From Actinomycetota bacterium (GTDB lineage: Bacteria; Actinomycetota; Acidimicrobiia; IMCC26256; PALSA-610), in contig PLBO01000064.1 in assembly GCA_003134555.1 (NCBI GenBank), forward strand, positions 1-57,735: a DNA stretch of 57,735 nt, given 5' to 3'. The notes beneath the pieces are model-generated. The model was not told the DNA's origin. It made no database searches and saw nothing but the letters and a program-made list of their open reading frames with translations. The stretch's first letter is position 1. Each line of letters starts with the position of its first letter. A program made the position numbers and the translations under genes. Below are positions 1 to 57,735 of the stretch, piece by piece.

Positions 1-596
1 GCCGCGTAGCCGCCGAACTCCTGCCCGAGCGTCACCGGCGTCGCGTCCATGAGGTGGGTCCGACCGCTCTTCACCTCGTGCGCGAACTCGCGCTGCTTCT
101 TGCGCAGCGCTTTGATGAGCTTCTCCATCGCGGGGACGAGACCCTGTGTGATGGCGAGCGCCGCCGCGAGATGCACGGCGGAAGGAAACACGTCGTTCGA
201 CGACTGCGACATGTTGACGTGGTCGTTCGGGTGCACGTGCCCGTCGCCGAGTCGGGCCGACGCGAGCCGGGCAATGACCTCGTTCGCGTTCATGTTCGAC
301 GACGTCCCCGATCCGGTCTGGAACACGTCGATCGGGAATTCGTCGTCGTGCGCGCCGCTCACCACCTCTTCGGCCGCGGCCGCGATCGCCTCCTTCGTCG
401 GACGGTCGAGTTGGTTGACCCGCGCCGCCTCGGCCTTGATCAACGCGAGCGCGTGCACGAGCGCGGGGGCGATCGGTCGCCCGGAGATCGGGAAGTTCTC
501 GATCGCGCGCTGGGTCTGTGCGCCCCACTGGGCGTCGGCAGGCACGCGCACCTCGCCCATCGAGTCGTGCTCGACGCGGTAGCCGGACTCGGTCAT
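1..596 (-). CDS. fumC: Fumarate hydratase class II (partial, 3' end beyond window)
   Basis: This is the N-terminal ~198 residues of the iron-independent TCA-cycle fumarase that interconverts fumarate and malate. The translation contains [16 protein letters not shown], the [14 protein letters not shown] segment and [16 protein letters not shown], all diagnostic for class II fumarases; the fumarase/aspartase signature (GSS..KxN) lies outside the window. The ATG at 596-594 has GGAGG five bases upstream. The gene is divergent from a class I fumarase, with only 33 bp between the two starts. Family identity is close to certain. Confidence 0.96.
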
Positions 597-617
597 GAGA
601 TCCTCCCCGCTGCACGG

Positions 618-623
618 TACTTT
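618..623 (+). promoter_or_regulatory. Candidate -10 box (TACTTT) of the class I fumarase
   Basis: TACTTT matches the actinobacterial -10 form TANNNT and ends seven bases before the A of the ATG at 630. This is the geometry expected for a leaderless transcript. There is no Shine-Dalgarno sequence between it and the start. No convincing -35 was found, so this is inference from one short motif. Confidence 0.35.
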
Positions 624-629
624 CTGGCC

Positions 630-2712
<2,083 letters not shown>

Positions 2713-2744
2713 CGGAAAGACCTCCCGAATCGAACCCTCAGATT

Positions 2745-3728
2745 TCAGATGAGGCCGAGCTCCGCCACAGCGTCGCGTTCCTCGCGCAGCTCACTGACGC
2801 TCGCGTCGATGCGGCCGCGCGAGAAGTCGTTGACGGGGAGCCCCGGCACCATCTTCCACGCGCCGCTCTCGGTCGTGCACGGGAAGCCGGAGATCAGGCC
2901 TTCGGGCACGCCGTACGAGCCGTCGGAGCACACGGCCATGCTGACCCAGCCGCCGCTCGGGGTGCCGAGCGCCCAGTCGCGCACGTGATCCAGCGCGGCC
3001 GACGCGGCCGACGCGGCCGACGACGCGCCGCGCGCCTCGAGCACCGCCGCGCCCCGCTGCTGCACCCGCGGGATGAACTCGCCCTCGATCCAGTCCTGCT
3101 CGACCAGATCGCTCGCGCGCTTGCCGTCGACCTTGGCGTTGTAGACGTCGGGGTACTGCGTGGCGGAGTGGTTGCCCCAGATCGTCATGTTCGTCACCGA
3201 CGCGACCTGCACGCCGCACTTCGCCGCGAGCTGCGCCTTCGCGCGGTTGTGGTCGAGTCGGGTCATCGCGGTGAAACGTTCGCGCGGAACGGAACCGGCG
3301 TTGTTCATCGCGATCAGGCAGTTCGTGTTCGCGGGGTTGCCGACCACGAGGACGCGCACGTCGTCGGCCGCACTCGCGCCGAGCGCCTTGCCCTGCACGG
3401 TGAAGATCGCACCGTTCGCTTCCAGCAGATCCTTGCGTTCCATGCCCTTGGTGCGGGGTCGGGAACCCACGAGCAGGGCGTAGTTGACTCCTTCGAACGC
3501 GCGGCCCGCGTCGTCGCTCGTCTCGACCCCGTGTAGCAGTGGGAACGCGCAGTCCATGAGCTCCATGACCACGCCGTTCAGCGCGCTGAGCGCGGGTGTG
3601 ATCTCGAGCATCGACAACACGACGGGCTGGTCGGGCCCGAGCAGGTCGCCGCGTGCGATGCGGAAGACGAGGCTGTAACCGATCTGACCGGCGGCGCCGG
3701 TCACTGCGACTCGAAGGGGATCTTTCAC
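2745..3728 (-). CDS. mdh: Malate dehydrogenase (NAD-dependent)
   Basis: The 327-residue protein catalyses malate to oxaloacetate in the TCA cycle. Its Rossmann motif TGAAGQIG is at residues 10-17, substrate arginines are in the RPR of the loop at 90-92, and the catalytic His187 is in IWGNHS. It belongs to the cytosolic-type two-domain Mdh common in actinobacteria. The start is GTG. An unusual Ser-Ala-Ala triplet repeat follows ARGAS in the C-terminal domain and comes from a 9-bp DNA repeat. The gene lies 21 bp after the J-domain gene and 32 bp before ogt, so co-transcription is likely. Confidence 0.96.
2992..3018. repeat. Three tandem copies of a 9-bp repeat inside mdh
   Basis: The unit gacgcggcc occurs twice perfectly (3001-3018) and once with a mismatch (2992-3000). 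On the coding strand it encodes repeated Ser-Ala-Ala. It is probably a local slippage expansion in a surface helix. Confidence 0.7.
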
Positions 3729-3749
3729 GGTGCCGAAGCTAGCCGCCCG

Positions 3750-4535
3750 CTAGCCCTCTGCTGCTACGGCCTCGACGGCCACCGACATCAGGATCGTGCG
3801 GGCCTCCGTCAGCTCCGCGATGCGCGACGCCGCGCTCGCGCTGGCGCCGCCACTGTCGGGATGGGCGTCGCGCAACAGGCGCCGGAAACGCCGGTTCAGG
3901 TCGTCCCGCTCGACGTCCATGCCCGCGCGCAGACCGAGCACCTCCATCGCCCACCGCTGGTCGGGCCCGACCCCTCTCCACAGCAGCTCCTCCGGCGGAC
4001 CGCCCGGCTTCCATTCACCGGCGGACGCGAGCGGCGGGCGGATTCCGTTCCACGCGGCCTCGGCGATGACGCGTATCTCGACGTCGGGCGCGAGACCGCC
4101 CCAACGCCCGTCGACGACCCGGCGGATGGCGTCCAACGCGACCGCCCGTCCGGTCGCGTGCAAGGCGGCGGCGCCCATCACCGCGCCGAGCACCTGCGGG
4201 ATCGGCGCACCGTGAATGTCGAGCTCGACGACCAGGCGACCGTCCTCGCCAACCATGCGATGGCGCGAGCGGTCGAGCCCGTGCACGTCGTACTGCAGCC
4301 GGTGGCGGAGCGCGATCCGCGGGATCGCGAGCCCGCGGCGCGCGTCGTGGAGCAGCCGCGGCAACAGCTCACGTTGCTCCTGGTCGATGGCGGGCAGGTT
4401 CGTTGCCACGAGCGCGGCGAGCAGCGCGACGCCGTGCGCGGGACCCGATGCCGGCAGGTACGCGCCGTCGAGGGCGACCCGGCGCGTCGGCATGTGCCGG
4501 CGGGTGTGACGCACGTTCAGCTCGGCCAGCAACAC
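3750..4535 (-). CDS. Protein of unknown function with C-terminal J-domain
   Basis: The last ~65 of 261 residues look like a DnaJ J-domain: a helix starting VLGLRAGMDVERDDLNRRFR, the invariant HPD at about 225-227, then a second helix rich in Ala, Glu and Arg. J-domains stimulate Hsp70 ATPases. The preceding ~190 residues are unrecognised and lack zinc-finger or G/F regions, so this is a class III J-protein with an atypical C-terminal J-domain. The start chosen is GTG because GGAGGG lies seven bases upstream; a TTG two codons earlier would be only one base from that site. It sits between the zinc-ribbon gene and mdh. Confidence 0.7.
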   Translation of the reverse strand: MLLAELNVRHTRRHMPTRRVALDGAYLPASGPAHGVALLAALVATNLPAIDQEQRELLPRLLHDARRGLAIPRIALRHRLQYDVHGLDRSRHRMVGEDGRLVVELDIHGAPIPQVLGAVMGAAALHATGRAVALDAIRRVVDGRWGGLAPDVEIRVIAEAAWNGIRPPLASAGEWKPGGPPEELLWRGVGPDQRWAMEVLGLRAGMDVERDDLNRRFRRLLRDAHPDSGGASASAASRIAELTEARTILMSVAVEAVAAEG

Positions 4536-4594
4536 GGGCAAACCCTCCGCCCTGATCTTCGGTCTCCGGGTGCTCGCGGGACGAATTCAGCGCC

Positions 4595-4801
4595 TCAGCG
4601 CGCCGCGGAGACGATCAGCAACACGACGACGTACACCGCCAGCAGCACCGCCGCGATCAACCACAGGCCGTGCCGGCCGAGCACGCTCCCGCCCTGGGCC
4701 GCCGGACGCGACAACCCGCAGGACGGGCACCGCTGGGCGTCGGACGACACCGGCGTGCCGCAAACGGCGCAGTGCGGGGCGGCCTGGGGTGCTGCGGTCA
4801 T
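4595..4801 (-). CDS. Small zinc-ribbon membrane protein
   Basis: The 68-residue protein has an N-terminal CxxC...CxxC ribbon (CAVCGTP, CPSCGLS) followed by one hydrophobic segment near the C terminus (LWLIAAVLLAVYVVVLLIV). The likely topology is a cytoplasmic zinc ribbon with a C-terminal membrane anchor. Its ATG overlaps the folD stop as ATGA, so translation is probably coupled to folD. The function is unknown; zinc-ribbon/TM proteins of this kind are common unannotated small ORFs in actinobacteria. Confidence 0.75.
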   Translation of the reverse strand: MTAAPQAAPHCAVCGTPVSSDAQRCPSCGLSRPAAQGGSVLGRHGLWLIAAVLLAVYVVVLLIVSAAR

Positions 4802-5673
4802 CGTTTCCCTCCCGGCGCCGCTCGTCGTTCCGCGGTCTCGACAGTCTGGCGGAGCAGCATTGCCCGCGTCGTGGGCCCGACACCACCCAGCCGCGGTGTG
4901 ATCCAGCCCGCGACCTCCGCGCACGCCTCGTCGACGTCGGGCACGACTTTGCGGCCCTGCATGGTCGCGCCCGGCCCGACGACCGCGGCGCCCGGTCGCA
5001 CCATGTCGGGCGTCAGGATCGACGGACGGCCGGCGGCGGCGACGATGATGTCGGCCTGCTTCGTGTACTCGGGCAGGAAGTGCGTCCCCGTGTGACACAC
5101 CGTAACGGTCGCGTTGGCGTTCGTCTCCTTGAGCGCGAGCAGGATCGCGAGGGGCCGGCCGATCGTGAGCCCGCGCCCGATGATGACGACGTGCTGACCC
5201 TCGATCGGGACCTTGTACATCATGAGCAGCGCCTGAATACCGAGGGGCGTGCAGGGGCGGGGTGCATCCGGCACACCCATCACGAGCTTGCCCAGGTTGA
5301 CGGGGTGCAGCCCGTCGGCGTCCTTGGCCGGATCGATCGAGAGCAGCGCGGCCTCGGCATCGAGATGCTCGGGGAGCGGGACCTGGAGGATGAACGCGTC
5401 GACGTCGGCATCATGGTTGTAGCGGTTGATGACCGCGTGCAGCTCCGGCTGGCCGACCGTGGCCGGCAGCTCGGTGTGGACCGATCGGACGCCGATCTCG
5501 GCGGAGTCCTCACGCTTCAGGCGCACGTAGGCGTGGCTCGGCGGATCGTCGCCCACCAAGATGGTGCCGAGTCCGGGTGTGATGCCCTGCTCGGCGAGTC
5601 TCTGGATGCGGGCGCGCAGGTCGTCCTTGACCGTCTCGAGGAGCACGTTCCCGTCGAGGAGTGTCGCCGCCAT
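4798..5673 (-). CDS. folD: Bifunctional methylenetetrahydrofolate dehydrogenase / methenyl-THF cyclohydrolase
   Basis: The 291-residue FolD interconverts methylene-, methenyl- and 10-formyl-THF and supplies the formyl donor used by PurN and PurH encoded just upstream. The catalytic YxxxK is YVRLK at residues 49-53 (Lys53). Other family segments are HPVNLGKLVMG, PCTPLGI and the nucleotide-binding VVIIGRGLTIGRPLA. The motif GRGLTIGRP differs slightly from the usual GRSxxVGxP. The ATG shares one base with the purH stop (TGATG). Confidence 0.96.
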   Translation of the reverse strand: MAATLLDGNVLLETVKDDLRARIQRLAEQGITPGLGTILVGDDPPSHAYVRLKREDSAEIGVRSVHTELPATVGQPELHAVINRYNHDADVDAFILQVPLPEHLDAEAALLSIDPAKDADGLHPVNLGKLVMGVPDAPRPCTPLGIQALLMMYKVPIEGQHVVIIGRGLTIGRPLAILLALKETNANATVTVCHTGTHFLPEYTKQADIIVAAAGRPSILTPDMVRPGAAVVGPGATMQGRKVVPDVDEACAEVAGWITPRLGGVGPTTRAMLLRQTVETAERRAAPGGKR

Positions 5674-7196
5674 CAGTGGAGGAAGTGACGTTCGCCGGTG
5701 AACACCATGGCCAGCCCGAGGTCGTCGGCGCGTTCGATCACCTTTTCGTCGCGCATCGCACCTCCCGGTTGGATGACCGCCGCGACACCCGCGGCCGCGG
5801 CCGCCTCGACTCCGTCCTCGAACGGGTAGAAGGCGTCGCTCGCCGCCGCGCCGCCGCGCGCCCGGCCCGCGGCCTTCTTGGCCGCGATCTCGCCCGACTC
5901 GACGCGGTTCTGCTGGCCCGCGCCGATCCCGACGGCCTGGCCGTCCTTCACGAGCACGATCGCATTCGACTTCACGTGCCCGCAGATGCGCCACGCGAGC
6001 TCGAGGTCGCGCCACTGCTCGGGCGTGGGCGCGACTTTGGTGACGACGCGCCAGTCGTTGCGCGTCGACGCGAAGTGGTGCGCGTCCTGCACGAGGAAGC
6101 CGCCGGAGATCTGGCGGAAGTCGCGCCGGTCCGTGCCGGGTGCGGGCGCCTCGAGAATGCGCGTGTTCTTGCGTTTCTTCTGCAGTGCTTCGAGGGTGCC
6201 GGGCGCAAAGCCGGGGGCGATGACGACGTCGGCCTGCGGACCCGCGACCATGCGCTCGACCGTCGCGGTGTCGATCCGGCGGTTCAACGCGACGATCCCG
6301 CCGAACGCAGACCGCTCGTCGCACTCGAGCGCGCGCTGGTACGCAGTGTCGAGGGTGTCGTCGACCGCGACCCCGCACGGGTTGGCGTGCTTGATGATGG
6401 CGCACGCCGGACCGTCACCGAGATCGTGCACCAGCTTCCAGGCCGCGTCGGTGTCGTAATAATTGAGGTAGCTGAGCGCGAGCCCGCCGTGCTGGACGAT
6501 TCCGTCCCACCAGCTCGTGGTTCCGGCCCGCCTGTAACGCGCGCCCTGCTGGTGCGGGTTCTCACCGTAGCGGAGGCTTTCATCGGTACGTTCGAGGGCG
6601 ACGACGAGGTGCTGCGGAAGGAGCTCGGCGGCCTGGAGCCATTCGACGATCGCGGCGTCGTACGCGGCGGTGCGCGCGAAGGCGGCGCGCGCGAGCGCTT
6701 CACGGGTCTCGGGACCGACCGTGCCGTCGTTCGCGTGCAGCTCTGTGAGCAATGGTCCGTACTGGTCGGGACTCGTGACGATGGTGATCCACGCGTGGTT
6801 CTTGGCGGCCGCCCGTGTCATCGCCGGACCACCGATGTCGATGGTCTCGATGTCGGGCCGCTCCTCGAACGGGTAGAGGTTCGACACGACGAGCTCGAAG
6901 GGCAGGATGCCGTGGAGATCGAGGTCGCGACGATGGCTCTCGTTGCCGAGATCGGCGAGGAGGCCGCCGTGGATCTTCGGGTGCAGGGTCTTGACGCGAC
7001 CATCGAGCATCTCGGGCGAGCCGGTCACCGCTTCGACTCGCGTGACCGGGATGCCGGCCGCTTCGAGCGCGGCCGACGTATTGCCCGACGACACGACCTC
7101 GACGCCGAGGTCGCGCAGGCCCTTCGCCAGCTCGATCAACCCGGTCTTGTCGTACACCGAGACCAGTGCACGCTTGATCTTCGTCCTCGTGCTCAT
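5673..7196 (-). CDS. purH: Bifunctional AICAR transformylase / IMP cyclohydrolase
   Basis: This 507-residue enzyme catalyses the last two steps of IMP synthesis. The N-terminal IMP cyclohydrolase domain has [10 protein letters not shown] at 69-78. The C-terminal transformylase domain has GENPHQQ, KHANPCG and [11 protein letters not shown], and the protein ends in the usual GxRHFxH. Its ATG overlaps the purN stop (ATGA) and its stop overlaps the folD start, placing two folate-dependent purine steps and their cofactor enzyme in one operon. Confidence 0.97.
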
Positions 7197-7750
7197 GCGC
7201 CGGCCTTCACGAGCCTTTCGATCACGTCGGGGTACAAGCGGCGCTCCACTTCCTTGATGCGTTCGTGCAGGGTCTCCTCGGTGTCGTCATCTCGGACGGT
7301 GACGGCTTCTTGGGCGAGGATCGGCCCGGAGTCGACGTCCTCGGTGACGAGATGCACGGTCGGACCGGTCACCTTGACTCCCAACTCGAGCGCGTCGCGC
7401 ACGGCGTGCCAGCCCTTGAACGAGGGAAGGAGCGCGGGATGGGTGTTCACCGCCCGCCCTCCGTACGCATCGACGAACGGCTTCGACAGGATCGTTCCGA
7501 AGCCGGCGATGGCGACGAGATCGACGTCGTGGCGGCGCAGCGTGTCGACGATGTCGTGTGTGTAGGCGACCCGGTCGAAGCCCGGTCCGAAGTCGGCCCG
7601 CTCGACGAGCTCGGCCGCGACACCGTGCTCCCGAGCGATGTCGAGAGCGCCGCACGGCCGATCGGCGACGACGAGGACGATCGGCAAATCCCGTCCGAGC
7701 AGGGCCTGGAGGATGGTTCCACTGCCCGATGCCAGGACGCCGACCCGCAT
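7193..7750 (-). CDS. purN: Phosphoribosylglycinamide formyltransferase
   Basis: The 185-residue protein transfers a formyl group from 10-formyl-THF to GAR in purine synthesis. The catalytic triad equivalents are Asn102 and His104 (VNTHPALLPSFKG) and Asp140 (EDVDSGPI). The N-terminal phosphate loop is VLASGSGT, where most PurN have GSGSNL. A longer in-frame extension exists upstream, but the start at MRVGVLASGSGT fits the family. It is the first gene of the purN-purH-folD run and is divergent from a membrane-protein gene. Confidence 0.93.
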   Translation of the reverse strand: MRVGVLASGSGTILQALLGRDLPIVLVVADRPCGALDIAREHGVAAELVERADFGPGFDRVAYTHDIVDTLRRHDVDLVAIAGFGTILSKPFVDAYGGRAVNTHPALLPSFKGWHAVRDALELGVKVTGPTVHLVTEDVDSGPILAQEAVTVRDDDTEETLHERIKEVERRLYPDVIERLVKAGA

Positions 7751-7757
7751 GCCCGGC

Positions 7758-7763
7758 ACCCTA
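7758..7763 (-). promoter_or_regulatory. Candidate -10 box (TAGGGT) before purN
   Basis: On the minus strand TAGGGT fits TANNNT and lies seven bases before the purN ATG. No clear Shine-Dalgarno is placed correctly, so transcription may be leaderless or nearly so. No -35 is convincing. Confidence 0.3.
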
Positions 7764-7854
7764 TCCCGAGCAGTGTGAGGCTTCCTGAGGACGGATATCC
7801 CATGGTCGCGACGCAAAAGATGTTTCACTTCCCTTTACACGAGGGAGACGCCTA

Positions 7855-8259
7855 ATGGCTGATCGGCAACCGCCCACGCCCGGAGAGATCGTGATCATGG
7901 TCGCCGGCGCACTCATGATCGTCTTTTCGTTCCTGCACTTCGCCGGCAACACGAGCGCGTGGGGTACCGGCCTTTTCCCCATTGCCACCCTCCTGCCGGT
8001 GTACGGCCTGGTGATGGCGCTGCAGATCGCGTTGACCAAGTTCGCCTCGGTCAATCTCCCCGGCTCGGTGCTCGGATTCACCTGGGAACAGCTGCTGCTG
8101 GCCGTGGGCGCCATGGCCGGGTTGATGGCGATCGGCTGGCTCCTCACCGACTACGGCAACAAGCAAATCGGTGCGTGGATCGAGATTCTCGGCGGGATCG
8201 CGCTCGCGGTCGGAGCAGTGATGCTCCAGCGTGAACGCAACACCGGCGCGATCGGCTGA
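7855..8259 (+). CDS. Four-TM membrane protein, paralogue of the next gene
   Basis: The 134-residue protein has four predicted membrane segments, beginning at about residues 10-29, 42-62, 82-102 and 107-124. The loops are short and the C-terminal tail RERNTG is basic. GGGAG lies seven bases before the ATG. The architecture matches the following gene: a VxxxGxxMxxxSFL helix 1, a TWEQ/TWTQ motif before helix 3, and GAVM/GAVL near the end. The pair probably arose by tandem duplication. No function can be assigned. Confidence 0.8.
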   Translation: MADRQPPTPGEIVIMVAGALMIVFSFLHFAGNTSAWGTGLFPIATLLPVYGLVMALQIALTKFASVNLPGSVLGFTWEQLLLAVGAMAGLMAIGWLLTDYGNKQIGAWIEILGGIALAVGAVMLQRERNTGAIG

Positions 8260-8271
8260 GGGGCTGACGAC

Positions 8272-8715
8272 ATGGACAAGCTCAAGGTCTCGACGGCGAA
8301 CCTCGTCATCCTGGTCGCGGGAGTGGTGATGCTGATCGCCTCCTTCCTCGACTTCAACAAGTTCAAATACGCCAGCCTGCACACGTCGTACACCGCCTGG
8401 AGCAGCCACTTCTTCCTGATCGCGACGATCCCGGCGCTCATCGGCGCCGTCATGGGCGCGCACGTGGCGATCGAAGCGTTCGCGCCCGGTGTCAGGTTGC
8501 CCGACCGGCTGCTGGGCTTGAGCTGGACCCAGATCCATCTGGTGCTCGGGTTCCAGGCGACGATCATGATGCTGGCGTTCCTGATCCAGGACACCAAACC
8601 TTTGGACAAGGGCATCGGCCTGTACCTGATGCTGCTGGCGGCGATCGCGTTGCTCGTCGGCGCGGTCCTGCGAATGCAGGAACAGCCGAGCGGATACACC
8701 CCTCCCTCGCTTTAG
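8272..8715 (+). CDS. Four-TM membrane protein, paralogue of the previous gene
   Basis: The 147-residue protein has the same four-helix layout as its upstream neighbour, 12 bp away. A 20-residue loop after helix 1 (NKFKYASLHTSYTAWSSH) is longer than in the partner. The two are likely co-transcribed and may form a hetero-oligomer. A strong rho-independent terminator follows about 90 bp after the stop. The function is unknown. Confidence 0.8.
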   Translation: MDKLKVSTANLVILVAGVVMLIASFLDFNKFKYASLHTSYTAWSSHFFLIATIPALIGAVMGAHVAIEAFAPGVRLPDRLLGLSWTQIHLVLGFQATIMMLAFLIQDTKPLDKGIGLYLMLLAAIALLVGAVLRMQEQPSGYTPPSL

Positions 8716-8805
8716 TCCGCGGCCGGCATACACGACACCACCTTCCTCCGACGATCCGGCGCGCGATCTCGCGCTCACCCTCCCGCCGTGTTGCCAGTCC
8801 GCAAC

Positions 8806-8846
8806 CCGTGTTGAAGATTCTTCGCGAGAATCTTCAACACGGTTTT
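8806..8846 (+). terminator. Rho-independent terminator after the membrane-protein pair
   Basis: A perfect 16-bp stem is formed by CCGTGTTGAAGATTCT and its reverse complement, with a five-base loop (TCGCG), followed directly by TTTT. It is much more AT-rich than its surroundings. The rest of 8716-8980 shows no other feature I can support. Confidence 0.88.
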
Positions 8847-8980
8847 GTAGAGGGGGGACGGGTGTAGGTGTCGCACGGAGGCGGTACGGTCGTCGTCGTC
8901 GCACGGCACGCCGCGCAGCACACTCGGCACGTCGCCCTCTCACCTTCCCCGATTGAGCTCACGATCTGGGGAGTGTTCTT

Positions 8981-9517
8981 GTGCCCGCCGTTCGCTATCC
9001 GACTCGCTACCGCCGCGTCCCGCACGGTCCGCGGGAATTCGCCATCTTCCACGCGGAGTGCGCGGCCCTGCTCGACCGGGCAACTGAGCTCGACAATGCG
9101 CAGCGGGCCCTCTCCGGACAGCTCGCCGACGTGCGCACCCGCCTTGCGGAGATGCGCGTCGTGATGTGGCCCCGCGTCGACCCCGACGACATCGTGCACG
9201 GGTTCCGCGTGACGCACCGTGGTGGTCCGCCGCCCCTTCCGCCCGTCGCACCCAACGCTCATCCTCTGAGAGGCAAGCACCTGCGCTCGACCACACTGGC
9301 CGTCCTCGCGCGCAACGGCCGCCAGATGACCCTCGTCGAGATACACCGCGAGCTGCACCTGAACGGATACGCGATCGCGTCACGTCATCCGGTGAAGCGG
9401 CTCGCCGACGCGCTCGGGTACGAGACGGTGAAGGGCCGTGCCGAGCGCGTCGTCCGGGGCGTCTACGTGCTCGATCAGCTGAACCCCGGCGAGCGTCGCC
9501 GCATCTCGCGCATCGGG
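8981..9517 (+). CDS. Hypothetical protein, coiled coil plus winged-helix-like domain; 3' end undefined
   Basis: GTG at 8981 has GGGGAG seven bases upstream. About 179 residues are readable before the frame meets the sucD stop on the other strand. Residues ~22-58 look like a helical hairpin or coiled coil, ~80-98 form a Pro-rich linker, and ~100-165 (LRSTTLAVLARNGRQMTL through RVVRGVYVLD) resemble a small winged-helix domain. The frame has no stop until 10483, running antisense through all of sucD. A single indel near 9470-9520 would end it, since TGA and TAG stand in the other two frames there. It could be a frameshift, a sequence error or a real run-on. Confidence 0.55.
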
Positions 9518-10402
9518 CTAGAGCCCGCGCACGACCTCGGCCATCAACTCGCCGGCGGCGGTGGGATTCGTCGCGACGCGAACACCGGCGGCCTCGAGGG
9601 CTTCCATCTTCGCCTGCGCGGTGCCCTTCGAACCGGAGACGATCGCCCCGGCGTGCCCCATCTTCTTACCCGGGGGCGCGGTCACGCCCGCGATGTAGCT
9701 GACGACCGGCTTCGACATCTTGGCGCGAATGAAGTCGGCGGCTTCTTCTTCCGCGGAGCCGCCGATCTCTCCGAACATGATGACCGCCTTCGTGTCGGGA
9801 TCGGCTTCGAACAACGACAAGCAGTCGATGAAGCTCGTCCCGGGTACCGGATCTCCACCGATGCCGACGCAGGTCGTGACGCCGATGCCCTTCTGGCCCA
9901 GGTCGCTCAGCGCTTGATACGTGAGCGTGCCCGAACGAGACACGATGCCGACCGGCCCGCCGGGCCGCGCGACCTCCGCCGGGATGAACCCGATGTTGCA
10001 CTCCCCGACAGTGAGCAGGCCCGGGCAGTTCGGCCCGAGGATGCGCGACGACGGGAAGTCGCGCTGCACCTGGTTGTAAAAGCGGGCCTCGTCGTGCACG
10101 GGAATGCCCTCGGTGACCGCAACGATCAGCTCGAGTCCGGCTTCGGCCGCCTCGAGCACCGCGCTCGCGGCCCCGGCCGCGGGCACGATCACCATCGTCG
10201 CGGTCGCGCCGGTCTCGCGCACCGCGTCGGCCACCGACCCGAACACCGGAATGCCCTCGACGTCGGTACCGGCCTTCTTCGGGCTCACTCCGCCGACGAC
10301 CAACGTTCCGTACGCGCGGTTGCGCAGGGCGTAGAAACGGCCCTGGCCACCGGTGATCCCCTGCACGATCACCTTCGTGTCGGCGTTCACCAAGATGCTC
10401 AC
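9518..10402 (-). CDS. sucD: Succinyl-CoA synthetase (ADP/GDP-forming) alpha subunit
   Basis: The 294-residue alpha subunit binds CoA and carries the phosphorylated histidine, His250 in [10 protein letters not shown]. Other signatures are the N-terminal CoA-binding fold ([11 protein letters not shown]), ILGPNCPGL and [13 protein letters not shown] overlaps the sucC stop (GTGA), which supports coupled translation of the two subunits. Together with sucC it makes succinate and ATP or GTP from succinyl-CoA in the TCA cycle. Confidence 0.97.
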
Positions 10403-11547
10403 GACCGCGCCTCCGCCATCTCCACGGCCGTGCGCGCGGCCTCCACCATCGTCGGTTTGCTCACGAGCCGATCGGATTCGTAGCCGGAGAGGATCGCGCG
10501 GCCTTGCTCGGCATTCGTCCCGTCGAGGCGGATCACGATCGGTGACGCGATCGAGACCTGATCGAGCGCTTGCACGATGCCGTTCGCGACCTCTTCACCT
10601 TTGGTGATGCCGCCGAAGATGTTGATGAAGATGGAGCGCACCGACGGGTCGTTGTTGATGACCTCGAGCGCGTTCGCCATCACTTGCGCACTCGCACCGC
10701 CGCCGATGTCGAGGAAGTTGGCCGGTCGTCCGCCGACCTCGTGCACGATGTCACACGTCGCCATCGCGAGCCCGGCGCCGTTGGCGATGACGCCGACGTT
10801 GCCCTCGAGACCCACGTACTGCAGTCCTTTCTCGGCCGCCTCGAATTCGCGCGCGTCCGTTTTCTCGAGGCCGACCAGCTCGTCCCACTCCGGGTGGCGA
10901 AACCGCGCGTTCTCGTCGAGCGAGACCTTGGCGTCGAGTGCGTGCACCTTCCCCTCGGGCGTCAGGATCAAGGGATTGATCTCGACCAGGTCGGCATCGC
11001 CGTCGACGTACGCGTGGAACAGCTTCAAGAGGATGTCGACCGCGCCGTCGGTCGCGGCCGGATTGAGCTTCGCCGCTTCGACCCACGCCCGGCAGTTCGG
11101 CTCGCTCAGCCCGTCGACGGGATCAATCGTCAGGCGCGCGATCGCGTCGGGGTTCTCCTCGGCCACCGTCTCGATCTCGATGCCGCCTTGCGCGCTCAAC
11201 ATGCCCAGGTACTTCTTGGCGCTGCGATCGAGCGTGAACGACGCGTAGTACTCCTCGGCGATGTCGGACGCGTGCTCGACCCAGACCCGCGAAACGACGT
11301 GGCCCTTGATGTCCATGCCGAGGATGTTGCCGGCGTGCAGGCGAACGTCGTCGGCGTTCGCGGCGAGCTTGATGCCCCCCGCCTTGCCGCGGCCGCCGAC
11401 CTGCACCTGCGCCTTGACGACGACGGGATAGCCCGCCGCCTCGGCCGCGCGCACCGCCTCGTCGACGGTTTCGGCGACGCCGCCCGCGGAGACGGGGATG
11501 CCGTAGCGCGCGAACAGCTGCTTGCCTTGATACTCGAAGAGATCCAA
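10399..11547 (-). CDS. sucC: Succinyl-CoA synthetase beta subunit
   Basis: The 382-residue ATP-grasp subunit opens with DLFEYQGKQLFARYGIPVS and has the VVKAQVQVGGRGKAGG nucleotide-binding segment. The C-terminal ligase domain contains NIFGGITKGEEVANGI and RLDGTNAEQGRAIL. The start is TTG at 11547-11545, because AGGAG lies seven bases upstream; that site lies within the final codons of the preceding B12-domain gene, whose stop is five bases away. The upstream in-frame codons belong to the other gene's territory. Confidence 0.95.
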   Translation of the reverse strand: MDLFEYQGKQLFARYGIPVSAGGVAETVDEAVRAAEAAGYPVVVKAQVQVGGRGKAGGIKLAANADDVRLHAGNILGMDIKGHVVSRVWVEHASDIAEEYYASFTLDRSAKKYLGMLSAQGGIEIETVAEENPDAIARLTIDPVDGLSEPNCRAWVEAAKLNPAATDGAVDILLKLFHAYVDGDADLVEINPLILTPEGKVHALDAKVSLDENARFRHPEWDELVGLEKTDAREFEAAEKGLQYVGLEGNVGVIANGAGLAMATCDIVHEVGGRPANFLDIGGGASAQVMANALEVINNDPSVRSIFINIFGGITKGEEVANGIVQALDQVSIASPIVIRLDGTNAEQGRAILSGYESDRLVSKPTMVEAARTAVEMAEARS

Positions 11548-11551
11548 CGAA

Positions 11552-11974
11552 CTACTCCTGAGTGCGTTCGAGTGAGGTCTGCGAATCGAGGGTGGTCTCG
11601 AGCCAGTCGACGATCTCGCCGAGCGGAGCACCCGGCGTGAACACTGCCGCCACACCGGCCGCCGCCAACGCGGGGCGGTCCTCCTCGGGGATGATCCCGC
11701 CCGCGAACACCAGCACGTCGCCGAGGTCGCGGGCGCGCAGCTCGTCGACGATCTTGGGGATGAGGGTCATGTGCGCGCCGGACAACACCGACAAGCCGAC
11801 CGCGTCGGCATCCTCTTGTAGTGCCGCCTCCGCCACGAGCTCGGCCGTCTGGAACAGGCCGGTGTACACGACCTCGAACCCCGCGTCGCGCAGGGCCCGT
11901 GCGATCACTTTGGCCCCCCGATCGTGTCCGTCCAGCCCGGGCTTGGCGATGACGACGCGGTAGCGTCGCAGCAT
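11552..11974 (-). CDS. Stand-alone cobalamin-binding subunit of methylmalonyl-CoA mutase type
   Basis: The 140-residue protein is a complete B12-binding domain and nothing else. It has the DxHxxG motif as DGHDRG at residues 15-20, with His17 as the lower cobalt ligand. It also has the GLSVLSGAHM segment and the GGIIPEED loop that accommodate the nucleotide tail. It probably pairs with a separate catalytic subunit encoded elsewhere to isomerise methylmalonyl-CoA to succinyl-CoA. Its position directly upstream of sucC-sucD, whose substrate is succinyl-CoA, supports that role. Another acyl-CoA mutase (e.g. isobutyryl- or ethylmalonyl-CoA) is possible. Confidence 0.9.
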   Translation of the reverse strand: MLRRYRVVIAKPGLDGHDRGAKVIARALRDAGFEVVYTGLFQTAELVAEAALQEDADAVGLSVLSGAHMTLIPKIVDELRARDLGDVLVFAGGIIPEEDRPALAAAGVAAVFTPGAPLGEIVDWLETTLDSQTSLERTQE

Positions 11975-11980
11975 CGGCTC

Positions 11981-11986
11981 ACCATA
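11981..11986 (-). promoter_or_regulatory. Candidate -10 box (TATGGT) before the B12-subunit gene
   Basis: TATGGT on the minus strand fits TANNNT and occupies -12 to -7 relative to the ATG, the geometry of a leaderless transcript. The divergent intergenic space is only 26 bp, so any -35 would lie inside the opposite gene. None is clear. Confidence 0.33.
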
Positions 11987-12000
11987 GCCAAGGACCAGTA

Positions 12001-12465
12001 GTGGCCTCCTCTCGCGCCCGCAGCTCAGACATCAAGCTCATCGTTTCGGCGACCGTCGCCGTGGTCTTGGCGGGCTTGTTCATAGCCGGAGGCATGCTCG
12101 TCGCGACCTCCTCGGGCTCGAAGAACCCCGTCTGCGGAGAGCTCAACCTCGGCAAGGCGTCCGATGTCCGGGGGCGCCTCGAGACGCAAGGTTCTTCGTT
12201 CGTGACGGGCGGCGCGAGCTGCGGATTCTGGCTCGCGCTCGACAACGGCAACATCGCCGCGTACCGAGTGCAGCAGCCGTCGGGATGCGCCGTGAACCTG
12301 CGCGACCGCGGAACCCGTTGGGTGTGCGGCGGCAACACAGTCGATCCGGCAAACCTCGCCCAATACCCGGTGAGCGTCCAGACGGTCGGGACGACCGACG
12401 CACTCATCATCGACCTGCGACCGCCCGAGCTCTCGTCGACGACGACTACGACGACAACCGGTTAG
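12001..12465 (+). CDS. Single-pass membrane-anchored protein of unknown function
   Basis: The 154-residue protein has a basic N terminus, one membrane segment at residues 12-34 and an extracytoplasmic domain. The domain contains four cysteines (45, 74, 96, 109) that could form two disulfides, and ends in a poly-threonine tail encoded by an acg/act repeat. The start is GTG with AAGGA six bases upstream. No His pairs of a Rieske centre and no lipobox are present. Its TAG stop overlaps the convergent pcrA stop. I do not recognise the family. Confidence 0.7.
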   Translation: MASSRARSSDIKLIVSATVAVVLAGLFIAGGMLVATSSGSKNPVCGELNLGKASDVRGRLETQGSSFVTGGASCGFWLALDNGNIAAYRVQQPSGCAVNLRDRGTRWVCGGNTVDPANLAQYPVSVQTVGTTDALIIDLRPPELSSTTTTTTTG

Positions 12466-14816
12466 ACGCGCGCCAACGGCGCCCACGACAACAGCAGCGT
12501 CTTCTCGCCGACGTCGCGGAACCGCACGCGCGCTTCGGCCTTGTCACCGCTGCCGGTGATGTCGACGATCACGCCGTCGCCGAACTTGTCGTGGTGGACG
12601 TCGTCGCCGACCCGCAGCCCCAACTGCTCGGCGCCGCGCGCGCCGGGAGACGGTTCGTTGTCGCGACGCATCGCGGCCGCGACGACCGCCTCGCGGTGAG
12701 CTCCCAACCCGCCACCACGGCGAGCACCTTCACCGCCGCTACCCCGCCGTCCGCGCGCCGGTTGCTCGTCGCCATCCGCCGACACGATCAGCTCCGCGGG
12801 AATCTCGTCGAGGAACCGGCTCGGCGGCCGGTAGTCGGTCGTGCCGAACATCATCCGACTCCACGCGTGGCAGAGGTACAACCGCTCCTCCGCGCGCGTG
12901 AGTCCGACGTAACAGAGCCGGCGCTCTTCTTCGAGCTCGTCGGGATCACCCAGGCTCCGCAGGTGGGGGAAGACGCCGTCCTCGAGCCCGATGAGGAACA
13001 CGACCGGGAACTCGAGACCCTTCGCCGAGTGCAACGTCATGAGCGTGACCGAGCTCCCCTCGGGATCGTTCTCGTCGAGATCGGTCACGAGCGAGATCGC
13101 TTCCAGGAACGCCTGCACGCGGGCGAGCCCCTCCGGGCCGCCCGCACCGCTCACACCCGCCGCTTCGCCGACGCCCACGCCACCAATCGCCGCGAGCCCG
13201 CCAAGTTCCCCGCGCTCGACCTGTTCGTCGAACGCCCGCGCGGAGCCCACGAGCTCCTGCAAGTTCTCGATGCGACCGTGCGACTCCACCGACCGCTCCG
13301 CTTCGAGCTCGGCGAGATAGCCGCTGCGCGTCAAGACTGCTTCGAGCGTCGACCCGACGCCGCCGGGAGCCGCCGCCTCCACCTCGTGCATCAGATCGAG
13401 CAGGTCGCGCAGCCCGCCGAGCGCCTTCCCCGTGACACCGGCCGCCACCGCCTCGCCCGCGGCCGCACGGAACGTGACGCCCGCGCCGTGCGCGTACGAG
13501 TCGATCTTGGCGATCGACGTGTCGCCGACGCCCCGCCGCGGGGTGTTGACGATCCGCTTCCACGACACCTCGTCGTCGGGGTTGACCAACGCCCGCAGAT
13601 ACGCCAACGCGTCTTTCACTTCGCGCCGGTCGTAGAACTTGACGCCCCCGAACACCCGATAGGGCACGCCCGACCGGACCAGTGACTCCTCGAGCACGCG
13701 ACTCTGCGCGTTCGTGCGGTAGAAGACGGCGATGTCGCCGTAGCGGTACTCGGCCGCGTCGACGAGCCGGTGGACTTCGCGCACGACGAACTGCGCCTCG
13801 TCGTGCTCGTCGTCGCCTTGATAGCGGACGATCTGCTCGCCCACGCCCTTGTCGGTCCACAAGTGCTTCTTGCGCGTCGACGCGTTGTTCGCGATCACCG
13901 CGTTGGCGGCTTCGAGGATCCGCCGGGTCGATCGGTAGTTCTGATCGAGCACGACGATCGTCGCGTCGGGGAACGCGTCCTCGAACTTCAACAGGTTCCG
14001 GAAGTCGGCTCCGCGGAACCGGTACACACTTTGCGCGTCGTCGCCGACGACCATGATGCTGCGATGCTCCAGCGCGAGCAGGCGCACGAGCTCCCATTGC
14101 GCGGCGTTGGTGTCCTGGAACTCGTCGACGAGGACGTGCCGGAACCGCTGCTGGTAGCGGAACAACGCTTCGGGGTACTCGCGGAATAGGCGAACGGTGA
14201 GCACGAGCAGGTCGTCGAAGTCGACGGCCGAGGCCTCGGCCAAGCGGCGCTGGTACTCGGTGTAGATCTCGGCGATGCGGCGCTCGGCCGGACCGACCGC
14301 CTGCGCGGCGTATTCGGCCGGCAGGATCAACTCGTTCTTCAACGAGCTGATCTGCGCGTGGAGCTGGCGCGCGGGGAACCGCTTGGGGTCGAGGTTGAGG
14401 TCGCGTCGGACCCAGTCGGTGAGTCGCGTGGCGTCGGCCTGGTCGTAGATGGTGAAGCTCGACCGGTACCCGAGCAGCGACGCCTCTCGCCGCAGGATGC
14501 GGGAGCAGGCGGCGTGGAAAGTGGACACCCACATCCGGTGCCCGACCGGACCGACAAGCTGCGCGACCCGTTCGCGCATCTCGCCCGCGGCCTTGTTCGT
14601 GAAGGTGATCGCGAGGATCTCGAACGGCGACGCGCCGAGCTCGGCCACGAGATACGCGAGGCGGTGCGTCAGCACCCGGGTCTTCCCGGAGCCCGCGCCC
14701 GCGATCACCAGAACCGGTCCGGCCGGCAGCGTCACGGCCTCGTACTGGGCCGGATTCAGCCCCGAGAGATCCAGGCTCCGTCCTCGAGCCGGGACGGCAG
14801 GCTCCGTGTCGACCAT
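12462..14816 (-). CDS. pcrA: UvrD/PcrA-type ATP-dependent 3'-5' DNA helicase
   Basis: The 784-residue SF1A helicase has Walker A (GAGSGKT, 40-46), motif Ia (ITFTNKAAGEMRERV), Walker B (VDEFQDTN), GDDAQSVYRFRGA, QNYRS, and motifs V-VI (LMTLHSAKGLEFPVVF, CYVGLTRAEE). The last ~50 residues form the Tudor-like PcrA C-terminal domain (VGDDVHHDKFGDGVIV) that contacts RNA polymerase in characterised PcrA/UvrD. A Gly/Ala-rich insertion (LGGLAAIGGVGVGEAAGVSG) lies in the 2B region. The chosen ATG starts MVDTEPAVPARG; longer frames upstream run into the aldolase gene. Roles in replication and nucleotide-excision repair are family knowledge. Confidence 0.95.
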   Translation of the reverse strand: MVDTEPAVPARGRSLDLSGLNPAQYEAVTLPAGPVLVIAGAGSGKTRVLTHRLAYLVAELGASPFEILAITFTNKAAGEMRERVAQLVGPVGHRMWVSTFHAACSRILRREASLLGYRSSFTIYDQADATRLTDWVRRDLNLDPKRFPARQLHAQISSLKNELILPAEYAAQAVGPAERRIAEIYTEYQRRLAEASAVDFDDLLVLTVRLFREYPEALFRYQQRFRHVLVDEFQDTNAAQWELVRLLALEHRSIMVVGDDAQSVYRFRGADFRNLLKFEDAFPDATIVVLDQNYRSTRRILEAANAVIANNASTRKKHLWTDKGVGEQIVRYQGDDEHDEAQFVVREVHRLVDAAEYRYGDIAVFYRTNAQSRVLEESLVRSGVPYRVFGGVKFYDRREVKDALAYLRALVNPDDEVSWKRIVNTPRRGVGDTSIAKIDSYAHGAGVTFRAAAGEAVAAGVTGKALGGLRDLLDLMHEVEAAAPGGVGSTLEAVLTRSGYLAELEAERSVESHGRIENLQELVGSARAFDEQVERGELGGLAAIGGVGVGEAAGVSGAGGPEGLARVQAFLEAISLVTDLDENDPEGSSVTLMTLHSAKGLEFPVVFLIGLEDGVFPHLRSLGDPDELEEERRLCYVGLTRAEERLYLCHAWSRMMFGTTDYRPPSRFLDEIPAELIVSADGDEQPARGRRGSGGEGARRGGGLGAHREAVVAAAMRRDNEPSPGARGAEQLGLRVGDDVHHDKFGDGVIVDITGSGDKAEARVRFRDVGEKTLLLSWAPLARV

Positions 14817-14863
14817 GACCAATGCATGGTACCGGGGACGAATTACACGCGTGTCAGTGCGAG

Positions 14864-15886
14864 CTACGACGCGGCCTTCTCGGCTTCGGGCGTGTACGCG
14901 CCCGAGCGAGCGAGGCTGTTCATACGGGTGCGGTGCACGTACGCAGCTCGACCGGCGCTCACGTTGGCGTCGTCGCCCTTCCACGCCTTCAGGGCCGCCG
15001 CTTGCAAAGCCCGGCCGTACGAGAACGACAGCTGCCATGGGTGCGGGCCCTTGGCGTTCATCGCGTTCAGGTTGGCCGTGGCTTCCTCGTCGCCCTGACC
15101 GCCGGACAGGAACACGATGCCGGGCACCGCGGCCGGGACCACCGTGCGAAAACAAGAGATCGTCGCGTCGGCGACGATCTCCGGAGCCACGGGATAGCTC
15201 GGGTGACCCTTGCCCGGCAGGACCATGTTCGGCTTCAACAACATGCCCCCGAGCTCGACCCGCTGGTCGTAGAGCTCGTCGAAGACGCGGTGCAACGTGT
15301 CGCTCGTCACCTGGTAGCAACGCTCGAGCGAGTGGTCGCCGTCCATCAGGACCTCGGGTTCGACGATCGGCACGATGCCTTCCTCCTGGCACAGTGCGGC
15401 GTAACGCGCGAGTGCGTGCGCGTTCACGTCGAGGCACAGCCGCGAGGGAATGTGCGCACCGATCGTGATGACCGCGCGCCATTTCGCGAAACGCGCACCG
15501 AGATCGCGGTACTCGACCAGCCGCGTGCGCAATCCGTCGAGTCCGTCGGTCACGAGCTCGTCGGGAGACTTCGCGAGCGGCACCGCGCCCTTGTCGACCT
15601 TGATGCCGGGGATGATCCCCTGCGACTCGAGGATCTTCGCGAGCGGGCGACCGTCGGACGCGTTCTGGCGGATCGTCTCGTCGAAGAGGATCACACCGCT
15701 GACGTACTCGGCCGCGCCGGGGGTCGTGAAGAGCATCTCGCGGTAGGCGCGCCGGCGGTCCTCGGTCGACTCGCACCCGATCGAATCGAAGCGCTTCTTG
15801 ATCGTGCCGCCGCTCTCGTCTGCGGCCAGGATGCCCTTACCCGGTGCAACCAGTGCCCGCGCCGTCTGATTCAGTGCCGCGTCCAT
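14864..15886 (-). CDS. Fructose-bisphosphate aldolase class I (eukaryotic-type)
   Basis: The 340-residue Schiff-base aldolase cleaves fructose 1,6-bisphosphate. GILAADESGGTIKKRF near the N terminus, VEPEVLMDGDHS, the lysine Lys218 in LLKPNMV and FLSGGQ are the signatures of the animal/plant class I family, not of bacterial class II or archaeal DhnA types. Length is slightly short of rabbit aldolase, and the C-terminal tail lacks its terminal tyrosine. GAGGGG precedes the ATG. The next gene, pcrA, starts 47 bp downstream. Confidence 0.94.
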   Translation of the reverse strand: MDAALNQTARALVAPGKGILAADESGGTIKKRFDSIGCESTEDRRRAYREMLFTTPGAAEYVSGVILFDETIRQNASDGRPLAKILESQGIIPGIKVDKGAVPLAKSPDELVTDGLDGLRTRLVEYRDLGARFAKWRAVITIGAHIPSRLCLDVNAHALARYAALCQEEGIVPIVEPEVLMDGDHSLERCYQVTSDTLHRVFDELYDQRVELGGMLLKPNMVLPGKGHPSYPVAPEIVADATISCFRTVVPAAVPGIVFLSGGQGDEEATANLNAMNAKGPHPWQLSFSYGRALQAAALKAWKGDDANVSAGRAAYVHRTRMNSLARSGAYTPEAEKAAS

Positions 15887-15971
15887 TGCGTTTCCCCTCG
15901 TGTCATGCCGTGGTCTGCTCCATTTCTACCCGGCGACTGCCGAAAAGCGGAACCCGGCCCGGAATGGCGCT

Positions 15972-17510
15972 TCACTCCCATTCGATGGTCCCGGGCGGCT
16001 TCGACGTGATGTCGTACGCCACCCGGTTCACCCCGGGAACTTCGTTGATGATCCGCGAGGAGATGCGTTCGAGCACCTCATAGGGCAGGCGGGCCCAGTC
16101 GGCCGTCATCGCGTCGTCGGACGTCACCGCGCGCAGCACGATCGGGTACGCGTAGGTACGGTCGTCGCCCATGACACCGACGGTCTTCACGGCCGGCAGG
16201 ACCGCGAAGCTCTGCCAGATCTCGCGGTAGAGGCCGGCTCGCCTGATCTCCTCGACGACGACCGCGTCGGCCTGTTGGAGGATTTCGACGCGTTCGCGCG
16301 TGATCGTGCCGATGATGCGCACCGCGAGCCCCGGACCCGGGAACGGCTGGCGCCAGACGATCTCCTCCGGGAGACCCAGCTCCTCGCCGATCGCGCGCAC
16401 CTCGTCCTTGAACAGCGCGCGCAGGGGCTCGACGAGCTCGAATTCCATGTCGTCGGGCAGACCACCGACGTTGTGGTGGCTCTTGATGTTCGCGTTGTCG
16501 CCGCCGCCGGACTCCACGATGTCGGGATACAAGGTCCCCTGCACCAAGAACCGCGCGTCGCCGAGATCTTGGGCCGCCTCTTCGAACACGCGGATGAAGA
16601 GCTCGCCGATCGTCTTGCGCTTGCGTTCGGGATCGACGATGTCGTCGAGCGCGTCGAGGAACCGGTCCTGCGCCTTCACGTGCACGAGCTCGACCTCGAA
16701 CTGCTCGCGGAACGTTTGCTCGACCTGCTCCGCCTCACCCAGCCGGAGCAGTCCGGTGTCGACGAAGACACAGACGAGCTGGTCGCCGATCGCCTTGTGC
16801 ACGAGCGCGGCGGCCACCGCCGAGTCGACCCCGCCCGACAAGCCGCAGATCACGCGCTCCGAGCCGACCTGGGCGCGGATCTCCGCGACCGCGTGCTCGA
16901 TGATCGAGACGTTCGTCCACGTGGGCCGGCAACCCGCGGCCTCGAACAGGAACGCCTTGAGGATCTGCATTCCGTGCTCGGTGTGCGCGACCTCGGGATG
17001 GAACTGAACGGCGTAGATGCCCCGATCACGGTCTTCGAGCCCGGCGACGGGTACGGCGGCGGTGCGCGCGGTCACGGTGAAGCCGGCCGGCGCCGCGGTG
17101 ATCGAGTCGCCGTGGCTCATCCACACGACCTCGTCCACCGGGAGGTCGGCGAACAGCAACGACGAGCCCTCTACATGCAGTTCGGTGCGTCCGTACTCGC
17201 CCTGACCCGTCTTGGCCACCTCGCCGCCGAGATCGCGTGCGACGAGCTGCGCGCCGTAACAGATGCCGAGCAGCGGAACCCCCGCGTCGTACACCGCGGG
17301 ATCGATGTCGGGCGCGCCGGGCACGTGCACCGACGCCGGGCCGCCCGAGAAGATGATCGCCTTCGGCTTGCGGGCGAGCATGTCGGCGATCGGCGTCGAA
17401 CGCGGGACGATCTCGCTGTAGACGTGCAACTCGCGCACCCGTCGCGCGATCAGCTGTGCGTACTGCGCCCCGAAGTCGACGACGAGGACGAGGTCGGGCG
17501 AGTCGTTCAC
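15972..17510 (-). CDS. guaA: GMP synthase (glutamine-hydrolysing)
   Basis: The 512-residue protein converts XMP to GMP. The N-terminal class I glutamine amidotransferase domain has Cys84 (GICYGAQ), His171 and Glu173 (FHPEV). The ATP pyrophosphatase domain has the P-loop SGGVDS at 225-230. The C-terminal dimerisation domain ends [18 protein letters not shown] as in most GuaA. The start is GTG, 16 bp after the guaB3 stop, so XMP formation and GMP formation are probably co-expressed. Confidence 0.97.
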
Positions 17511-17526
17511 GCTCCGATGATCTCCA

Positions 17527-18690
17527 TCAGGCCATACCGATGCCCTGCGCGCGCTGCAACGACTTGCCCTCCGTCTTCAACGCCGGCGCGACCATCACTT
17601 CGGCCTTCTGGAATTCCTTGACGGTCTCGTAGCCCGTCGTTGCCATCGACGTGCGAAGACCGCCGAACAGGTTCAGCGTTCCGTCGTTCTCGTGTGCGGG
17701 TCCGGTGAGGATCTCGGCGAGTGTCGCCTTCTGGCCCGCGAACACACGCGCACCGCGCGGCAGCGTGGGGTGGAACGTCGCCATGCCCCAGTGGAATCCG
17801 CGCCCGGGCGACTCGTACGCGGTCGCGAGCGGGGAACCGATCATCACCGAGTCGGCGCCGCACGCGATCGCCTTGGCGATGTCGCCGCCGGTCGACATGC
17901 CGCCGTCGGCGATGACGTGCACGTACACGCCCGTCTCGTCGAGGTGACGGATGCGCGCGCCGGCGGCGTCGGCGATCGCGGTCGCCTGCGGCACGCCGAT
18001 GCCCAGCACACCGCGGGTCGTGCACGCGTGACCGGGACCGACGCCGACGAGGACGCCGACCGCGCCCGTGCGCATGAGGTGCAACGCGGTGGAGTACGAC
18101 GCGCAGCCGCCGACGATGACCGGCAGCTCGAACTCGCGGATGAACTTCTTCAAGTTGAGTGGCTGGCGCGCGGGATCGTGGGAGACGTGCTCGGCCGACA
18201 CCACTGTGCCTTGCACGACCAAGAGGTCGAGCTCGGCGTCGAGGACGTGCTTCGCGTACTGCTCGACCCGCTGCGGTGTGAGCGACGCAGCCGCCGTGAC
18301 GCCACCGGCCTTGATCTCCCGGATGCGCTGCGGGATGAGCTCTTCTTTGATCGGCTCGTCGTACAGCTCCTGCATCCGGCGCGTCGCCTTCTCGGGCGGC
18401 AGCGCGGCGATCTCCTCGTACACCGCGTCGGGATCCTCGTAACGCGTCCAGAGGCCTTCGAGGTTCAGGCACGCAAGCCCGCCGAGTCGTCCGATCTCGA
18501 TCGCGGTCGACGGCGAGACGACACCGTCCATCGCCGCGGCCATCATCGGCAGCTCGAACTTGTACGCGTCGACCTCCCACGTGATGTCGACGTCCTCGGG
18601 ATCTCGCGTGCGCCGGCTCGGCACTATCGCGATGTCGTCGAACCCGTACGCACGGCGTCCAGACTTTCCGATCCCGATCTCAACTTCCAC
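17527..18690 (-). CDS. guaB3: GuaB3-family IMP dehydrogenase-related protein
   Basis: The 387-residue TIM barrel resembles IMP dehydrogenase but has no CBS (Bateman) domain. The active-site loop is [17 protein letters not shown] with the nucleophile candidate Cys223. The N terminus ([25 protein letters not shown]) and the C-terminal [15 protein letters not shown] are typical of the actinobacterial GuaB3 family. IMP dehydrogenase activity has been reported for a cyanobacterial GuaB3, and the location upstream of guaA fits IMP to XMP. No canonical guaB is in the window. GGAGG stands four bases before the GTG start. Confidence 0.92.
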
Positions 18691-18823
18691 GGTTCCTCCG
18701 GCCCTGTCGTCTCGCTTCGGACTTCGGACGTCGACTCACCTCGGAACTTGCCAGGTTACCCACCTCTTGCGACGAACTCGTGACGCTGGCCCAGTGGCCG
18801 GGGCGCCCGGACGACCCGCCGGG

Positions 18824-19630
18824 TCAGGCGCTCGCGCCGGTGCAGAACCCGATCTTGTCGGTGCGGTCGGTGCCGTCCGCGCAGTGCAGATCGATGTTCG
18901 CGTGCGAGAACACGCCCTGTGGGCTGTCCCAACCCGGAACGACCCACGCGTGCACCATCCAGAGCGTCTCGCGCATGAACTGACCGTGGAGCGCGTCGCA
19001 CGCCGACTTCTTCACGTTCGAGTCCGGCGGGAAGGGAATGCCGATCGAGCCCTTGTCGAACGTGATGCAGAGGTTCGTGTGCCGGTGCCAGTGGTCGTTC
19101 GGGCCGGTGAAGCCTTCGGGCGCGGCCACAGTGAACGCTCCGTACATCAGCCCGACGACGCGCGAGGTGGGCGCCGTGCCTTCGTAGATCAGCGCGAGCG
19201 GGTGCGCCGGATCCATGGCGCTCGTGTGGCCGAGGTACGACGACGCGCTCTTGGTGATCGAGACGTAGTGCGCGCCCGCTCCCGGCGTGAACTCACCCGC
19301 CAGGATGTAACCCGCGCGCGTCGCCGCGGCAACCGTCGGGTATCGCAGCGCAGTCGAACGGGCCGCGACGAGCTGGATCGCGAGCTCCTGGCGCTGCGCC
19401 GGCGTCAGGGGCTTGTCGGGGCCGAACTCCGCCTTCTCGTCGACGTTGGTGCGCAGGCCGATCGCGGTGGGCTGCGTCGTCGTGGTTGTTGCCGGCTCGG
19501 CGGGCGACGCGTTCGCGGGCGGAGCGACCACCTTCCCCGCGGCCGAGTGGTTCGCAGACGACGAGCACGCGGCGCCGAGCACGACGGCCGCGAGCGTTGC
19601 CGCGAACGCGATTCCCCCCTGGTTTCGCAT
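18824..19630 (-). CDS. Putative lipoprotein with His-rich HWHRH motif
   Basis: The 268-residue protein has a signal peptide ending in VLGAAC, with Cys22 as likely lipidation site, then a Ser/Thr/Pro-rich linker with a run of threonines. The globular domain contains GAHYVSI (His121), VGLMYGAF, FTGPNDHWHRH (180-184) followed by TNLC, and a C-terminal SHANIDLHC. The spaced histidines suggest a metal site of cupin type, but no cupin or cupredoxin signature is complete, so the function is unknown. The ATG fits the signal peptide; the longer frame enters the Nudix gene. The 133 bp to guaB3 hold nothing I can support. Confidence 0.8.
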   Translation of the reverse strand: MRNQGGIAFAATLAAVVLGAACSSSANHSAAGKVVAPPANASPAEPATTTTTQPTAIGLRTNVDEKAEFGPDKPLTPAQRQELAIQLVAARSTALRYPTVAAATRAGYILAGEFTPGAGAHYVSITKSASSYLGHTSAMDPAHPLALIYEGTAPTSRVVGLMYGAFTVAAPEGFTGPNDHWHRHTNLCITFDKGSIGIPFPPDSNVKKSACDALHGQFMRETLWMVHAWVVPGWDSPQGVFSHANIDLHCADGTDRTDKIGFCTGASA

Positions 19631-19682
19631 CAACCCCGAGCTTACTGCCGATCCGGAGGGGCACAACGGGGCCCGGCGCTCG

Positions 19683-20363
19683 TCAACGTCCCGCGACGAG
19701 ATGCGCCAGGAAGCTCGTGAGGATGCGCGCGGTCGCACCCCAGACCGTCTCGTCCTCGAGATCGTAGAAATGCACGTCGAAGTCGGCGGTGTGGGTGTCC
19801 CAGCGTTCCTCGCGGTACGCGTCGGGGTCGAGCAACTCCGACAGTCGGACCTCGAGGATCCGCTCGACCTCGCGCGGGTTCGGGGTGAGCACGGGCGGGC
19901 CCGCCAGGATGCCGACGTACGGCGTAATCGTGAACCGCGTCGCGACGGTACCGATGCCGTCGAGGCGCGCCACGATCTCCACGTCGTCGGGCGACAGACC
20001 CACCTCCTCGTGCGCCTCGCGCAATGCCGTCGCGCGCAGGTCGGTGTCGACACCGGCCTCGAACTTGCCGCCCGGGAACGCGATCTCGCCCCGGTGTGAC
20101 CTCATCGTCTCGGGCCGCTTGATGAGCACGACGTGGGTATCGCCGTCGGCCTCGTACAACGGCACCAGCACCGCCGCGGCCTGGCTGCCTTCGACGTTCG
20201 GACCCTTTTCGACCGCCGGGGGCATGTCGGCGAGCCTCGCCCGGACCTCGGCGAGCGTGAACCGGCGTTGATCGGACGCGAGCGCCGCCCACTGCGGCGG
20301 CCGACCGGCACGGTACGACTCAGGACGGGGAATGCGCTGTTGACCTCCGCGTCGCGTCGCCAC
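19683..20363 (-). CDS. Nudix hydrolase, CoA pyrophosphatase-like
   Basis: About 226 residues contain the Nudix box GGKFEAGVDTDLRATALREAHEEVGL, preceded by RSHRGEIAFPGG. The latter resembles the extra signature (RxxxGEVxFPGG) of CoA-hydrolysing Nudix enzymes such as E. coli NudL. The likely reaction is cleavage of CoA or acyl-CoA to phosphopantetheine and 3',5'-ADP. The start is uncertain: the GTG at 20363 leaves no overlap with the divergent acyl-CoA synthetase start (20404) but lacks a ribosome site. Confidence 0.85.
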   Translation of the reverse strand: MATRRGGQQRIPRPESYRAGRPPQWAALASDQRRFTLAEVRARLADMPPAVEKGPNVEGSQAAAVLVPLYEADGDTHVVLIKRPETMRSHRGEIAFPGGKFEAGVDTDLRATALREAHEEVGLSPDDVEIVARLDGIGTVATRFTITPYVGILAGPPVLTPNPREVERILEVRLSELLDPDAYREERWDTHTADFDVHFYDLEDETVWGATARILTSFLAHLVAGR

Positions 20364-20403
20364 TGTGACGATCGTACCGACGCCGTGCGAAACTCCAGCC
20401 CCA

Positions 20404-22023
20404 ATGGACTGGAACCTCGCAACAGCATTCGAGTCGGTCTGCGACGCGCTCCCCGATCGCGTCGCGTTGATCCAAGGCGACCGCCGCGTCTCGTGGCGGT
20501 CGTTCGACGAGCGCGCCGCCCGTGCGGCTGGCGCGTTCTCGGCGGCCGGCCTGAAGCCCGGCGCCAAGGTCGCGTCGTACCTCTACAACTGCAACGAGTA
20601 CACCGAGGCCCTGTACGGCACGTTCAAGATGCGCGGCGTACCGGTGAACGTGAACTACCGGTATCTCGAAGACGAGCTCGTCTACCTGCTCGACAACTCC
20701 GACGCCGAAGCGTTGTTGTTCCACGGATCTCTCGGTGATCAGGTGGCCAAGATCCGCGACCGCGCGCCGCTCGTGAAGCTCTGGATCCAGGTCGACGACG
20801 GGTCGCCGCGCCAGGAGTTCGCGGTGGAGTACGAAGACCTGCTCGCGCGCCACGAGCCTATGGACCGCGTCGAGCGCAGCGGCGACGACCTCTACTTCCT
20901 CTACACCGGCGGCACCACGGGCATGCCGAAGGGCGTCATGTGGCGCAATGCCGACCTGTTCGGGGTCCTCGGCGACGGCGCGTACCCACTGGTCGGGCTC
21001 ACGCGCCCCGACACGATGGCCGAGGTCGGGACCCTCGCGAGGTCGCTCGTCGACGCCGGCGCGAACCGCGTGCACCTCCCCGCGTCGCCGCTCATGCACG
21101 GAACCGGTGCGTTCACGTCGTTCCAGGCCCTCTTCCTCGGCGCCGGTCTGGTCACGCTCGTCGGCCGGCACTTCGATGCGCACGAGCTCTGGGAGACGGT
21201 GCAGCGCGAGCGCGTGACGCAGATGGCGATCGTCGGAGACGCGTTCGCGAAGCCGATGCTGCGCGCACTCGAGGAGGCCGAGGCGAAGGGCACTCCGTAC
21301 GACGTGTCGTCGGTCGAGCTGATCATCAGCTCGGGCGTGATGTGGTCGGCGGAGGTGAAGCACGGGCTTATGCAGCGCGGCGCCTTCGTCTGTTACGACT
21401 CGCTCGGTTCGAGCGAGGGCGTGGGCTTCGCGGGCTCGATCAGCGTGCCCGGCTCGGAGCAGCAGACTGCGAGATTCACGATCGGAACGCACACCAAGGT
21501 CTTCACCGACAACGGCGTCGAGGTCGTCCCCGGATCGGGTGAGGTCGGCCGGCTCGCGGTCGGCGGCAACATCCCGCTCGGGTACTACAAGGACGAGGAG
21601 AAGTCGGACGCGACCTTCCTCGTCATCGACGGGAGCCGCTGGTCGGTGCCCGGCGACTTCGCCGGCGTCGAGGCCGACGGCACGATCACGCTGCTCGGGC
21701 GCGGCTCGGTGGTGATCAACTCCGGCGGCGAGAAGATCTACCCCGAAGAGGTAGAGGAGTCGGTGAAGATGCATCCCGCGGTCGCCGACTGCCTCGTCGT
21801 CGGTGTGCCCGACGAGCGCTTCGGCGAGGCGGTCACCGCGGTGGTGTCGTTGCGGCCGGGCGAGCACGCCACGCCCGAAGAGCTGGGCGCGGCGATGGAG
21901 TCGCTCGCGCGCTTCAAGCGCCCCCGACGATTCGTGATCGTCGACGAAGTCGTGCGTGGCCCGAACGGCAAAGCCGACTACAAGTGGGCCAAGGCCGCCG
22001 CCGCCGCCCAGGACTCGAGATAA
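20404..22023 (+). CDS. Acyl-CoA synthetase (AMP-dependent, FadD-like)
   Basis: The 539-residue adenylate-forming ligase activates a carboxylic acid via an acyl-AMP. Motifs are the P-loop YTGGTTGMPKG at 167-177, LGSSEG, the hinge LLGRGSVVINSGGEKIYPEEVE, and the C-terminal lysine in GPNGKADYKW. The alignment region suits medium or long-chain acyl substrates, but the substrate cannot be read from sequence. The ATG at 20404 begins MDWNLATAFE; 13 further codons upstream are in frame but would crowd the Nudix start. It is monocistronic and convergent with groES. Confidence 0.92.
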   Translation: MDWNLATAFESVCDALPDRVALIQGDRRVSWRSFDERAARAAGAFSAAGLKPGAKVASYLYNCNEYTEALYGTFKMRGVPVNVNYRYLEDELVYLLDNSDAEALLFHGSLGDQVAKIRDRAPLVKLWIQVDDGSPRQEFAVEYEDLLARHEPMDRVERSGDDLYFLYTGGTTGMPKGVMWRNADLFGVLGDGAYPLVGLTRPDTMAEVGTLARSLVDAGANRVHLPASPLMHGTGAFTSFQALFLGAGLVTLVGRHFDAHELWETVQRERVTQMAIVGDAFAKPMLRALEEAEAKGTPYDVSSVELIISSGVMWSAEVKHGLMQRGAFVCYDSLGSSEGVGFAGSISVPGSEQQTARFTIGTHTKVFTDNGVEVVPGSGEVGRLAVGGNIPLGYYKDEEKSDATFLVIDGSRWSVPGDFAGVEADGTITLLGRGSVVINSGGEKIYPEEVEESVKMHPAVADCLVVGVPDERFGEAVTAVVSLRPGEHATPEELGAAMESLARFKRPRRFVIVDEVVRGPNGKADYKWAKAAAAAQDSR

Positions 22024-22030
22024 CGCGAAA

Positions 22031-22068
22031 CTGCGTGAGCGTCGGGTTGCGACCCGAGGCTCACGCAG
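22031..22068. terminator. Bidirectional hairpin between acyl-CoA synthetase and groES
   Basis: The arms CTGCGTGAGC and GCTCACGCAG enclose a second matching pair (TCGGGT/ACCCGA) around a TGCG loop. The result is a 16-bp stem with one G-G mismatch. It lies exactly between two convergent genes. No T-run follows in either direction, so it would be an I-shaped terminator of the kind described in actinobacteria. Confidence 0.65.
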
Positions 22069-22091
22069 ATCCGGACGAACGAGAACGACTA

Positions 22092-22397
22092 CTACTTCTT
22101 CTTGGTGCCCTTTTGCTTCGCGAGCACGTCGCGTGAGCTGAGGATCAGAAGGTCCTCGCCGTCGACCGTGATCTCGGTGCCGCCGTACTTCGAGTACACG
22201 ACGGTGTCGCCGACGGTGAGGTCGATCGGGATGAGCTCGCCGCTGGTCTCGGCCCGGCGTCCGGGACCGATCGCGAGGACTTCACCCTGCTGGGGCTTCT
22301 CCTTCGCGGTGTCGGGGATGACGAGGCCGCTGTGGGTCGTCTCCTCGGCCTCGGCCGGACGGACGACGATTCGGTCCTCCAACGGCTGCAGGTTCAT
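22092..22397 (-). CDS. groES: Co-chaperonin GroES (Hsp10)
   Basis: The 101-residue GroES caps the GroEL ring. Signatures are [11 protein letters not shown] at the N terminus, the mobile loop around [16 protein letters not shown], and [10 protein letters not shown] lysine-rich tail (KQKGTKKK) is present. GGAGG lies seven bases before the ATG. It stands alone: the downstream gene is convergent and no groEL is in the window. A perfect CIRCE operator and promoter lie ~80-130 bp upstream, so control by the repressor HrcA is expected. Confidence 0.97.
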
Positions 22398-22473
22398 CGG
22401 TGCGCCTCCATGTGAGCGGGGATCTGGACGCCCTTGCGGGCGTCACGTACGCGGGGTGCGGCGAGCGCAACGA

Positions 22474-22500
22474 TTAGCACTCGCCGGGTTCGAGTGCTAA
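22474..22500 (-). promoter_or_regulatory. CIRCE operator of groES
   Basis: The sequence is TTAGCACTC, nine spacer bases, then GAGTGCTAA, identical to the CIRCE consensus bound by HrcA. It overlaps the last base of the candidate -10 box, so repressor binding would block transcription start. Confidence 0.97.
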
Positions 22501-22529
22501 TCGTACCAAGTCGCACCCGGGACCGGCAA
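22500..22529 (-). promoter_or_regulatory. Promoter of groES
   Basis: On the minus strand -35 TTGCCG (22529-22524) and -10 TACGAT (22505-22500) are separated by 18 bp. They match the actinobacterial housekeeping pattern TTGNNN/TANNNT and abut the CIRCE element. Confidence 0.6.
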
Positions 22530-22536
22530 GCTCGCC

Positions 22537-22560
22537 CCGGGCCGGCCGAAGCCGGGCCGG
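22537..22560 (-). terminator. GC-rich hairpin after tsaD
   Basis: CCGGGCCGGC and GCCGGGCCGG pair as a 10-bp stem with one mismatch around CGAA. On the transcribed minus strand the loop is TTCG, the stable UUCG tetraloop. It lies directly after the tsaD stop and before the groES promoter. No T-run follows. Confidence 0.45.
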
Positions 22561-22568
22561 CGCCGGGA

Positions 22569-23567
22569 TCACACCAGGCGGAGGTTCGGGACGACCGGGG
22601 CCTCGAGCGGGGTCGGGCCGTCGGCGGCGAGGCGATACGCCCCTACCGCCGCGACCATCGCCGCGTTGTCGGTGCACAGGGCGACGCTCGGCAGCACGAC
22701 CCGCACCTCCCCGGCGACGGCAAGGTCGAGCAGGCGCTCTCGCAACACCGAGTTCGCCGCCACCCCGCCGCCCGCGACCACGGTGTCGATTCCGGTCTCC
22801 CGCGCCGCGGCGAGGAGTTTGTCGACCAGCACGTCGACGACGGCGGCCTGGAACGACGCCGCGACGTCGGCGACGTCGGCTTCCGGGTGCTTGCGCACGT
22901 ATTGCACGACGGCGGTCTTCAGGCCCGAGAACGAGAAATCGTGGCCCTCGGCGCGCATGGGGCGGGGGAAGCGGATTGCCTCCGGATCGCCCTCGCGCGC
23001 GAGTCGGTCGATCGCGGGTCCGCCGGGATATCCGAGCCCGAGGAACCGCGCGACCTTGTCGAACGCTTCTCCGGCCGCGTCGTCGACCGTCTCGCCGAGC
23101 ACGCGGTAACGGCCGTGGCCGTCCATCGCGATCAGGAGCGTGTGACCACCGGAGACAATGAGGGTGACGAGCGGCGGCTCGAGCTGCGGGTCCTCGATCA
23201 TCGCCGCGTAGAGATGCGCCTCGTGGTGATGCACCGCGACGTACGGCAACCGGCTCGCAAGACTGATCGCCTTCGCGGCGCTGACACCCACGAGCAACGC
23301 ACCCGCGAGACCCGGACCCCGCACCGCGGCGACGGCGTCGAGCTCGTGCAGGGACGAACCCGCCTCCACCAACGCCTGTTCGATGACGTCGCAGATCAGC
23401 TCGACGTGCGCGCGGCTCGCGATCTCGGGGACGACGCCGCCGTAGCGCGCGTGCAGATCGGCCTGGCTCGCGACGACCGACGACCGAACCTGACGACCGT
23501 CGTCGACGACCGCGGCCGCCGTCTCGTCGCACGACGTCTCGATCCCGAGCACGCGCACGCGGCTCAC
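22569..23567 (-). CDS. tsaD: tRNA N6-adenosine threonylcarbamoyltransferase
   Basis: The 332-residue Kae1/TsaD catalytic subunit transfers threonylcarbamoyl to A37 of ANN-decoding tRNAs. It starts MSRVRVLGIETSCDETA; the metal-binding HxxxH is within VHHHEAHLY (His114, His118), and GGGVAANSVLRERL is the second ATPase-fold signature. The GTG start overlaps the rimI stop (GTGA). TsaB and TsaE, its required partners, are encoded upstream in the same operon. Confidence 0.96.
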   Translation of the reverse strand: MSRVRVLGIETSCDETAAAVVDDGRQVRSSVVASQADLHARYGGVVPEIASRAHVELICDVIEQALVEAGSSLHELDAVAAVRGPGLAGALLVGVSAAKAISLASRLPYVAVHHHEAHLYAAMIEDPQLEPPLVTLIVSGGHTLLIAMDGHGRYRVLGETVDDAAGEAFDKVARFLGLGYPGGPAIDRLAREGDPEAIRFPRPMRAEGHDFSFSGLKTAVVQYVRKHPEADVADVAASFQAAVVDVLVDKLLAAARETGIDTVVAGGGVAANSVLRERLLDLAVAGEVRVVLPSVALCTDNAAMVAAVGAYRLAADGPTPLEAPVVPNLRLV

Positions 23568-24121
23568 GACCACCCGCGGAGCCGCTCGACCACGGTGGTG
23601 CCGCGGATGCCGCGCTCGATGCCCTCGAGCAACCGCCGGTAGGGCGGTTCGCTCACCTCGTACGACCACATGACGAGCGCGTCCTCACCCGTGTCGCCGT
23701 AATACCCCTTGCGCACGCCCACCGCAGTGAACCCGAACCGCTTGTACATCTCCTGCGCACCGCGGTTCGACAGGCGCACCTCGAGGGTCATCGCGAGGGC
23801 GCCACGATCGATCGCCTCGTGCGCGAGGGTGAGCAGGAGGCGCGTGCCGATCTCGTGACGATGCCAGGCCGGATCGACGGCGATCGTCGTGACGTGCCCG
23901 TCGGTGAGCGACATCATCAAGCCGGCGTAGCCGACGACTTCGCGCCCGACCTTGGCCACGACGTAGGAGCGAGACGACCGCAACGCGAGCTCGCTCACGA
24001 ACAACGAGTGCGACCACGGTCGCGGGTACACCTGCGATTCGATCCGCACCACGCCGCGCAGGTGCCGGCGGCGCATCGGCGCGATGTGCACATCGAAGTC
24101 GACCTCGCGTTCGGCCGCCAT
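23564..24121 (-). CDS. rimI: GNAT acetyltransferase, RimI-like
   Basis: The 185-residue GNAT protein has an acetyl-CoA binding segment TIAVDPAWHRHEIGTRLL (variant of the Q/RxxGxG/A motif, here H-x-x-EIGTRL) and the C-terminal LEVRLSNRGAQEMYKRFGFTAVGVRKGYY typical of RimI. In E. coli RimI acetylates the N terminus of ribosomal protein S18. The placement between tsaB and tsaD is common. The start ATG shares a base with the tsaB stop (TGATG). The N- and C-terminal extensions (~30 residues each) exceed the ~150-residue norm. Confidence 0.9.
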   Translation of the reverse strand: MAAEREVDFDVHIAPMRRRHLRGVVRIESQVYPRPWSHSLFVSELALRSSRSYVVAKVGREVVGYAGLMMSLTDGHVTTIAVDPAWHRHEIGTRLLLTLAHEAIDRGALAMTLEVRLSNRGAQEMYKRFGFTAVGVRKGYYGDTGEDALVMWSYEVSEPPYRRLLEGIERGIRGTTVVERLRGWS

Positions 24122-24834
24122 CACCTGCCCTTGCGATTCCACGCCAGCTCGGCGTCGCTCTGGCGCAGGTACATCGGCAGGACCTCCGAAGGTGCGCAAA
24201 ACTCCTCGCGTTCGTAGCGCGCCAATGCGAGCTCGGCAAGAGCGCTGAGGCTCGGTGAGGCGTGCGCGGGCCCGGCGAGCTCGACGCGGCTCCCGAGCGG
24301 CACGAACGCGTCGGCGAACCGCAACGACCCGTCACCACACACGAGCGCGTCCTCGCCCCTGGCCTCGAGCTCGGCGACGAGATCGTCGGGGGTGCCGAGC
24401 TCGTACTCGGAGACGCGCTGCACCCCGCCGGGCACCTGCAGGTAGATCGCCCAGTAGAGCTCGTGGCGACGGGCGTCGATCGTGGCGACGACGAGCCGGC
24501 GCGAATAGCGGAGCGGGTATGCGAGGAGATCGAGACTCGGAATCGGGATCACCGGCACGCGCAGCGACTGCGCGAGCACCTTCGCGGTGGTCACGCCGAC
24601 GCGCAGGCCGCTGAACATCCCCGGTCCGATGCCGACCGCGATCGCCGACACCTGCGTGAGCTCGACACCGCAACGCTCGCAACACCACGCGATCGCAGGC
24701 GCGAGGGTCTCGGCGTGACGGGGCGGCGTGGTGTCGGCGGTGCCGCCGAGCTCGACGCGACCGATCATGCCCCGCTCGTTCGCGAGCACGATGCCGACCC
24801 GGCGGGTCGAGGTGTCGAGACCGAGGAGCAGCAT
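24121..24834 (-). CDS. tsaB: tRNA threonylcarbamoyladenosine biosynthesis protein TsaB
   Basis: The 237-residue ASKHA-fold partner of TsaD begins MLLLGLDTSTRRVGIVL and contains the GIGPGMFSGLRVGVTTAKVLAQ segment that forms the TsaD interface. It lacks the full metal site, as expected for TsaB. The ATG shares one base with the tsaE stop (TGATG). The C-terminal ~60 residues extend to a MYLRQSDAELAW end often seen in actinobacterial TsaB. Confidence 0.94.
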   Translation of the reverse strand: MLLLGLDTSTRRVGIVLANERGMIGRVELGGTADTTPPRHAETLAPAIAWCCERCGVELTQVSAIAVGIGPGMFSGLRVGVTTAKVLAQSLRVPVIPIPSLDLLAYPLRYSRRLVVATIDARRHELYWAIYLQVPGGVQRVSEYELGTPDDLVAELEARGEDALVCGDGSLRFADAFVPLGSRVELAGPAHASPSLSALAELALARYEREEFCAPSEVLPMYLRQSDAELAWNRKGR

Positions 24835-25334
24835 CACGCGTCTCCGAACGGCGCGAGCGCGGCCTCGAGAGCCGGGCGCCGATCGTCCCAGCCCGGTCCG
24901 GTCGCGACGATCTCGACGACGCGGAGGTCGTCGTCGCCGTCCCCGGCCCCATCCATGGCGATCCGCACGTCGATGCGCTCGCGCGGGAGCACGAGCGCGA
25001 TCGCCTCTCCCCATTCGACGACGGTGACCCGACCCTCGAGCAGCTCTTCGAAACCGAGATCGTGAAGCTCCTGGATCCGGTCGAGGCGATACACGTCGAC
25101 GTGCGCGACCGGCACCCGGCCTTCGTATTCCTGCACGATCGTGAAGGTCGGGCTCGTCACCCGCTGGGTGACGCCGAGTGCGCGCGCCAACCCTTTCGCG
25201 AACGTCGTCTTGCCGGCGCCGAGGTCGCCGGTGAGCACGACGAGGTCGCCGACGCGGAGCTGAGATCCGACGGCCTCTCCGATCGCTTCTGTCTCCTGCG
25301 CTCCCTTCGTCGTCAGCACAGCCATCTCCATCAT
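24834..25334 (-). CDS. tsaE: tRNA threonylcarbamoyladenosine biosynthesis ATPase TsaE
   Basis: The 166-residue P-loop ATPase has GDLGAGKT at ~36-43, SPTFTIVQEY, HVDVYRL and VVEWGE, the standard TsaE signatures. It resets the TsaB-TsaD complex in bacterial t6A synthesis. Two adjacent ATG codons overlap the preceding UDG stop; the first gives ATGA, the second TGATG. The very long frame upstream is out of register with the UDG and peptidase genes and is not coding. Confidence 0.93.
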   Translation of the reverse strand: MMEMAVLTTKGAQETEAIGEAVGSQLRVGDLVVLTGDLGAGKTTFAKGLARALGVTQRVTSPTFTIVQEYEGRVPVAHVDVYRLDRIQELHDLGFEELLEGRVTVVEWGEAIALVLPRERIDVRIAMDGAGDGDDDLRVVEIVATGPGWDDRRPALEAALAPFGDA

Positions 25335-25942
25335 GCGCGAACGAGCGCGCGCTTCACGTGCACGAAGTCGGCGCGCGCCTCGGCCAGCGCGCGACCACCG
25401 GAGCGCAACACGGCTGAGGGGTGCAGCGTCGGGATCACGATCGCGGCGTGGCCCGCGCGCGTGAACGCAAACTCGGTGCCGCGCAGCTTCGTGATGCCCT
25501 CCTTGGTCTGCAACAGCAGCTTCGTCGCGAAGTTGCCGAGTGTGACGATGACGCGCGGCCGGACGAGCTCGAGTTGGCGGTCGAGCCACGGCGCGCACGC
25601 CTCGATCTCGTCCGGGTGCGGATCGCGATTGCCCGGAGGACGACATTTCACGACGTTCGCGATGTACACGTCGGCCCGGGTCAGGCCGATTCCCTCGATG
25701 AGCTGCGTGAGAAGCTGACCGGCGCGGCCCACGAACGGTTCGCCCTTCAGGTCTTCCTGCTCGCCCGGACCTTCGCCCACGAACATCAGCTCGGCGTCGG
25801 CGCGGCCGACCCCGAACACGACTTGGGTCCGGCCGCCGGCGAGCTTGCACAGCGTGCAGGTCGATGCCGCCGCCGCTACTTCCGGCAACGTCGCACCGGC
25901 ATGGGCGGAATGCGGCGACGTGGACAGCGGGTCGGAGGTCAC
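25331..25942 (-). CDS. Uracil-DNA glycosylase, family 4 (Fe-S)
   Basis: The 203-residue protein removes uracil from DNA. The [4Fe-4S] ligands fit the family 4 pattern: Cys29, Cys32, Cys100 and Cys116. Motif A is GEGPGEQEDLKGEPFVGRAG and motif B is HPSAVLR. It starts with GTG and carries a disordered ~20-residue N-terminal leader. It is the first gene of the UDG-tsaE-tsaB-rimI-tsaD overlap chain and starts 27 bp after the S58 peptidase stop. Confidence 0.95.
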   Translation of the reverse strand: MTSDPLSTSPHSAHAGATLPEVAAAASTCTLCKLAGGRTQVVFGVGRADAELMFVGEGPGEQEDLKGEPFVGRAGQLLTQLIEGIGLTRADVYIANVVKCRPPGNRDPHPDEIEACAPWLDRQLELVRPRVIVTLGNFATKLLLQTKEGITKLRGTEFAFTRAGHAAIVIPTLHPSAVLRSGGRALAEARADFVHVKRALVRA

Positions 25943-25969
25943 GGCACTCCCAGGGACGAAGGGCGCATG

Positions 25970-26896
25970 CTAGCGGCCCGATCCCGACGTGCGGCCCGCC
26001 GACATGCGTATTGCCTCGGCGACCACATCGGCGGCGGCGACCCGAAGGCGATCGAGGTTCGGCGCGACCTCGGGAGTCGTCGCGGCCGTCGCGACCGCGA
26101 AGGCGATGTCGCCGTCGAAGCGCGTGTGTGCGGGACGCAACGCCCGCGCGAAACCGTCGTGCGCGCTCTGGGCGAGCAGGAAACACGCGGGCTTGTCGAG
26201 GACCACGTCGGTGACCACGACCGCGAGCGTCGTGTTCGCGCGACTTTCCTCGAACGGCAGCGGGCTCGGGAAGCCCGGCGCTTCGAGCGGCGCGCTCGAG
26301 CCGGCCAACGTCGTGCCGTCGGCGGCGATGACGTCGCCGAGCGCGTTGACGACGGCCAGCGCCCCGACGCGAACGCCGTCGATCGTGGTCTCGGCGACGC
26401 CCACGCCGCCGGGCGCCGCCCATTCGCGGCCACGCCACTTTCCCACGGTTGCCCCCGCACCCGCACCGACGCGACCCGGCTCGAGCGCCTCGTCGCGCGC
26501 GGCCGAGACCGCCGCCTCGTAACCGTCGTCAGCGCCCGGCGGCGGGCCACCGGCTTCCACCAGGTCGAAGATGCACGCCGCGGGGACGATCGGCACGGCT
26601 CCGGCCGCGGTCGCGAAGCCCTGGCCGCGCTCCGCGAGATACCGCATCACGCCGTCGGCCGCGGCGAGGCCGAAGGCCGAGCCGCCCGCCAGCACGATCG
26701 CGTCGACGCGCGCGACGGGGCGGGAGGGATCGAGCAGATCCGTCTCGCGCGTCGCGGGCGCACCTCCCCGCACCTCGGCGGAACCGACTGTGCCCGAGGC
26801 GAACAACATCACCGTCACGCCGGTGCCGTTTCCGGTCACGTGGCCGACGCGCACTCCCGCGACCGCGAAGCTCGACACGTTGCAATCGTCGCGCAA
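25970..26896 (-). CDS. P1/S58-family N-terminal nucleophile peptidase/amidase
   Basis: The 308-residue protein resembles DmpA-type aminopeptidases and nylon oligomer hydrolase NylC, which self-cleave into two chains. AGGSAFGLAAADGVMRYL matches the family core. The predicted autoproteolysis site is Asn221-Thr222 in SRANTTLAVVVTD, giving Thr222 as the new N-terminal nucleophile. The substrate is unknown. The start is TTG at 26896 without a ribosome site; the GTG six codons later is an alternative. It follows the alpha/beta hydrolase by 26 bp. Confidence 0.88.
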   Translation of the reverse strand: MRDDCNVSSFAVAGVRVGHVTGNGTGVTVMLFASGTVGSAEVRGGAPATRETDLLDPSRPVARVDAIVLAGGSAFGLAAADGVMRYLAERGQGFATAAGAVPIVPAACIFDLVEAGGPPPGADDGYEAAVSAARDEALEPGRVGAGAGATVGKWRGREWAAPGGVGVAETTIDGVRVGALAVVNALGDVIAADGTTLAGSSAPLEAPGFPSPLPFEESRANTTLAVVVTDVVLDKPACFLLAQSAHDGFARALRPAHTRFDGDIAFAVATAATTPEVAPNLDRLRVAAADVVAEAIRMSAGRTSGSGR

Positions 26897-26922
26897 GGGC
26901 AGATGGTCGCGCCGAGGACCGC

Positions 26923-27915
26923 TCAGGTCGCCTTGCCGCGCACCGAGCGGGCGAAGTCGACGATCAGCCGGTCGAGCTCGTCGGTCCGCTCGAGCATCAG
27001 CATGTGGCCGCCGTCGCGCATCAGCTCGAGGCGAGCGCCGGGGACGAGCTCGGCGATGCGCCGGGCCTCGAACGGAGGCGTCAGAACGTCGGCGGTCCCA
27101 ACGACGACCAGCGTCGGGATACGCACGTTCGGGAGCTCCCGGGTGAGGTCGAGACCGACGAGCACCCTCGGCGCGTCACGGCGGGTCTCCGGCGCGCACT
27201 CGGCCATCATCTTGCGGACGAGCTCGACGTGGCTCGGCTGCGGGTTCTTGCCGAAGCCGACGCGCGCGGCGAGGAATCCGAGGTTGGGCGCATCCCACAG
27301 CCACTGCGCGTCGGGCGTTCGCTTCGAGATCTTCTCGAGTCGCGCCTTCGTACGGGTCGAACGCGACCCGAACGGCGTGTACGCCAGCGTCGACAACAAT
27401 ACGATGCCGGCGACGCGCTCGGCCGCGACTTGCGGAAAGCGCGTGACGAACGACTGCACCGCGACACCACCGATCGAGTGACCCACGAGCACGGCGCCCC
27501 GCAGGTCGAGACCCTCGAGGACCGTCTTCACGTCGCGACCGAGGTTCTCCACCGAGTGACCTTCCCGGCCGAGCACGGAACGCCCGTGACCTCGATGGTC
27601 GAAAGCGATGGCACGGAAGCCCTCCTTGGGCAGTTCCTCGAGCTGGTGGAACCACGTGCGCACCGACAACGTGACGCCGTGCGAGAGGACGATCGGCGGA
27701 TCGAGCTCGTTGCCATTCTCGACGACGTAGATCGTGCCGCGGTCGTGCGTGTCGAGCCGGCGATCGACGTACGTGGTCGCATCGAGCACGCGCCGCGCGT
27801 CGCCGTCGGGCGCGCGCCGCATCCGGGTCGCGGCGAGTCGCTGCGCGCCGTACACGAGCCCGGCCACACCGCCGAGCGTCCCCGCGGCGATCCCGGCCCG
27901 GCGCGCGAGGCTCAG
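26923..27915 (-). CDS. Alpha/beta hydrolase with N-terminal membrane anchor
   Basis: The 330-residue protein has an N-terminal hydrophobic segment (IAAGTLGGVAGLVYGA), then an alpha/beta fold with oxyanion-loop HG, nucleophile Ser147 (VGHSIGG), an acidic residue in VVGTADVLTPP and catalytic His in RDGGHMLML. The substrate is unknown. The start is uncertain. CTG at 27915 has GGAGG five bases upstream and overlaps the alr stop as CTGA, like the ATGA and GTGA junctions of its neighbours. The only canonical alternative upstream, GTG at 27951, lacks a ribosome site. Confidence 0.85.
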   Translation of the reverse strand: MSLARRAGIAAGTLGGVAGLVYGAQRLAATRMRRAPDGDARRVLDATTYVDRRLDTHDRGTIYVVENGNELDPPIVLSHGVTLSVRTWFHQLEELPKEGFRAIAFDHRGHGRSVLGREGHSVENLGRDVKTVLEGLDLRGAVLVGHSIGGVAVQSFVTRFPQVAAERVAGIVLLSTLAYTPFGSRSTRTKARLEKISKRTPDAQWLWDAPNLGFLAARVGFGKNPQPSHVELVRKMMAECAPETRRDAPRVLVGLDLTRELPNVRIPTLVVVGTADVLTPPFEARRIAELVPGARLELMRDGGHMLMLERTDELDRLIVDFARSVRGKAT

Positions 27916-29033
27916 GGGTACCTCCGGGGAACGCGCGGGCCGACCCCACACACGACCGTGTAAGCGATGGTGCGCATCCGGTCGGCCCATTCCTCCGCGG
28001 TGATCCGCTCGTCGCCCTGGCGCCCGATCAGCACGACCTCGTCGCCGACGTCGACGGCCAGGTCGCCGACGTCGACCATGAGCTGGTCCATCGTCACCGT
28101 TCCCGCGATCGGGTGGCGACGACCACCGATCAACACCTCACCGCCGTGGTGTGACAGCTCGCGCGGCACCCCGTCGGCATACCCGATCGGGACGGTCGCG
28201 ATGCGCGTCGGCTTCGACGTCTGGTAACGCAGGCCGTAGGAGAGGCGTGCACCCGCGGGCAGGTGTTGAACGTACGAGACGCGCGCTTTCACCGCCATGG
28301 CGGGTACCAGATCGACCGCGCCGGCAAGCGCGGGCGAGGGCGCGATCCCGTAGATGCCGATCCCGATACGCACCATGTCGTAGCGCGCGCCCGGTACGCC
28401 GACTGCACCCGCGGTGTTGCACGCGTGCACGACATCGGTGGGGAGGCCGTGGGAGCGCATCTGGTCCAACACGCGTTCGAACGTGCGCTGCTGCGCGTCG
28501 GTGTAGTCGTTTCCCGGTTCGTCGGCGACCGCGAAGTGTGTGCACACCCCGGCCAGCCGTAGCTCCGGACGGTTGACGACATGCGCCGCGAGCTCGACCG
28601 CGTCGTCAGGGTCGCAACCAACACGATGCATGCCCGTGTCGACCTTGAGGTGAACTTCTACGGGTTGGCTCTCGCCGGCGGCGACGGCGGCCTTGGCGAG
28701 GGCGTCGATTCCGGTCGCGGTGTACACCACCGGCGTGAGGCGATGCGCGACAACCGTCTCGGCCGCGTCCGGCACCGGTTCCGACAGCACGAGCACCGGC
28801 GCGTCGATCCCCGCCTCGCGCAACTGCACGCCCTCTTCGACGAGCGCGACCGCGAGGCACCCGGCCCCGGCCTCGATCGCGGCCCGGCCCACCGCGACGG
28901 CGCCGTGCCCGTAGCCGTCGGCCTTGACCACCGCGCACAATGCGGCCGGCGCGACGAGCGCGCGCAGTGATCGCACGTTCGCGCGCACAGCCTCCAGGTC
29001 GACCTCGGCCCAGACCGGCCGGAACGCGTCCAC
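27912..29033 (-). CDS. alr: Alanine racemase
   Basis: The 373-residue fold-III PLP enzyme makes D-alanine for peptidoglycan. The PLP lysine is Lys37 in AVVKADGYGHG, and the opposing catalytic tyrosine is in RLSYGLRY. GMHRVG, VRIGIGIYG and IAGTVTMDQLMVDVG are further family segments. It lies 14 bp after the CBS protein and close to glmM/glmS, the cell-wall amino sugar genes. Next to it in many actinobacteria stand nnr, tsaE and tsaB, as here. Confidence 0.96.
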   Translation of the reverse strand: MDAFRPVWAEVDLEAVRANVRSLRALVAPAALCAVVKADGYGHGAVAVGRAAIEAGAGCLAVALVEEGVQLREAGIDAPVLVLSEPVPDAAETVVAHRLTPVVYTATGIDALAKAAVAAGESQPVEVHLKVDTGMHRVGCDPDDAVELAAHVVNRPELRLAGVCTHFAVADEPGNDYTDAQQRTFERVLDQMRSHGLPTDVVHACNTAGAVGVPGARYDMVRIGIGIYGIAPSPALAGAVDLVPAMAVKARVSYVQHLPAGARLSYGLRYQTSKPTRIATVPIGYADGVPRELSHHGGEVLIGGRRHPIAGTVTMDQLMVDVGDLAVDVGDEVVLIGRQGDERITAEEWADRMRTIAYTVVCGVGPRVPRRYP

Positions 29034-29047
29034 GTCAGCGGTCCACG

Positions 29048-29518
29048 TCAGGTGGTCCGGGCGATGAAGCGAACGATGTCGGCGCGCGCGACGATGCCGA
29101 CGACCTTGCTGTCGGAATCGACGACGGGAACGCTGTTGACGCCTTGATCGTGCATGATCGTCGCGACGTCTTCCAGGGTCGCGTCGGGCGAGACGGTCGG
29201 CGGATCGGTCTGCATGACGTCGCGCACGGTGGCGCCCGCGATCTTCCTCAGCTCGCGCTCGAGGTGCTTCATCTCGCCCGGGAAGGCCATGCCGAGCCCG
29301 AGGAAATTGATGAACGTCGGGACGTGCACGCGCGCTTCCGAAGCGATGAGGTCGTCGTCACGAAGGATTCCGACGAGCGTGCCCTCGTCGTCGACCACCG
29401 GAAGCGACCCGATATTCTTCTCGGCGAGCAGGTCGGCGGCGTGCTCGACGTTGTCGTCGGGACGCAGCGTCACCACCGGGGTCGACATCACGTCCCGCAC
29501 CAGCGTGGAGCCGGGCAT
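29048..29518 (-). CDS. Two-CBS-domain protein
   Basis: The 156-residue protein consists of tandem CBS motifs (residues ~8-65 and ~93-152: RDVMSTPVVTL...GSLPVVDDEG and RDVMQTDPPTVS...NSVPVVDSD) forming one Bateman module that probably binds adenine nucleotides. The ~25-residue linker (FINFLGLGMAFPGEMKHLERELR) is amphipathic. There is no fused effector domain. The ATG immediately follows the nnr stop (TGAATG) with GGAGG in the nnr tail. The regulatory target is unknown. Confidence 0.88.
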   Translation of the reverse strand: MPGSTLVRDVMSTPVVTLRPDDNVEHAADLLAEKNIGSLPVVDDEGTLVGILRDDDLIASEARVHVPTFINFLGLGMAFPGEMKHLERELRKIAGATVRDVMQTDPPTVSPDATLEDVATIMHDQGVNSVPVVDSDSKVVGIVARADIVRFIARTT

Positions 29519-30976
29519 TCATTCCTCCCAGGGATCGCGTCCGGAGCGGAGCGCGTCCAGCGTAGGGTGCAACGCCCCGATGAGGTCGGGTGCGACGAGA
29601 TCGTCGCCGGTTCCCGCCACGGTCGCGGCCCGGCCGTGCACATGAGCGCCGGTCGCCGCCGCGTCGAACGGCGCCGCGCCCGACGCGAGCAGCCCCGCGA
29701 TGATGCCGGTGAGCACGTCGCCGGTTCCCGCGGTGGCGAGCGCGGGGCTGTCGCTGCGGTTCACGACCGCGCGACCGTCAGGGGCGGCGATCACAGTTCC
29801 CGGTCCCTTCAACAACACGATCGCGTCGAGGTGGGCCGCGAGATCGCGCGCCGCGATCACGCGATCTGCGCCGACCGCGTGGCACGCGAGCCGCGCGTAC
29901 TCGCCGGCGTGCGGCGTGAGGATCGCCGGTGGGAAACCCGCGGCGCGGCGCGCGTGCAGCGCCTTGGGCTCGTCCGCCAGCGCGTTCAAACCGTCGGCGT
30001 CCACGACGATCGGGATCGGACACTCGGCCACCAGCCTCCGTACCGCGGCCTGCGTTCGAGCGTCGCGGCCGAGCCCGGGACCGATCGCGAGCACGCGGAA
30101 ACGCTCGATCTCGGCCAGAACGGAATCGGCCGCGTCGGCGTCGAGCGCGCCCTCGGGCGTGGCCGGGAGCGCGCGGCTCACGAGCTCGGTCCCGCTCGCG
30201 CGCGCCGCCGCGTCGGCGCCGGGGACGCCGCACACGACCATGCCGGCACCGCAGCGCGCGGCCGCATGCGCCGCCAGCAGCGGTGCGCCGGCCAATCCCG
30301 TCGATCCGCCCACGACGAATGCACCGGCCGACCACTTGTGTCCGTCACGCGCGCGTCTCGGCAGGCAGAGGTCGGCGGGCTCGAGCACGTGCAGTCGCGA
30401 CGACCCGACGTCGATACCGACGTCGGCGACGTGGACGCGCCCGGCGTGAGCGCGGCCGGGCTCGAAGAGCAACCCGGGTTTGAGCGCGGCGAAACACACC
30501 GTCTCGTGCGCCCGCACCGCCTCGCCGCGCACCTCACCGGTGGTGCCGTCGACTCCGGACGGGATGTCGATCGCCAGCGTCGGGATCCCGGCCTCGGCCA
30601 GCGCGTGGGCCACGATCGCGGCGTCACCCTCGAGCGCCCCGCGCAAGCCCGTGCCGAACATGCCGTCGATCGCGAGATCGGCCCGCACCAACGCCCGGCG
30701 CAGCGCCGGCGGGGCGACGCCGTCGGCCAGGACGAGCTCGTCGACGCCTACGCCTCGCGACCGCAGGAGTCGCGCCGCAACTGCACCATCCGCGCCGTTG
30801 TTGCCCCGGCCGCACACCACCACGACGCGGCGCCCGTACGTGCCACCGAGCGTGCGCAGCGCGACCCGGGCGACCGCGCCTCCGGCCCGCTCGACGAGCA
30901 CCGCCTCAGGCGTTCCCGCCGCGATGGTGCGCCGATCGGCCTCGCCCATCTCCGCGGGGGTGACGACGGGCCGCAC
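29519..30976 (-). CDS. nnr: Bifunctional NAD(P)H-hydrate epimerase / ADP-dependent dehydratase
   Basis: The 485-residue fusion repairs damaged NADHX and NADPHX. The N-terminal YjeF/NnrE epimerase domain has GRGNNGADG at ~56-64 and a DIPSGVDG segment. The C-terminal NnrD domain has LTPHAGEYARL and the ribokinase-like ATAGTGDVLTGIIAGLLA. The start is GTG, seven bp after the glmS stop. Length is normal for the fused form. Confidence 0.96.
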   Translation of the reverse strand: MRPVVTPAEMGEADRRTIAAGTPEAVLVERAGGAVARVALRTLGGTYGRRVVVVCGRGNNGADGAVAARLLRSRGVGVDELVLADGVAPPALRRALVRADLAIDGMFGTGLRGALEGDAAIVAHALAEAGIPTLAIDIPSGVDGTTGEVRGEAVRAHETVCFAALKPGLLFEPGRAHAGRVHVADVGIDVGSSRLHVLEPADLCLPRRARDGHKWSAGAFVVGGSTGLAGAPLLAAHAAARCGAGMVVCGVPGADAAARASGTELVSRALPATPEGALDADAADSVLAEIERFRVLAIGPGLGRDARTQAAVRRLVAECPIPIVVDADGLNALADEPKALHARRAAGFPPAILTPHAGEYARLACHAVGADRVIAARDLAAHLDAIVLLKGPGTVIAAPDGRAVVNRSDSPALATAGTGDVLTGIIAGLLASGAAPFDAAATGAHVHGRAATVAGTGDDLVAPDLIGALHPTLDALRSGRDPWEE

Positions 30977-30983
30977 GTCGGGT

Positions 30984-33900
30984 TCAGGCTCTCCAGGAAT
31001 CGGCGAGGCGTACGACCGGCTCCGTGAGGAGGTCGACGAAATCGATCGTGCCGAGCACGTCGTCGCGCATCACCGGCTCCGTCTCCGTCACCTGGTCGGC
31101 AATCGCCTGGTATCGATCGCGGTAGCCCTCGAGCACCCGGCGCGCCACGTCGCCCGGCAGCCGATCGTGGAACCGAACGTGCAGCAAGGTGAGCCCCGTC
31201 GTCTGGTTGCCCTTCACCTCGGGCACGAAGATCATCGTCCGGCCGTCGGCCCGTCCCCGCACGACCGTGACTTCGCGCTCGGCCGCCGCCCGGTGCTTGC
31301 TACCGCGCAGCACCGGATTGGTCTCGGTGCGCGACGGGATGTCGCGCGCGATTCCGCCGCGATCGACCACGTTGATCGTCTCGCCTTCGATGTTGTAGCG
31401 CGTCCAGCCCGAGACGCTGTCGACCGACGCGTCGAGGGCCACGAGCGTCCGCAACGCGCGGTAGGTGAGGCTGTCGCGCGGCGCGCCGGCGGCAAGAACT
31501 TCCTTCACGATCGGGACGAGCAGCAGCGTCTCGTCGGAGCGCGAGATCCCGACGGTCACCGTCTTGGCCTGATGCTTGATCGCGTCGATCGGACGGGTCA
31601 GCTCTTCGATTGCCTTCGTGAGCGCGGCGTTCAGGTCTTCGACCACCGTGCTCGGCGTACCGACCTTGCCGAACTCGATCTGGTACGTGTCGAGCTGCTG
31701 GAGACCGGTCGCGTAGCGCAGCACCGATGCGACGCGTACGGCGGTGGCAGCCTCGAGGCTCCCGTCGTAGTTACGCGTGCGCAACTCGTCGAAGAACCTC
31801 GCAGCATGCGGCTCGAGCGAGGTCGCGAGCGCACCGAGAGGGTCGTCGCGGCTGCCCGCGTCGGCGAACGCGGTCTCGATGCAACCGCGGGCCGCACGCA
31901 GTGGCCGCGCCGACGCGTCGATGGCCAGCGCCGCCTCGTATCCGAAGAGGTGCCCGGCCATCGTGCAGAGGACGAACGCGAGATCGGGGTGCACCACGGG
32001 AACCGAGATCGTGTCGACCGCGGCGGTGAACCGGTTCTCGCCGTCGTCGACGATCGCGATCGGGGCCGCCTTGTGCGCCCGGTAGATCGCGATCTCCTTG
32101 GCGACGTCGTCGGCGTTGGAACCGCGCAAACCGGCTGCACACACGAGGATCATCGGCTCGGCCGAGAGGTCGATGTGCTTCTTGTCCTCGGTGACGTCAC
32201 ACGCGATCGACTTGTAACACAGCTCCGAGAGCTTGATGCGAATCTCGGACGCAGCAACGCGATTCGCGCCGTTGCCGACCACTGCCCACGAACGGCGGCT
32301 CAGCGCGTTGCGCTGCGCGGTTGCGCCGATCATGGCGCGCCGGCCGATCAGCTCGAACATCGCGCCCGGCAGCTCGCGCAGGGCGACGAGGCGTTGGTGG
32401 CGATAGCGGCGCCGCTCGGCGTCGTCGTCGCCCAGCTCCGCGGCTATCGCGAACGCGAGGAGGAAGCAGGCCGCGACCTGCGAGTAGAACGCCTTGGTCG
32501 AAGCGACGCTCATCTCGACGTCGCGACCATCCGACGTGAAGAGCACACCGTCGGCCTTGTCGACGAGATCGCTCTGCCGCCGGTTCACGATCGCGATCAC
32601 GAGCGCGCCCCGGGCGCGGGCGAGATCGACCGTGCGGTTCGTGTCGGTCGTCGTCCCCGATTGCGAGGTCGCGACGACGAGCGTGTCGCTCATGTCGGCC
32701 GTGAGACCGAAGCCCGAGAGCTCGGTCGCGAGCGTCGCCTCCATCGTGACCGGGCTTCCGGCGATCGCGCCGCGCAGGGCCTGCACGAGACTCTGACCGG
32801 CGATCGCCGCGGTTCCCTGCCCGATCACGAGCACGCGCCGGATCGCGCCCGAACGCAGGGCGGCACGCACGGAGTCGGGAAGCGCCTCCGAGGAGAGGTG
32901 CACGTCGAGCAAGCCGTCGTCGTGCTGGACGATCTTGGCGCGCAGCGTCTTGCGGAAAGACGCCGGGGCCTCGGTGATCTCCTTCAGGAGGTAGTGAGGT
33001 GCATCGCCGCGGTCGACGTCGCGGGTCGTGATCTGCGGCACCTGAAGATCGGCCTCGTCGACCGGCAGCTCGCGCCCGTCGTACGACAGCCGCCGCACGC
33101 CGGCCAAGGTGCCCGCCCGCGCGCGGTCGAGCACCACGACCTGCCCCTGACTCGCCGGGTTGCCGGGATCGACCATCGCCTCGCCGTCGAGCCGTACATA
33201 GGCGCCGCACTCGGCGACCAGGCCGTACGGCTCGCTCGCAACCACGAACGCGTCGGGGGCGAGCCCGACGTAGAGCGCCTGGCCACTTCCGCGTTGCGCG
33301 AGCAACAGACAGTCGGGGTCGGCGCTCGACTGGAGCGCGATCGCGACCGAACCTTCGAATGACGCGACGGTCGAGCGGAACGCCTCGACGAGATCCACAC
33401 CCGCGCCCATCCGGCGCGCGACGAGCGCGGGGATCACCTTGGCGTCGGTGGTGATCTCGGCCGGGAAGTGCAATCCGTCGAGGGCCTTGAGATCGGCGTA
33501 ATTGTCGACGTCGCCGTTGAGCGCCGCGATCGTGTAGGCGCGCGAACGATCGACCGCGCCGTCGCCGTCGAGCTCCTCTTGGTTTAGCGGGTGCGCGTTC
33601 GCCTCGGAGATGATGCCGATACTGGCCCAACGGGTGTGCGCGAGCACGGAAGCCTGCGCGGTCTCGGCCCGCAGCGCGAGATGCAAGAGCTCGTCGTCGC
33701 GAATCTGGGCGCGCAAGCGCGCGGTGTTGTCGCCGAGCTCACCGATCTCCGCCGCGGTTTTGTAGACGAACGCGAGATCACCGTCGGGAGTGCGGACGGA
33801 ACCCGCCGTGAAGAGCGGATCCGCGCTGCGTTGCGCGACCATGCGCGCGATCGTGGGATCGTCGAGATCCAAACCATGGCCGGTGACTAGCAGGTGTAGG

Positions 33901-34412
33901 CCCGCCGAGTCGCGGCCCCGCACCTCGAGCCGGTCGATCGCCGACAACGTGATCTGCACCGCGTGAAACACGTCGAGCGCGGCCGAGCCCGTTCCACCCA
34001 TCAGGTCCTCGATCGCGACCGCAAGATCGATGCGGTCCTTGCGGATCGACCAGAGCGCGTCCTTGCACGTGATCAGCGCCGAGTTCAACGCTTCGACGTC
34101 GGTACCGTCGATGGTCTTCATCGCGTCGAGCCGGGCCTCGATCTCGGCCAGGCGTTCCGCCGCCCGGTCGCCGTGGTGGGCGAGCCCGGCCCGCGCGATC
34201 GGGTCGTCGACGAGGGCACGCACGCCATCGCCCTCGCGCAGCTGCCGGTCGACCTCACCGAGGGTTCGGGCTGCGGCCTCCAGCGCGGCGACGGTCGGGT
34301 CGCCCATCAGCTCGAGTTGGCCCTCGGCCTCGGCCAGGGTGCGACGGAGGATCGCCAAATCCGGCGGCACCCGACTGCCGCGCTGACGAAGCACACCCAC
34401 GATGCCGCACAT
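30984..34412 (-). CDS. glmS: Enlarged glucosamine-6-phosphate synthase-like protein (GATase-SIS-SIS)
   Basis: The 1142-residue protein starts MCGIVGVL, placing the glutaminase nucleophile Cys at position 2. About 140 helical residues (~13-155) then separate this strand from IDRLEVRGRDSAGLHLL, normally its direct continuation. HTRWASIG and NGDVDNY complete the glutaminase. Two SIS domains follow, with SQSGTTTDTN (~580) and VASTKAFYSQ (~640), then SELCYKS and EDKKHID (~740), which align with catalytic Glu488 and His504 of E. coli GlmS. About 290 extra C-terminal residues match nothing I know. Typical GlmS has ~610. It follows glmM by 10 bp, so the amino-sugar role is likely. Confidence 0.85.
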   Translation of the reverse strand: MCGIVGVLRQRGSRVPPDLAILRRTLAEAEGQLELMGDPTVAALEAAARTLGEVDRQLREGDGVRALVDDPIARAGLAHHGDRAAERLAEIEARLDAMKTIDGTDVEALNSALITCKDALWSIRKDRIDLAVAIEDLMGGTGSAALDVFHAVQITLSAIDRLEVRGRDSAGLHLLVTGHGLDLDDPTIARMVAQRSADPLFTAGSVRTPDGDLAFVYKTAAEIGELGDNTARLRAQIRDDELLHLALRAETAQASVLAHTRWASIGIISEANAHPLNQEELDGDGAVDRSRAYTIAALNGDVDNYADLKALDGLHFPAEITTDAKVIPALVARRMGAGVDLVEAFRSTVASFEGSVAIALQSSADPDCLLLAQRGSGQALYVGLAPDAFVVASEPYGLVAECGAYVRLDGEAMVDPGNPASQGQVVVLDRARAGTLAGVRRLSYDGRELPVDEADLQVPQITTRDVDRGDAPHYLLKEITEAPASFRKTLRAKIVQHDDGLLDVHLSSEALPDSVRAALRSGAIRRVLVIGQGTAAIAGQSLVQALRGAIAGSPVTMEATLATELSGFGLTADMSDTLVVATSQSGTTTDTNRTVDLARARGALVIAIVNRRQSDLVDKADGVLFTSDGRDVEMSVASTKAFYSQVAACFLLAFAIAAELGDDDAERRRYRHQRLVALRELPGAMFELIGRRAMIGATAQRNALSRRSWAVVGNGANRVAASEIRIKLSELCYKSIACDVTEDKKHIDLSAEPMILVCAAGLRGSNADDVAKEIAIYRAHKAAPIAIVDDGENRFTAAVDTISVPVVHPDLAFVLCTMAGHLFGYEAALAIDASARPLRAARGCIETAFADAGSRDDPLGALATSLEPHAARFFDELRTRNYDGSLEAATAVRVASVLRYATGLQQLDTYQIEFGKVGTPSTVVEDLNAALTKAIEELTRPIDAIKHQAKTVTVGISRSDETLLLVPIVKEVLAAGAPRDSLTYRALRTLVALDASVDSVSGWTRYNIEGETINVVDRGGIARDIPSRTETNPVLRGSKHRAAAEREVTVVRGRADGRTMIFVPEVKGNQTTGLTLLHVRFHDRLPGDVARRVLEGYRDRYQAIADQVTETEPVMRDDVLGTIDFVDLLTEPVVRLADSWRA

Positions 34413-34422
34413 CGCGGGAATT

Positions 34423-35781
34423 CTAGGTCGCCTCGCCGCTCCCGAATTCCGAGGTCACCACGCTGCGCAGCCGTTCTGCGGCCGCGTCGGCCACCGACTG
34501 GGCATCGGCCTCGATCATCACCCGCACGAGCGGCTCGGTCCCCGACGCCCGCACCAGCACCCGGCCCGTCTCGCCGAGCTCCTCCTCGATACTCCGTACC
34601 GCCTCGTCGAGTGCCACCGACGCCGCGACGTCGACCCGGCGCGCGACGCGAACGTTCACCAGCACCTGGGGGACCCGGGTCATCTGCGCCGCGAGCGCAG
34701 AGAGCGGTCGGTTCGTGCGCCGCAGCAGATCGGCGACGAGCAAGCCCGTCAACAGGCCGTCGCCAGTCGTGGCGTACTCCGAGTACACGATGTGGCCGGA
34801 TTGCTCGCCGCCGAGGACGAGATCGTTCGTCTGCATCGCGGCCACCACGTGACGGTCGCCGACCGGCGTCTCGATCACGCGGATGTCGTCGGCTCGCATG
34901 GCGCGGTGCAAACCAAGGTTCGACATGACGGTCACCGCGATCGCGGCGTTCCGCAACGCGCCGCGGGCATGCATGTCGATCGCGGTCATCGTCATGATCT
35001 CGTCGCCGTCGACAAGCTCACCCCGCTCGTCGACCGCGATCACACGATCGCCGTCGCCGTCGAGCGCGAGACCGAGCGCGGCTCCTCGTTCCGTCACCGT
35101 GCGGCGCAGCAGCTCCGGATGCGTCGACCCGCAGCCGTCGTTGATGTTGCGGCCGTCGGGCGCGGCGTGGAGCACGTGCACCCGCGCGCCCGCGTCCCGC
35201 AGCACGCGCGGCCCGATGTCGAACCCGGCGCCGTTCGCGCAGTCGAGCACGACGTCGAGACCGTCGAGGCGGCGGCCACCGAGTGTGGAGAGGAGATGCG
35301 CAACGTACGCGTCGGCGCTCGCACCGTCCGCCTCGAACGACGCCTCGAACGACCCGTAGGTGTACGCGCGCCGGCCGGACATCCCTTCGAGCTCCGCCTC
35401 GAGCTCGGCTTCGATCGCGACCTCGGCATCGTCGGGCAGCTTGCGCCCGTCGGCGCCGATCACCTTGACGCCGTTGTCGCTCCAGCGGTTGTGGCTCGCC
35501 GAGACGATCGCCGCCGGAACGCCTTCAGTCGCAGCAACGAATGCGATCGCGGGGGTCGGGAGCACACCGAGCAACACCGGCTCGACGCCCTCCGCCTGGA
35601 GCCCGATAGCAAGCTCGGCCTCGATCCGCGGGCCGGACGCGCGGGTATCTCGACCGACGAGGACGCGCGCCGGGTGCAGCACCCGGGCGACCGCGCGGGC
35701 GAGCGCGACGACGAGGGGGGTCGTGAGATCCTTGTCGGCGTCGCCGCGTACGCCGTCGGTACCGAAGCGCAACACGCGCAA
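34423..35781 (-). CDS. glmM: Phosphoglucosamine mutase
   Basis: The 452-residue enzyme interconverts glucosamine-6-P and glucosamine-1-P for UDP-GlcNAc synthesis. FGTDGVRG is near the N terminus, the phosphoserine loop is SASHN at 94-98 (Ser96), the metal loop is DGDGDR, and the C-terminal phosphate site is RASGTEPLVRVM. The start is a TTG or the GTG two codons later; neither has a strong ribosome site. rpsI ends 12 bp before it, giving the common actinobacterial order rplM-rpsI-glmM-glmS. Confidence 0.96.
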   Translation of the reverse strand: MRVLRFGTDGVRGDADKDLTTPLVVALARAVARVLHPARVLVGRDTRASGPRIEAELAIGLQAEGVEPVLLGVLPTPAIAFVAATEGVPAAIVSASHNRWSDNGVKVIGADGRKLPDDAEVAIEAELEAELEGMSGRRAYTYGSFEASFEADGASADAYVAHLLSTLGGRRLDGLDVVLDCANGAGFDIGPRVLRDAGARVHVLHAAPDGRNINDGCGSTHPELLRRTVTERGAALGLALDGDGDRVIAVDERGELVDGDEIMTMTAIDMHARGALRNAAIAVTVMSNLGLHRAMRADDIRVIETPVGDRHVVAAMQTNDLVLGGEQSGHIVYSEYATTGDGLLTGLLVADLLRRTNRPLSALAAQMTRVPQVLVNVRVARRVDVAASVALDEAVRSIEEELGETGRVLVRASGTEPLVRVMIEADAQSVADAAAERLRSVVTSEFGSGEAT

Positions 35782-35793
35782 GCGCCGGGAGCG

Positions 35794-36186
35794 CTACCGC
35801 TTCGAGTACTGCGGAGCCTTGCGCGCCTTCTTGAGGCCGTACTTGCGCCGCTCCTTCTCCCGCGCGTCGCGGCGCAGGAGGCCGGCCTTCTTGAGCACGC
35901 CGCGCGATTCAGGGTCGAGCGCGACGAGAGCGCGGGCGATGCCGAGCCGAATCGCTCCGGCCTGACCGCTGACGCCACCGCCACCGAGCGACGCGTCGAC
36001 GTCGTAGACCTCTTCGGTCTGGGTGAGCCGCAACGGCTCCTTCGCAATCACCTGATGGGTCAGGATCGGGAAGTACGCCGCGAACTCGCGACCGTTCACC
36101 AGGATCTTGCCGGTACCCGGCCGCAACCGGACGCGCGCCACCGCTTCCTTGCGCCGGCCGGTGGTCTGGATGAGAGGCTTGCTCAC
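35794..36186 (-). CDS. rpsI: 30S ribosomal protein S9
   Basis: The 130-residue protein has [14 protein letters not shown] at the N terminus and ends in the invariant KAPQYSKR tail that reaches the P-site tRNA. GTG at 36186 with AAGGA upstream is the start; extra upstream codons are not family-like. It is 31 bp after rplM. Confidence 0.97.
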
Positions 36187-36217
36187 GCGCGGTCCTTCAC
36201 GATTCGGTGTTCTGTGG

Positions 36218-36673
36218 TCACGCGATGCGTGCCTTGCTGCGCTCGGGGAGCGCACGGACGACGGGTTGCTGGGCCTGATGCGGGTGGGTCGGCCCGGCGT
36301 ACACCTTGAGCTTCTTCAGCATCTGGCGCCCGAGCGGTCCCTTGGGGAGCATGCGCCGCACGGCGAGCTTGACGACGCGCTCCGGGTTGCGGGCGAGCAG
36401 GTGCTGGAGGCTCTCGCTCCGGATCCCCCCCGGGTACCCGCTGTGACGGTGATACGTCTTCTGCAGGAGCTTGCGCGGTCCGACCGCCAGCTTCGATGCG
36501 TTCACGATCACGACGTGGTCGCCGGTGTCGAGGTGCGGGGCCCAGATCGGCTTGTGCTTGCCCCGCAGCAGGGTGGCGATCTCGGTCGAGAGCCGCCCGA
36601 GGATGGCGCCCTCCGCGTCGATGACATGCCATTGGCGCGTGATGTCGGAGGCTTTGGGGGTGTAGGTACGCAC
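36218..36673 (-). CDS. rplM: 50S ribosomal protein L13
   Basis: The 151-residue protein matches L13: [39 protein letters not shown] and [13 protein letters not shown]. The start is GTG at RTYTPKASD. It heads the rplM-rpsI-glmM-glmS run and has a candidate promoter upstream. Confidence 0.97.
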
Positions 36674-36734
36674 GAGCGGGCCTTCGCGATTGAATGTCTG
36701 AAAGGCGCGCGTAGACAGCAGCGCCGAACCCGAG

Positions 36735-36764
36735 ACAATAGCCGCCCTGGCCGGTTCCCGACAA
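36735..36764 (-). promoter_or_regulatory. Candidate promoter of rplM
   Basis: On the minus strand -35 TTGTCG (36764-36759) and -10 TATTGT (36740-36735) are 18 bp apart, the same layout as the groES promoter. It would give a ~55-base leader to rplM. Confidence 0.5.
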
Positions 36765-36785
36765 CCGGACCTAGCCTCCTGAGCC

Positions 36786-38315
36786 ATGGAACAGACGGCT
36801 ACGACGCACCCCCACCAACTCCCCGACGCCCACCGGGCCGAGGCGGAGGCCGCGCTCGAGGTGCTGCTCGACAGCTCCCTCGACCGGATCGTCGACATGG
36901 TGTGTACCTCGCGTGACGGCGCCTACGAGGCGCTCGCGCACGACGGCCGCGTCGCCTTCCGCCGCACTGCCGACGGCTCGTACGAGCGCATCGCCGTCTC
37001 GGGGCGCGACCCGCTCGCCGACCAGACCACGGCCAAGTTCACGCCCCTGGCCGACGAGCGCGCCAACCCCTTTCCCCACCGGTCGGAGAACGCCTACCCG
37101 CACGCCTTCGATCAGATCGCCCAGCTCTTCGACGCACCGGCCGCGCCGGATCTCTGCGTGCTCCATTCCGCCGCGCACAACTGGGAAGACCAGGGCGGGC
37201 ATCTCGGCGAGCACGGCTCGCTGGGCCTCGTGCAGGCGCGGGCGCCGTTCGTGCTCGCGGGCAAGGGCGTGCGCAAGCTCGGGCTCGTGCCGAGATCGGC
37301 ACGACTCGTCGACGTCGCGCCGACGATCTGCGCGTTGCTCGGCTGCGCGCCCCTCGGCGACCACGATGGCAAGTTCCTCGCCGTTCAGGACGGCCGCGTC
37401 CTCACCGACCTGCTCGACCCCGACGAGCGTCCGCGCACCGTCGTCGGCTTCCTGTTCGACGGCACCAACTCGAACGTGCTCTACGACATGGCCGCGCGTG
37501 GAGAGGCTCCGAATGTCGCGCGGCTCATCGAGATGGGCGTGGCGCTCGGCCACGGCGCGCTCGCGTCGCTGCCGACCGTCACGCTCGCGAACCACACCTC
37601 GATCATCACCGGCGCGCACCCCGGTCATCACGGCGTCCTGAACAATGCGTGGTACGACCGCGCGGCCGCCGAGCAGGTGATCACGAACTCGTCCGCGACC
37701 TGGCCGTGGAGCATGCAGCACCTGTTCCCCGGCGTCGAGACGATCCATCACGCCGTGCACCGCACGTGGGGCGACGCGTTCACCGCTTCGGTCAACGAGC
37801 CGTGCGACACAGGCGCCGACTACTCGACGTTCGACTTCTTCCGTCGCGGCGAGGTGCCGCCGATCCCCAAGGATCCGTTCGGGCTCCCGCACACGACCGA
37901 GCGGTTCGTGCGACCGTCGAAGGACTACTCGTGGTCGTCGGTGGTCGACCACATGGGCGTCGATCAGGCGCTCGGCATCATCGCCGGCAACTACCGCGAC
38001 GCGTCCTACCCGACCCCGCGGTTCATGTGGTGCAACTTCACACTCACCGACGCCGCTATGCACGAAGGCGGTCCCTATTCGGAAGTCGCGGCCGCGTCCG
38101 TGCGCGACAGCGACGGCCGCATCGGCGAGATCCTGTCGGCGTTCGAACGGGCCGGGGTGTTCGACGAATGCGCGTTCGCGCTGGTGGCCGACCACGGGAT
38201 GGAACAGAACGACCCGACGTGTCGCGGCGACTGGGACGTGGCGCTGAGAGCCGCCGGGGTCGAGGCCCGCGACGAGGCGTACGGATTCCTCTATTTCGGG
38301 GTCCCCCGGGGCTAG
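36786..38315 (+). CDS. Alkaline phosphatase superfamily phosphodiesterase with permuted motif order
   Basis: The 509-residue protein carries all expected metal-site motifs of nucleotide pyrophosphatase/phosphodiesterases, but in rotated order. Residues ~119-187 hold what is usually the C-terminal part: [17 protein letters not shown] (His143), [22 protein letters not shown]. Residues ~218-475 hold the usual N-terminal and central parts: GFLFDGTN (Asp225), [14 protein letters not shown] (nucleophile Thr266), [10 protein letters not shown] (Asp422, His426) and ADHGM (Asp469, His470). No signal peptide is present, so it is likely cytoplasmic. It is the only plus-strand gene from 22 kb to the window end, and its TAG overlaps the truA stop. 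The substrate is unknown. Confidence 0.85.
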
Positions 38316-39109
38316 TAGCCCACTTCCCATAGGCACAGTCCGCGCGGCGGGGCGAGCTGCCCCGCCGCGTCGCGGTCTCCGGCGCGCAGGATCGCCATCA
38401 TGTCGCCGGGCCGGCGCTTGCCCAAGCCGACCTCGACGAGCGTTCCGACGATCGACCGCACGAGCTGCCAGCAGAACGCGTTACCGCGGATCTCGTAGCG
38501 CAACACGCCGTCGCCTTCGTCGACCCAGCGCGACTCGAGCACCCGGCGCGTAGTCGACGAGCCTTCGGGTCCCTTGCGGCAGAACGACGCGAAGTCGTGC
38601 TCGCCGACGAACGGATCGGCGCCGAGGCGCAGCGCGCGCAGGTCGAGGGGATCGGGCACCCACCACGTGAAGCGATCACGGAAGGGATCCGGCGCGCGCC
38701 GGTTGAGGATCGTGTAGCGATAGGTGCGCCACTGCGCCGAGTGACGCGCGTCGAAAGTCGACGGGGCCAGCTCGGCCGAACGGATCACGACCTCAGGGCC
38801 GAGCATCGAGGTCACCGCGGCCTGGAGCCGCCACGGGTCGAGACCGGGCTCCGACAAGAAGCTCGCGACCTGACCCCAGGCATGGACACCCGCGTCGGTC
38901 CGGCCCGCGCAAGCGAGGCGCACCTCGTGGCGGAGGACCTTGCCGATCGCGTGCGCGAGGACGCCGCCGACCGTCCGCACGCCGGGCTGGCCGGGCTGCG
39001 CCGCGAAGCCGCTGAAGTCGGTGCCGTCGTAGGCCACGACCAGCTTGACCTGAGCGGGTCCCGGGCCGGCCGTTGCCGAACCGGAAAGGCCGGCGTCGAA
39101 GAGCGTCAC
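38312..39109 (-). CDS. truA: tRNA pseudouridine synthase A (positions 38-40)
   Basis: The 265-residue enzyme modifies the anticodon arm. The catalytic aspartate is Asp72 in AGRTDAGVHA. Other family features are LVVAYDGTDFSGFAAQP, RHSAQWRTYRY and GNAFCWQLVRSIVGTL. The start is GTG. It closes the ribosomal superoperon 43 bp after rplQ and converges on the phosphodiesterase gene with overlapping stops. Confidence 0.96.
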   Translation of the reverse strand: MTLFDAGLSGSATAGPGPAQVKLVVAYDGTDFSGFAAQPGQPGVRTVGGVLAHAIGKVLRHEVRLACAGRTDAGVHAWGQVASFLSEPGLDPWRLQAAVTSMLGPEVVIRSAELAPSTFDARHSAQWRTYRYTILNRRAPDPFRDRFTWWVPDPLDLRALRLGADPFVGEHDFASFCRKGPEGSSTTRRVLESRWVDEGDGVLRYEIRGNAFCWQLVRSIVGTLVEVGLGKRRPGDMMAILRAGDRDAAGQLAPPRGLCLWEVGY

Positions 39110-39152
39110 GCCGACAGTCTGCCAAGTCGTCGAGGCGTGGTGCCCCGAGCCG

Positions 39153-39509
39153 TCAGACGAATTCGACGCGGGCCATCGGCGCGTTGTCGCCGGGGCGCGG
39201 ACCGAGCTTCAGGATGCGCAGGTAGCCGCCGTTGCGGTCGGCGTAGCGCGGCCCGATCTCGTCGAACAGCCGGTGTGCAGCGTCTTTGTCGTGGATCCGG
39301 GCGACGACGATGCGCTGCTTGTGCACTCCGCCGTGCTTCGCCTTCGTGACCAGCTTCTCGACGTAGGGCCGCAGCGCCTTGGCCTTCGCTTCGGTCGTCG
39401 TGATCGCGCCCGCCTCGGAGATGATGAGGTGCGACGCCAGGTTCGCGAGCATCAGCTTCTGGTGCGCGGGGCTTCCGCCGAAGCGCTTGCCCTTCTTGGG
39501 AGCCGGCAT
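39153..39509 (-). CDS. rplQ: 50S ribosomal protein L17
   Basis: The 118-residue protein matches L17: [45 protein letters not shown] and the C-terminal [21 protein letters not shown]. It lies nine bp after rpoA, its usual partner at the alpha operon end. Confidence 0.97.
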
Positions 39510-39518
39510 GACTTGTGT

Positions 39519-40454
39519 CTACTCCTTGACCCGGAGCGACAAACCGCGCTCGTCGAGCTTTTGGATGACCTCTTCGAGCGACTTCGAGCCGAAGTTCGTG
39601 ATGGCGAGCAGGTCGTCTTCCGACTTCTGCACGAGCTGGCCGATCGTGTCGACGCGCGCCCGCTTCAGGCAGTTGCGCGGTCGCTCCGACAGGTCGAGCT
39701 CCTCGATCGCGAGATCGAGGTCGGGAGACGTCGAAGTGGGCGACGCCACCTCACCGAGCTCCAGGCCGCGCGGCTGCTCCGAGAGCTCGGCGACCAGGTC
39801 GACGAGCTTGCGCAGCGTGTCGCCGGCGGAGGCGAGCGCGTCGCGCGGTGAGATCGAGCCGTCCGTCTCGACCTCGAGCGTCAGACGATCGAAGTTGGTC
39901 GACTGCTCGACGCGCGTCGGGTCGATCGAGAACGACACCCGGCGCACCGGCGAGAAGATCGCGTCGACGGGGATGACGCCGATCGTCGTCGTGCGCTTGT
40001 TGCGCTCGGCCGACAGGTAGCCACGCCCTTGCTCGACCGTGAGGTCGACCGCGAGGCGCCCGGAGGCGTTGACCGTCGCGATGTAGAGATCGGGGTTCAG
40101 GATCTCGACGTCGGAGGTCGTCTGGATGTCGCCGGCCCGCACCTCGGCGGGGCCGCGCTTGTCGAGCCGCAGCGTCACCGCTTCGTCGGAAGTACAGCGA
40201 AGCACGAGGTCCTTCAGGTTCAAGATGACGTCGGTGACGTCTTCCTTGACGCCCTTGATGACGTCGAACTCGTGCAAGGCGTCGTCGAAACGCACCTGGG
40301 TGACTGCCGCGCCCGGGATCGACGACAGCAACGTGCGCCGAAGGCTGTTGCCGAGCGTGTGCCCGAAACCGGGTTCGAGCGGGGAGATCATGAAACTCTG
40401 GGTATTGCCCTCGGCCTCGACGGCCTCTATCTCGGGACGCTGAATGATGAGCAT
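39519..40454 (-). CDS. rpoA: DNA-directed RNA polymerase alpha subunit
   Basis: The 311-residue subunit has an N-terminal dimerisation domain (LEPGFGHTLGNSLRRTLLSS; ~1-225), a short acidic linker, and a C-terminal domain (ERPRNCLKRARVDTIGQLV...SKSLEEV) in which the first Arg aligns with the DNA-contacting Arg265 of E. coli. It follows rpsD by 18 bp in the alpha operon. Confidence 0.98.
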   Translation of the reverse strand: MLIIQRPEIEAVEAEGNTQSFMISPLEPGFGHTLGNSLRRTLLSSIPGAAVTQVRFDDALHEFDVIKGVKEDVTDVILNLKDLVLRCTSDEAVTLRLDKRGPAEVRAGDIQTTSDVEILNPDLYIATVNASGRLAVDLTVEQGRGYLSAERNKRTTTIGVIPVDAIFSPVRRVSFSIDPTRVEQSTNFDRLTLEVETDGSISPRDALASAGDTLRKLVDLVAELSEQPRGLELGEVASPTSTSPDLDLAIEELDLSERPRNCLKRARVDTIGQLVQKSEDDLLAITNFGSKSLEEVIQKLDERGLSLRVKE

Positions 40455-40472
40455 GGGGGAAGCCTCGCTTGC

Positions 40473-41096
40473 TTACTTCGAGTACAGCTCGACGATGAGC
40501 TGTTCACGAACGGGGATGTCGATCTGCTCGCGCAGCGGCAGGTCGCGCACGGTCGCCTTGAACTCGCCTGCGTTGACGTCGAGCCACTGCGGGGCGATTC
40601 GATCGAGCGTGTCGATGTTGTGACGGATCACGATCATCTTGCGCGCTTTCTCGGACAGCGTCAGAACGTCGTCCTTGCGCACCACGTACGACGGAATCGT
40701 CACGCGCTTGCCGTTCACCAACACGTGACCGTGGCGCACGAACTGCCGCGCCTGGCTGCGGCTCGACGCGAACGCGGTGCGGAACACGACGTTGTCGATG
40801 CGCAGCTCGAGCAGGCGGAGCAGGTTCTCGCCGGTGATGCCGGGCTGCTTGTTCGCTTTGGCGTAGATGAGTTGGAACTGCTTCTCGAGCAGGCCGTAGA
40901 TGCGGCGGCACTTCTGCTTCTCACGCAGCTGCAGCAAGTACTCGCTGTCGCGCACGCGGCCGCGGCCGTGCTGGCCCGGCGGGTAGGGACGCCGCTCGAT
41001 CGGGCACCGCATCGAATCGCACTTGGTGCCCTTCAAGAACAACTTCATGCGCTCGCGCCGGCACAGCCGGCAGACCGCGCCCGTATAGCGCGCCAT
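40473..41096 (-). CDS. rpsD: 30S ribosomal protein S4
   Basis: The 207-residue protein is the zinc-binding (C+) form, with cysteines in VCRLCRRE, GTKCDS and MRCPIERRPYPPG. The S4 RNA-binding domain is SRSQARQFVRHGHVLVNGKR. The ATG shares a base with the rpsK stop (TGATG). In other bacteria S4 represses the alpha operon; no leader target can be identified here. Confidence 0.97.
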   Translation of the reverse strand: MARYTGAVCRLCRRERMKLFLKGTKCDSMRCPIERRPYPPGQHGRGRVRDSEYLLQLREKQKCRRIYGLLEKQFQLIYAKANKQPGITGENLLRLLELRIDNVVFRTAFASSRSQARQFVRHGHVLVNGKRVTIPSYVVRKDDVLTLSEKARKMIVIRHNIDTLDRIAPQWLDVNAGEFKATVRDLPLREQIDIPVREQLIVELYSK

Positions 41097-41494
41097 CAGA
41101 CCCTCCGCCGCTTGGACTGGCGGCATCCGTTGTGCGGGATCGGGGTGACGTCCTTGATGCCGACAACCTCGATGCCTGCGTTCTGAATCGACCGGATGGC
41201 CGTCTCTCGACCGGAGCCCGGACCCTTGACCATCACGTCGACCTTGCGGACGCCGTGTTCCATCGCGCGCCGGGCGGCGGCCTCCGCGGCGAGCTGCGCG
41301 GCGAACGGCGTGCTCTTGCGCGAGCCCTTGAAGCCCACGTTGCCCGAGCTCGCCCACGAGAGCGTGTTGCCCTGCAGGTCGGTGAACGTGATGATCGTGT
41401 TGTTGAACGACGACTTGATGTGCGCCATCCCGTAGGTGACGTTCTTGCGTTCCTTGCGCTTCGGCCGGCGTCCGCCGGCGACAGGTTTCGCCAC
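41096..41494 (-). CDS. rpsK: 30S ribosomal protein S11
   Basis: The 132-residue protein is typical S11: [33 protein letters not shown] and the C-terminal [17 protein letters not shown] 41-bp gap separates it from rpsM. Confidence 0.98.
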
Positions 41495-41535
41495 TGCTTC
41501 TCAGGCTCCGATTCGCGTCTTGGAAGTTCGTTGCG

Positions 41536-41913
41536 TCACTTGCGGGCCTTCTTCTTCCCGGCGACCGTCTTCTTCGGGCCCTTGCGGGTCCGGGCGTTCG
41601 TCCGGGTGCGCTGTCCGTGGACCGGGAGCCCCTTGCGGTGGCGCAGTCCCTCGTAACAGCCGATTTCCATCTTGCGCTTGATGTCCTGGCTCACCTGGCG
41701 GCGCAGGTCACCTTCGACCTTGAGATTCTGGTCGATGTAGGTGCGAAGCCGCGCCACTTCCTCGTCGGTGAGGTCACGCACACGCGTGTCGCGCGACATC
41801 GAGGTCGCGTCGCACACCTGTTGCGCGGTGTTGCGGCCGATGCCGTAGATGTAGGTGAGCGAGATCTCGAGTCGCTTCTCGCGGGGAATGTCGACGCCGG
41901 AGATACGGGCCAT
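41536..41913 (-). CDS. rpsM: 30S ribosomal protein S13
   Basis: The 125-residue protein starts [22 protein letters not shown], has YGIGRNTA and [24 protein letters not shown], and ends in a basic lysine tail. It lies 15 bp after rpmJ. Confidence 0.98.
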
Positions 41914-41928
41914 CGTTGCGCGTCCTTC

Positions 41929-42042
41929 CTAACCCTGCCGCTGCTTGTGGCGCGGGTCCTCGCAGATGATCCGCACCGAGCGATGCCGGCGGACGACCTT
42001 GCACTTGTCGCACATCTTCTTGACCGAAGGCCGAACCTTCAT
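41929..42042 (-). CDS. rpmJ: 50S ribosomal protein L36 (zinc-ribbon form)
   Basis: The 37-residue protein starts [17 protein letters not shown] and ends [12 protein letters not shown]. Cys11, Cys14, Cys27 and His32 form the C+ zinc site. The position between infA and rpsM is canonical. Confidence 0.97.
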
Positions 42043-42108
42043 GCCAGAACCTTCATCTCGCGCGTCCTACTTCCGCTGTTACTCGTGCCGGCTTCATTTG
42101 GCCTGGCT

Positions 42109-42333
42109 TCACTTGTAGCGATACGTGATGCGTCCGCGGCTGAGGTCGTACGGCGTGAGCTCGACCTGCACCCGGTCGCCCGGCGCGATGCGGATGTAGT
42201 GCATCCGCATCTTCCCGGATATGTGAGCAAGAACCTTGTGCCCGTTCTCCAGCTCGACACGGAACATGGCGTTCGGCAACGGCTCCACGACCGTCCCTTC
42301 GACCAGGATCGTGTCATCCTTGGGCTTGGCCAG
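42109..42333 (-). CDS. infA: Translation initiation factor IF-1, apparent CTG start
   Basis: The 74-residue OB-fold protein has [38 protein letters not shown] and the C-terminal [12 protein letters not shown], all standard IF-1. The codon where family members have ATG, directly before AKPKDD, is CTG (42333-42331). In-frame TGA stands three codons further up, so no ATG, GTG or TTG can be the start without losing the conserved N terminus. AAGGTG lies seven bases before CTG. The coding evidence is very strong; only the initiation codon is unusual. The 131 bp to map hold no other gene. Confidence 0.94.
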
Positions 42334-42464
42334 AGAGCATCACCTTCAGGTTGGGAGCGCGCCGCCGGACTTCGTTTTTTCGTGCAACCTTGGGCGCGCC
42401 GAACGGGCAAGGAGCCGACCGAAGAGATTACCTGATCAAGCGTGCTCCCACCAAACGGGCCCGC

Positions 42465-43211
42465 TCAGGGAAGCGTCAGGACGGTCGGCCCGTCGTCGGT
42501 GATGGCGACCGTATGTTCGAAGTGCGCGGCCCGGGATCCGTCGGCCGTCACCACGGTCCAGCCGTCGTCGAGGGTGCGGGTGGCGGACCGGCCCGCGGTG
42601 ACCATTGGCTCGATGGCGAGCACGATCCCCGCCCGGAGCCGCAGGCCTCGACCCGGCGGCCCGTAGTTCGGCACCTCGGGCTCCTCGTGCATGGCGGTGC
42701 CGATGCCGTGCCCGACGTACTCGCGGACCACCCCGAAGCCCGCCGACGCGACCTCCCGCTCGGCCGCGGCGCCGATGTCGCCCAGTCGGTTCCCGGCGAA
42801 CGTCGCCGCGATGGCCGACTCGAGCGCCGCACGGGTCACGTCCATGAGCCGCTGCGATTCGGCGTCGACCTCCCCCACGGGGACGGTTATCGCGGCGTCG
42901 GCGTGCCAGCCCTCGATGATCGCGCCACAGTCGATCGACACGATGTCGCCGGCCTCCAGGACGCGCGGGCCGGGGATGCCGTGCACGATCACCTCGTTCG
43001 GTGACACGCACGCCACGGCCGGAAACCCGTGGTAGCCGAGGAAGTTCGAACGGGCGTTACGGCGATCCAGCACGTCGCGTGCCGCGCGGTCGAGGTCGGC
43101 GGTCGTCGCCCCCGGCACCGCCGCGCGGGTGCACGCCTCGTGCATCTCGGCCACGACGGCTCCGGCGCGTCGCATCAGCGCGATCTGAGTAGCGGTCTTG
43201 CGCAAGACCAT
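42465..43211 (-). CDS. map: Methionine aminopeptidase type I
   Basis: The 248-residue metalloenzyme removes the initiator methionine. Metal ligands are visible as Asp in SIDCGAI, Asp in HADAAITV, His in YVGHGIG, Glu in AIEPM and Glu in HFEHTV. No N-terminal zinc or SH3 extension is present. It follows adk by 12 bp, as in the standard secY-adk-map-infA order. Confidence 0.97.
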   Translation of the reverse strand: MVLRKTATQIALMRRAGAVVAEMHEACTRAAVPGATTADLDRAARDVLDRRNARSNFLGYHGFPAVACVSPNEVIVHGIPGPRVLEAGDIVSIDCGAIIEGWHADAAITVPVGEVDAESQRLMDVTRAALESAIAATFAGNRLGDIGAAAEREVASAGFGVVREYVGHGIGTAMHEEPEVPNYGPPGRGLRLRAGIVLAIEPMVTAGRSATRTLDDGWTVVTADGSRAAHFEHTVAITDDGPTVLTLP

Positions 43212-43223
43212 GGCGCGGCCCGG

Positions 43224-43886
43224 CTACGAGAACTGCTCGAGGCAGACCTTGACAAGCCGCTCGAACACCTCGTCGCCCTCGCCCACACCGTCGACCAAGG
43301 TCAGGAGACCCCGCTCCCGGTAGTACTCGACGATCGGTACCGTCTCACGCTCGTACAGCTCGAGGCGGCGCTCGACCGCCTCCTCGGTGTCGTCGTCGCG
43401 CTGGCGGACCCGCCCGCTGCACGTGTCACACGCCCAGTTATGCGTCGGCGGAAGGTTCACGTGGTACACGCGCTGGCAGTTCTCGCAGACGCGCCGGCCC
43501 GCGATGCGGTCGAACACGATCTCGCGCGGCACGTCGAGATCGATGACCAGATGGAGCGGGAAACCCGCGATCACTCGGTCGAGCTCTCGGGCCTGATGGA
43601 GGGTACGGGGGAACCCGTCGAGCACGAAGCCCCCGCCGAGCGGACCCCCCGGCACCATCGACTCCTCGATCACGCCGACGACGATCTCGTCGGGCACGAG
43701 ATCGCCCGCGTCCATGTAACGCTTCGCCTCGAGCCCGAACGCGGTTCCCTGCGCGGCCTGCGTGCGGAACATGTCGCCGGTCGAGACATGCATCACGCCG
43801 AAATGGTCCGCCAGACGGTTCGACTGCGTGCCCTTCCCGGCACCCTGCCTCCCGAGCAGCACGAGTCGGGGCTCTGCGCAGCTCAT
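43224..43886 (-). CDS. adk: Adenylate kinase (zinc-LID form)
   Basis: The 220-residue kinase has the P-loop GRQGAGKGT at 12-20 (most Adk have GPPGAGKGT), GFPRT, and a long LID domain with four zinc cysteines (134, 137, 153, 156). The ATG at 43886 gives four bp after the secY stop; an ATG eight codons earlier would overlap secY. It interconverts ATP, ADP and AMP. Confidence 0.96.
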   Translation of the reverse strand: MSCAEPRLVLLGRQGAGKGTQSNRLADHFGVMHVSTGDMFRTQAAQGTAFGLEAKRYMDAGDLVPDEIVVGVIEESMVPGGPLGGGFVLDGFPRTLHQARELDRVIAGFPLHLVIDLDVPREIVFDRIAGRRVCENCQRVYHVNLPPTHNWACDTCSGRVRQRDDDTEEAVERRLELYERETVPIVEYYRERGLLTLVDGVGEGDEVFERLVKVCLEQFS

Positions 43887-43890
43887 GTCG

Positions 43891-45207
43891 CTAGGAGAGG
43901 AAGCCCTCATAGTTCCGCATCATCAGCTGGCTGTCGAGTTGTTTCATGGTCTCGAGCATGACGCCGACTGCGATGAGGATTGTCACGCCACCGAAGGGAT
44001 CCTGGATGTTCCACGCCTTCAGCACTATGAACGGGATGATCGCGATGACCGTGAGGTACACCGCGCCGGGCAACGTGATGCGGTTGAGCACTTTCGCGAG
44101 ATAGCGCTCGGTTGGAGGACCGGGCCGGATGCCCGGGATGAAGCCACCCTGCTTGCGAATGATGTCGGCCTGTTGCTGCGGATTGAACGCGATGGCCGTG
44201 TAGAAGTACGAGAAGAACATGATCAGCACGCCGAACGAGACGATGTAGAACCAGCTCGTCGTGGCCTGACCGATGAGATGGTCGGTGATCCACTTGCGCG
44301 CGCCGGCCGGCAACACCGTGGCGGCGAGCGCGGGGAACGACAGCAGCGACGTCGCGAAGATCACCGGGATCACACCCGACTGGTTGACCTTCAACGGGAT
44401 GTAGGTGCTCTGGCCGCCGTACATGCGGCGGCCGACGACCCGTTTCGCGAATTGCACGGGGATGCGACGCTGGCCGGACTCGATCAGCACGATCGCGTAC
44501 ACCAGCCCGATCGCGAGCGCCAAGATGGCAACGAACTTGAACGTCGACTGCTTGAGGACGAGTGAGCCCGAGTACGGCAGCCGCGAGACGACCGACGTGA
44601 AGATCAGGATCGACATGCCGTTGCCGATCCCGCGCTGGGTCACCAGCTCGCTCAGCCACATCACGAGCGCGCAGCCGGTGGTCCACGTGATGACGATCAG
44701 CAACGCCCGGAACGCCGTGAAATGCGGTATGAGCACGGTGCCGACGGGGAGCGATATCCCCGATTGGCCGAGCAGACCGCCGTTGCCGCTCTTCAACACG
44801 AACACGAACGCCGTCGACTGCATCAGTGCGAGCGCGACCGTGAGGTAGCGCGTCCATTGCGTGATCTTCTTCTGTCCGGTCTGGCCCTCGTTCTGCCATT
44901 CCTCGAGCTTCGGGATCACGACCCCGAGCAGCTGCATGATGATGGACGCCGTGATGTACGGCATGATCCCGAGGAAGAAGACCGAGACCGCGGTGAGCGC
45001 CCCGCCGGAGAACAGGTTGAAGAGGCCGAGCACTCCGCCCGCCGACTTCGACTGCGACTGCAGCTCCTGGACGGCCTTGAAGTCGACGTAGGGAACCGGG
45101 ATGTGCGAACCGATCCGGAACACGAAGATGATGAAGATCGTGAACAGGATCTTGTTCCGCAGGTCGGCGACCCGGAACATGTTCTGAAGGCGCGAAAGCC
45201 CTGACAT
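43891..45207 (-). CDS. secY: Protein translocase subunit SecY
   Basis: The 438-residue channel protein has ten membrane segments. Signatures are RNKILFTIFIIFVFRIGSHIPVP, the plug region after GGVLGLFNLFSGGAL, and GIMPYITASIIMQLL. GAGGT lies seven bases before the ATG at 45207; a GTG directly before it is less likely. It forms the SecYEG pore and is in its usual place after rplO. Confidence 0.97.
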   Translation of the reverse strand: MSGLSRLQNMFRVADLRNKILFTIFIIFVFRIGSHIPVPYVDFKAVQELQSQSKSAGGVLGLFNLFSGGALTAVSVFFLGIMPYITASIIMQLLGVVIPKLEEWQNEGQTGQKKITQWTRYLTVALALMQSTAFVFVLKSGNGGLLGQSGISLPVGTVLIPHFTAFRALLIVITWTTGCALVMWLSELVTQRGIGNGMSILIFTSVVSRLPYSGSLVLKQSTFKFVAILALAIGLVYAIVLIESGQRRIPVQFAKRVVGRRMYGGQSTYIPLKVNQSGVIPVIFATSLLSFPALAATVLPAGARKWITDHLIGQATTSWFYIVSFGVLIMFFSYFYTAIAFNPQQQADIIRKQGGFIPGIRPGPPTERYLAKVLNRITLPGAVYLTVIAIIPFIVLKAWNIQDPFGGVTILIAVGVMLETMKQLDSQLMMRNYEGFLS

Positions 45208-45261
45208 CACCGGGACCTCATGGGGTCGACAACCTCCTCCACCCTGGACGAGGCAGTGTAG

Positions 45262-45753
45262 CTAGCGGTTCGTGAGCGCGTTCCCGCGAGCCGGCGGGCG
45301 ACCCGTGGGCCACGGGAGCGGTAGCACCTCGACGGACCCACCCGCGGCTTCGATCGCGCGCACCGCGGCGGCCGAGAACCCGTGGGCGCGTACCGTCAGC
45401 GACTTCGTGAGGTCGCCTCGTGCCAGCACCTTCACCAGCCCGCGCTTGGCCACCAGGCCACTGGCGCGCAACGTGTCCGGCGTCACCTCGGCGCCCGCGT
45501 CGAAGCCGTCGAGGGTCGACAGGTTGACGACGTGGTACTCGACCCGGAAGGGGTTGGTGAATCCCTTCGCCTTCGGCGTGCGGCGGTGCAGCGGCGTCTG
45601 GCCACCCTCGAATCGGGCCGGGACGTTGTTACGCGCGCCCTGACCCTTGCTGCCGCGGCCTGCGGTCTTACCGCCCTTGCCGCCGATGCCGCGCGCGACA
45701 CGCCGCTTCGGACGACGCGAACCGGGAGCCGGTTTCAAGTCGTGGATCTTCAC
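45262..45753 (-). CDS. rplO: 50S ribosomal protein L15
   Basis: The 163-residue protein has RRVARGIGGKGGKTAGRGSKGQGAR, FEGGQTPLHRRTPKAKGF and the C-terminal Ala-rich helix of L15. Its ATG overlaps the rpmD stop (ATGA). The tail PTGRPPARGNALTNR extends ~15 residues beyond the usual end. Confidence 0.97.
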   Translation of the reverse strand: MKIHDLKPAPGSRRPKRRVARGIGGKGGKTAGRGSKGQGARNNVPARFEGGQTPLHRRTPKAKGFTNPFRVEYHVVNLSTLDGFDAGAEVTPDTLRASGLVAKRGLVKVLARGDLTKSLTVRAHGFSAAAVRAIEAAGGSVEVLPLPWPTGRPPARGNALTNR

Positions 45754-45947
45754 GGAAGCTCCTCTACCTTGATGAGATGCGGCACGCGCGCGATCATGCC
45801 GCGCACTTCGGGCCGGTCGGGCAACGTGTTCGTCGACCCGATGCGGTGAAGGCCGAGCGCGCGGAGCGTGCCCCGCTGCTTCGGCTTGATGCCGATCTGT
45901 GAACGCACGAGCGTCACCTTGATGCCGGAAGTTCGGATATCGGTCAT
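45750..45947 (-). CDS. rpmD: 50S ribosomal protein L30
   Basis: The 65-residue protein matches L30: [27 protein letters not shown]. It overlaps rpsE and rplO by four bases on each side. Confidence 0.96.
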
Positions 45948-46492
45948 GCGACCTCCGTCACCTCGTGCTTGCCGCGTTGACGGTCGCGGTAGGCCTTCAG
46001 CATCCCCTTCGTCGACACCTCTTCGGCCGACTTGCCCCGCAGACGCGCGACGTCGTCGGGCCGCCGCAGTGAGCGCAGACCTTGCATGGTCGCCCGCGCG
46101 ACGTTGATCGCGTTCGACGAGCCGAGCGACTTGGCGAGCACGTCGTGGATGCCCGCGGCCTCGAGGATCGCGCGCGCCGCGCCGCCGGCGATCACACCGG
46201 TACCCGGCGCCGCCGGCTTCATGAGTACGCGGGCGGCGTCGTGCTCACCGAGTATCACGTGCGTGATCGTGGAGCCCGCGAGTGGAACCGCGTAGAAGTT
46301 CTTCCTCGCCTCTTCCATGCCCTTTTGGATTGCGGCGGGTACTTCTTTGGCCTTGCCGTAGCCGAGACCGACGTTCCCGTTGCCGTCGCCGACGACGACC
46401 AGCGCGGTGAACGAGAAGCGCCGGCCACCTTTGACGACCTTCGCGACGCGGTTGATCGAGATCACGCGTTCGTCGTACTGACCTTCAGCCAT
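45944..46492 (-). CDS. rpsE: 30S ribosomal protein S5
   Basis: The 182-residue protein has [32 protein letters not shown] and [20 protein letters not shown]. Its stop overlaps the rpmD ATG. A C-terminal [12 protein letters not shown] extension is present. Confidence 0.98.
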
Positions 46493-46506
46493 GAGAACCC
46501 AATCCC

Positions 46507-46863
46507 TTAGAGAGTCAACCCGGCCTCGCGGGCGCCGTCGGCGACCGCGGCGACCCGACCGTGATACTTGAAACCGCCTCGATCGAAAACCACCGTGGTG
46601 ATGCCGGCCGCCTGGGCCCGCTCACCGACCAGTTTCCCGATCTTCTTCGCGGCCTCGACCGTCGAGGTCGTGCCGCCCCGCACGTCGGCCTCCATCGTCG
46701 ACGCGCTCGCGAGCGTTCGCCCGGTGAGATCGTCGATCGCCTGGACGTAGATGTGCTTGCTCGAACGGAAGACCGCGAGGCGCGGCCGTTCCGCGGTTCC
46801 GGTGACCTTCTTGCGTACCCGGCGGTGACGCCGGTCGCGATGATCGGATTTCGTGAGGCTCAT
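46507..46863 (-). CDS. rplR: 50S ribosomal protein L18
   Basis: The 118-residue 5S rRNA-binding protein has [20 protein letters not shown] and [24 protein letters not shown]. It lies between rplF and rpsE with 14-bp gaps. Confidence 0.97.
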
Positions 46864-46877
46864 GACGGAACCCTCTG

Positions 46878-47417
46878 CTACTTCGCCGACTTGCCGGCTT
46901 TACGCCGGATGTGCTCACCGGCGTAACGGATGCCCTTGCCCTTGTACGGCTCGGGTTTGCGGATCTTGCGGATGTCGGCCGCAACCTGGCCGACGAGTTG
47001 TTTGTCGTGACCGCGCACGACGATGCGCGTGGGCTGCGGCACCTCGAACGTGACACCTTCGGGAGCGTCGAATCGAACCGTATGCGAGAACCCGACCGAC
47101 AGCTCGATCGCGTTCGGGCCCTGGGCCTGGGCCCGGTAGCCGACGCCGACGATCTCGAGCTCCTTCGAGAACCCGTCGGAGACGCCGATCACCATGTTCG
47201 CGATCAACGACCGCTGCAGCCCGTGCAATGAACGGTTCGAACGCGTGTCGTCGGCGCGCGTCACGTTCAGCGCGTCGCCGTCGTGCGCGATCGAGACGTC
47301 ACCGACCAGACGGTGCTCGAGCTGACCCTTCGGTCCCTTCACCCGCACCGCGACACCGTCGATCGTCACCTCGACGCCACTCGGGAGGGTGATCGGTTGC
47401 TTACCGATACGCGACAT
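46878..47417 (-). CDS. rplF: 50S ribosomal protein L6
   Basis: The 179-residue protein starts [17 protein letters not shown] and ends [25 protein letters not shown], the L6 signature. It follows rpsH by 12 bp. Confidence 0.98.
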
Positions 47418-47429
47418 GACGCAGCTCCG

Positions 47430-47834
47430 CTACCAGACCTGGCACAGGATCTCGCCGCCCACGCGGCGCTCACGCGCCTCGCGATCGGTCAAGAGACCCT
47501 GATTGGTGGACAAGATCGCGATTCCCATACCGCCGAGAACCCGCGGGACACCGTCGGCCTTCGAGTAGACGCGCAGGCCGGGACGCGACACGCGCTTCAA
47601 TCCGGAGATCGTGCGGCGCCGGTCGCTCGAGTACTTCATCTTGATCGTCAGGCGCTTCCCCGGACGGGTCGGGTCGGCCACGACGTCGAAGCCAGTGATG
47701 TAACCCTCGCGCTCCAGTATCAGCGCGACGGCTTCCTTCAGCTTCGACGACGGCATGGCGACGTCGTCGTGGAACGCGACGTTCGCGTTCCTGATACGGG
47801 TCAGCATGTCGGCGATCGGGTCGGTCATCGTCAC
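47430..47834 (-). CDS. rpsH: 30S ribosomal protein S8
   Basis: The 134-residue protein has [21 protein letters not shown] and the C-terminal GISTNQG-like segment ([29 protein letters not shown]). GTG at 47834 is better placed behind the poly-G ribosome site than the ATG two codons later. S8 is the spc operon repressor in E. coli; no target site is identified. Confidence 0.97.
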
Positions 47835-47850
47835 TGTGCGTTCCCCCCCG

Positions 47851-48036
47851 TCACCATGAGCTCTTCGTCATACCGGGGATCTCCCCAGCGTGAGCCATCT
47901 GCCGGAGACAGAGTCGACATAGGCCGAAGTCGCGATAGACCGAGCGAGCTCGGCCGCACCGGCGACACCGCGTGTAACCGCGCACCTTGAACTTCGGCTT
48001 CGCCTGTTGCTTGTTGACGAGTGCTTTCTTGGCCAT
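47851..48036 (-). CDS. rpsN: 30S ribosomal protein S14, zinc (type Z)
   Basis: The 61-residue protein has [20 protein letters not shown] and [19 protein letters not shown], i.e. two CxxC pairs (Cys24, 27, 40, 43) binding zinc. The ATG at 48036 gives the family start [10 protein letters not shown]. The position between rplE and rpsH is canonical. Confidence 0.97.
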
Positions 48037-48040
48037 CGAT

Positions 48041-48613
48041 TCACCCCTGCCCGTCGCGGCGGAACGGGAACCCGAGCACACGCAGGAGCGCGCGGCCCTG
48101 GTCGTCGGTCTCCGCTGTGGTCACGATCGTCACGTTCATGCCGCGAACGCTGTCGATCTTGTCGTAGTCGATCTCGGGGAACACGAGCTGTTCGTTGAGT
48201 CCGAACGTGTAGTTCCCGTGTCCGTCGAATTGTTTGGGAGGCATCCCTCGGAAATCGCGGATGCGCGGGATCGCGAGACTCACGAGCCGGTCGTAGAACT
48301 CCCACATCCGGTCGCCCCGCAACGTCACCTTGGCGCCGATCTCGTTGCCCTCACGGAGCTTGAAGTTCGCGATCGACTTCTTGGCCTTGGTCACCAGCGG
48401 CTTCTGCCCCGTGATGATGGTGAGGTCGGTGACCGCGCCGTCGAGCAACGAACGCTGCTGGGTCGCGCGACCGACGCCCATGTTCACGACGATCTTGACC
48501 GGTTGAGGAACCTGCATGACGTTGTCGAGCCCGAGCTCGCTCTGCAGCTGGGGCTTCAGGTCGGTCTCGAACCGCTGCTTCAAACGAGGTGATGCAGTGG
48601 TGGTCGTGGCCAT
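48041..48613 (-). CDS. rplE: 50S ribosomal protein L5
   Basis: The 190-residue 5S rRNA-binding protein has [49 protein letters not shown] and the C-terminal LRVLGFPFR. Its ATG shares one base with the rplX stop (TGATG). Confidence 0.98.
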
Positions 48614-48918
48614 CAGATCTCACCTCCGCACTTGCGACAGATCCGGTGCTTCACACCGTCGTCGGCGAAGCGGTAGCCGATGCGCGTCGCGCCGCACTCC
48701 TTGCACCAGAGTGCGACGTTCGAGACGTGGACCGGCATCTCCTTGTCGATGATGCCGCCCTGCATGACCTGGCCGCGCGGCTTCGTGTGCCGCTTCACCA
48801 TGTTCACGCCGTCGACGATCACCTTGTCGGAGTCGGTGATGACGCGGGTGATCGTGCCGCGCCGGCCGACGTCCTTGCCCGCGAGCACCACGACCTCGTC
48901 ACCCTTTTTCACCTTCAT
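48613..48918 (-). CDS. rplX: 50S ribosomal protein L24 with C-terminal zinc ribbon
   Basis: The 101-residue protein has the KOW motif [17 protein letters not shown] and [25 protein letters not shown]. The C terminus holds two CxxC pairs (WCKECGA and CRKCGGE), a zinc-binding variant also known in thermophiles and some other bacteria. The ATG at 48918 fits; a longer frame upstream overlaps rplN. Confidence 0.97.
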
Positions 48919-48920
48919 GG

Positions 48921-49289
48921 CTACAACACCTCCGGGGCGAGCGACACGATCCGCATGAAGCGGCGGTCGCGCAGCTCGCGTCCGACCGGACCGAAGATGC
49001 GCGTGCCTCGCGGCTGCATCTGGTCGTTGATCAACACCGCGGCGTTCTCGTCGAAGCGGATGTAGCTGCCGTCGGGACGGCGCTTCTCCTTCTTCGTGCG
49101 CACGACGACACACTTGACGACGTCGCCCTTCTTCACCGAAGCGCCCGGAACCGCGTCCTTCACGGTCGCGACGAAGATGTCGCCGATACTCGCGTACCGC
49201 CGGCGCGTTCCGCCGAGAACCTTGATGCACAGCACCTCGCGCGCGCCCGAGTTGTCGGCCACCTTCAACCGCGATTCCTGTTGGATCAT
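48921..49289 (-). CDS. rplN: 50S ribosomal protein L14
   Basis: The 122-residue protein starts [19 protein letters not shown] and has [17 protein letters not shown] and [29 protein letters not shown]. The ATG overlaps the rpsQ stop (ATGA). Confidence 0.98.
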
Positions 49290-49576
49290 CGCGCGCGCTC
49301 CAGAACTTCGACGACGCGCCAGCGCTTCTGCTTCGAGAGGCGGCGCGTCTCGGCCACCCGCACGCGGTCGCCCTCGCGCACGTCGTTCGTCTCGTCGTGT
49401 GCATAGAGCCGCTTCGTGCGTTGCATCGTCTTTTGGTAGCGACGGTGTCGAACGCGGTCGACGACCGCGACAACCACGGTCTTGTCCATCTTCGTCGACA
49501 CCGCGATGCCTTCTCGCACCTTCCGGGCATTCGACCGTTTCTCGTTCGCGTCGTTGGTGGCCTCGTCGTCGGCCAT
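49286..49576 (-). CDS. rpsQ: 30S ribosomal protein S17
   Basis: The 96-residue protein contains [22 protein letters not shown] and [27 protein letters not shown]. The ATG at 49576 shares a base with the rpmC stop; GTG one codon earlier is an alternative. A ~20-residue acidic/polar N-terminal extension precedes the core. Confidence 0.97.
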
Positions 49577-49797
49577 CACGCCTCCTGCCGATCGGCTTCG
49601 TGCGCCAAGATCTCGCGCTCACGCATCAAGGTGTGAATGCGCGCGATCTCGCGCTTGTAGTTCGTTATCTCCGAGGTGCCGTCGAGCTGGCCCGTCGCGA
49701 GATCGAGCCGGCGCTTCCACAGCTCCTGCTTCGCCTCGGACAGACGGTCGACGAGTGTCTCGTCGGTCAGCTCTCGCAAGTCGTTCGCCTTGGTCAT
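49576..49797 (-). CDS. rpmC: 50S ribosomal protein L29
   Basis: The 73-residue two-helix protein has [31 protein letters not shown] and [14 protein letters not shown]. It lies two bp after rplP and overlaps rpsQ. Confidence 0.96.
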
Positions 49798-49799
49798 CG

Positions 49800-50216
49800 C
49801 TACACCTCTTCCTCACGCACGATGAACCGCGCGCGCATCGGAAGCTTGTGAATGGCGAGCCGCATCGCCTCGCGTGCGATCGGTTCCGGAACACCGGACA
49901 GCTCGAACAGCACCCGGCCCGGCTTCACGACCGCGACCCACTTCTCCGGGTTGCCTTTACCCGAGCCCATGCGCGTCTCGGCCGGCTTCTGCGTGATCGG
50001 CTTGTCGGGAAAGACGTTGATCCACACCTTGCCGCCCCGCTTGATGTGACGCGTCATCGCGATACGGGCGGCCTCGATCTGGCGGTTCGTGAGCCAGCCG
50101 GGTTCCAACGCCTGAATGCCGAACTCGCCGAAGGCGAGGCGCGTCCCACCCTTGGCCATGCCGGTGAGCCGACCTCGTTGCACCTTGCGGTGACGAACCT
50201 TGCGGGGCATCAACAT
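49800..50216 (-). CDS. rplP: 50S ribosomal protein L16
   Basis: The 138-residue protein starts [19 protein letters not shown] and has [55 protein letters not shown]. Normal length and position. Confidence 0.98.
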
Positions 50217-50225
50217 CGTGTCGAC

Positions 50226-51167
50226 CTACTCCTCGCCGCCGCGGAAGTGCGGGGTCTCGTGGTGTTCACGCGTGCGGCGCTCGATCTCTTCTTCTTCGGC
50301 GAGGAGTCGCTCGAGCTCGGGGTCGGCCTCGCCGAGCAGCGGCTTCGCGGGAAGGTCCTCGCCCCCCTCGCCGGTGTCGGTCGTGCCCTCGGGCGTCACG
50401 ACCGGTTCGCCGTCGTCGGCCTTGCGCCGCCGGCCGCCACCCGCGCTGACCACCCGGCGGACGCCGGGCTGACCCGCGGTCTCGCCCACGGCCATCGCGG
50501 CTTCGCGCGCGATCTTGTCCTCGACCGCGCTCTTGTAGGGAAGGATGTCGCCCTTGTAGATCCAGACCTTGACTCCGATGCGCCCGAACGTGGTGCGCGC
50601 CTCGGCGAGGCCGTAGTCGACGTCGGCGCGCAATGTGTGCAGGGGCACGCGTCCTTCGCGGTACCACTCCTTGCGACTCATCTCGGCGCCGCCCAGCCGA
50701 CCACTGCATTGCACCCGCACGCCGAGCGCGCCGGCCTTCATCGCGGTCTGCACCGCGCGCTTCATCGCGCGCCGGAACGACACTCGACCGGTGAGCTGGT
50801 CGGCGACGCCCTGGGCCAGCAACATCGCGTCGATCTCGGGTTGCTTGATCTCTTGGATGTTGAACTGGATCTTCGGGTTGCCACTGATCTTGCGCAGCCC
50901 CTCGCGCAGGCGCTCGGCCTCCGCGCCGCGCCGACCGATCACGATGCCCGGCCGCGCCGTGTACACGTCGATCCGCAGGCGGTCGCCGGTGCGCTCGATC
51001 TCGACGCGGCTGACGGCCGCGCGCTCGAGCTGACGCCGCAGGTAGTCGCGGATCTTCCAGTCCTCGATCAGCGACTCGCGGTATTCCTTCTTGCCCGCGA
51101 TCCACCGTGATTTCCACTCGGTGGTGATACCGAGCCGGAACCCGTACGGGTTGACTTTCTGACCCAT
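50226..51167 (-). CDS. rpsC: 30S ribosomal protein S3 with acidic C-terminal extension
   Basis: The first ~215 of 313 residues are canonical S3: [16 protein letters not shown] domain [15 protein letters not shown], and [20 protein letters not shown]. The remaining ~95 residues are low-complexity, with a basic patch ([10 protein letters not shown]) and then a Glu-rich stretch ([21 protein letters not shown]). Tails of variable length are common on actinobacterial S3, but this one is long. The start is two bp after rplV. Confidence 0.97.
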
Positions 51168-51169
51168 GA

Positions 51170-51766
51170 CTATTCCTTCTCAGCTTCCGGCTCGGATTCG
51201 GTCGCTTCGTCGACCGCGGCGTCGTCGACACCCACCTCGTCGACCGCGACCTCGTCGACCTCGGGCTCCCCGACCTCTTCGGTCTCGGGCTCGGGCTCGG
51301 TGGCACGTGAACGCCGCACCCGCTCGGCTCGCCGCCGCTGCGCGACCGCGGCACCGCGCCCGGTCGCCTCCTCGCGCCGTTGCCGCACTTCGAGCTCGTC
51401 GGCCGCGAACCGCTCGAGCACGATCGTCACGTGCGAGGTCCGCTTGCGGATCCGAAAGTAACGCCCACGGGCGCGCGGCTGGCCGTGCTTGCGCGTCGGA
51501 CCTTCGTCGGCCCAGGCGAGCGCCACGAAGAGCTCGTCGGCGGGCAGCGCGCTGTTGTGCTCGGCGTTCGCGATGGCCGAGCCGAGCAGCTTCAGCACGT
51601 CGTCGGCCGCGTCCTTCTCGCAGAGCTGCAGCAGGCGCTCCGCGTCGCCGACCGGGAGCCCGCGCACGAGCTCGAGCACCTGACGCACCTTGTACGGCGA
51701 TGTGTGCAGGTATCGAACCGTGGCGCGTGCGCCGGGGTTCGCCGGCTTGGTGGTCGTGTTCGCCAT
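51170..51766 (-). CDS. rplV: 50S ribosomal protein L22 with acidic C-terminal extension
   Basis: The core (~1-125) has [31 protein letters not shown] and the hairpin [33 protein letters not shown]. About 70 extra residues follow: an Arg/Ala-rich segment and then an acidic repeat-like tail of [18 protein letters not shown] type. The ATG shares a base with the rpsS stop. The tail would project from the ribosome surface if core placement is normal. Confidence 0.96.
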
Positions 51767-52044
51767 CAGCGCCTGCTCGATCGCTCTTGGCCGGCGTGGT
51801 AACGGAATACGCGGGTGGGCGCGAATTCGCCGAGCTTGTGACCGACCATCGCCTCGGTGACGTAGACGGGCACGTGCTTGCGACCGTCGTGGACCGCGAG
51901 CGTGTGACCGACCATGTCGGGCGTGACCGTGCTGCGCCGCGACCAGGTCTTGATGACCTTGCGGTCGCCGGCCGCGTTCATCGCATCCACCTTCTCGCGA
52001 AGGTGGTCGTCGATGAACGGACCTTTCTTCAAGCTGCGCGGCAT
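51766..52044 (-). CDS. rpsS: 30S ribosomal protein S19
   Basis: The 92-residue protein starts [15 protein letters not shown] and has [29 protein letters not shown] and [11 protein letters not shown]. It follows rplB by five bp. Confidence 0.98.
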
Positions 52045-52049
52045 GAGAA

Positions 52050-52886
52050 CTACCTCCGTGCGCCGCGCGTACGACGCCGGCGGATGATGAGCTTGTCGCT
52101 CGACTTGCCCTTCTTGCGGGTACGACCTTCGGGCTTGCCCCACGGCGACACCGGGTGCCGGCCACCGGAGCTCTTGCCCTCGCCACCACCCAACGGGTGG
52201 TCGACCGGGTTCATCGCGACACCGCGGGTGTGCGGCCGCTTGCCCTGCCAGCGGTTGCGACCGGCCTTGCCGATCGAGATCAGGCCGGCCTCGCTGTTGC
52301 CGACCGAACCGACCGTGGCGCGGCAGTCGATCGGCACGCGCCGCATCTCGGTCGAGGGCAACCGGAGCGTCGCGAACAGACCTTCCTTGGCGATGAGTTG
52401 GATCGCGGTGCCCGCGCCCCGGCCCATCTTGGCGCCGCCGCCCGGCTTGAGCTCGACGTTGTGCACCGTGGTACCGACGGGGATGTAGCGCAACGGCAAC
52501 GCGTTGCCGACGCGGATCTCGCTGCCCTGGCCGCTCTGCACCAGGGCGCCGACCTCGAGTCCCTGCGGGGCGATGATGTAGCGCTTCTCGCCGTCGAGGT
52601 AGTGCAACAGCGCGAGGCGCGCGTTGCGATTGGGGTCGTACTCGATCGCCGCGACCTTGGCGGGCACGCCGTCCTTGTTCCGGCGGAAGTCGACGATGCG
52701 ATAGCGCTGCTTGTGACCGCCACCACGGTGACGAGCGGTCATGCGACCGTACGAGTTGCGTCCGCCGGTCTTGGGCTTCGGCTTCGTCAGCGACTTCTCC
52801 GGCTTGGTCTTGGTGACCTCGGCGAAGTCGGACGACGTCTGGAACCGGCGCCCCGGACTCGTCGGTTTGCGTTTGCGGATAGGCAC
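52050..52886 (-). CDS. rplB: 50S ribosomal protein L2
   Basis: The 278-residue protein has [33 protein letters not shown] and [23 protein letters not shown], including the conserved His of the peptidyl-transferase region loop. The start is GTG at [14 protein letters not shown]; the longer frame overlaps rplW. Confidence 0.98.
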
Positions 52887-52888
52887 CG

Positions 52889-53185
52889 TCAGCTCCCGAA
52901 GATGTCGATGCGTTCCTCGCCGGCGGCGAGGGTGACGATGGCCCGCTTCTGGCGCGCCGGCGCGTTCCACGCACCGGTGTTGCGGTTGCGCGAGCGCTTG
53001 GCCTTGCGGTTGATGGTGTGGACCTTCTCGACCCGACGCGCGAACAGCTGCTCGACCGCCTTGCGGATCTCGATCTTGTTCGCACCCGGCGCGACGACGA
53101 ACGTGTAGACGTTGAGGTCGTAGCCCGCGTACGACTTCTCCGACACGACGGGCTTGATGATGATGTCGCGCGGGTCCTTATTCAT
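52889..53185 (-). CDS. rplW: 50S ribosomal protein L23
   Basis: The 98-residue protein starts [19 protein letters not shown] and has [22 protein letters not shown]. The ATG overlaps the rplD end (ATGAATAA). It forms the tunnel-exit docking site for trigger factor and SRP. Confidence 0.97.
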
Positions 53186-53852
53186 CGTCGCCGCCTTCCG
53201 CACCCGAGCGACCGAGGCGGGCGACGGTGGTCTCGAGCGACGCCTCCGAGAAGACGATCCAGTCGTTCAGGAGCACGTCGTACGTGTTCAACTCTTCCGG
53301 CAGCACGATCTGCACGCGCTCGCCGAGGTTGCGCATCGACTTCCACGCGACGTCGTCGGTACGGAAAAGCACGACCATCACGCGCGCCTCGCGCTCGCCC
53401 TTGGTGCGCAGGCCGACCGCCTCGAGCAGCTTCACGGCGTCCTTCGTCTTCGGCAGGTCGATGGCCCAGTCGTCGACCACCATGACCTTGCTCTCGGCGG
53501 CTCGGTCGGAGAGCGCCGACAAGAGCGCGAGCCGCACCATCTTCTTGGGGGTGCGCTGCGAGTAGTCGCGCGGCTTGGGGCCGTGCGCCACGCCGCCACC
53601 GCGCCATTGCGGCGCCCGGATCGATCCCTGACGGGCGCGGCCGGTGCCCTTTTGGCGCCACGGCTTCGCACCGCCGCCGCGCACCTCGGCGCGGGTCTTG
53701 GTGCTGTGCGTTCCCGCCCGCTTGGCCGCGAGCTGCGCGGTGACCACCTGGTGCATCACCGCGACATTGGGCTCGATGCCGAAGATCTCGTCGGGCAGCT
53801 CGACGGTGCCGCCGTCGGCGCCCGTCGCGGTCTTCATCGTGAGGGAGCTCAC
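53178..53852 (-). CDS. rplD: 50S ribosomal protein L4
   Basis: The 224-residue protein has [26 protein letters not shown] and [18 protein letters not shown] at 53852 is the likely start, with AGGAG seven bases upstream and a GTGA overlap with rplC; the ATG five codons later is an alternative. L4 represses the S10 operon in E. coli by binding its leader. The C-terminal tail is acidic. Confidence 0.96.
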
Positions 53853-54496
53853 GCTTTGACTCCTGACTTCACGGCGTTGCGAACGAAGACGATTCCGCCT
53901 GCCGCACCCGGGACCGCGCCGCGCAGGAGCAACAGGTTGCGCTCCGCGTCGCCTTCGACGACCTGCAGGTTGAGCGTCGTGGTGCGCACGTTGCCCATCT
54001 GTCCGGCCATCTTCATACCCTTGAACACACGCGCCGGTGTGGCGCACGCACCGATCGAACCCGGCGCCCGGTGCTTCTTGTGGTTACCGTGCGACGCGCC
54101 CTGGCCCGAGAAGTTGTGACGCTTCATCACGCCCGCGAAGCCGTGGCCCTTGCTGATGCCGGTCACGTCGACGCGCTCGCCGGCCGCGAACACGTCGGCC
54201 TTGAGTATCTGTCCGAGCTCGAATCCGGAGAGGTCGACGACCCGCAACTCCGCGAGGTATTTCGTCGGGTCGGCGTTCGCCGCCTTCAGGTGGCCGAGCT
54301 CGGGCTTCGACAGGCGCTGCGATTTGGTCTCGCCGAAGGCGAGTTGCACCGCGGCGTAGCCATCGCGCTCGGGGGTCTTGATCTGGACCACGCGGCAGGG
54401 CCCGGCCTCGATGACGGTGACCGGGATGATCCGGTTCCCCTCGTCGAAGACCTGGGTCATGCCGAGTTTTCGGCCCAGGATCCCTTTGTTCGCCAT
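53849..54496 (-). CDS. rplC: 50S ribosomal protein L3
   Basis: The 215-residue protein starts [21 protein letters not shown] and has [34 protein letters not shown], which contains the conserved loop reaching the peptidyl-transferase centre. CGGAG precedes the ATG. Unlike most bacteria it is not directly behind rpsJ: a 283-bp non-coding region and a membrane-protein gene intervene. Confidence 0.98.
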
Positions 54497-54551
54497 TGTC
54501 GACTCCGGTGACGTCTCGCTCGTAGGCTGCGAAGGTTCCGCGCCCACGCGA

Positions 54552-54582
54552 ACGCTCCGCTCGGAGTTCCCGGGCGGAGCGT
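54552..54582 (-). promoter_or_regulatory. Inverted repeat in the rplC leader
   Basis: ACGCTCCGC and GCGGAGCGT form a 9-bp perfect stem around 13 bases, ending 55 bases before the rplC ATG. It may be an RNA hairpin with a regulatory role such as autogenous control by a ribosomal protein. The role is inference. Confidence 0.4.
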
Positions 54583-54628
54583 GATCTCGGTTGTGCCGCG
54601 CGGTTCCGCCGGAAACGGGGCCTACGCG

Positions 54629-54661
54629 GGCCTCGGTTGATGTCGCGTCGCACCCGAGGCC
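54629..54661 (-). promoter_or_regulatory. Second inverted repeat between the DUF2079 gene and rplC
   Basis: GGCCTCGG and CCGAGGCC form an 8-bp stem around 17 bases. It could be part of the rplC leader or a weak terminator after the membrane-protein gene. No T-run is present. Confidence 0.35.
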
Positions 54662-54709
54662 GGGGGGGCAACGCGGCGGGTCGCGATGTGCGGCCCGGAG
54701 AGCCCGATG

Positions 54710-54715
54710 ATGCTA
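54710..54715 (-). promoter_or_regulatory. Candidate -10 box upstream of rplC
   Basis: TAGCAT on the minus strand fits TANNNT. The hexamer 17 bp upstream (TGGCGA) matches TTGACA at only three positions. If used, it would give a ~205-base leader to rplC containing both inverted repeats. Confidence 0.28.
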
Positions 54716-54779
54716 GCAACTCGCCAACCGGCTCGCCATCCGGCGGCGCCCCACACTTCCGTCCCCAGGGGGGTCGACG

Positions 54780-56465
54780 TCATCCGCCCGACTTCAGGTC
54801 GGGTTGGAGCGCGTCGAGTGACGGGCGCGAGAAGCATTCGCCTTCGGGTGGATTGGGTCCGAGTGGGCGTGTGGGCGGATGAACGCGCCTCGCGACCAAG
54901 ATGGACTGTTCCTCCGACACGACGGAGAACTCACCGGACAGAAGGTCCGAGAGCAACACGCGATCGCGGGCGCCGAGCAAGTTCCGATCGAGCACCAGGT
55001 ACTCGACCTTCGCCGGATCGTCGAGGTGCTCGCCCCGGACACCCCAGTTGATGTTGCACCACGGGACCGGGAACTCGTAGATCCGCTCGCGGTGCGTCAT
55101 GTGCGTGTCGATGTTGTACGCGACGCTCGCCGCGGCTCGGGCCGGCACCGTCTTCACGGCCTTCGCCTTGATCGCCACGCGCGGGTCGGGACTCAACGGC
55201 CAGGTGCCGTCGTGGTAGTGCCGTGAATACTGGGCACAGCCCAACATCACGCTCGCGACGACCGCGGCGGCGAGCACCACCGACACCATCGACGCCTGCG
55301 TCGCCAGCCGCTCTCTTGACCGGTTCGATATCCACGCGATCGCCTCGACGGTCGCGACCGCGCAACCGGCGACGACCATCGCCGAGTAATGGAACCGGTA
55401 GTCGCGCGTGTACGGGAACGACGAGACGACGTTGATGAATATGGTCGGCCCCGCGATCGCCAGCACCCGGAGGTCGAAGAGCGGCGCGAACGCCCACGGG
55501 GTGAGCACGTTCCAGTACCACGTGTTGCGGTCCTTCTCGGTGGCGAGATGCCACGTCTTCGACGGATGGCGCAGGGAGTTGAAGGCGACCTCGGTCGGAG
55601 ACTTGCCGAGGTCGCCGAAGAAACTGTCGTAGAACGGTCCGATCCCGTTCTCGGCGGGAATGAGCACGCGCGTCGCGAAGAAGAAATAGGCGGTCGACGC
55701 CGCCGCGACGATCGCGCCCCGGCGCCGGTCGCCGCGGAACCACATGACGACGCCGAGTACCGCGACCGCGAGCGCGACGTCCTCCTTGCAGATGACGGCG
55801 AGGATCGCGGCGACCGTGAACCATCTCCAACGGCGGTTGCGCGCGGCCCAGTACGCGAAGAGCAAAGGCCCGACCGCGACCGCGTCGGGGTGGAAGAACT
55901 CCCACGTGAGCCATTGGTACGTGGGATTGAGGAGCAGCGTCGCCGCGAGCGCGACCCCGGCCCATTTCGACCGCAACAGGTCGCGCCCGAGCAGGAAGAT
56001 CGCCACCGCGCCGCTCGCCTGCGCCAGGACCTGCACGACCAGCAGGAAGATCGGTCCGGCGCCCAACCAGTAGAACGGCGCGAGGAGCAACAAGAAGACG
56101 TTCGCGTGATGGCCGAAGAGCTCGAGCCCACGAATCGTCACGAACGGGTCCTTGGCCCGCGAGAGCAGCCAAGTGCCCTGGTCGTAGATGCCGAGGTCGA
56201 AGCCGAACGTGCCGAAGCGGTCGTAGCGCAGCATCGGGAGCCGGATGAACTCGGCCGACCACAGCGTGACGAGGACGGCGAGGACGCTCTCCGGCAGCCC
56301 CCAGGCTTCGACGATGCGCCCCAGACGAGACGAGGTCGGGGTTTCCGGCGGGTCGGTTGCCGCGTCCTTCGTTAGGGGCGCGTCGACGTCGTCGGAGACG
56401 ACATCCGGGGAGGCGGCGGCCTCCGAGGACGTGGTGGCTCTGTCGCCGGCGGCCACCTCGTCCAC
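54780..56465 (-). CDS. DUF2079-type polytopic membrane protein
   Basis: The 561-residue protein has a ~50-residue disordered acidic N terminus and about ten hydrophobic segments. DRFGTFGFDLGIYDQGTWLLSRAKDPF followed by ELFGHHANVFLLLLAPFYWLG is the DUF2079 signature, and WEFFHPDAVAVGPLLFAYWAA with KEDVALAVAVLG also fits. The family resembles GT-C glycosyltransferases and is mostly uncharacterised. The C-terminal ~130 residues are soluble. The GTG start lacks a ribosome site. It lies 40 bp after rpsJ, inside the S10 operon. Confidence 0.85.
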   Translation of the reverse strand: MDEVAAGDRATTSSEAAASPDVVSDDVDAPLTKDAATDPPETPTSSRLGRIVEAWGLPESVLAVLVTLWSAEFIRLPMLRYDRFGTFGFDLGIYDQGTWLLSRAKDPFVTIRGLELFGHHANVFLLLLAPFYWLGAGPIFLLVVQVLAQASGAVAIFLLGRDLLRSKWAGVALAATLLLNPTYQWLTWEFFHPDAVAVGPLLFAYWAARNRRWRWFTVAAILAVICKEDVALAVAVLGVVMWFRGDRRRGAIVAAASTAYFFFATRVLIPAENGIGPFYDSFFGDLGKSPTEVAFNSLRHPSKTWHLATEKDRNTWYWNVLTPWAFAPLFDLRVLAIAGPTIFINVVSSFPYTRDYRFHYSAMVVAGCAVATVEAIAWISNRSRERLATQASMVSVVLAAAVVASVMLGCAQYSRHYHDGTWPLSPDPRVAIKAKAVKTVPARAAASVAYNIDTHMTHRERIYEFPVPWCNINWGVRGEHLDDPAKVEYLVLDRNLLGARDRVLLSDLLSGEFSVVSEEQSILVARRVHPPTRPLGPNPPEGECFSRPSLDALQPDLKSGG

Positions 56466-56505
56466 CGGGCGATTGTCGCGCGTAGTGGCCGCGCGAATCA
56501 GGCTC

Positions 56506-56832
56506 TCAGGCCTGCTGCATCTTCAGCTCGATGTCGACGCCCGCCGGGAGGTCGAGCCGCTGAAGCGCCTCGACGGTCTTGCCGGTCGGCTCGACGATGT
56601 CGATCAGGCGCTTGTGGATGCGCATCTCGAAATGCTCGCGACTGTCCTTGTCGACGTGCGGTGAGCGGATGACGGTGTACTTGCGAATCTCCGTCGGGAG
56701 CGGCACCGGCCCGCGCACCTTGGCCTGCGTACGGATCACCGTCTCGACGATCTTCTTCGTCGACTGGTCGATGACCTCGTGGTCGTACGCCTTCAGCCGA
56801 ATGCGGATCTTCTGCCCTGTGCTCGCTGCCAT
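56506..56832 (-). CDS. rpsJ: 30S ribosomal protein S10
   Basis: The 108-residue protein has [39 protein letters not shown] and the C-terminal [10 protein letters not shown]. It begins six bp after the tuf stop, so it is probably transcribed with tuf. It is also the transcription elongation factor NusE in other bacteria. Confidence 0.98.
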
Positions 56833-56838
56833 CTCGTC

Positions 56839-57735
56839 CTACTTCTCGATCTTCACGACGCGGCCGGAACCAACAGTACGGCCACCTTCACGGATCGCGA
56901 ACCGCAGACCTTCGTCCATCGCGATGGGCTTGCCGAGCTCCACGCTCATCTCGGTGTTGTCGCCCGGCATCACCATTTCCGTGCCCTCCGGAAGCGCGAC
57001 CGTGCCGGTCACGTCCGTGGTCCGGAAATAGAACTGCGGGTGATAGTTCGTGAAGAACGGCGTGTGCCGGCCGCCCTCCTCCTTCGTCAAGATGTACACC
57101 TGCGCGGTGAAGTTGGTGTGCGGAGTGATCGAGCCGGGCTTGGCCAACACCTGACCGCGTTCCACATCTTCTTTCTTCGTTCCCCGAAGGAGCGCACCGA
57201 TGTTGTCGCCGGCGCGGCCCTCGTCGAGGAGCTTGCGGAACATCTCCACACCCGTACACGTCGTCTTCGTCGTGGTCCGCAGACCGATGATCTCGATCTC
57301 CTCACCGACCTTCACGATGCCGCGCTCGACTCTTCCGGTCACGACGGTGCCGCGGCCGGTGATCGTGAACACGTCCTCGATCGGCATCAGGAACGGACGA
57401 TCGACATCGCGGGTCGGCTCCGGCAGGAAACTGTCGACCGACGCCATCAACTCCAAGATCTTCGCCGACCATTCCGGATCACCCTCGAGTGCCTTGAGCG
57501 CACTGACACGAACGACGGGAGTGTCGTCACCCGGGAACTCGTACTCGTTGAGGAGTTCACGAACCTCGAGCTCGACGAGCTCGAGGATCTCTTCGTCGTC
57601 GACCATGTCACTCTTGTTCAACGCAACGACGATCGACGGCACACCGACCTGGCGCGCGAGGAGCACGTGCTCTCGCGTCTGCGGCATCGGGCCGTCGGTC
57701 GCCGCGACCACCAAGATCGCGCCGTCCATCTGCGC
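56839..57735 (-). CDS. tuf: Elongation factor Tu (partial, 5' end beyond window)
   Basis: The C-terminal 298 residues are present. They start just after the G3 region ([27 protein letters not shown]), with the G4 motif as NKSD (commonly NKCD or NKKD) and SALKALEGD as G5. Domains 2 and 3 follow ([47 protein letters not shown]). The stop is six bp before rpsJ. EF-Tu brings aminoacyl-tRNA to the ribosome. Confidence 0.98.

Follow-up and report, generated by a model that had tools for sequence, protein, structure and literature searches.

The alkaline phosphatase (AP) superfamily is a textbook example of promiscuous catalysis, with one fold carrying out many reactions. The residues of its active site follow a linear order of metal-binding Asp, nucleophile, DxxxH, DH and a late His, with the metal ligands at positions 49, 300/304, 345/346 and 491 and the nucleophile at 89 in SPAP, and with the same elements at 51, 102, 327/331, 369/370 and 412 in E. 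coli AP (PMC3145672). A 2013 survey of structural outliers records an insertion in phosphonoacetate hydrolase for this superfamily, and no permutation (PMC3779223), and permutation is not mentioned in a 2024 review (PMC11677397). Our searches of the literature, with subscription papers mostly outside their scope, likewise found no report of a permuted member, and an earlier report is possible.

Here, we describe a protein, P0001, that departs from this order in that the late His comes first. It is encoded within a 57,735-nucleotide window (contig PLBO01000064.1) from an actinomycetotal draft assembly of 154 contigs. The best Pfam and PDB matches of P0001 are found in the NPP family (PF01663; Xanthomonas [Xac] NPP, 2gsn, and ENPP1 to ENPP7), with which it shares FDG, a Thr nucleophile, an Asn at +21, DxxxH, DHGM, and GxHG; its blocks, however, are rotated, and the unrotated match stops at profile position 226 of 342. 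Among the PafA/PhoK-type (Thr) alkaline phosphatases, the PafA model (NF042991) matches the early block together with the final part of the late block, but P0001 scores 58 bits against an equivalog cut-off of 650, its order is again rotated, and the Lys/Arg pair of the PhoK/PafA monoesterases is not evident. Canonical actinobacterial PF01663 proteins (the 500-residue L129/L108 type and the L110-L114 type) match the rotated P0001 nearly full-length (385 to 413 columns), including its N-terminal subdomain, and unlike P0001 they carry FDG at the N terminus and GDHASL or GGHGST at the C terminus.

A conserved gene in a ribosomal protein locus

The G+C content at the three codon positions of the P0001 reading frame (0.70, 0.49, and 0.91) marks it as a real high-G+C gene, situated in the order rpsI-rplM-[P0001 gene]-truA-rplQ-rpoA. 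It is present in 45 of the 58 genomes of its order, and is carried also by further families of the same class and, outside the class, by at least three families. The neighborhood rpoA-rplQ-truA-[P0001 gene]-rplM-rpsI-glmM is kept in most members of the order and in some others of the class. The P0001-type gene runs there in the opposite direction to the ribosomal genes, and for an insertion into a core translation locus it is unusually stable. The position between rplM and truA (36670-36786 and 38312-39109 in the window) was seen at loci L032-L049, L055, L057-L059, L062, and L063. Apart from the ribosomal neighborhood, the genes flanking 20 loci included no partner that recurs. One relative carries a small gene pair between the permuted gene and truA (L036, 5586-6217), which resembles a ribbon-helix-helix antitoxin and a PIN-domain toxin. 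In locus L047 and in genomes G050, G016, and G046, the permuted protein is divided between two contigs or two frames, which draft assembly or frameshifts probably explain.

Table 1. Features of the P0001 gene and its neighbors (window coordinates).
Feature	Coordinates	Strand	Basis or remark
rplM	36218..36670	-	divergent neighbor of the P0001 gene; synteny
Permuted AP/NPP-superfamily ORF (P0001)	36786..38315	+	ATG start; 509 aa plus stop
Alpha+beta subdomain, residues 14-100	36825..37085	+	AlphaFold2 elements; alignment with L129
GEHG, residues 141-144 (GEHGSLG from 141)	37206..37217	+	H143, predicted third metal-1 ligand
VDVAPTI-helix block, residues 173-186	37302..37343	+	corresponds to the C terminus of the canonical fold
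Linker, residues 187-215	37344..37430	+	between the two profile matches; joins old C terminus to old N terminus
FDG, residues 224-226	37455..37463	+	D225, predicted metal-2 ligand; PF01663 match begins at 219
T266, predicted nucleophile (PTVT motif)	37581..37583	+	invariant; aligned with Thr90 of Xac NPP
N287, predicted phosphate-binding Asn	37644..37646	+	at least 90% conserved
D422-x3-H426, predicted metal-1 ligands	38049..38063	+	invariant; PF01663 and Xac NPP alignments
ADHGM, residues 468-472	38187..38201	+	D469 and H470, predicted metal-2 ligands
YGFLYF, residues 499-504	38280..38297	+	final strand of the chain; corresponds to GFFYL of the canonical relative, in which the chain continues into the subdomain
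truA	38312..39109	-	convergent neighbor; overlaps the P0001 stop codon

Motif order and conservation

An initial annotation of the window, made from its letters alone, had placed the late motifs of the superfamily ahead of the early ones, and both this order and its positions hold (GEHG at 141-144, the block at 173-186, FDG at 224-226, T266, D422/H426, and D469-H470). A search for homologs, as that annotation had proposed, yielded an alignment of 26 diverse sequences, the others being 40 to 75% identical to P0001, in which the motif order is the same throughout. The six predicted metal ligands (D225, D422, H426, D469, H470, and H143) and the predicted nucleophile T266 are invariant, as are G141, G144, S145, Q150, R152, P154, G226, and G471. 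N287 lies 21 residues after T266, which reproduces the spacing of Thr90 and Asn111 in the NPP alignment, and Asn110/Asn111 acts as a phosphate-binding residue in the described enzymes (PMC3145672). The linker at 187-215 varies in length across the alignment, yet is short in all members.

The chain was also said to end about 40 residues after ADHGM with no second GxHG, and we observe 37 residues. In every homolog of the alignment, the chain stops no more than approximately 15 residues from the same GFLYL strand, and no C-terminal GxHG has therefore been missed.

Profile evidence for a circular permutation

On native P0001, PF01663 matches residues 219-477 with profile positions 1-226 of 342 (113.4 bits, against a gathering cut-off of 23); once residues 2-211 are moved behind the C terminus, the match extends to profile positions 1-296. 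All 26 family members match PF01663, with E values up to 0.01. For residues 1-211 taken alone, the match to the PafA model is confined to its end (residues 112-187 aligning with positions 466-538 of 554; E = 0.0058).

The order of the two segments becomes apparent when the P0001 family profile is compared by hhalign with two canonical-order actinobacterial families. In native order, residues 216-473 align with template positions 1-218 of the L110-L114 family (E = 2.7e-14) and residues 128-211 with 327-392 (E = 7.8e-14), and for the L129 family, residues 205-479 align with 15-307 (E = 4.4e-21) and residues 27-180 with 367-503 (E = 2.4e-11). Rotation at residues 200-212 turns each pair into one colinear alignment, of 385 columns with L110-L114 (E = 8.5e-26) and of 413 columns with L129 (E = 9.1e-32), and none of 14 other rotation points tried outscored it. 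In a column-shuffle control (50 shuffles each), the real N-terminal profile scored 93 and 106, while the shuffles reached at most 24. Two non-colinear segments, each occurring once and becoming colinear after rotation, form the pattern that defines a natural permutant, and at the level of sequence P0001 is a circular permutation of the AP/NPP-superfamily order, as the initial annotation had argued. A partial duplication, which it had set against permutation, was rejected, each block being present once.

Comparison with PDB sequences places the late block of the family on the C terminus of Xac NPP, and at 481-523 in PafA. H143 falls opposite the His of GSHG in Xac NPP (chain position 324), in an alignment that by itself lies below significance in that chain; since Thr90 is found at chain position 51, chain position 324 corresponds to His363.

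The same genome contains a PF01663 paralog and a sulfatase, both in canonical order, and the paralog (L149, ORF 907-2484 on the + strand), which ends in HSGHGSLTPDEMLVPLVAAHG, offers a natural control. A tblastn search of plasmids returned matches only to the second half of the query, all of them in canonical proteins.

Predicted structure and new chain ends

AlphaFold2 was run on 19 sequences, comprising the window protein and loci from the contig scan. For full-length P0001 it predicts one confident fold (pLDDT 87.7, pTM 0.91), in which residues 151-190 reach pLDDT values of 90 to 95 and the loop bearing H143 (141-150) averages 55. When residues 1-214 are folded alone, the subdomain (here 14-73) is still confident, but residues 130-177 drop below 50 (block means of 26 to 44). 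In these predictions the late block thus needs the rest of the chain in order to fold, which argues against a separate domain and favors an active site formed within one molecule.

A Foldseek search of the PDB with the full model lists ENPP3, Xac NPP, ENPP1, and phosphonoacetate hydrolase (PhnA) among the first matches, with E values down to 1e-9. Foldseek is a sequential aligner, and it aligned approximately 270 to 310 columns; no TMq above 0.36 occurs in the 50 matches listed, and the target-normalized TM-score to Xac NPP is approximately 0.44. Such limited coverage would be expected of a permutation, although it does not prove one. Among these solved structures neither the permuted order nor a full-length match was found, and no permuted relative was found among viral structures.

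The subdomain is predicted to consist of a helix (14-27) and four strands (36-43, 46-51, 54-60, and 66-73). Its counterpart in canonical relatives sits between DHGM and the late GxHG, and residues 36-186 of P0001 have their aligned counterparts at 363-504 in the canonical L129 family. In L129, the post-DHGM strand GFFYL continues via a helix into 'GIDQVMWRERDGYVV..GRVWF'. P0001 opens with the equivalent helix, followed by a 30-residue stretch, and ends at YGFLYF. This comparison places the new termini at the edge of the subdomain, with residues 187-215 as a new linker between the old ends.

Proposed enzyme and mechanism

We consider P0001 very probably to be a two-metal phosphohydrolase of the NPP/PafA branch of the AP superfamily, built as a single domain with a circularly permuted fold and probably located in the cytosol. 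The old C-terminal piece (approximately residues 14-186, with the subdomain, the GxHG strand, and the VDVAPTI helix) would come first, and the linker of about 30 residues (187-215) would connect it to the old N terminus, leaving the new ends in the loop that leads from the post-DHGM strand to the subdomain. The N-terminal piece would then fold back and contribute H143 to the metal-1 site beside D422 and H426, while D225, D469, H470, and T266 would make up the metal-2 site. T266 would attack the phosphorus, N287 and the metals would stabilize the transition state, and water would release the phosphothreonine.

For P0001 we infer that metals are bound, that the site is catalytic, and that the substrate is of the phosphodiester type. 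Because the two-metal site, the Thr nucleophile, and the phosphate-binding Asn are all in place, the protein is likely to hydrolyze a phosphoryl ester, and the lack of an evident signal peptide in its sequence points to a cytosolic location. Residues 338-344 (EPxDRGA), a putative counterpart of the Lys/Arg region of PafA that no significant alignment anchors, are without a conserved Lys. In SPAP, the active-site residues Lys171 and Arg173 lie beside the Thr and the Asn (PMC3145672). The missing Lys weakly favors a diesterase over a PafA-like monoesterase.

Alternative explanations

The permutation may be real and yet belong to a domain-swapped dimer, with the late block filling in the active site of the neighboring subunit and not that of its own chain. 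A linker of about 30 residues would allow this arrangement, but we regard it as improbable, as the model of the monomer orders the late block at a pTM of 0.91, the N-terminal piece on its own is disordered there, and the linker is short in every member of the family. The permuted fold could also have lost catalysis and persist as a pseudoenzyme that binds or regulates, perhaps in connection with the ribosomal locus, a reading that draws on the fixed place of the gene beside ribosomal genes and on the lack of any clue to a substrate. The six ligands and the Thr nucleophile, however, are invariant down to 40% identity, which is expected only with catalysis or at least metal binding, and we give this role little credence.

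It is highly improbable that residues 1-215 are an unrelated domain whose resemblance to GxHG and VDVAPT arose by chance or convergence, appended to a truncated enzyme. Pfam does mark only residues 219-477, and Foldseek finds no match for a model of the N-terminal segment alone; that model is poor (pLDDT 66), so the empty search shows only that the segment is not an independent AP-like domain. Against canonical C termini the segment reaches E values of 1e-12 and 3e-15, far above the column shuffles, by which a chance similarity of the late block was rejected, and its His is invariant. A separate domain at 1-215, which the initial annotation had named as evidence against its own reading, is disfavored by AlphaFold2, in which the late block is confident only with the C-terminal part and largely disordered by itself. 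An assembly or frameshift artifact, in which an enzyme of normal order has lost its C-terminal GxHG, would be conceivable for a window from a 154-contig draft assembly, but the same order and C terminus recur in dozens of independent genomes, single-contig ones included, and its probability is negligible. The frameshift after 38315 that had been raised as a concern and a missing C terminus were both rejected, since all homologs end at the same strand; in the window, truA occupies the other DNA strand at 38312-39109. The circularly permuted, single-chain phosphohydrolase thus remains our preferred reading of P0001.

Related permuted proteins and the origin of the permutation

We observe a second permuted family of 24 members, distinct in sequence, with reading frames of 560 to 720 aa or longer, in which the late block again precedes the early one. 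Its alignment with P0001 is colinear across 337 columns (E = 4e-28). Its junction is similar to that of P0001, but it is without the N-terminal subdomain and continues for about 110 residues after DHG; as judged by alignment, its chain ends are different. Examples include L104 (2357-based ORF, 682 aa), L105 (560 aa), L122 (687 aa), L121, L124, and L132. Members often occur several per genome, and several have lipoprotein-like signal sequences.

Four large proteins, L099 (1,181 aa), L100 (1,276 aa), L101 (1,343 aa), and L102 (1,389 aa), show a late-early-late-early arrangement. Their outermost parts are P0001-like (late, 79 to 115 bits; early, 157 to 185 bits), and the inner early-late pair is far less similar (23 to 73 bits for its early part, and 13 bits or fewer, if detected at all, for its late part). 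The inner pair instead matches L145, a canonical-order protein of 574 aa that stands alone, at 39 to 50% over approximately 470 to 500 residues, and the best reading of these large proteins has a canonical enzyme inserted into the linker of a permuted one. At least one of them has an N-terminal signal-like sequence, and at least two end in an apparent Ig-like repeat.

In a tree of the early half, the P0001 family groups with the outer early half of the four large proteins (support 97), and under free search the canonical families fall between the two permuted families. A tree constrained to a single permuted clade has a higher likelihood than the free search (p-AU 0.845); a single origin is not rejected, and one and two origins of the permutation both stand on these sequences. 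A route through tandem duplication is plausible. We put forward, tentatively, that the Actinomycetota host a radiation of permuted AP enzymes that arose by tandem duplication of a canonical ancestor, with one fused junction cut at two separate sites to yield the two permuted families and with the large nested proteins keeping the tandem intermediate. This would be a rare natural circular permutation whose route can be read in living sequences.

Implications for the superfamily

The permutant is kept across an order, which indicates that the two-metal site tolerates the transfer of a ligand to the other end of the chain. Annotation based on motifs or models sees only the second half of such a protein and misses a metal ligand. 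The P0001 family also offers a natural system for testing which chain breaks this fold accepts. As a conserved actinobacterial enzyme, it would represent a widespread fold that nature has rewired and retained.
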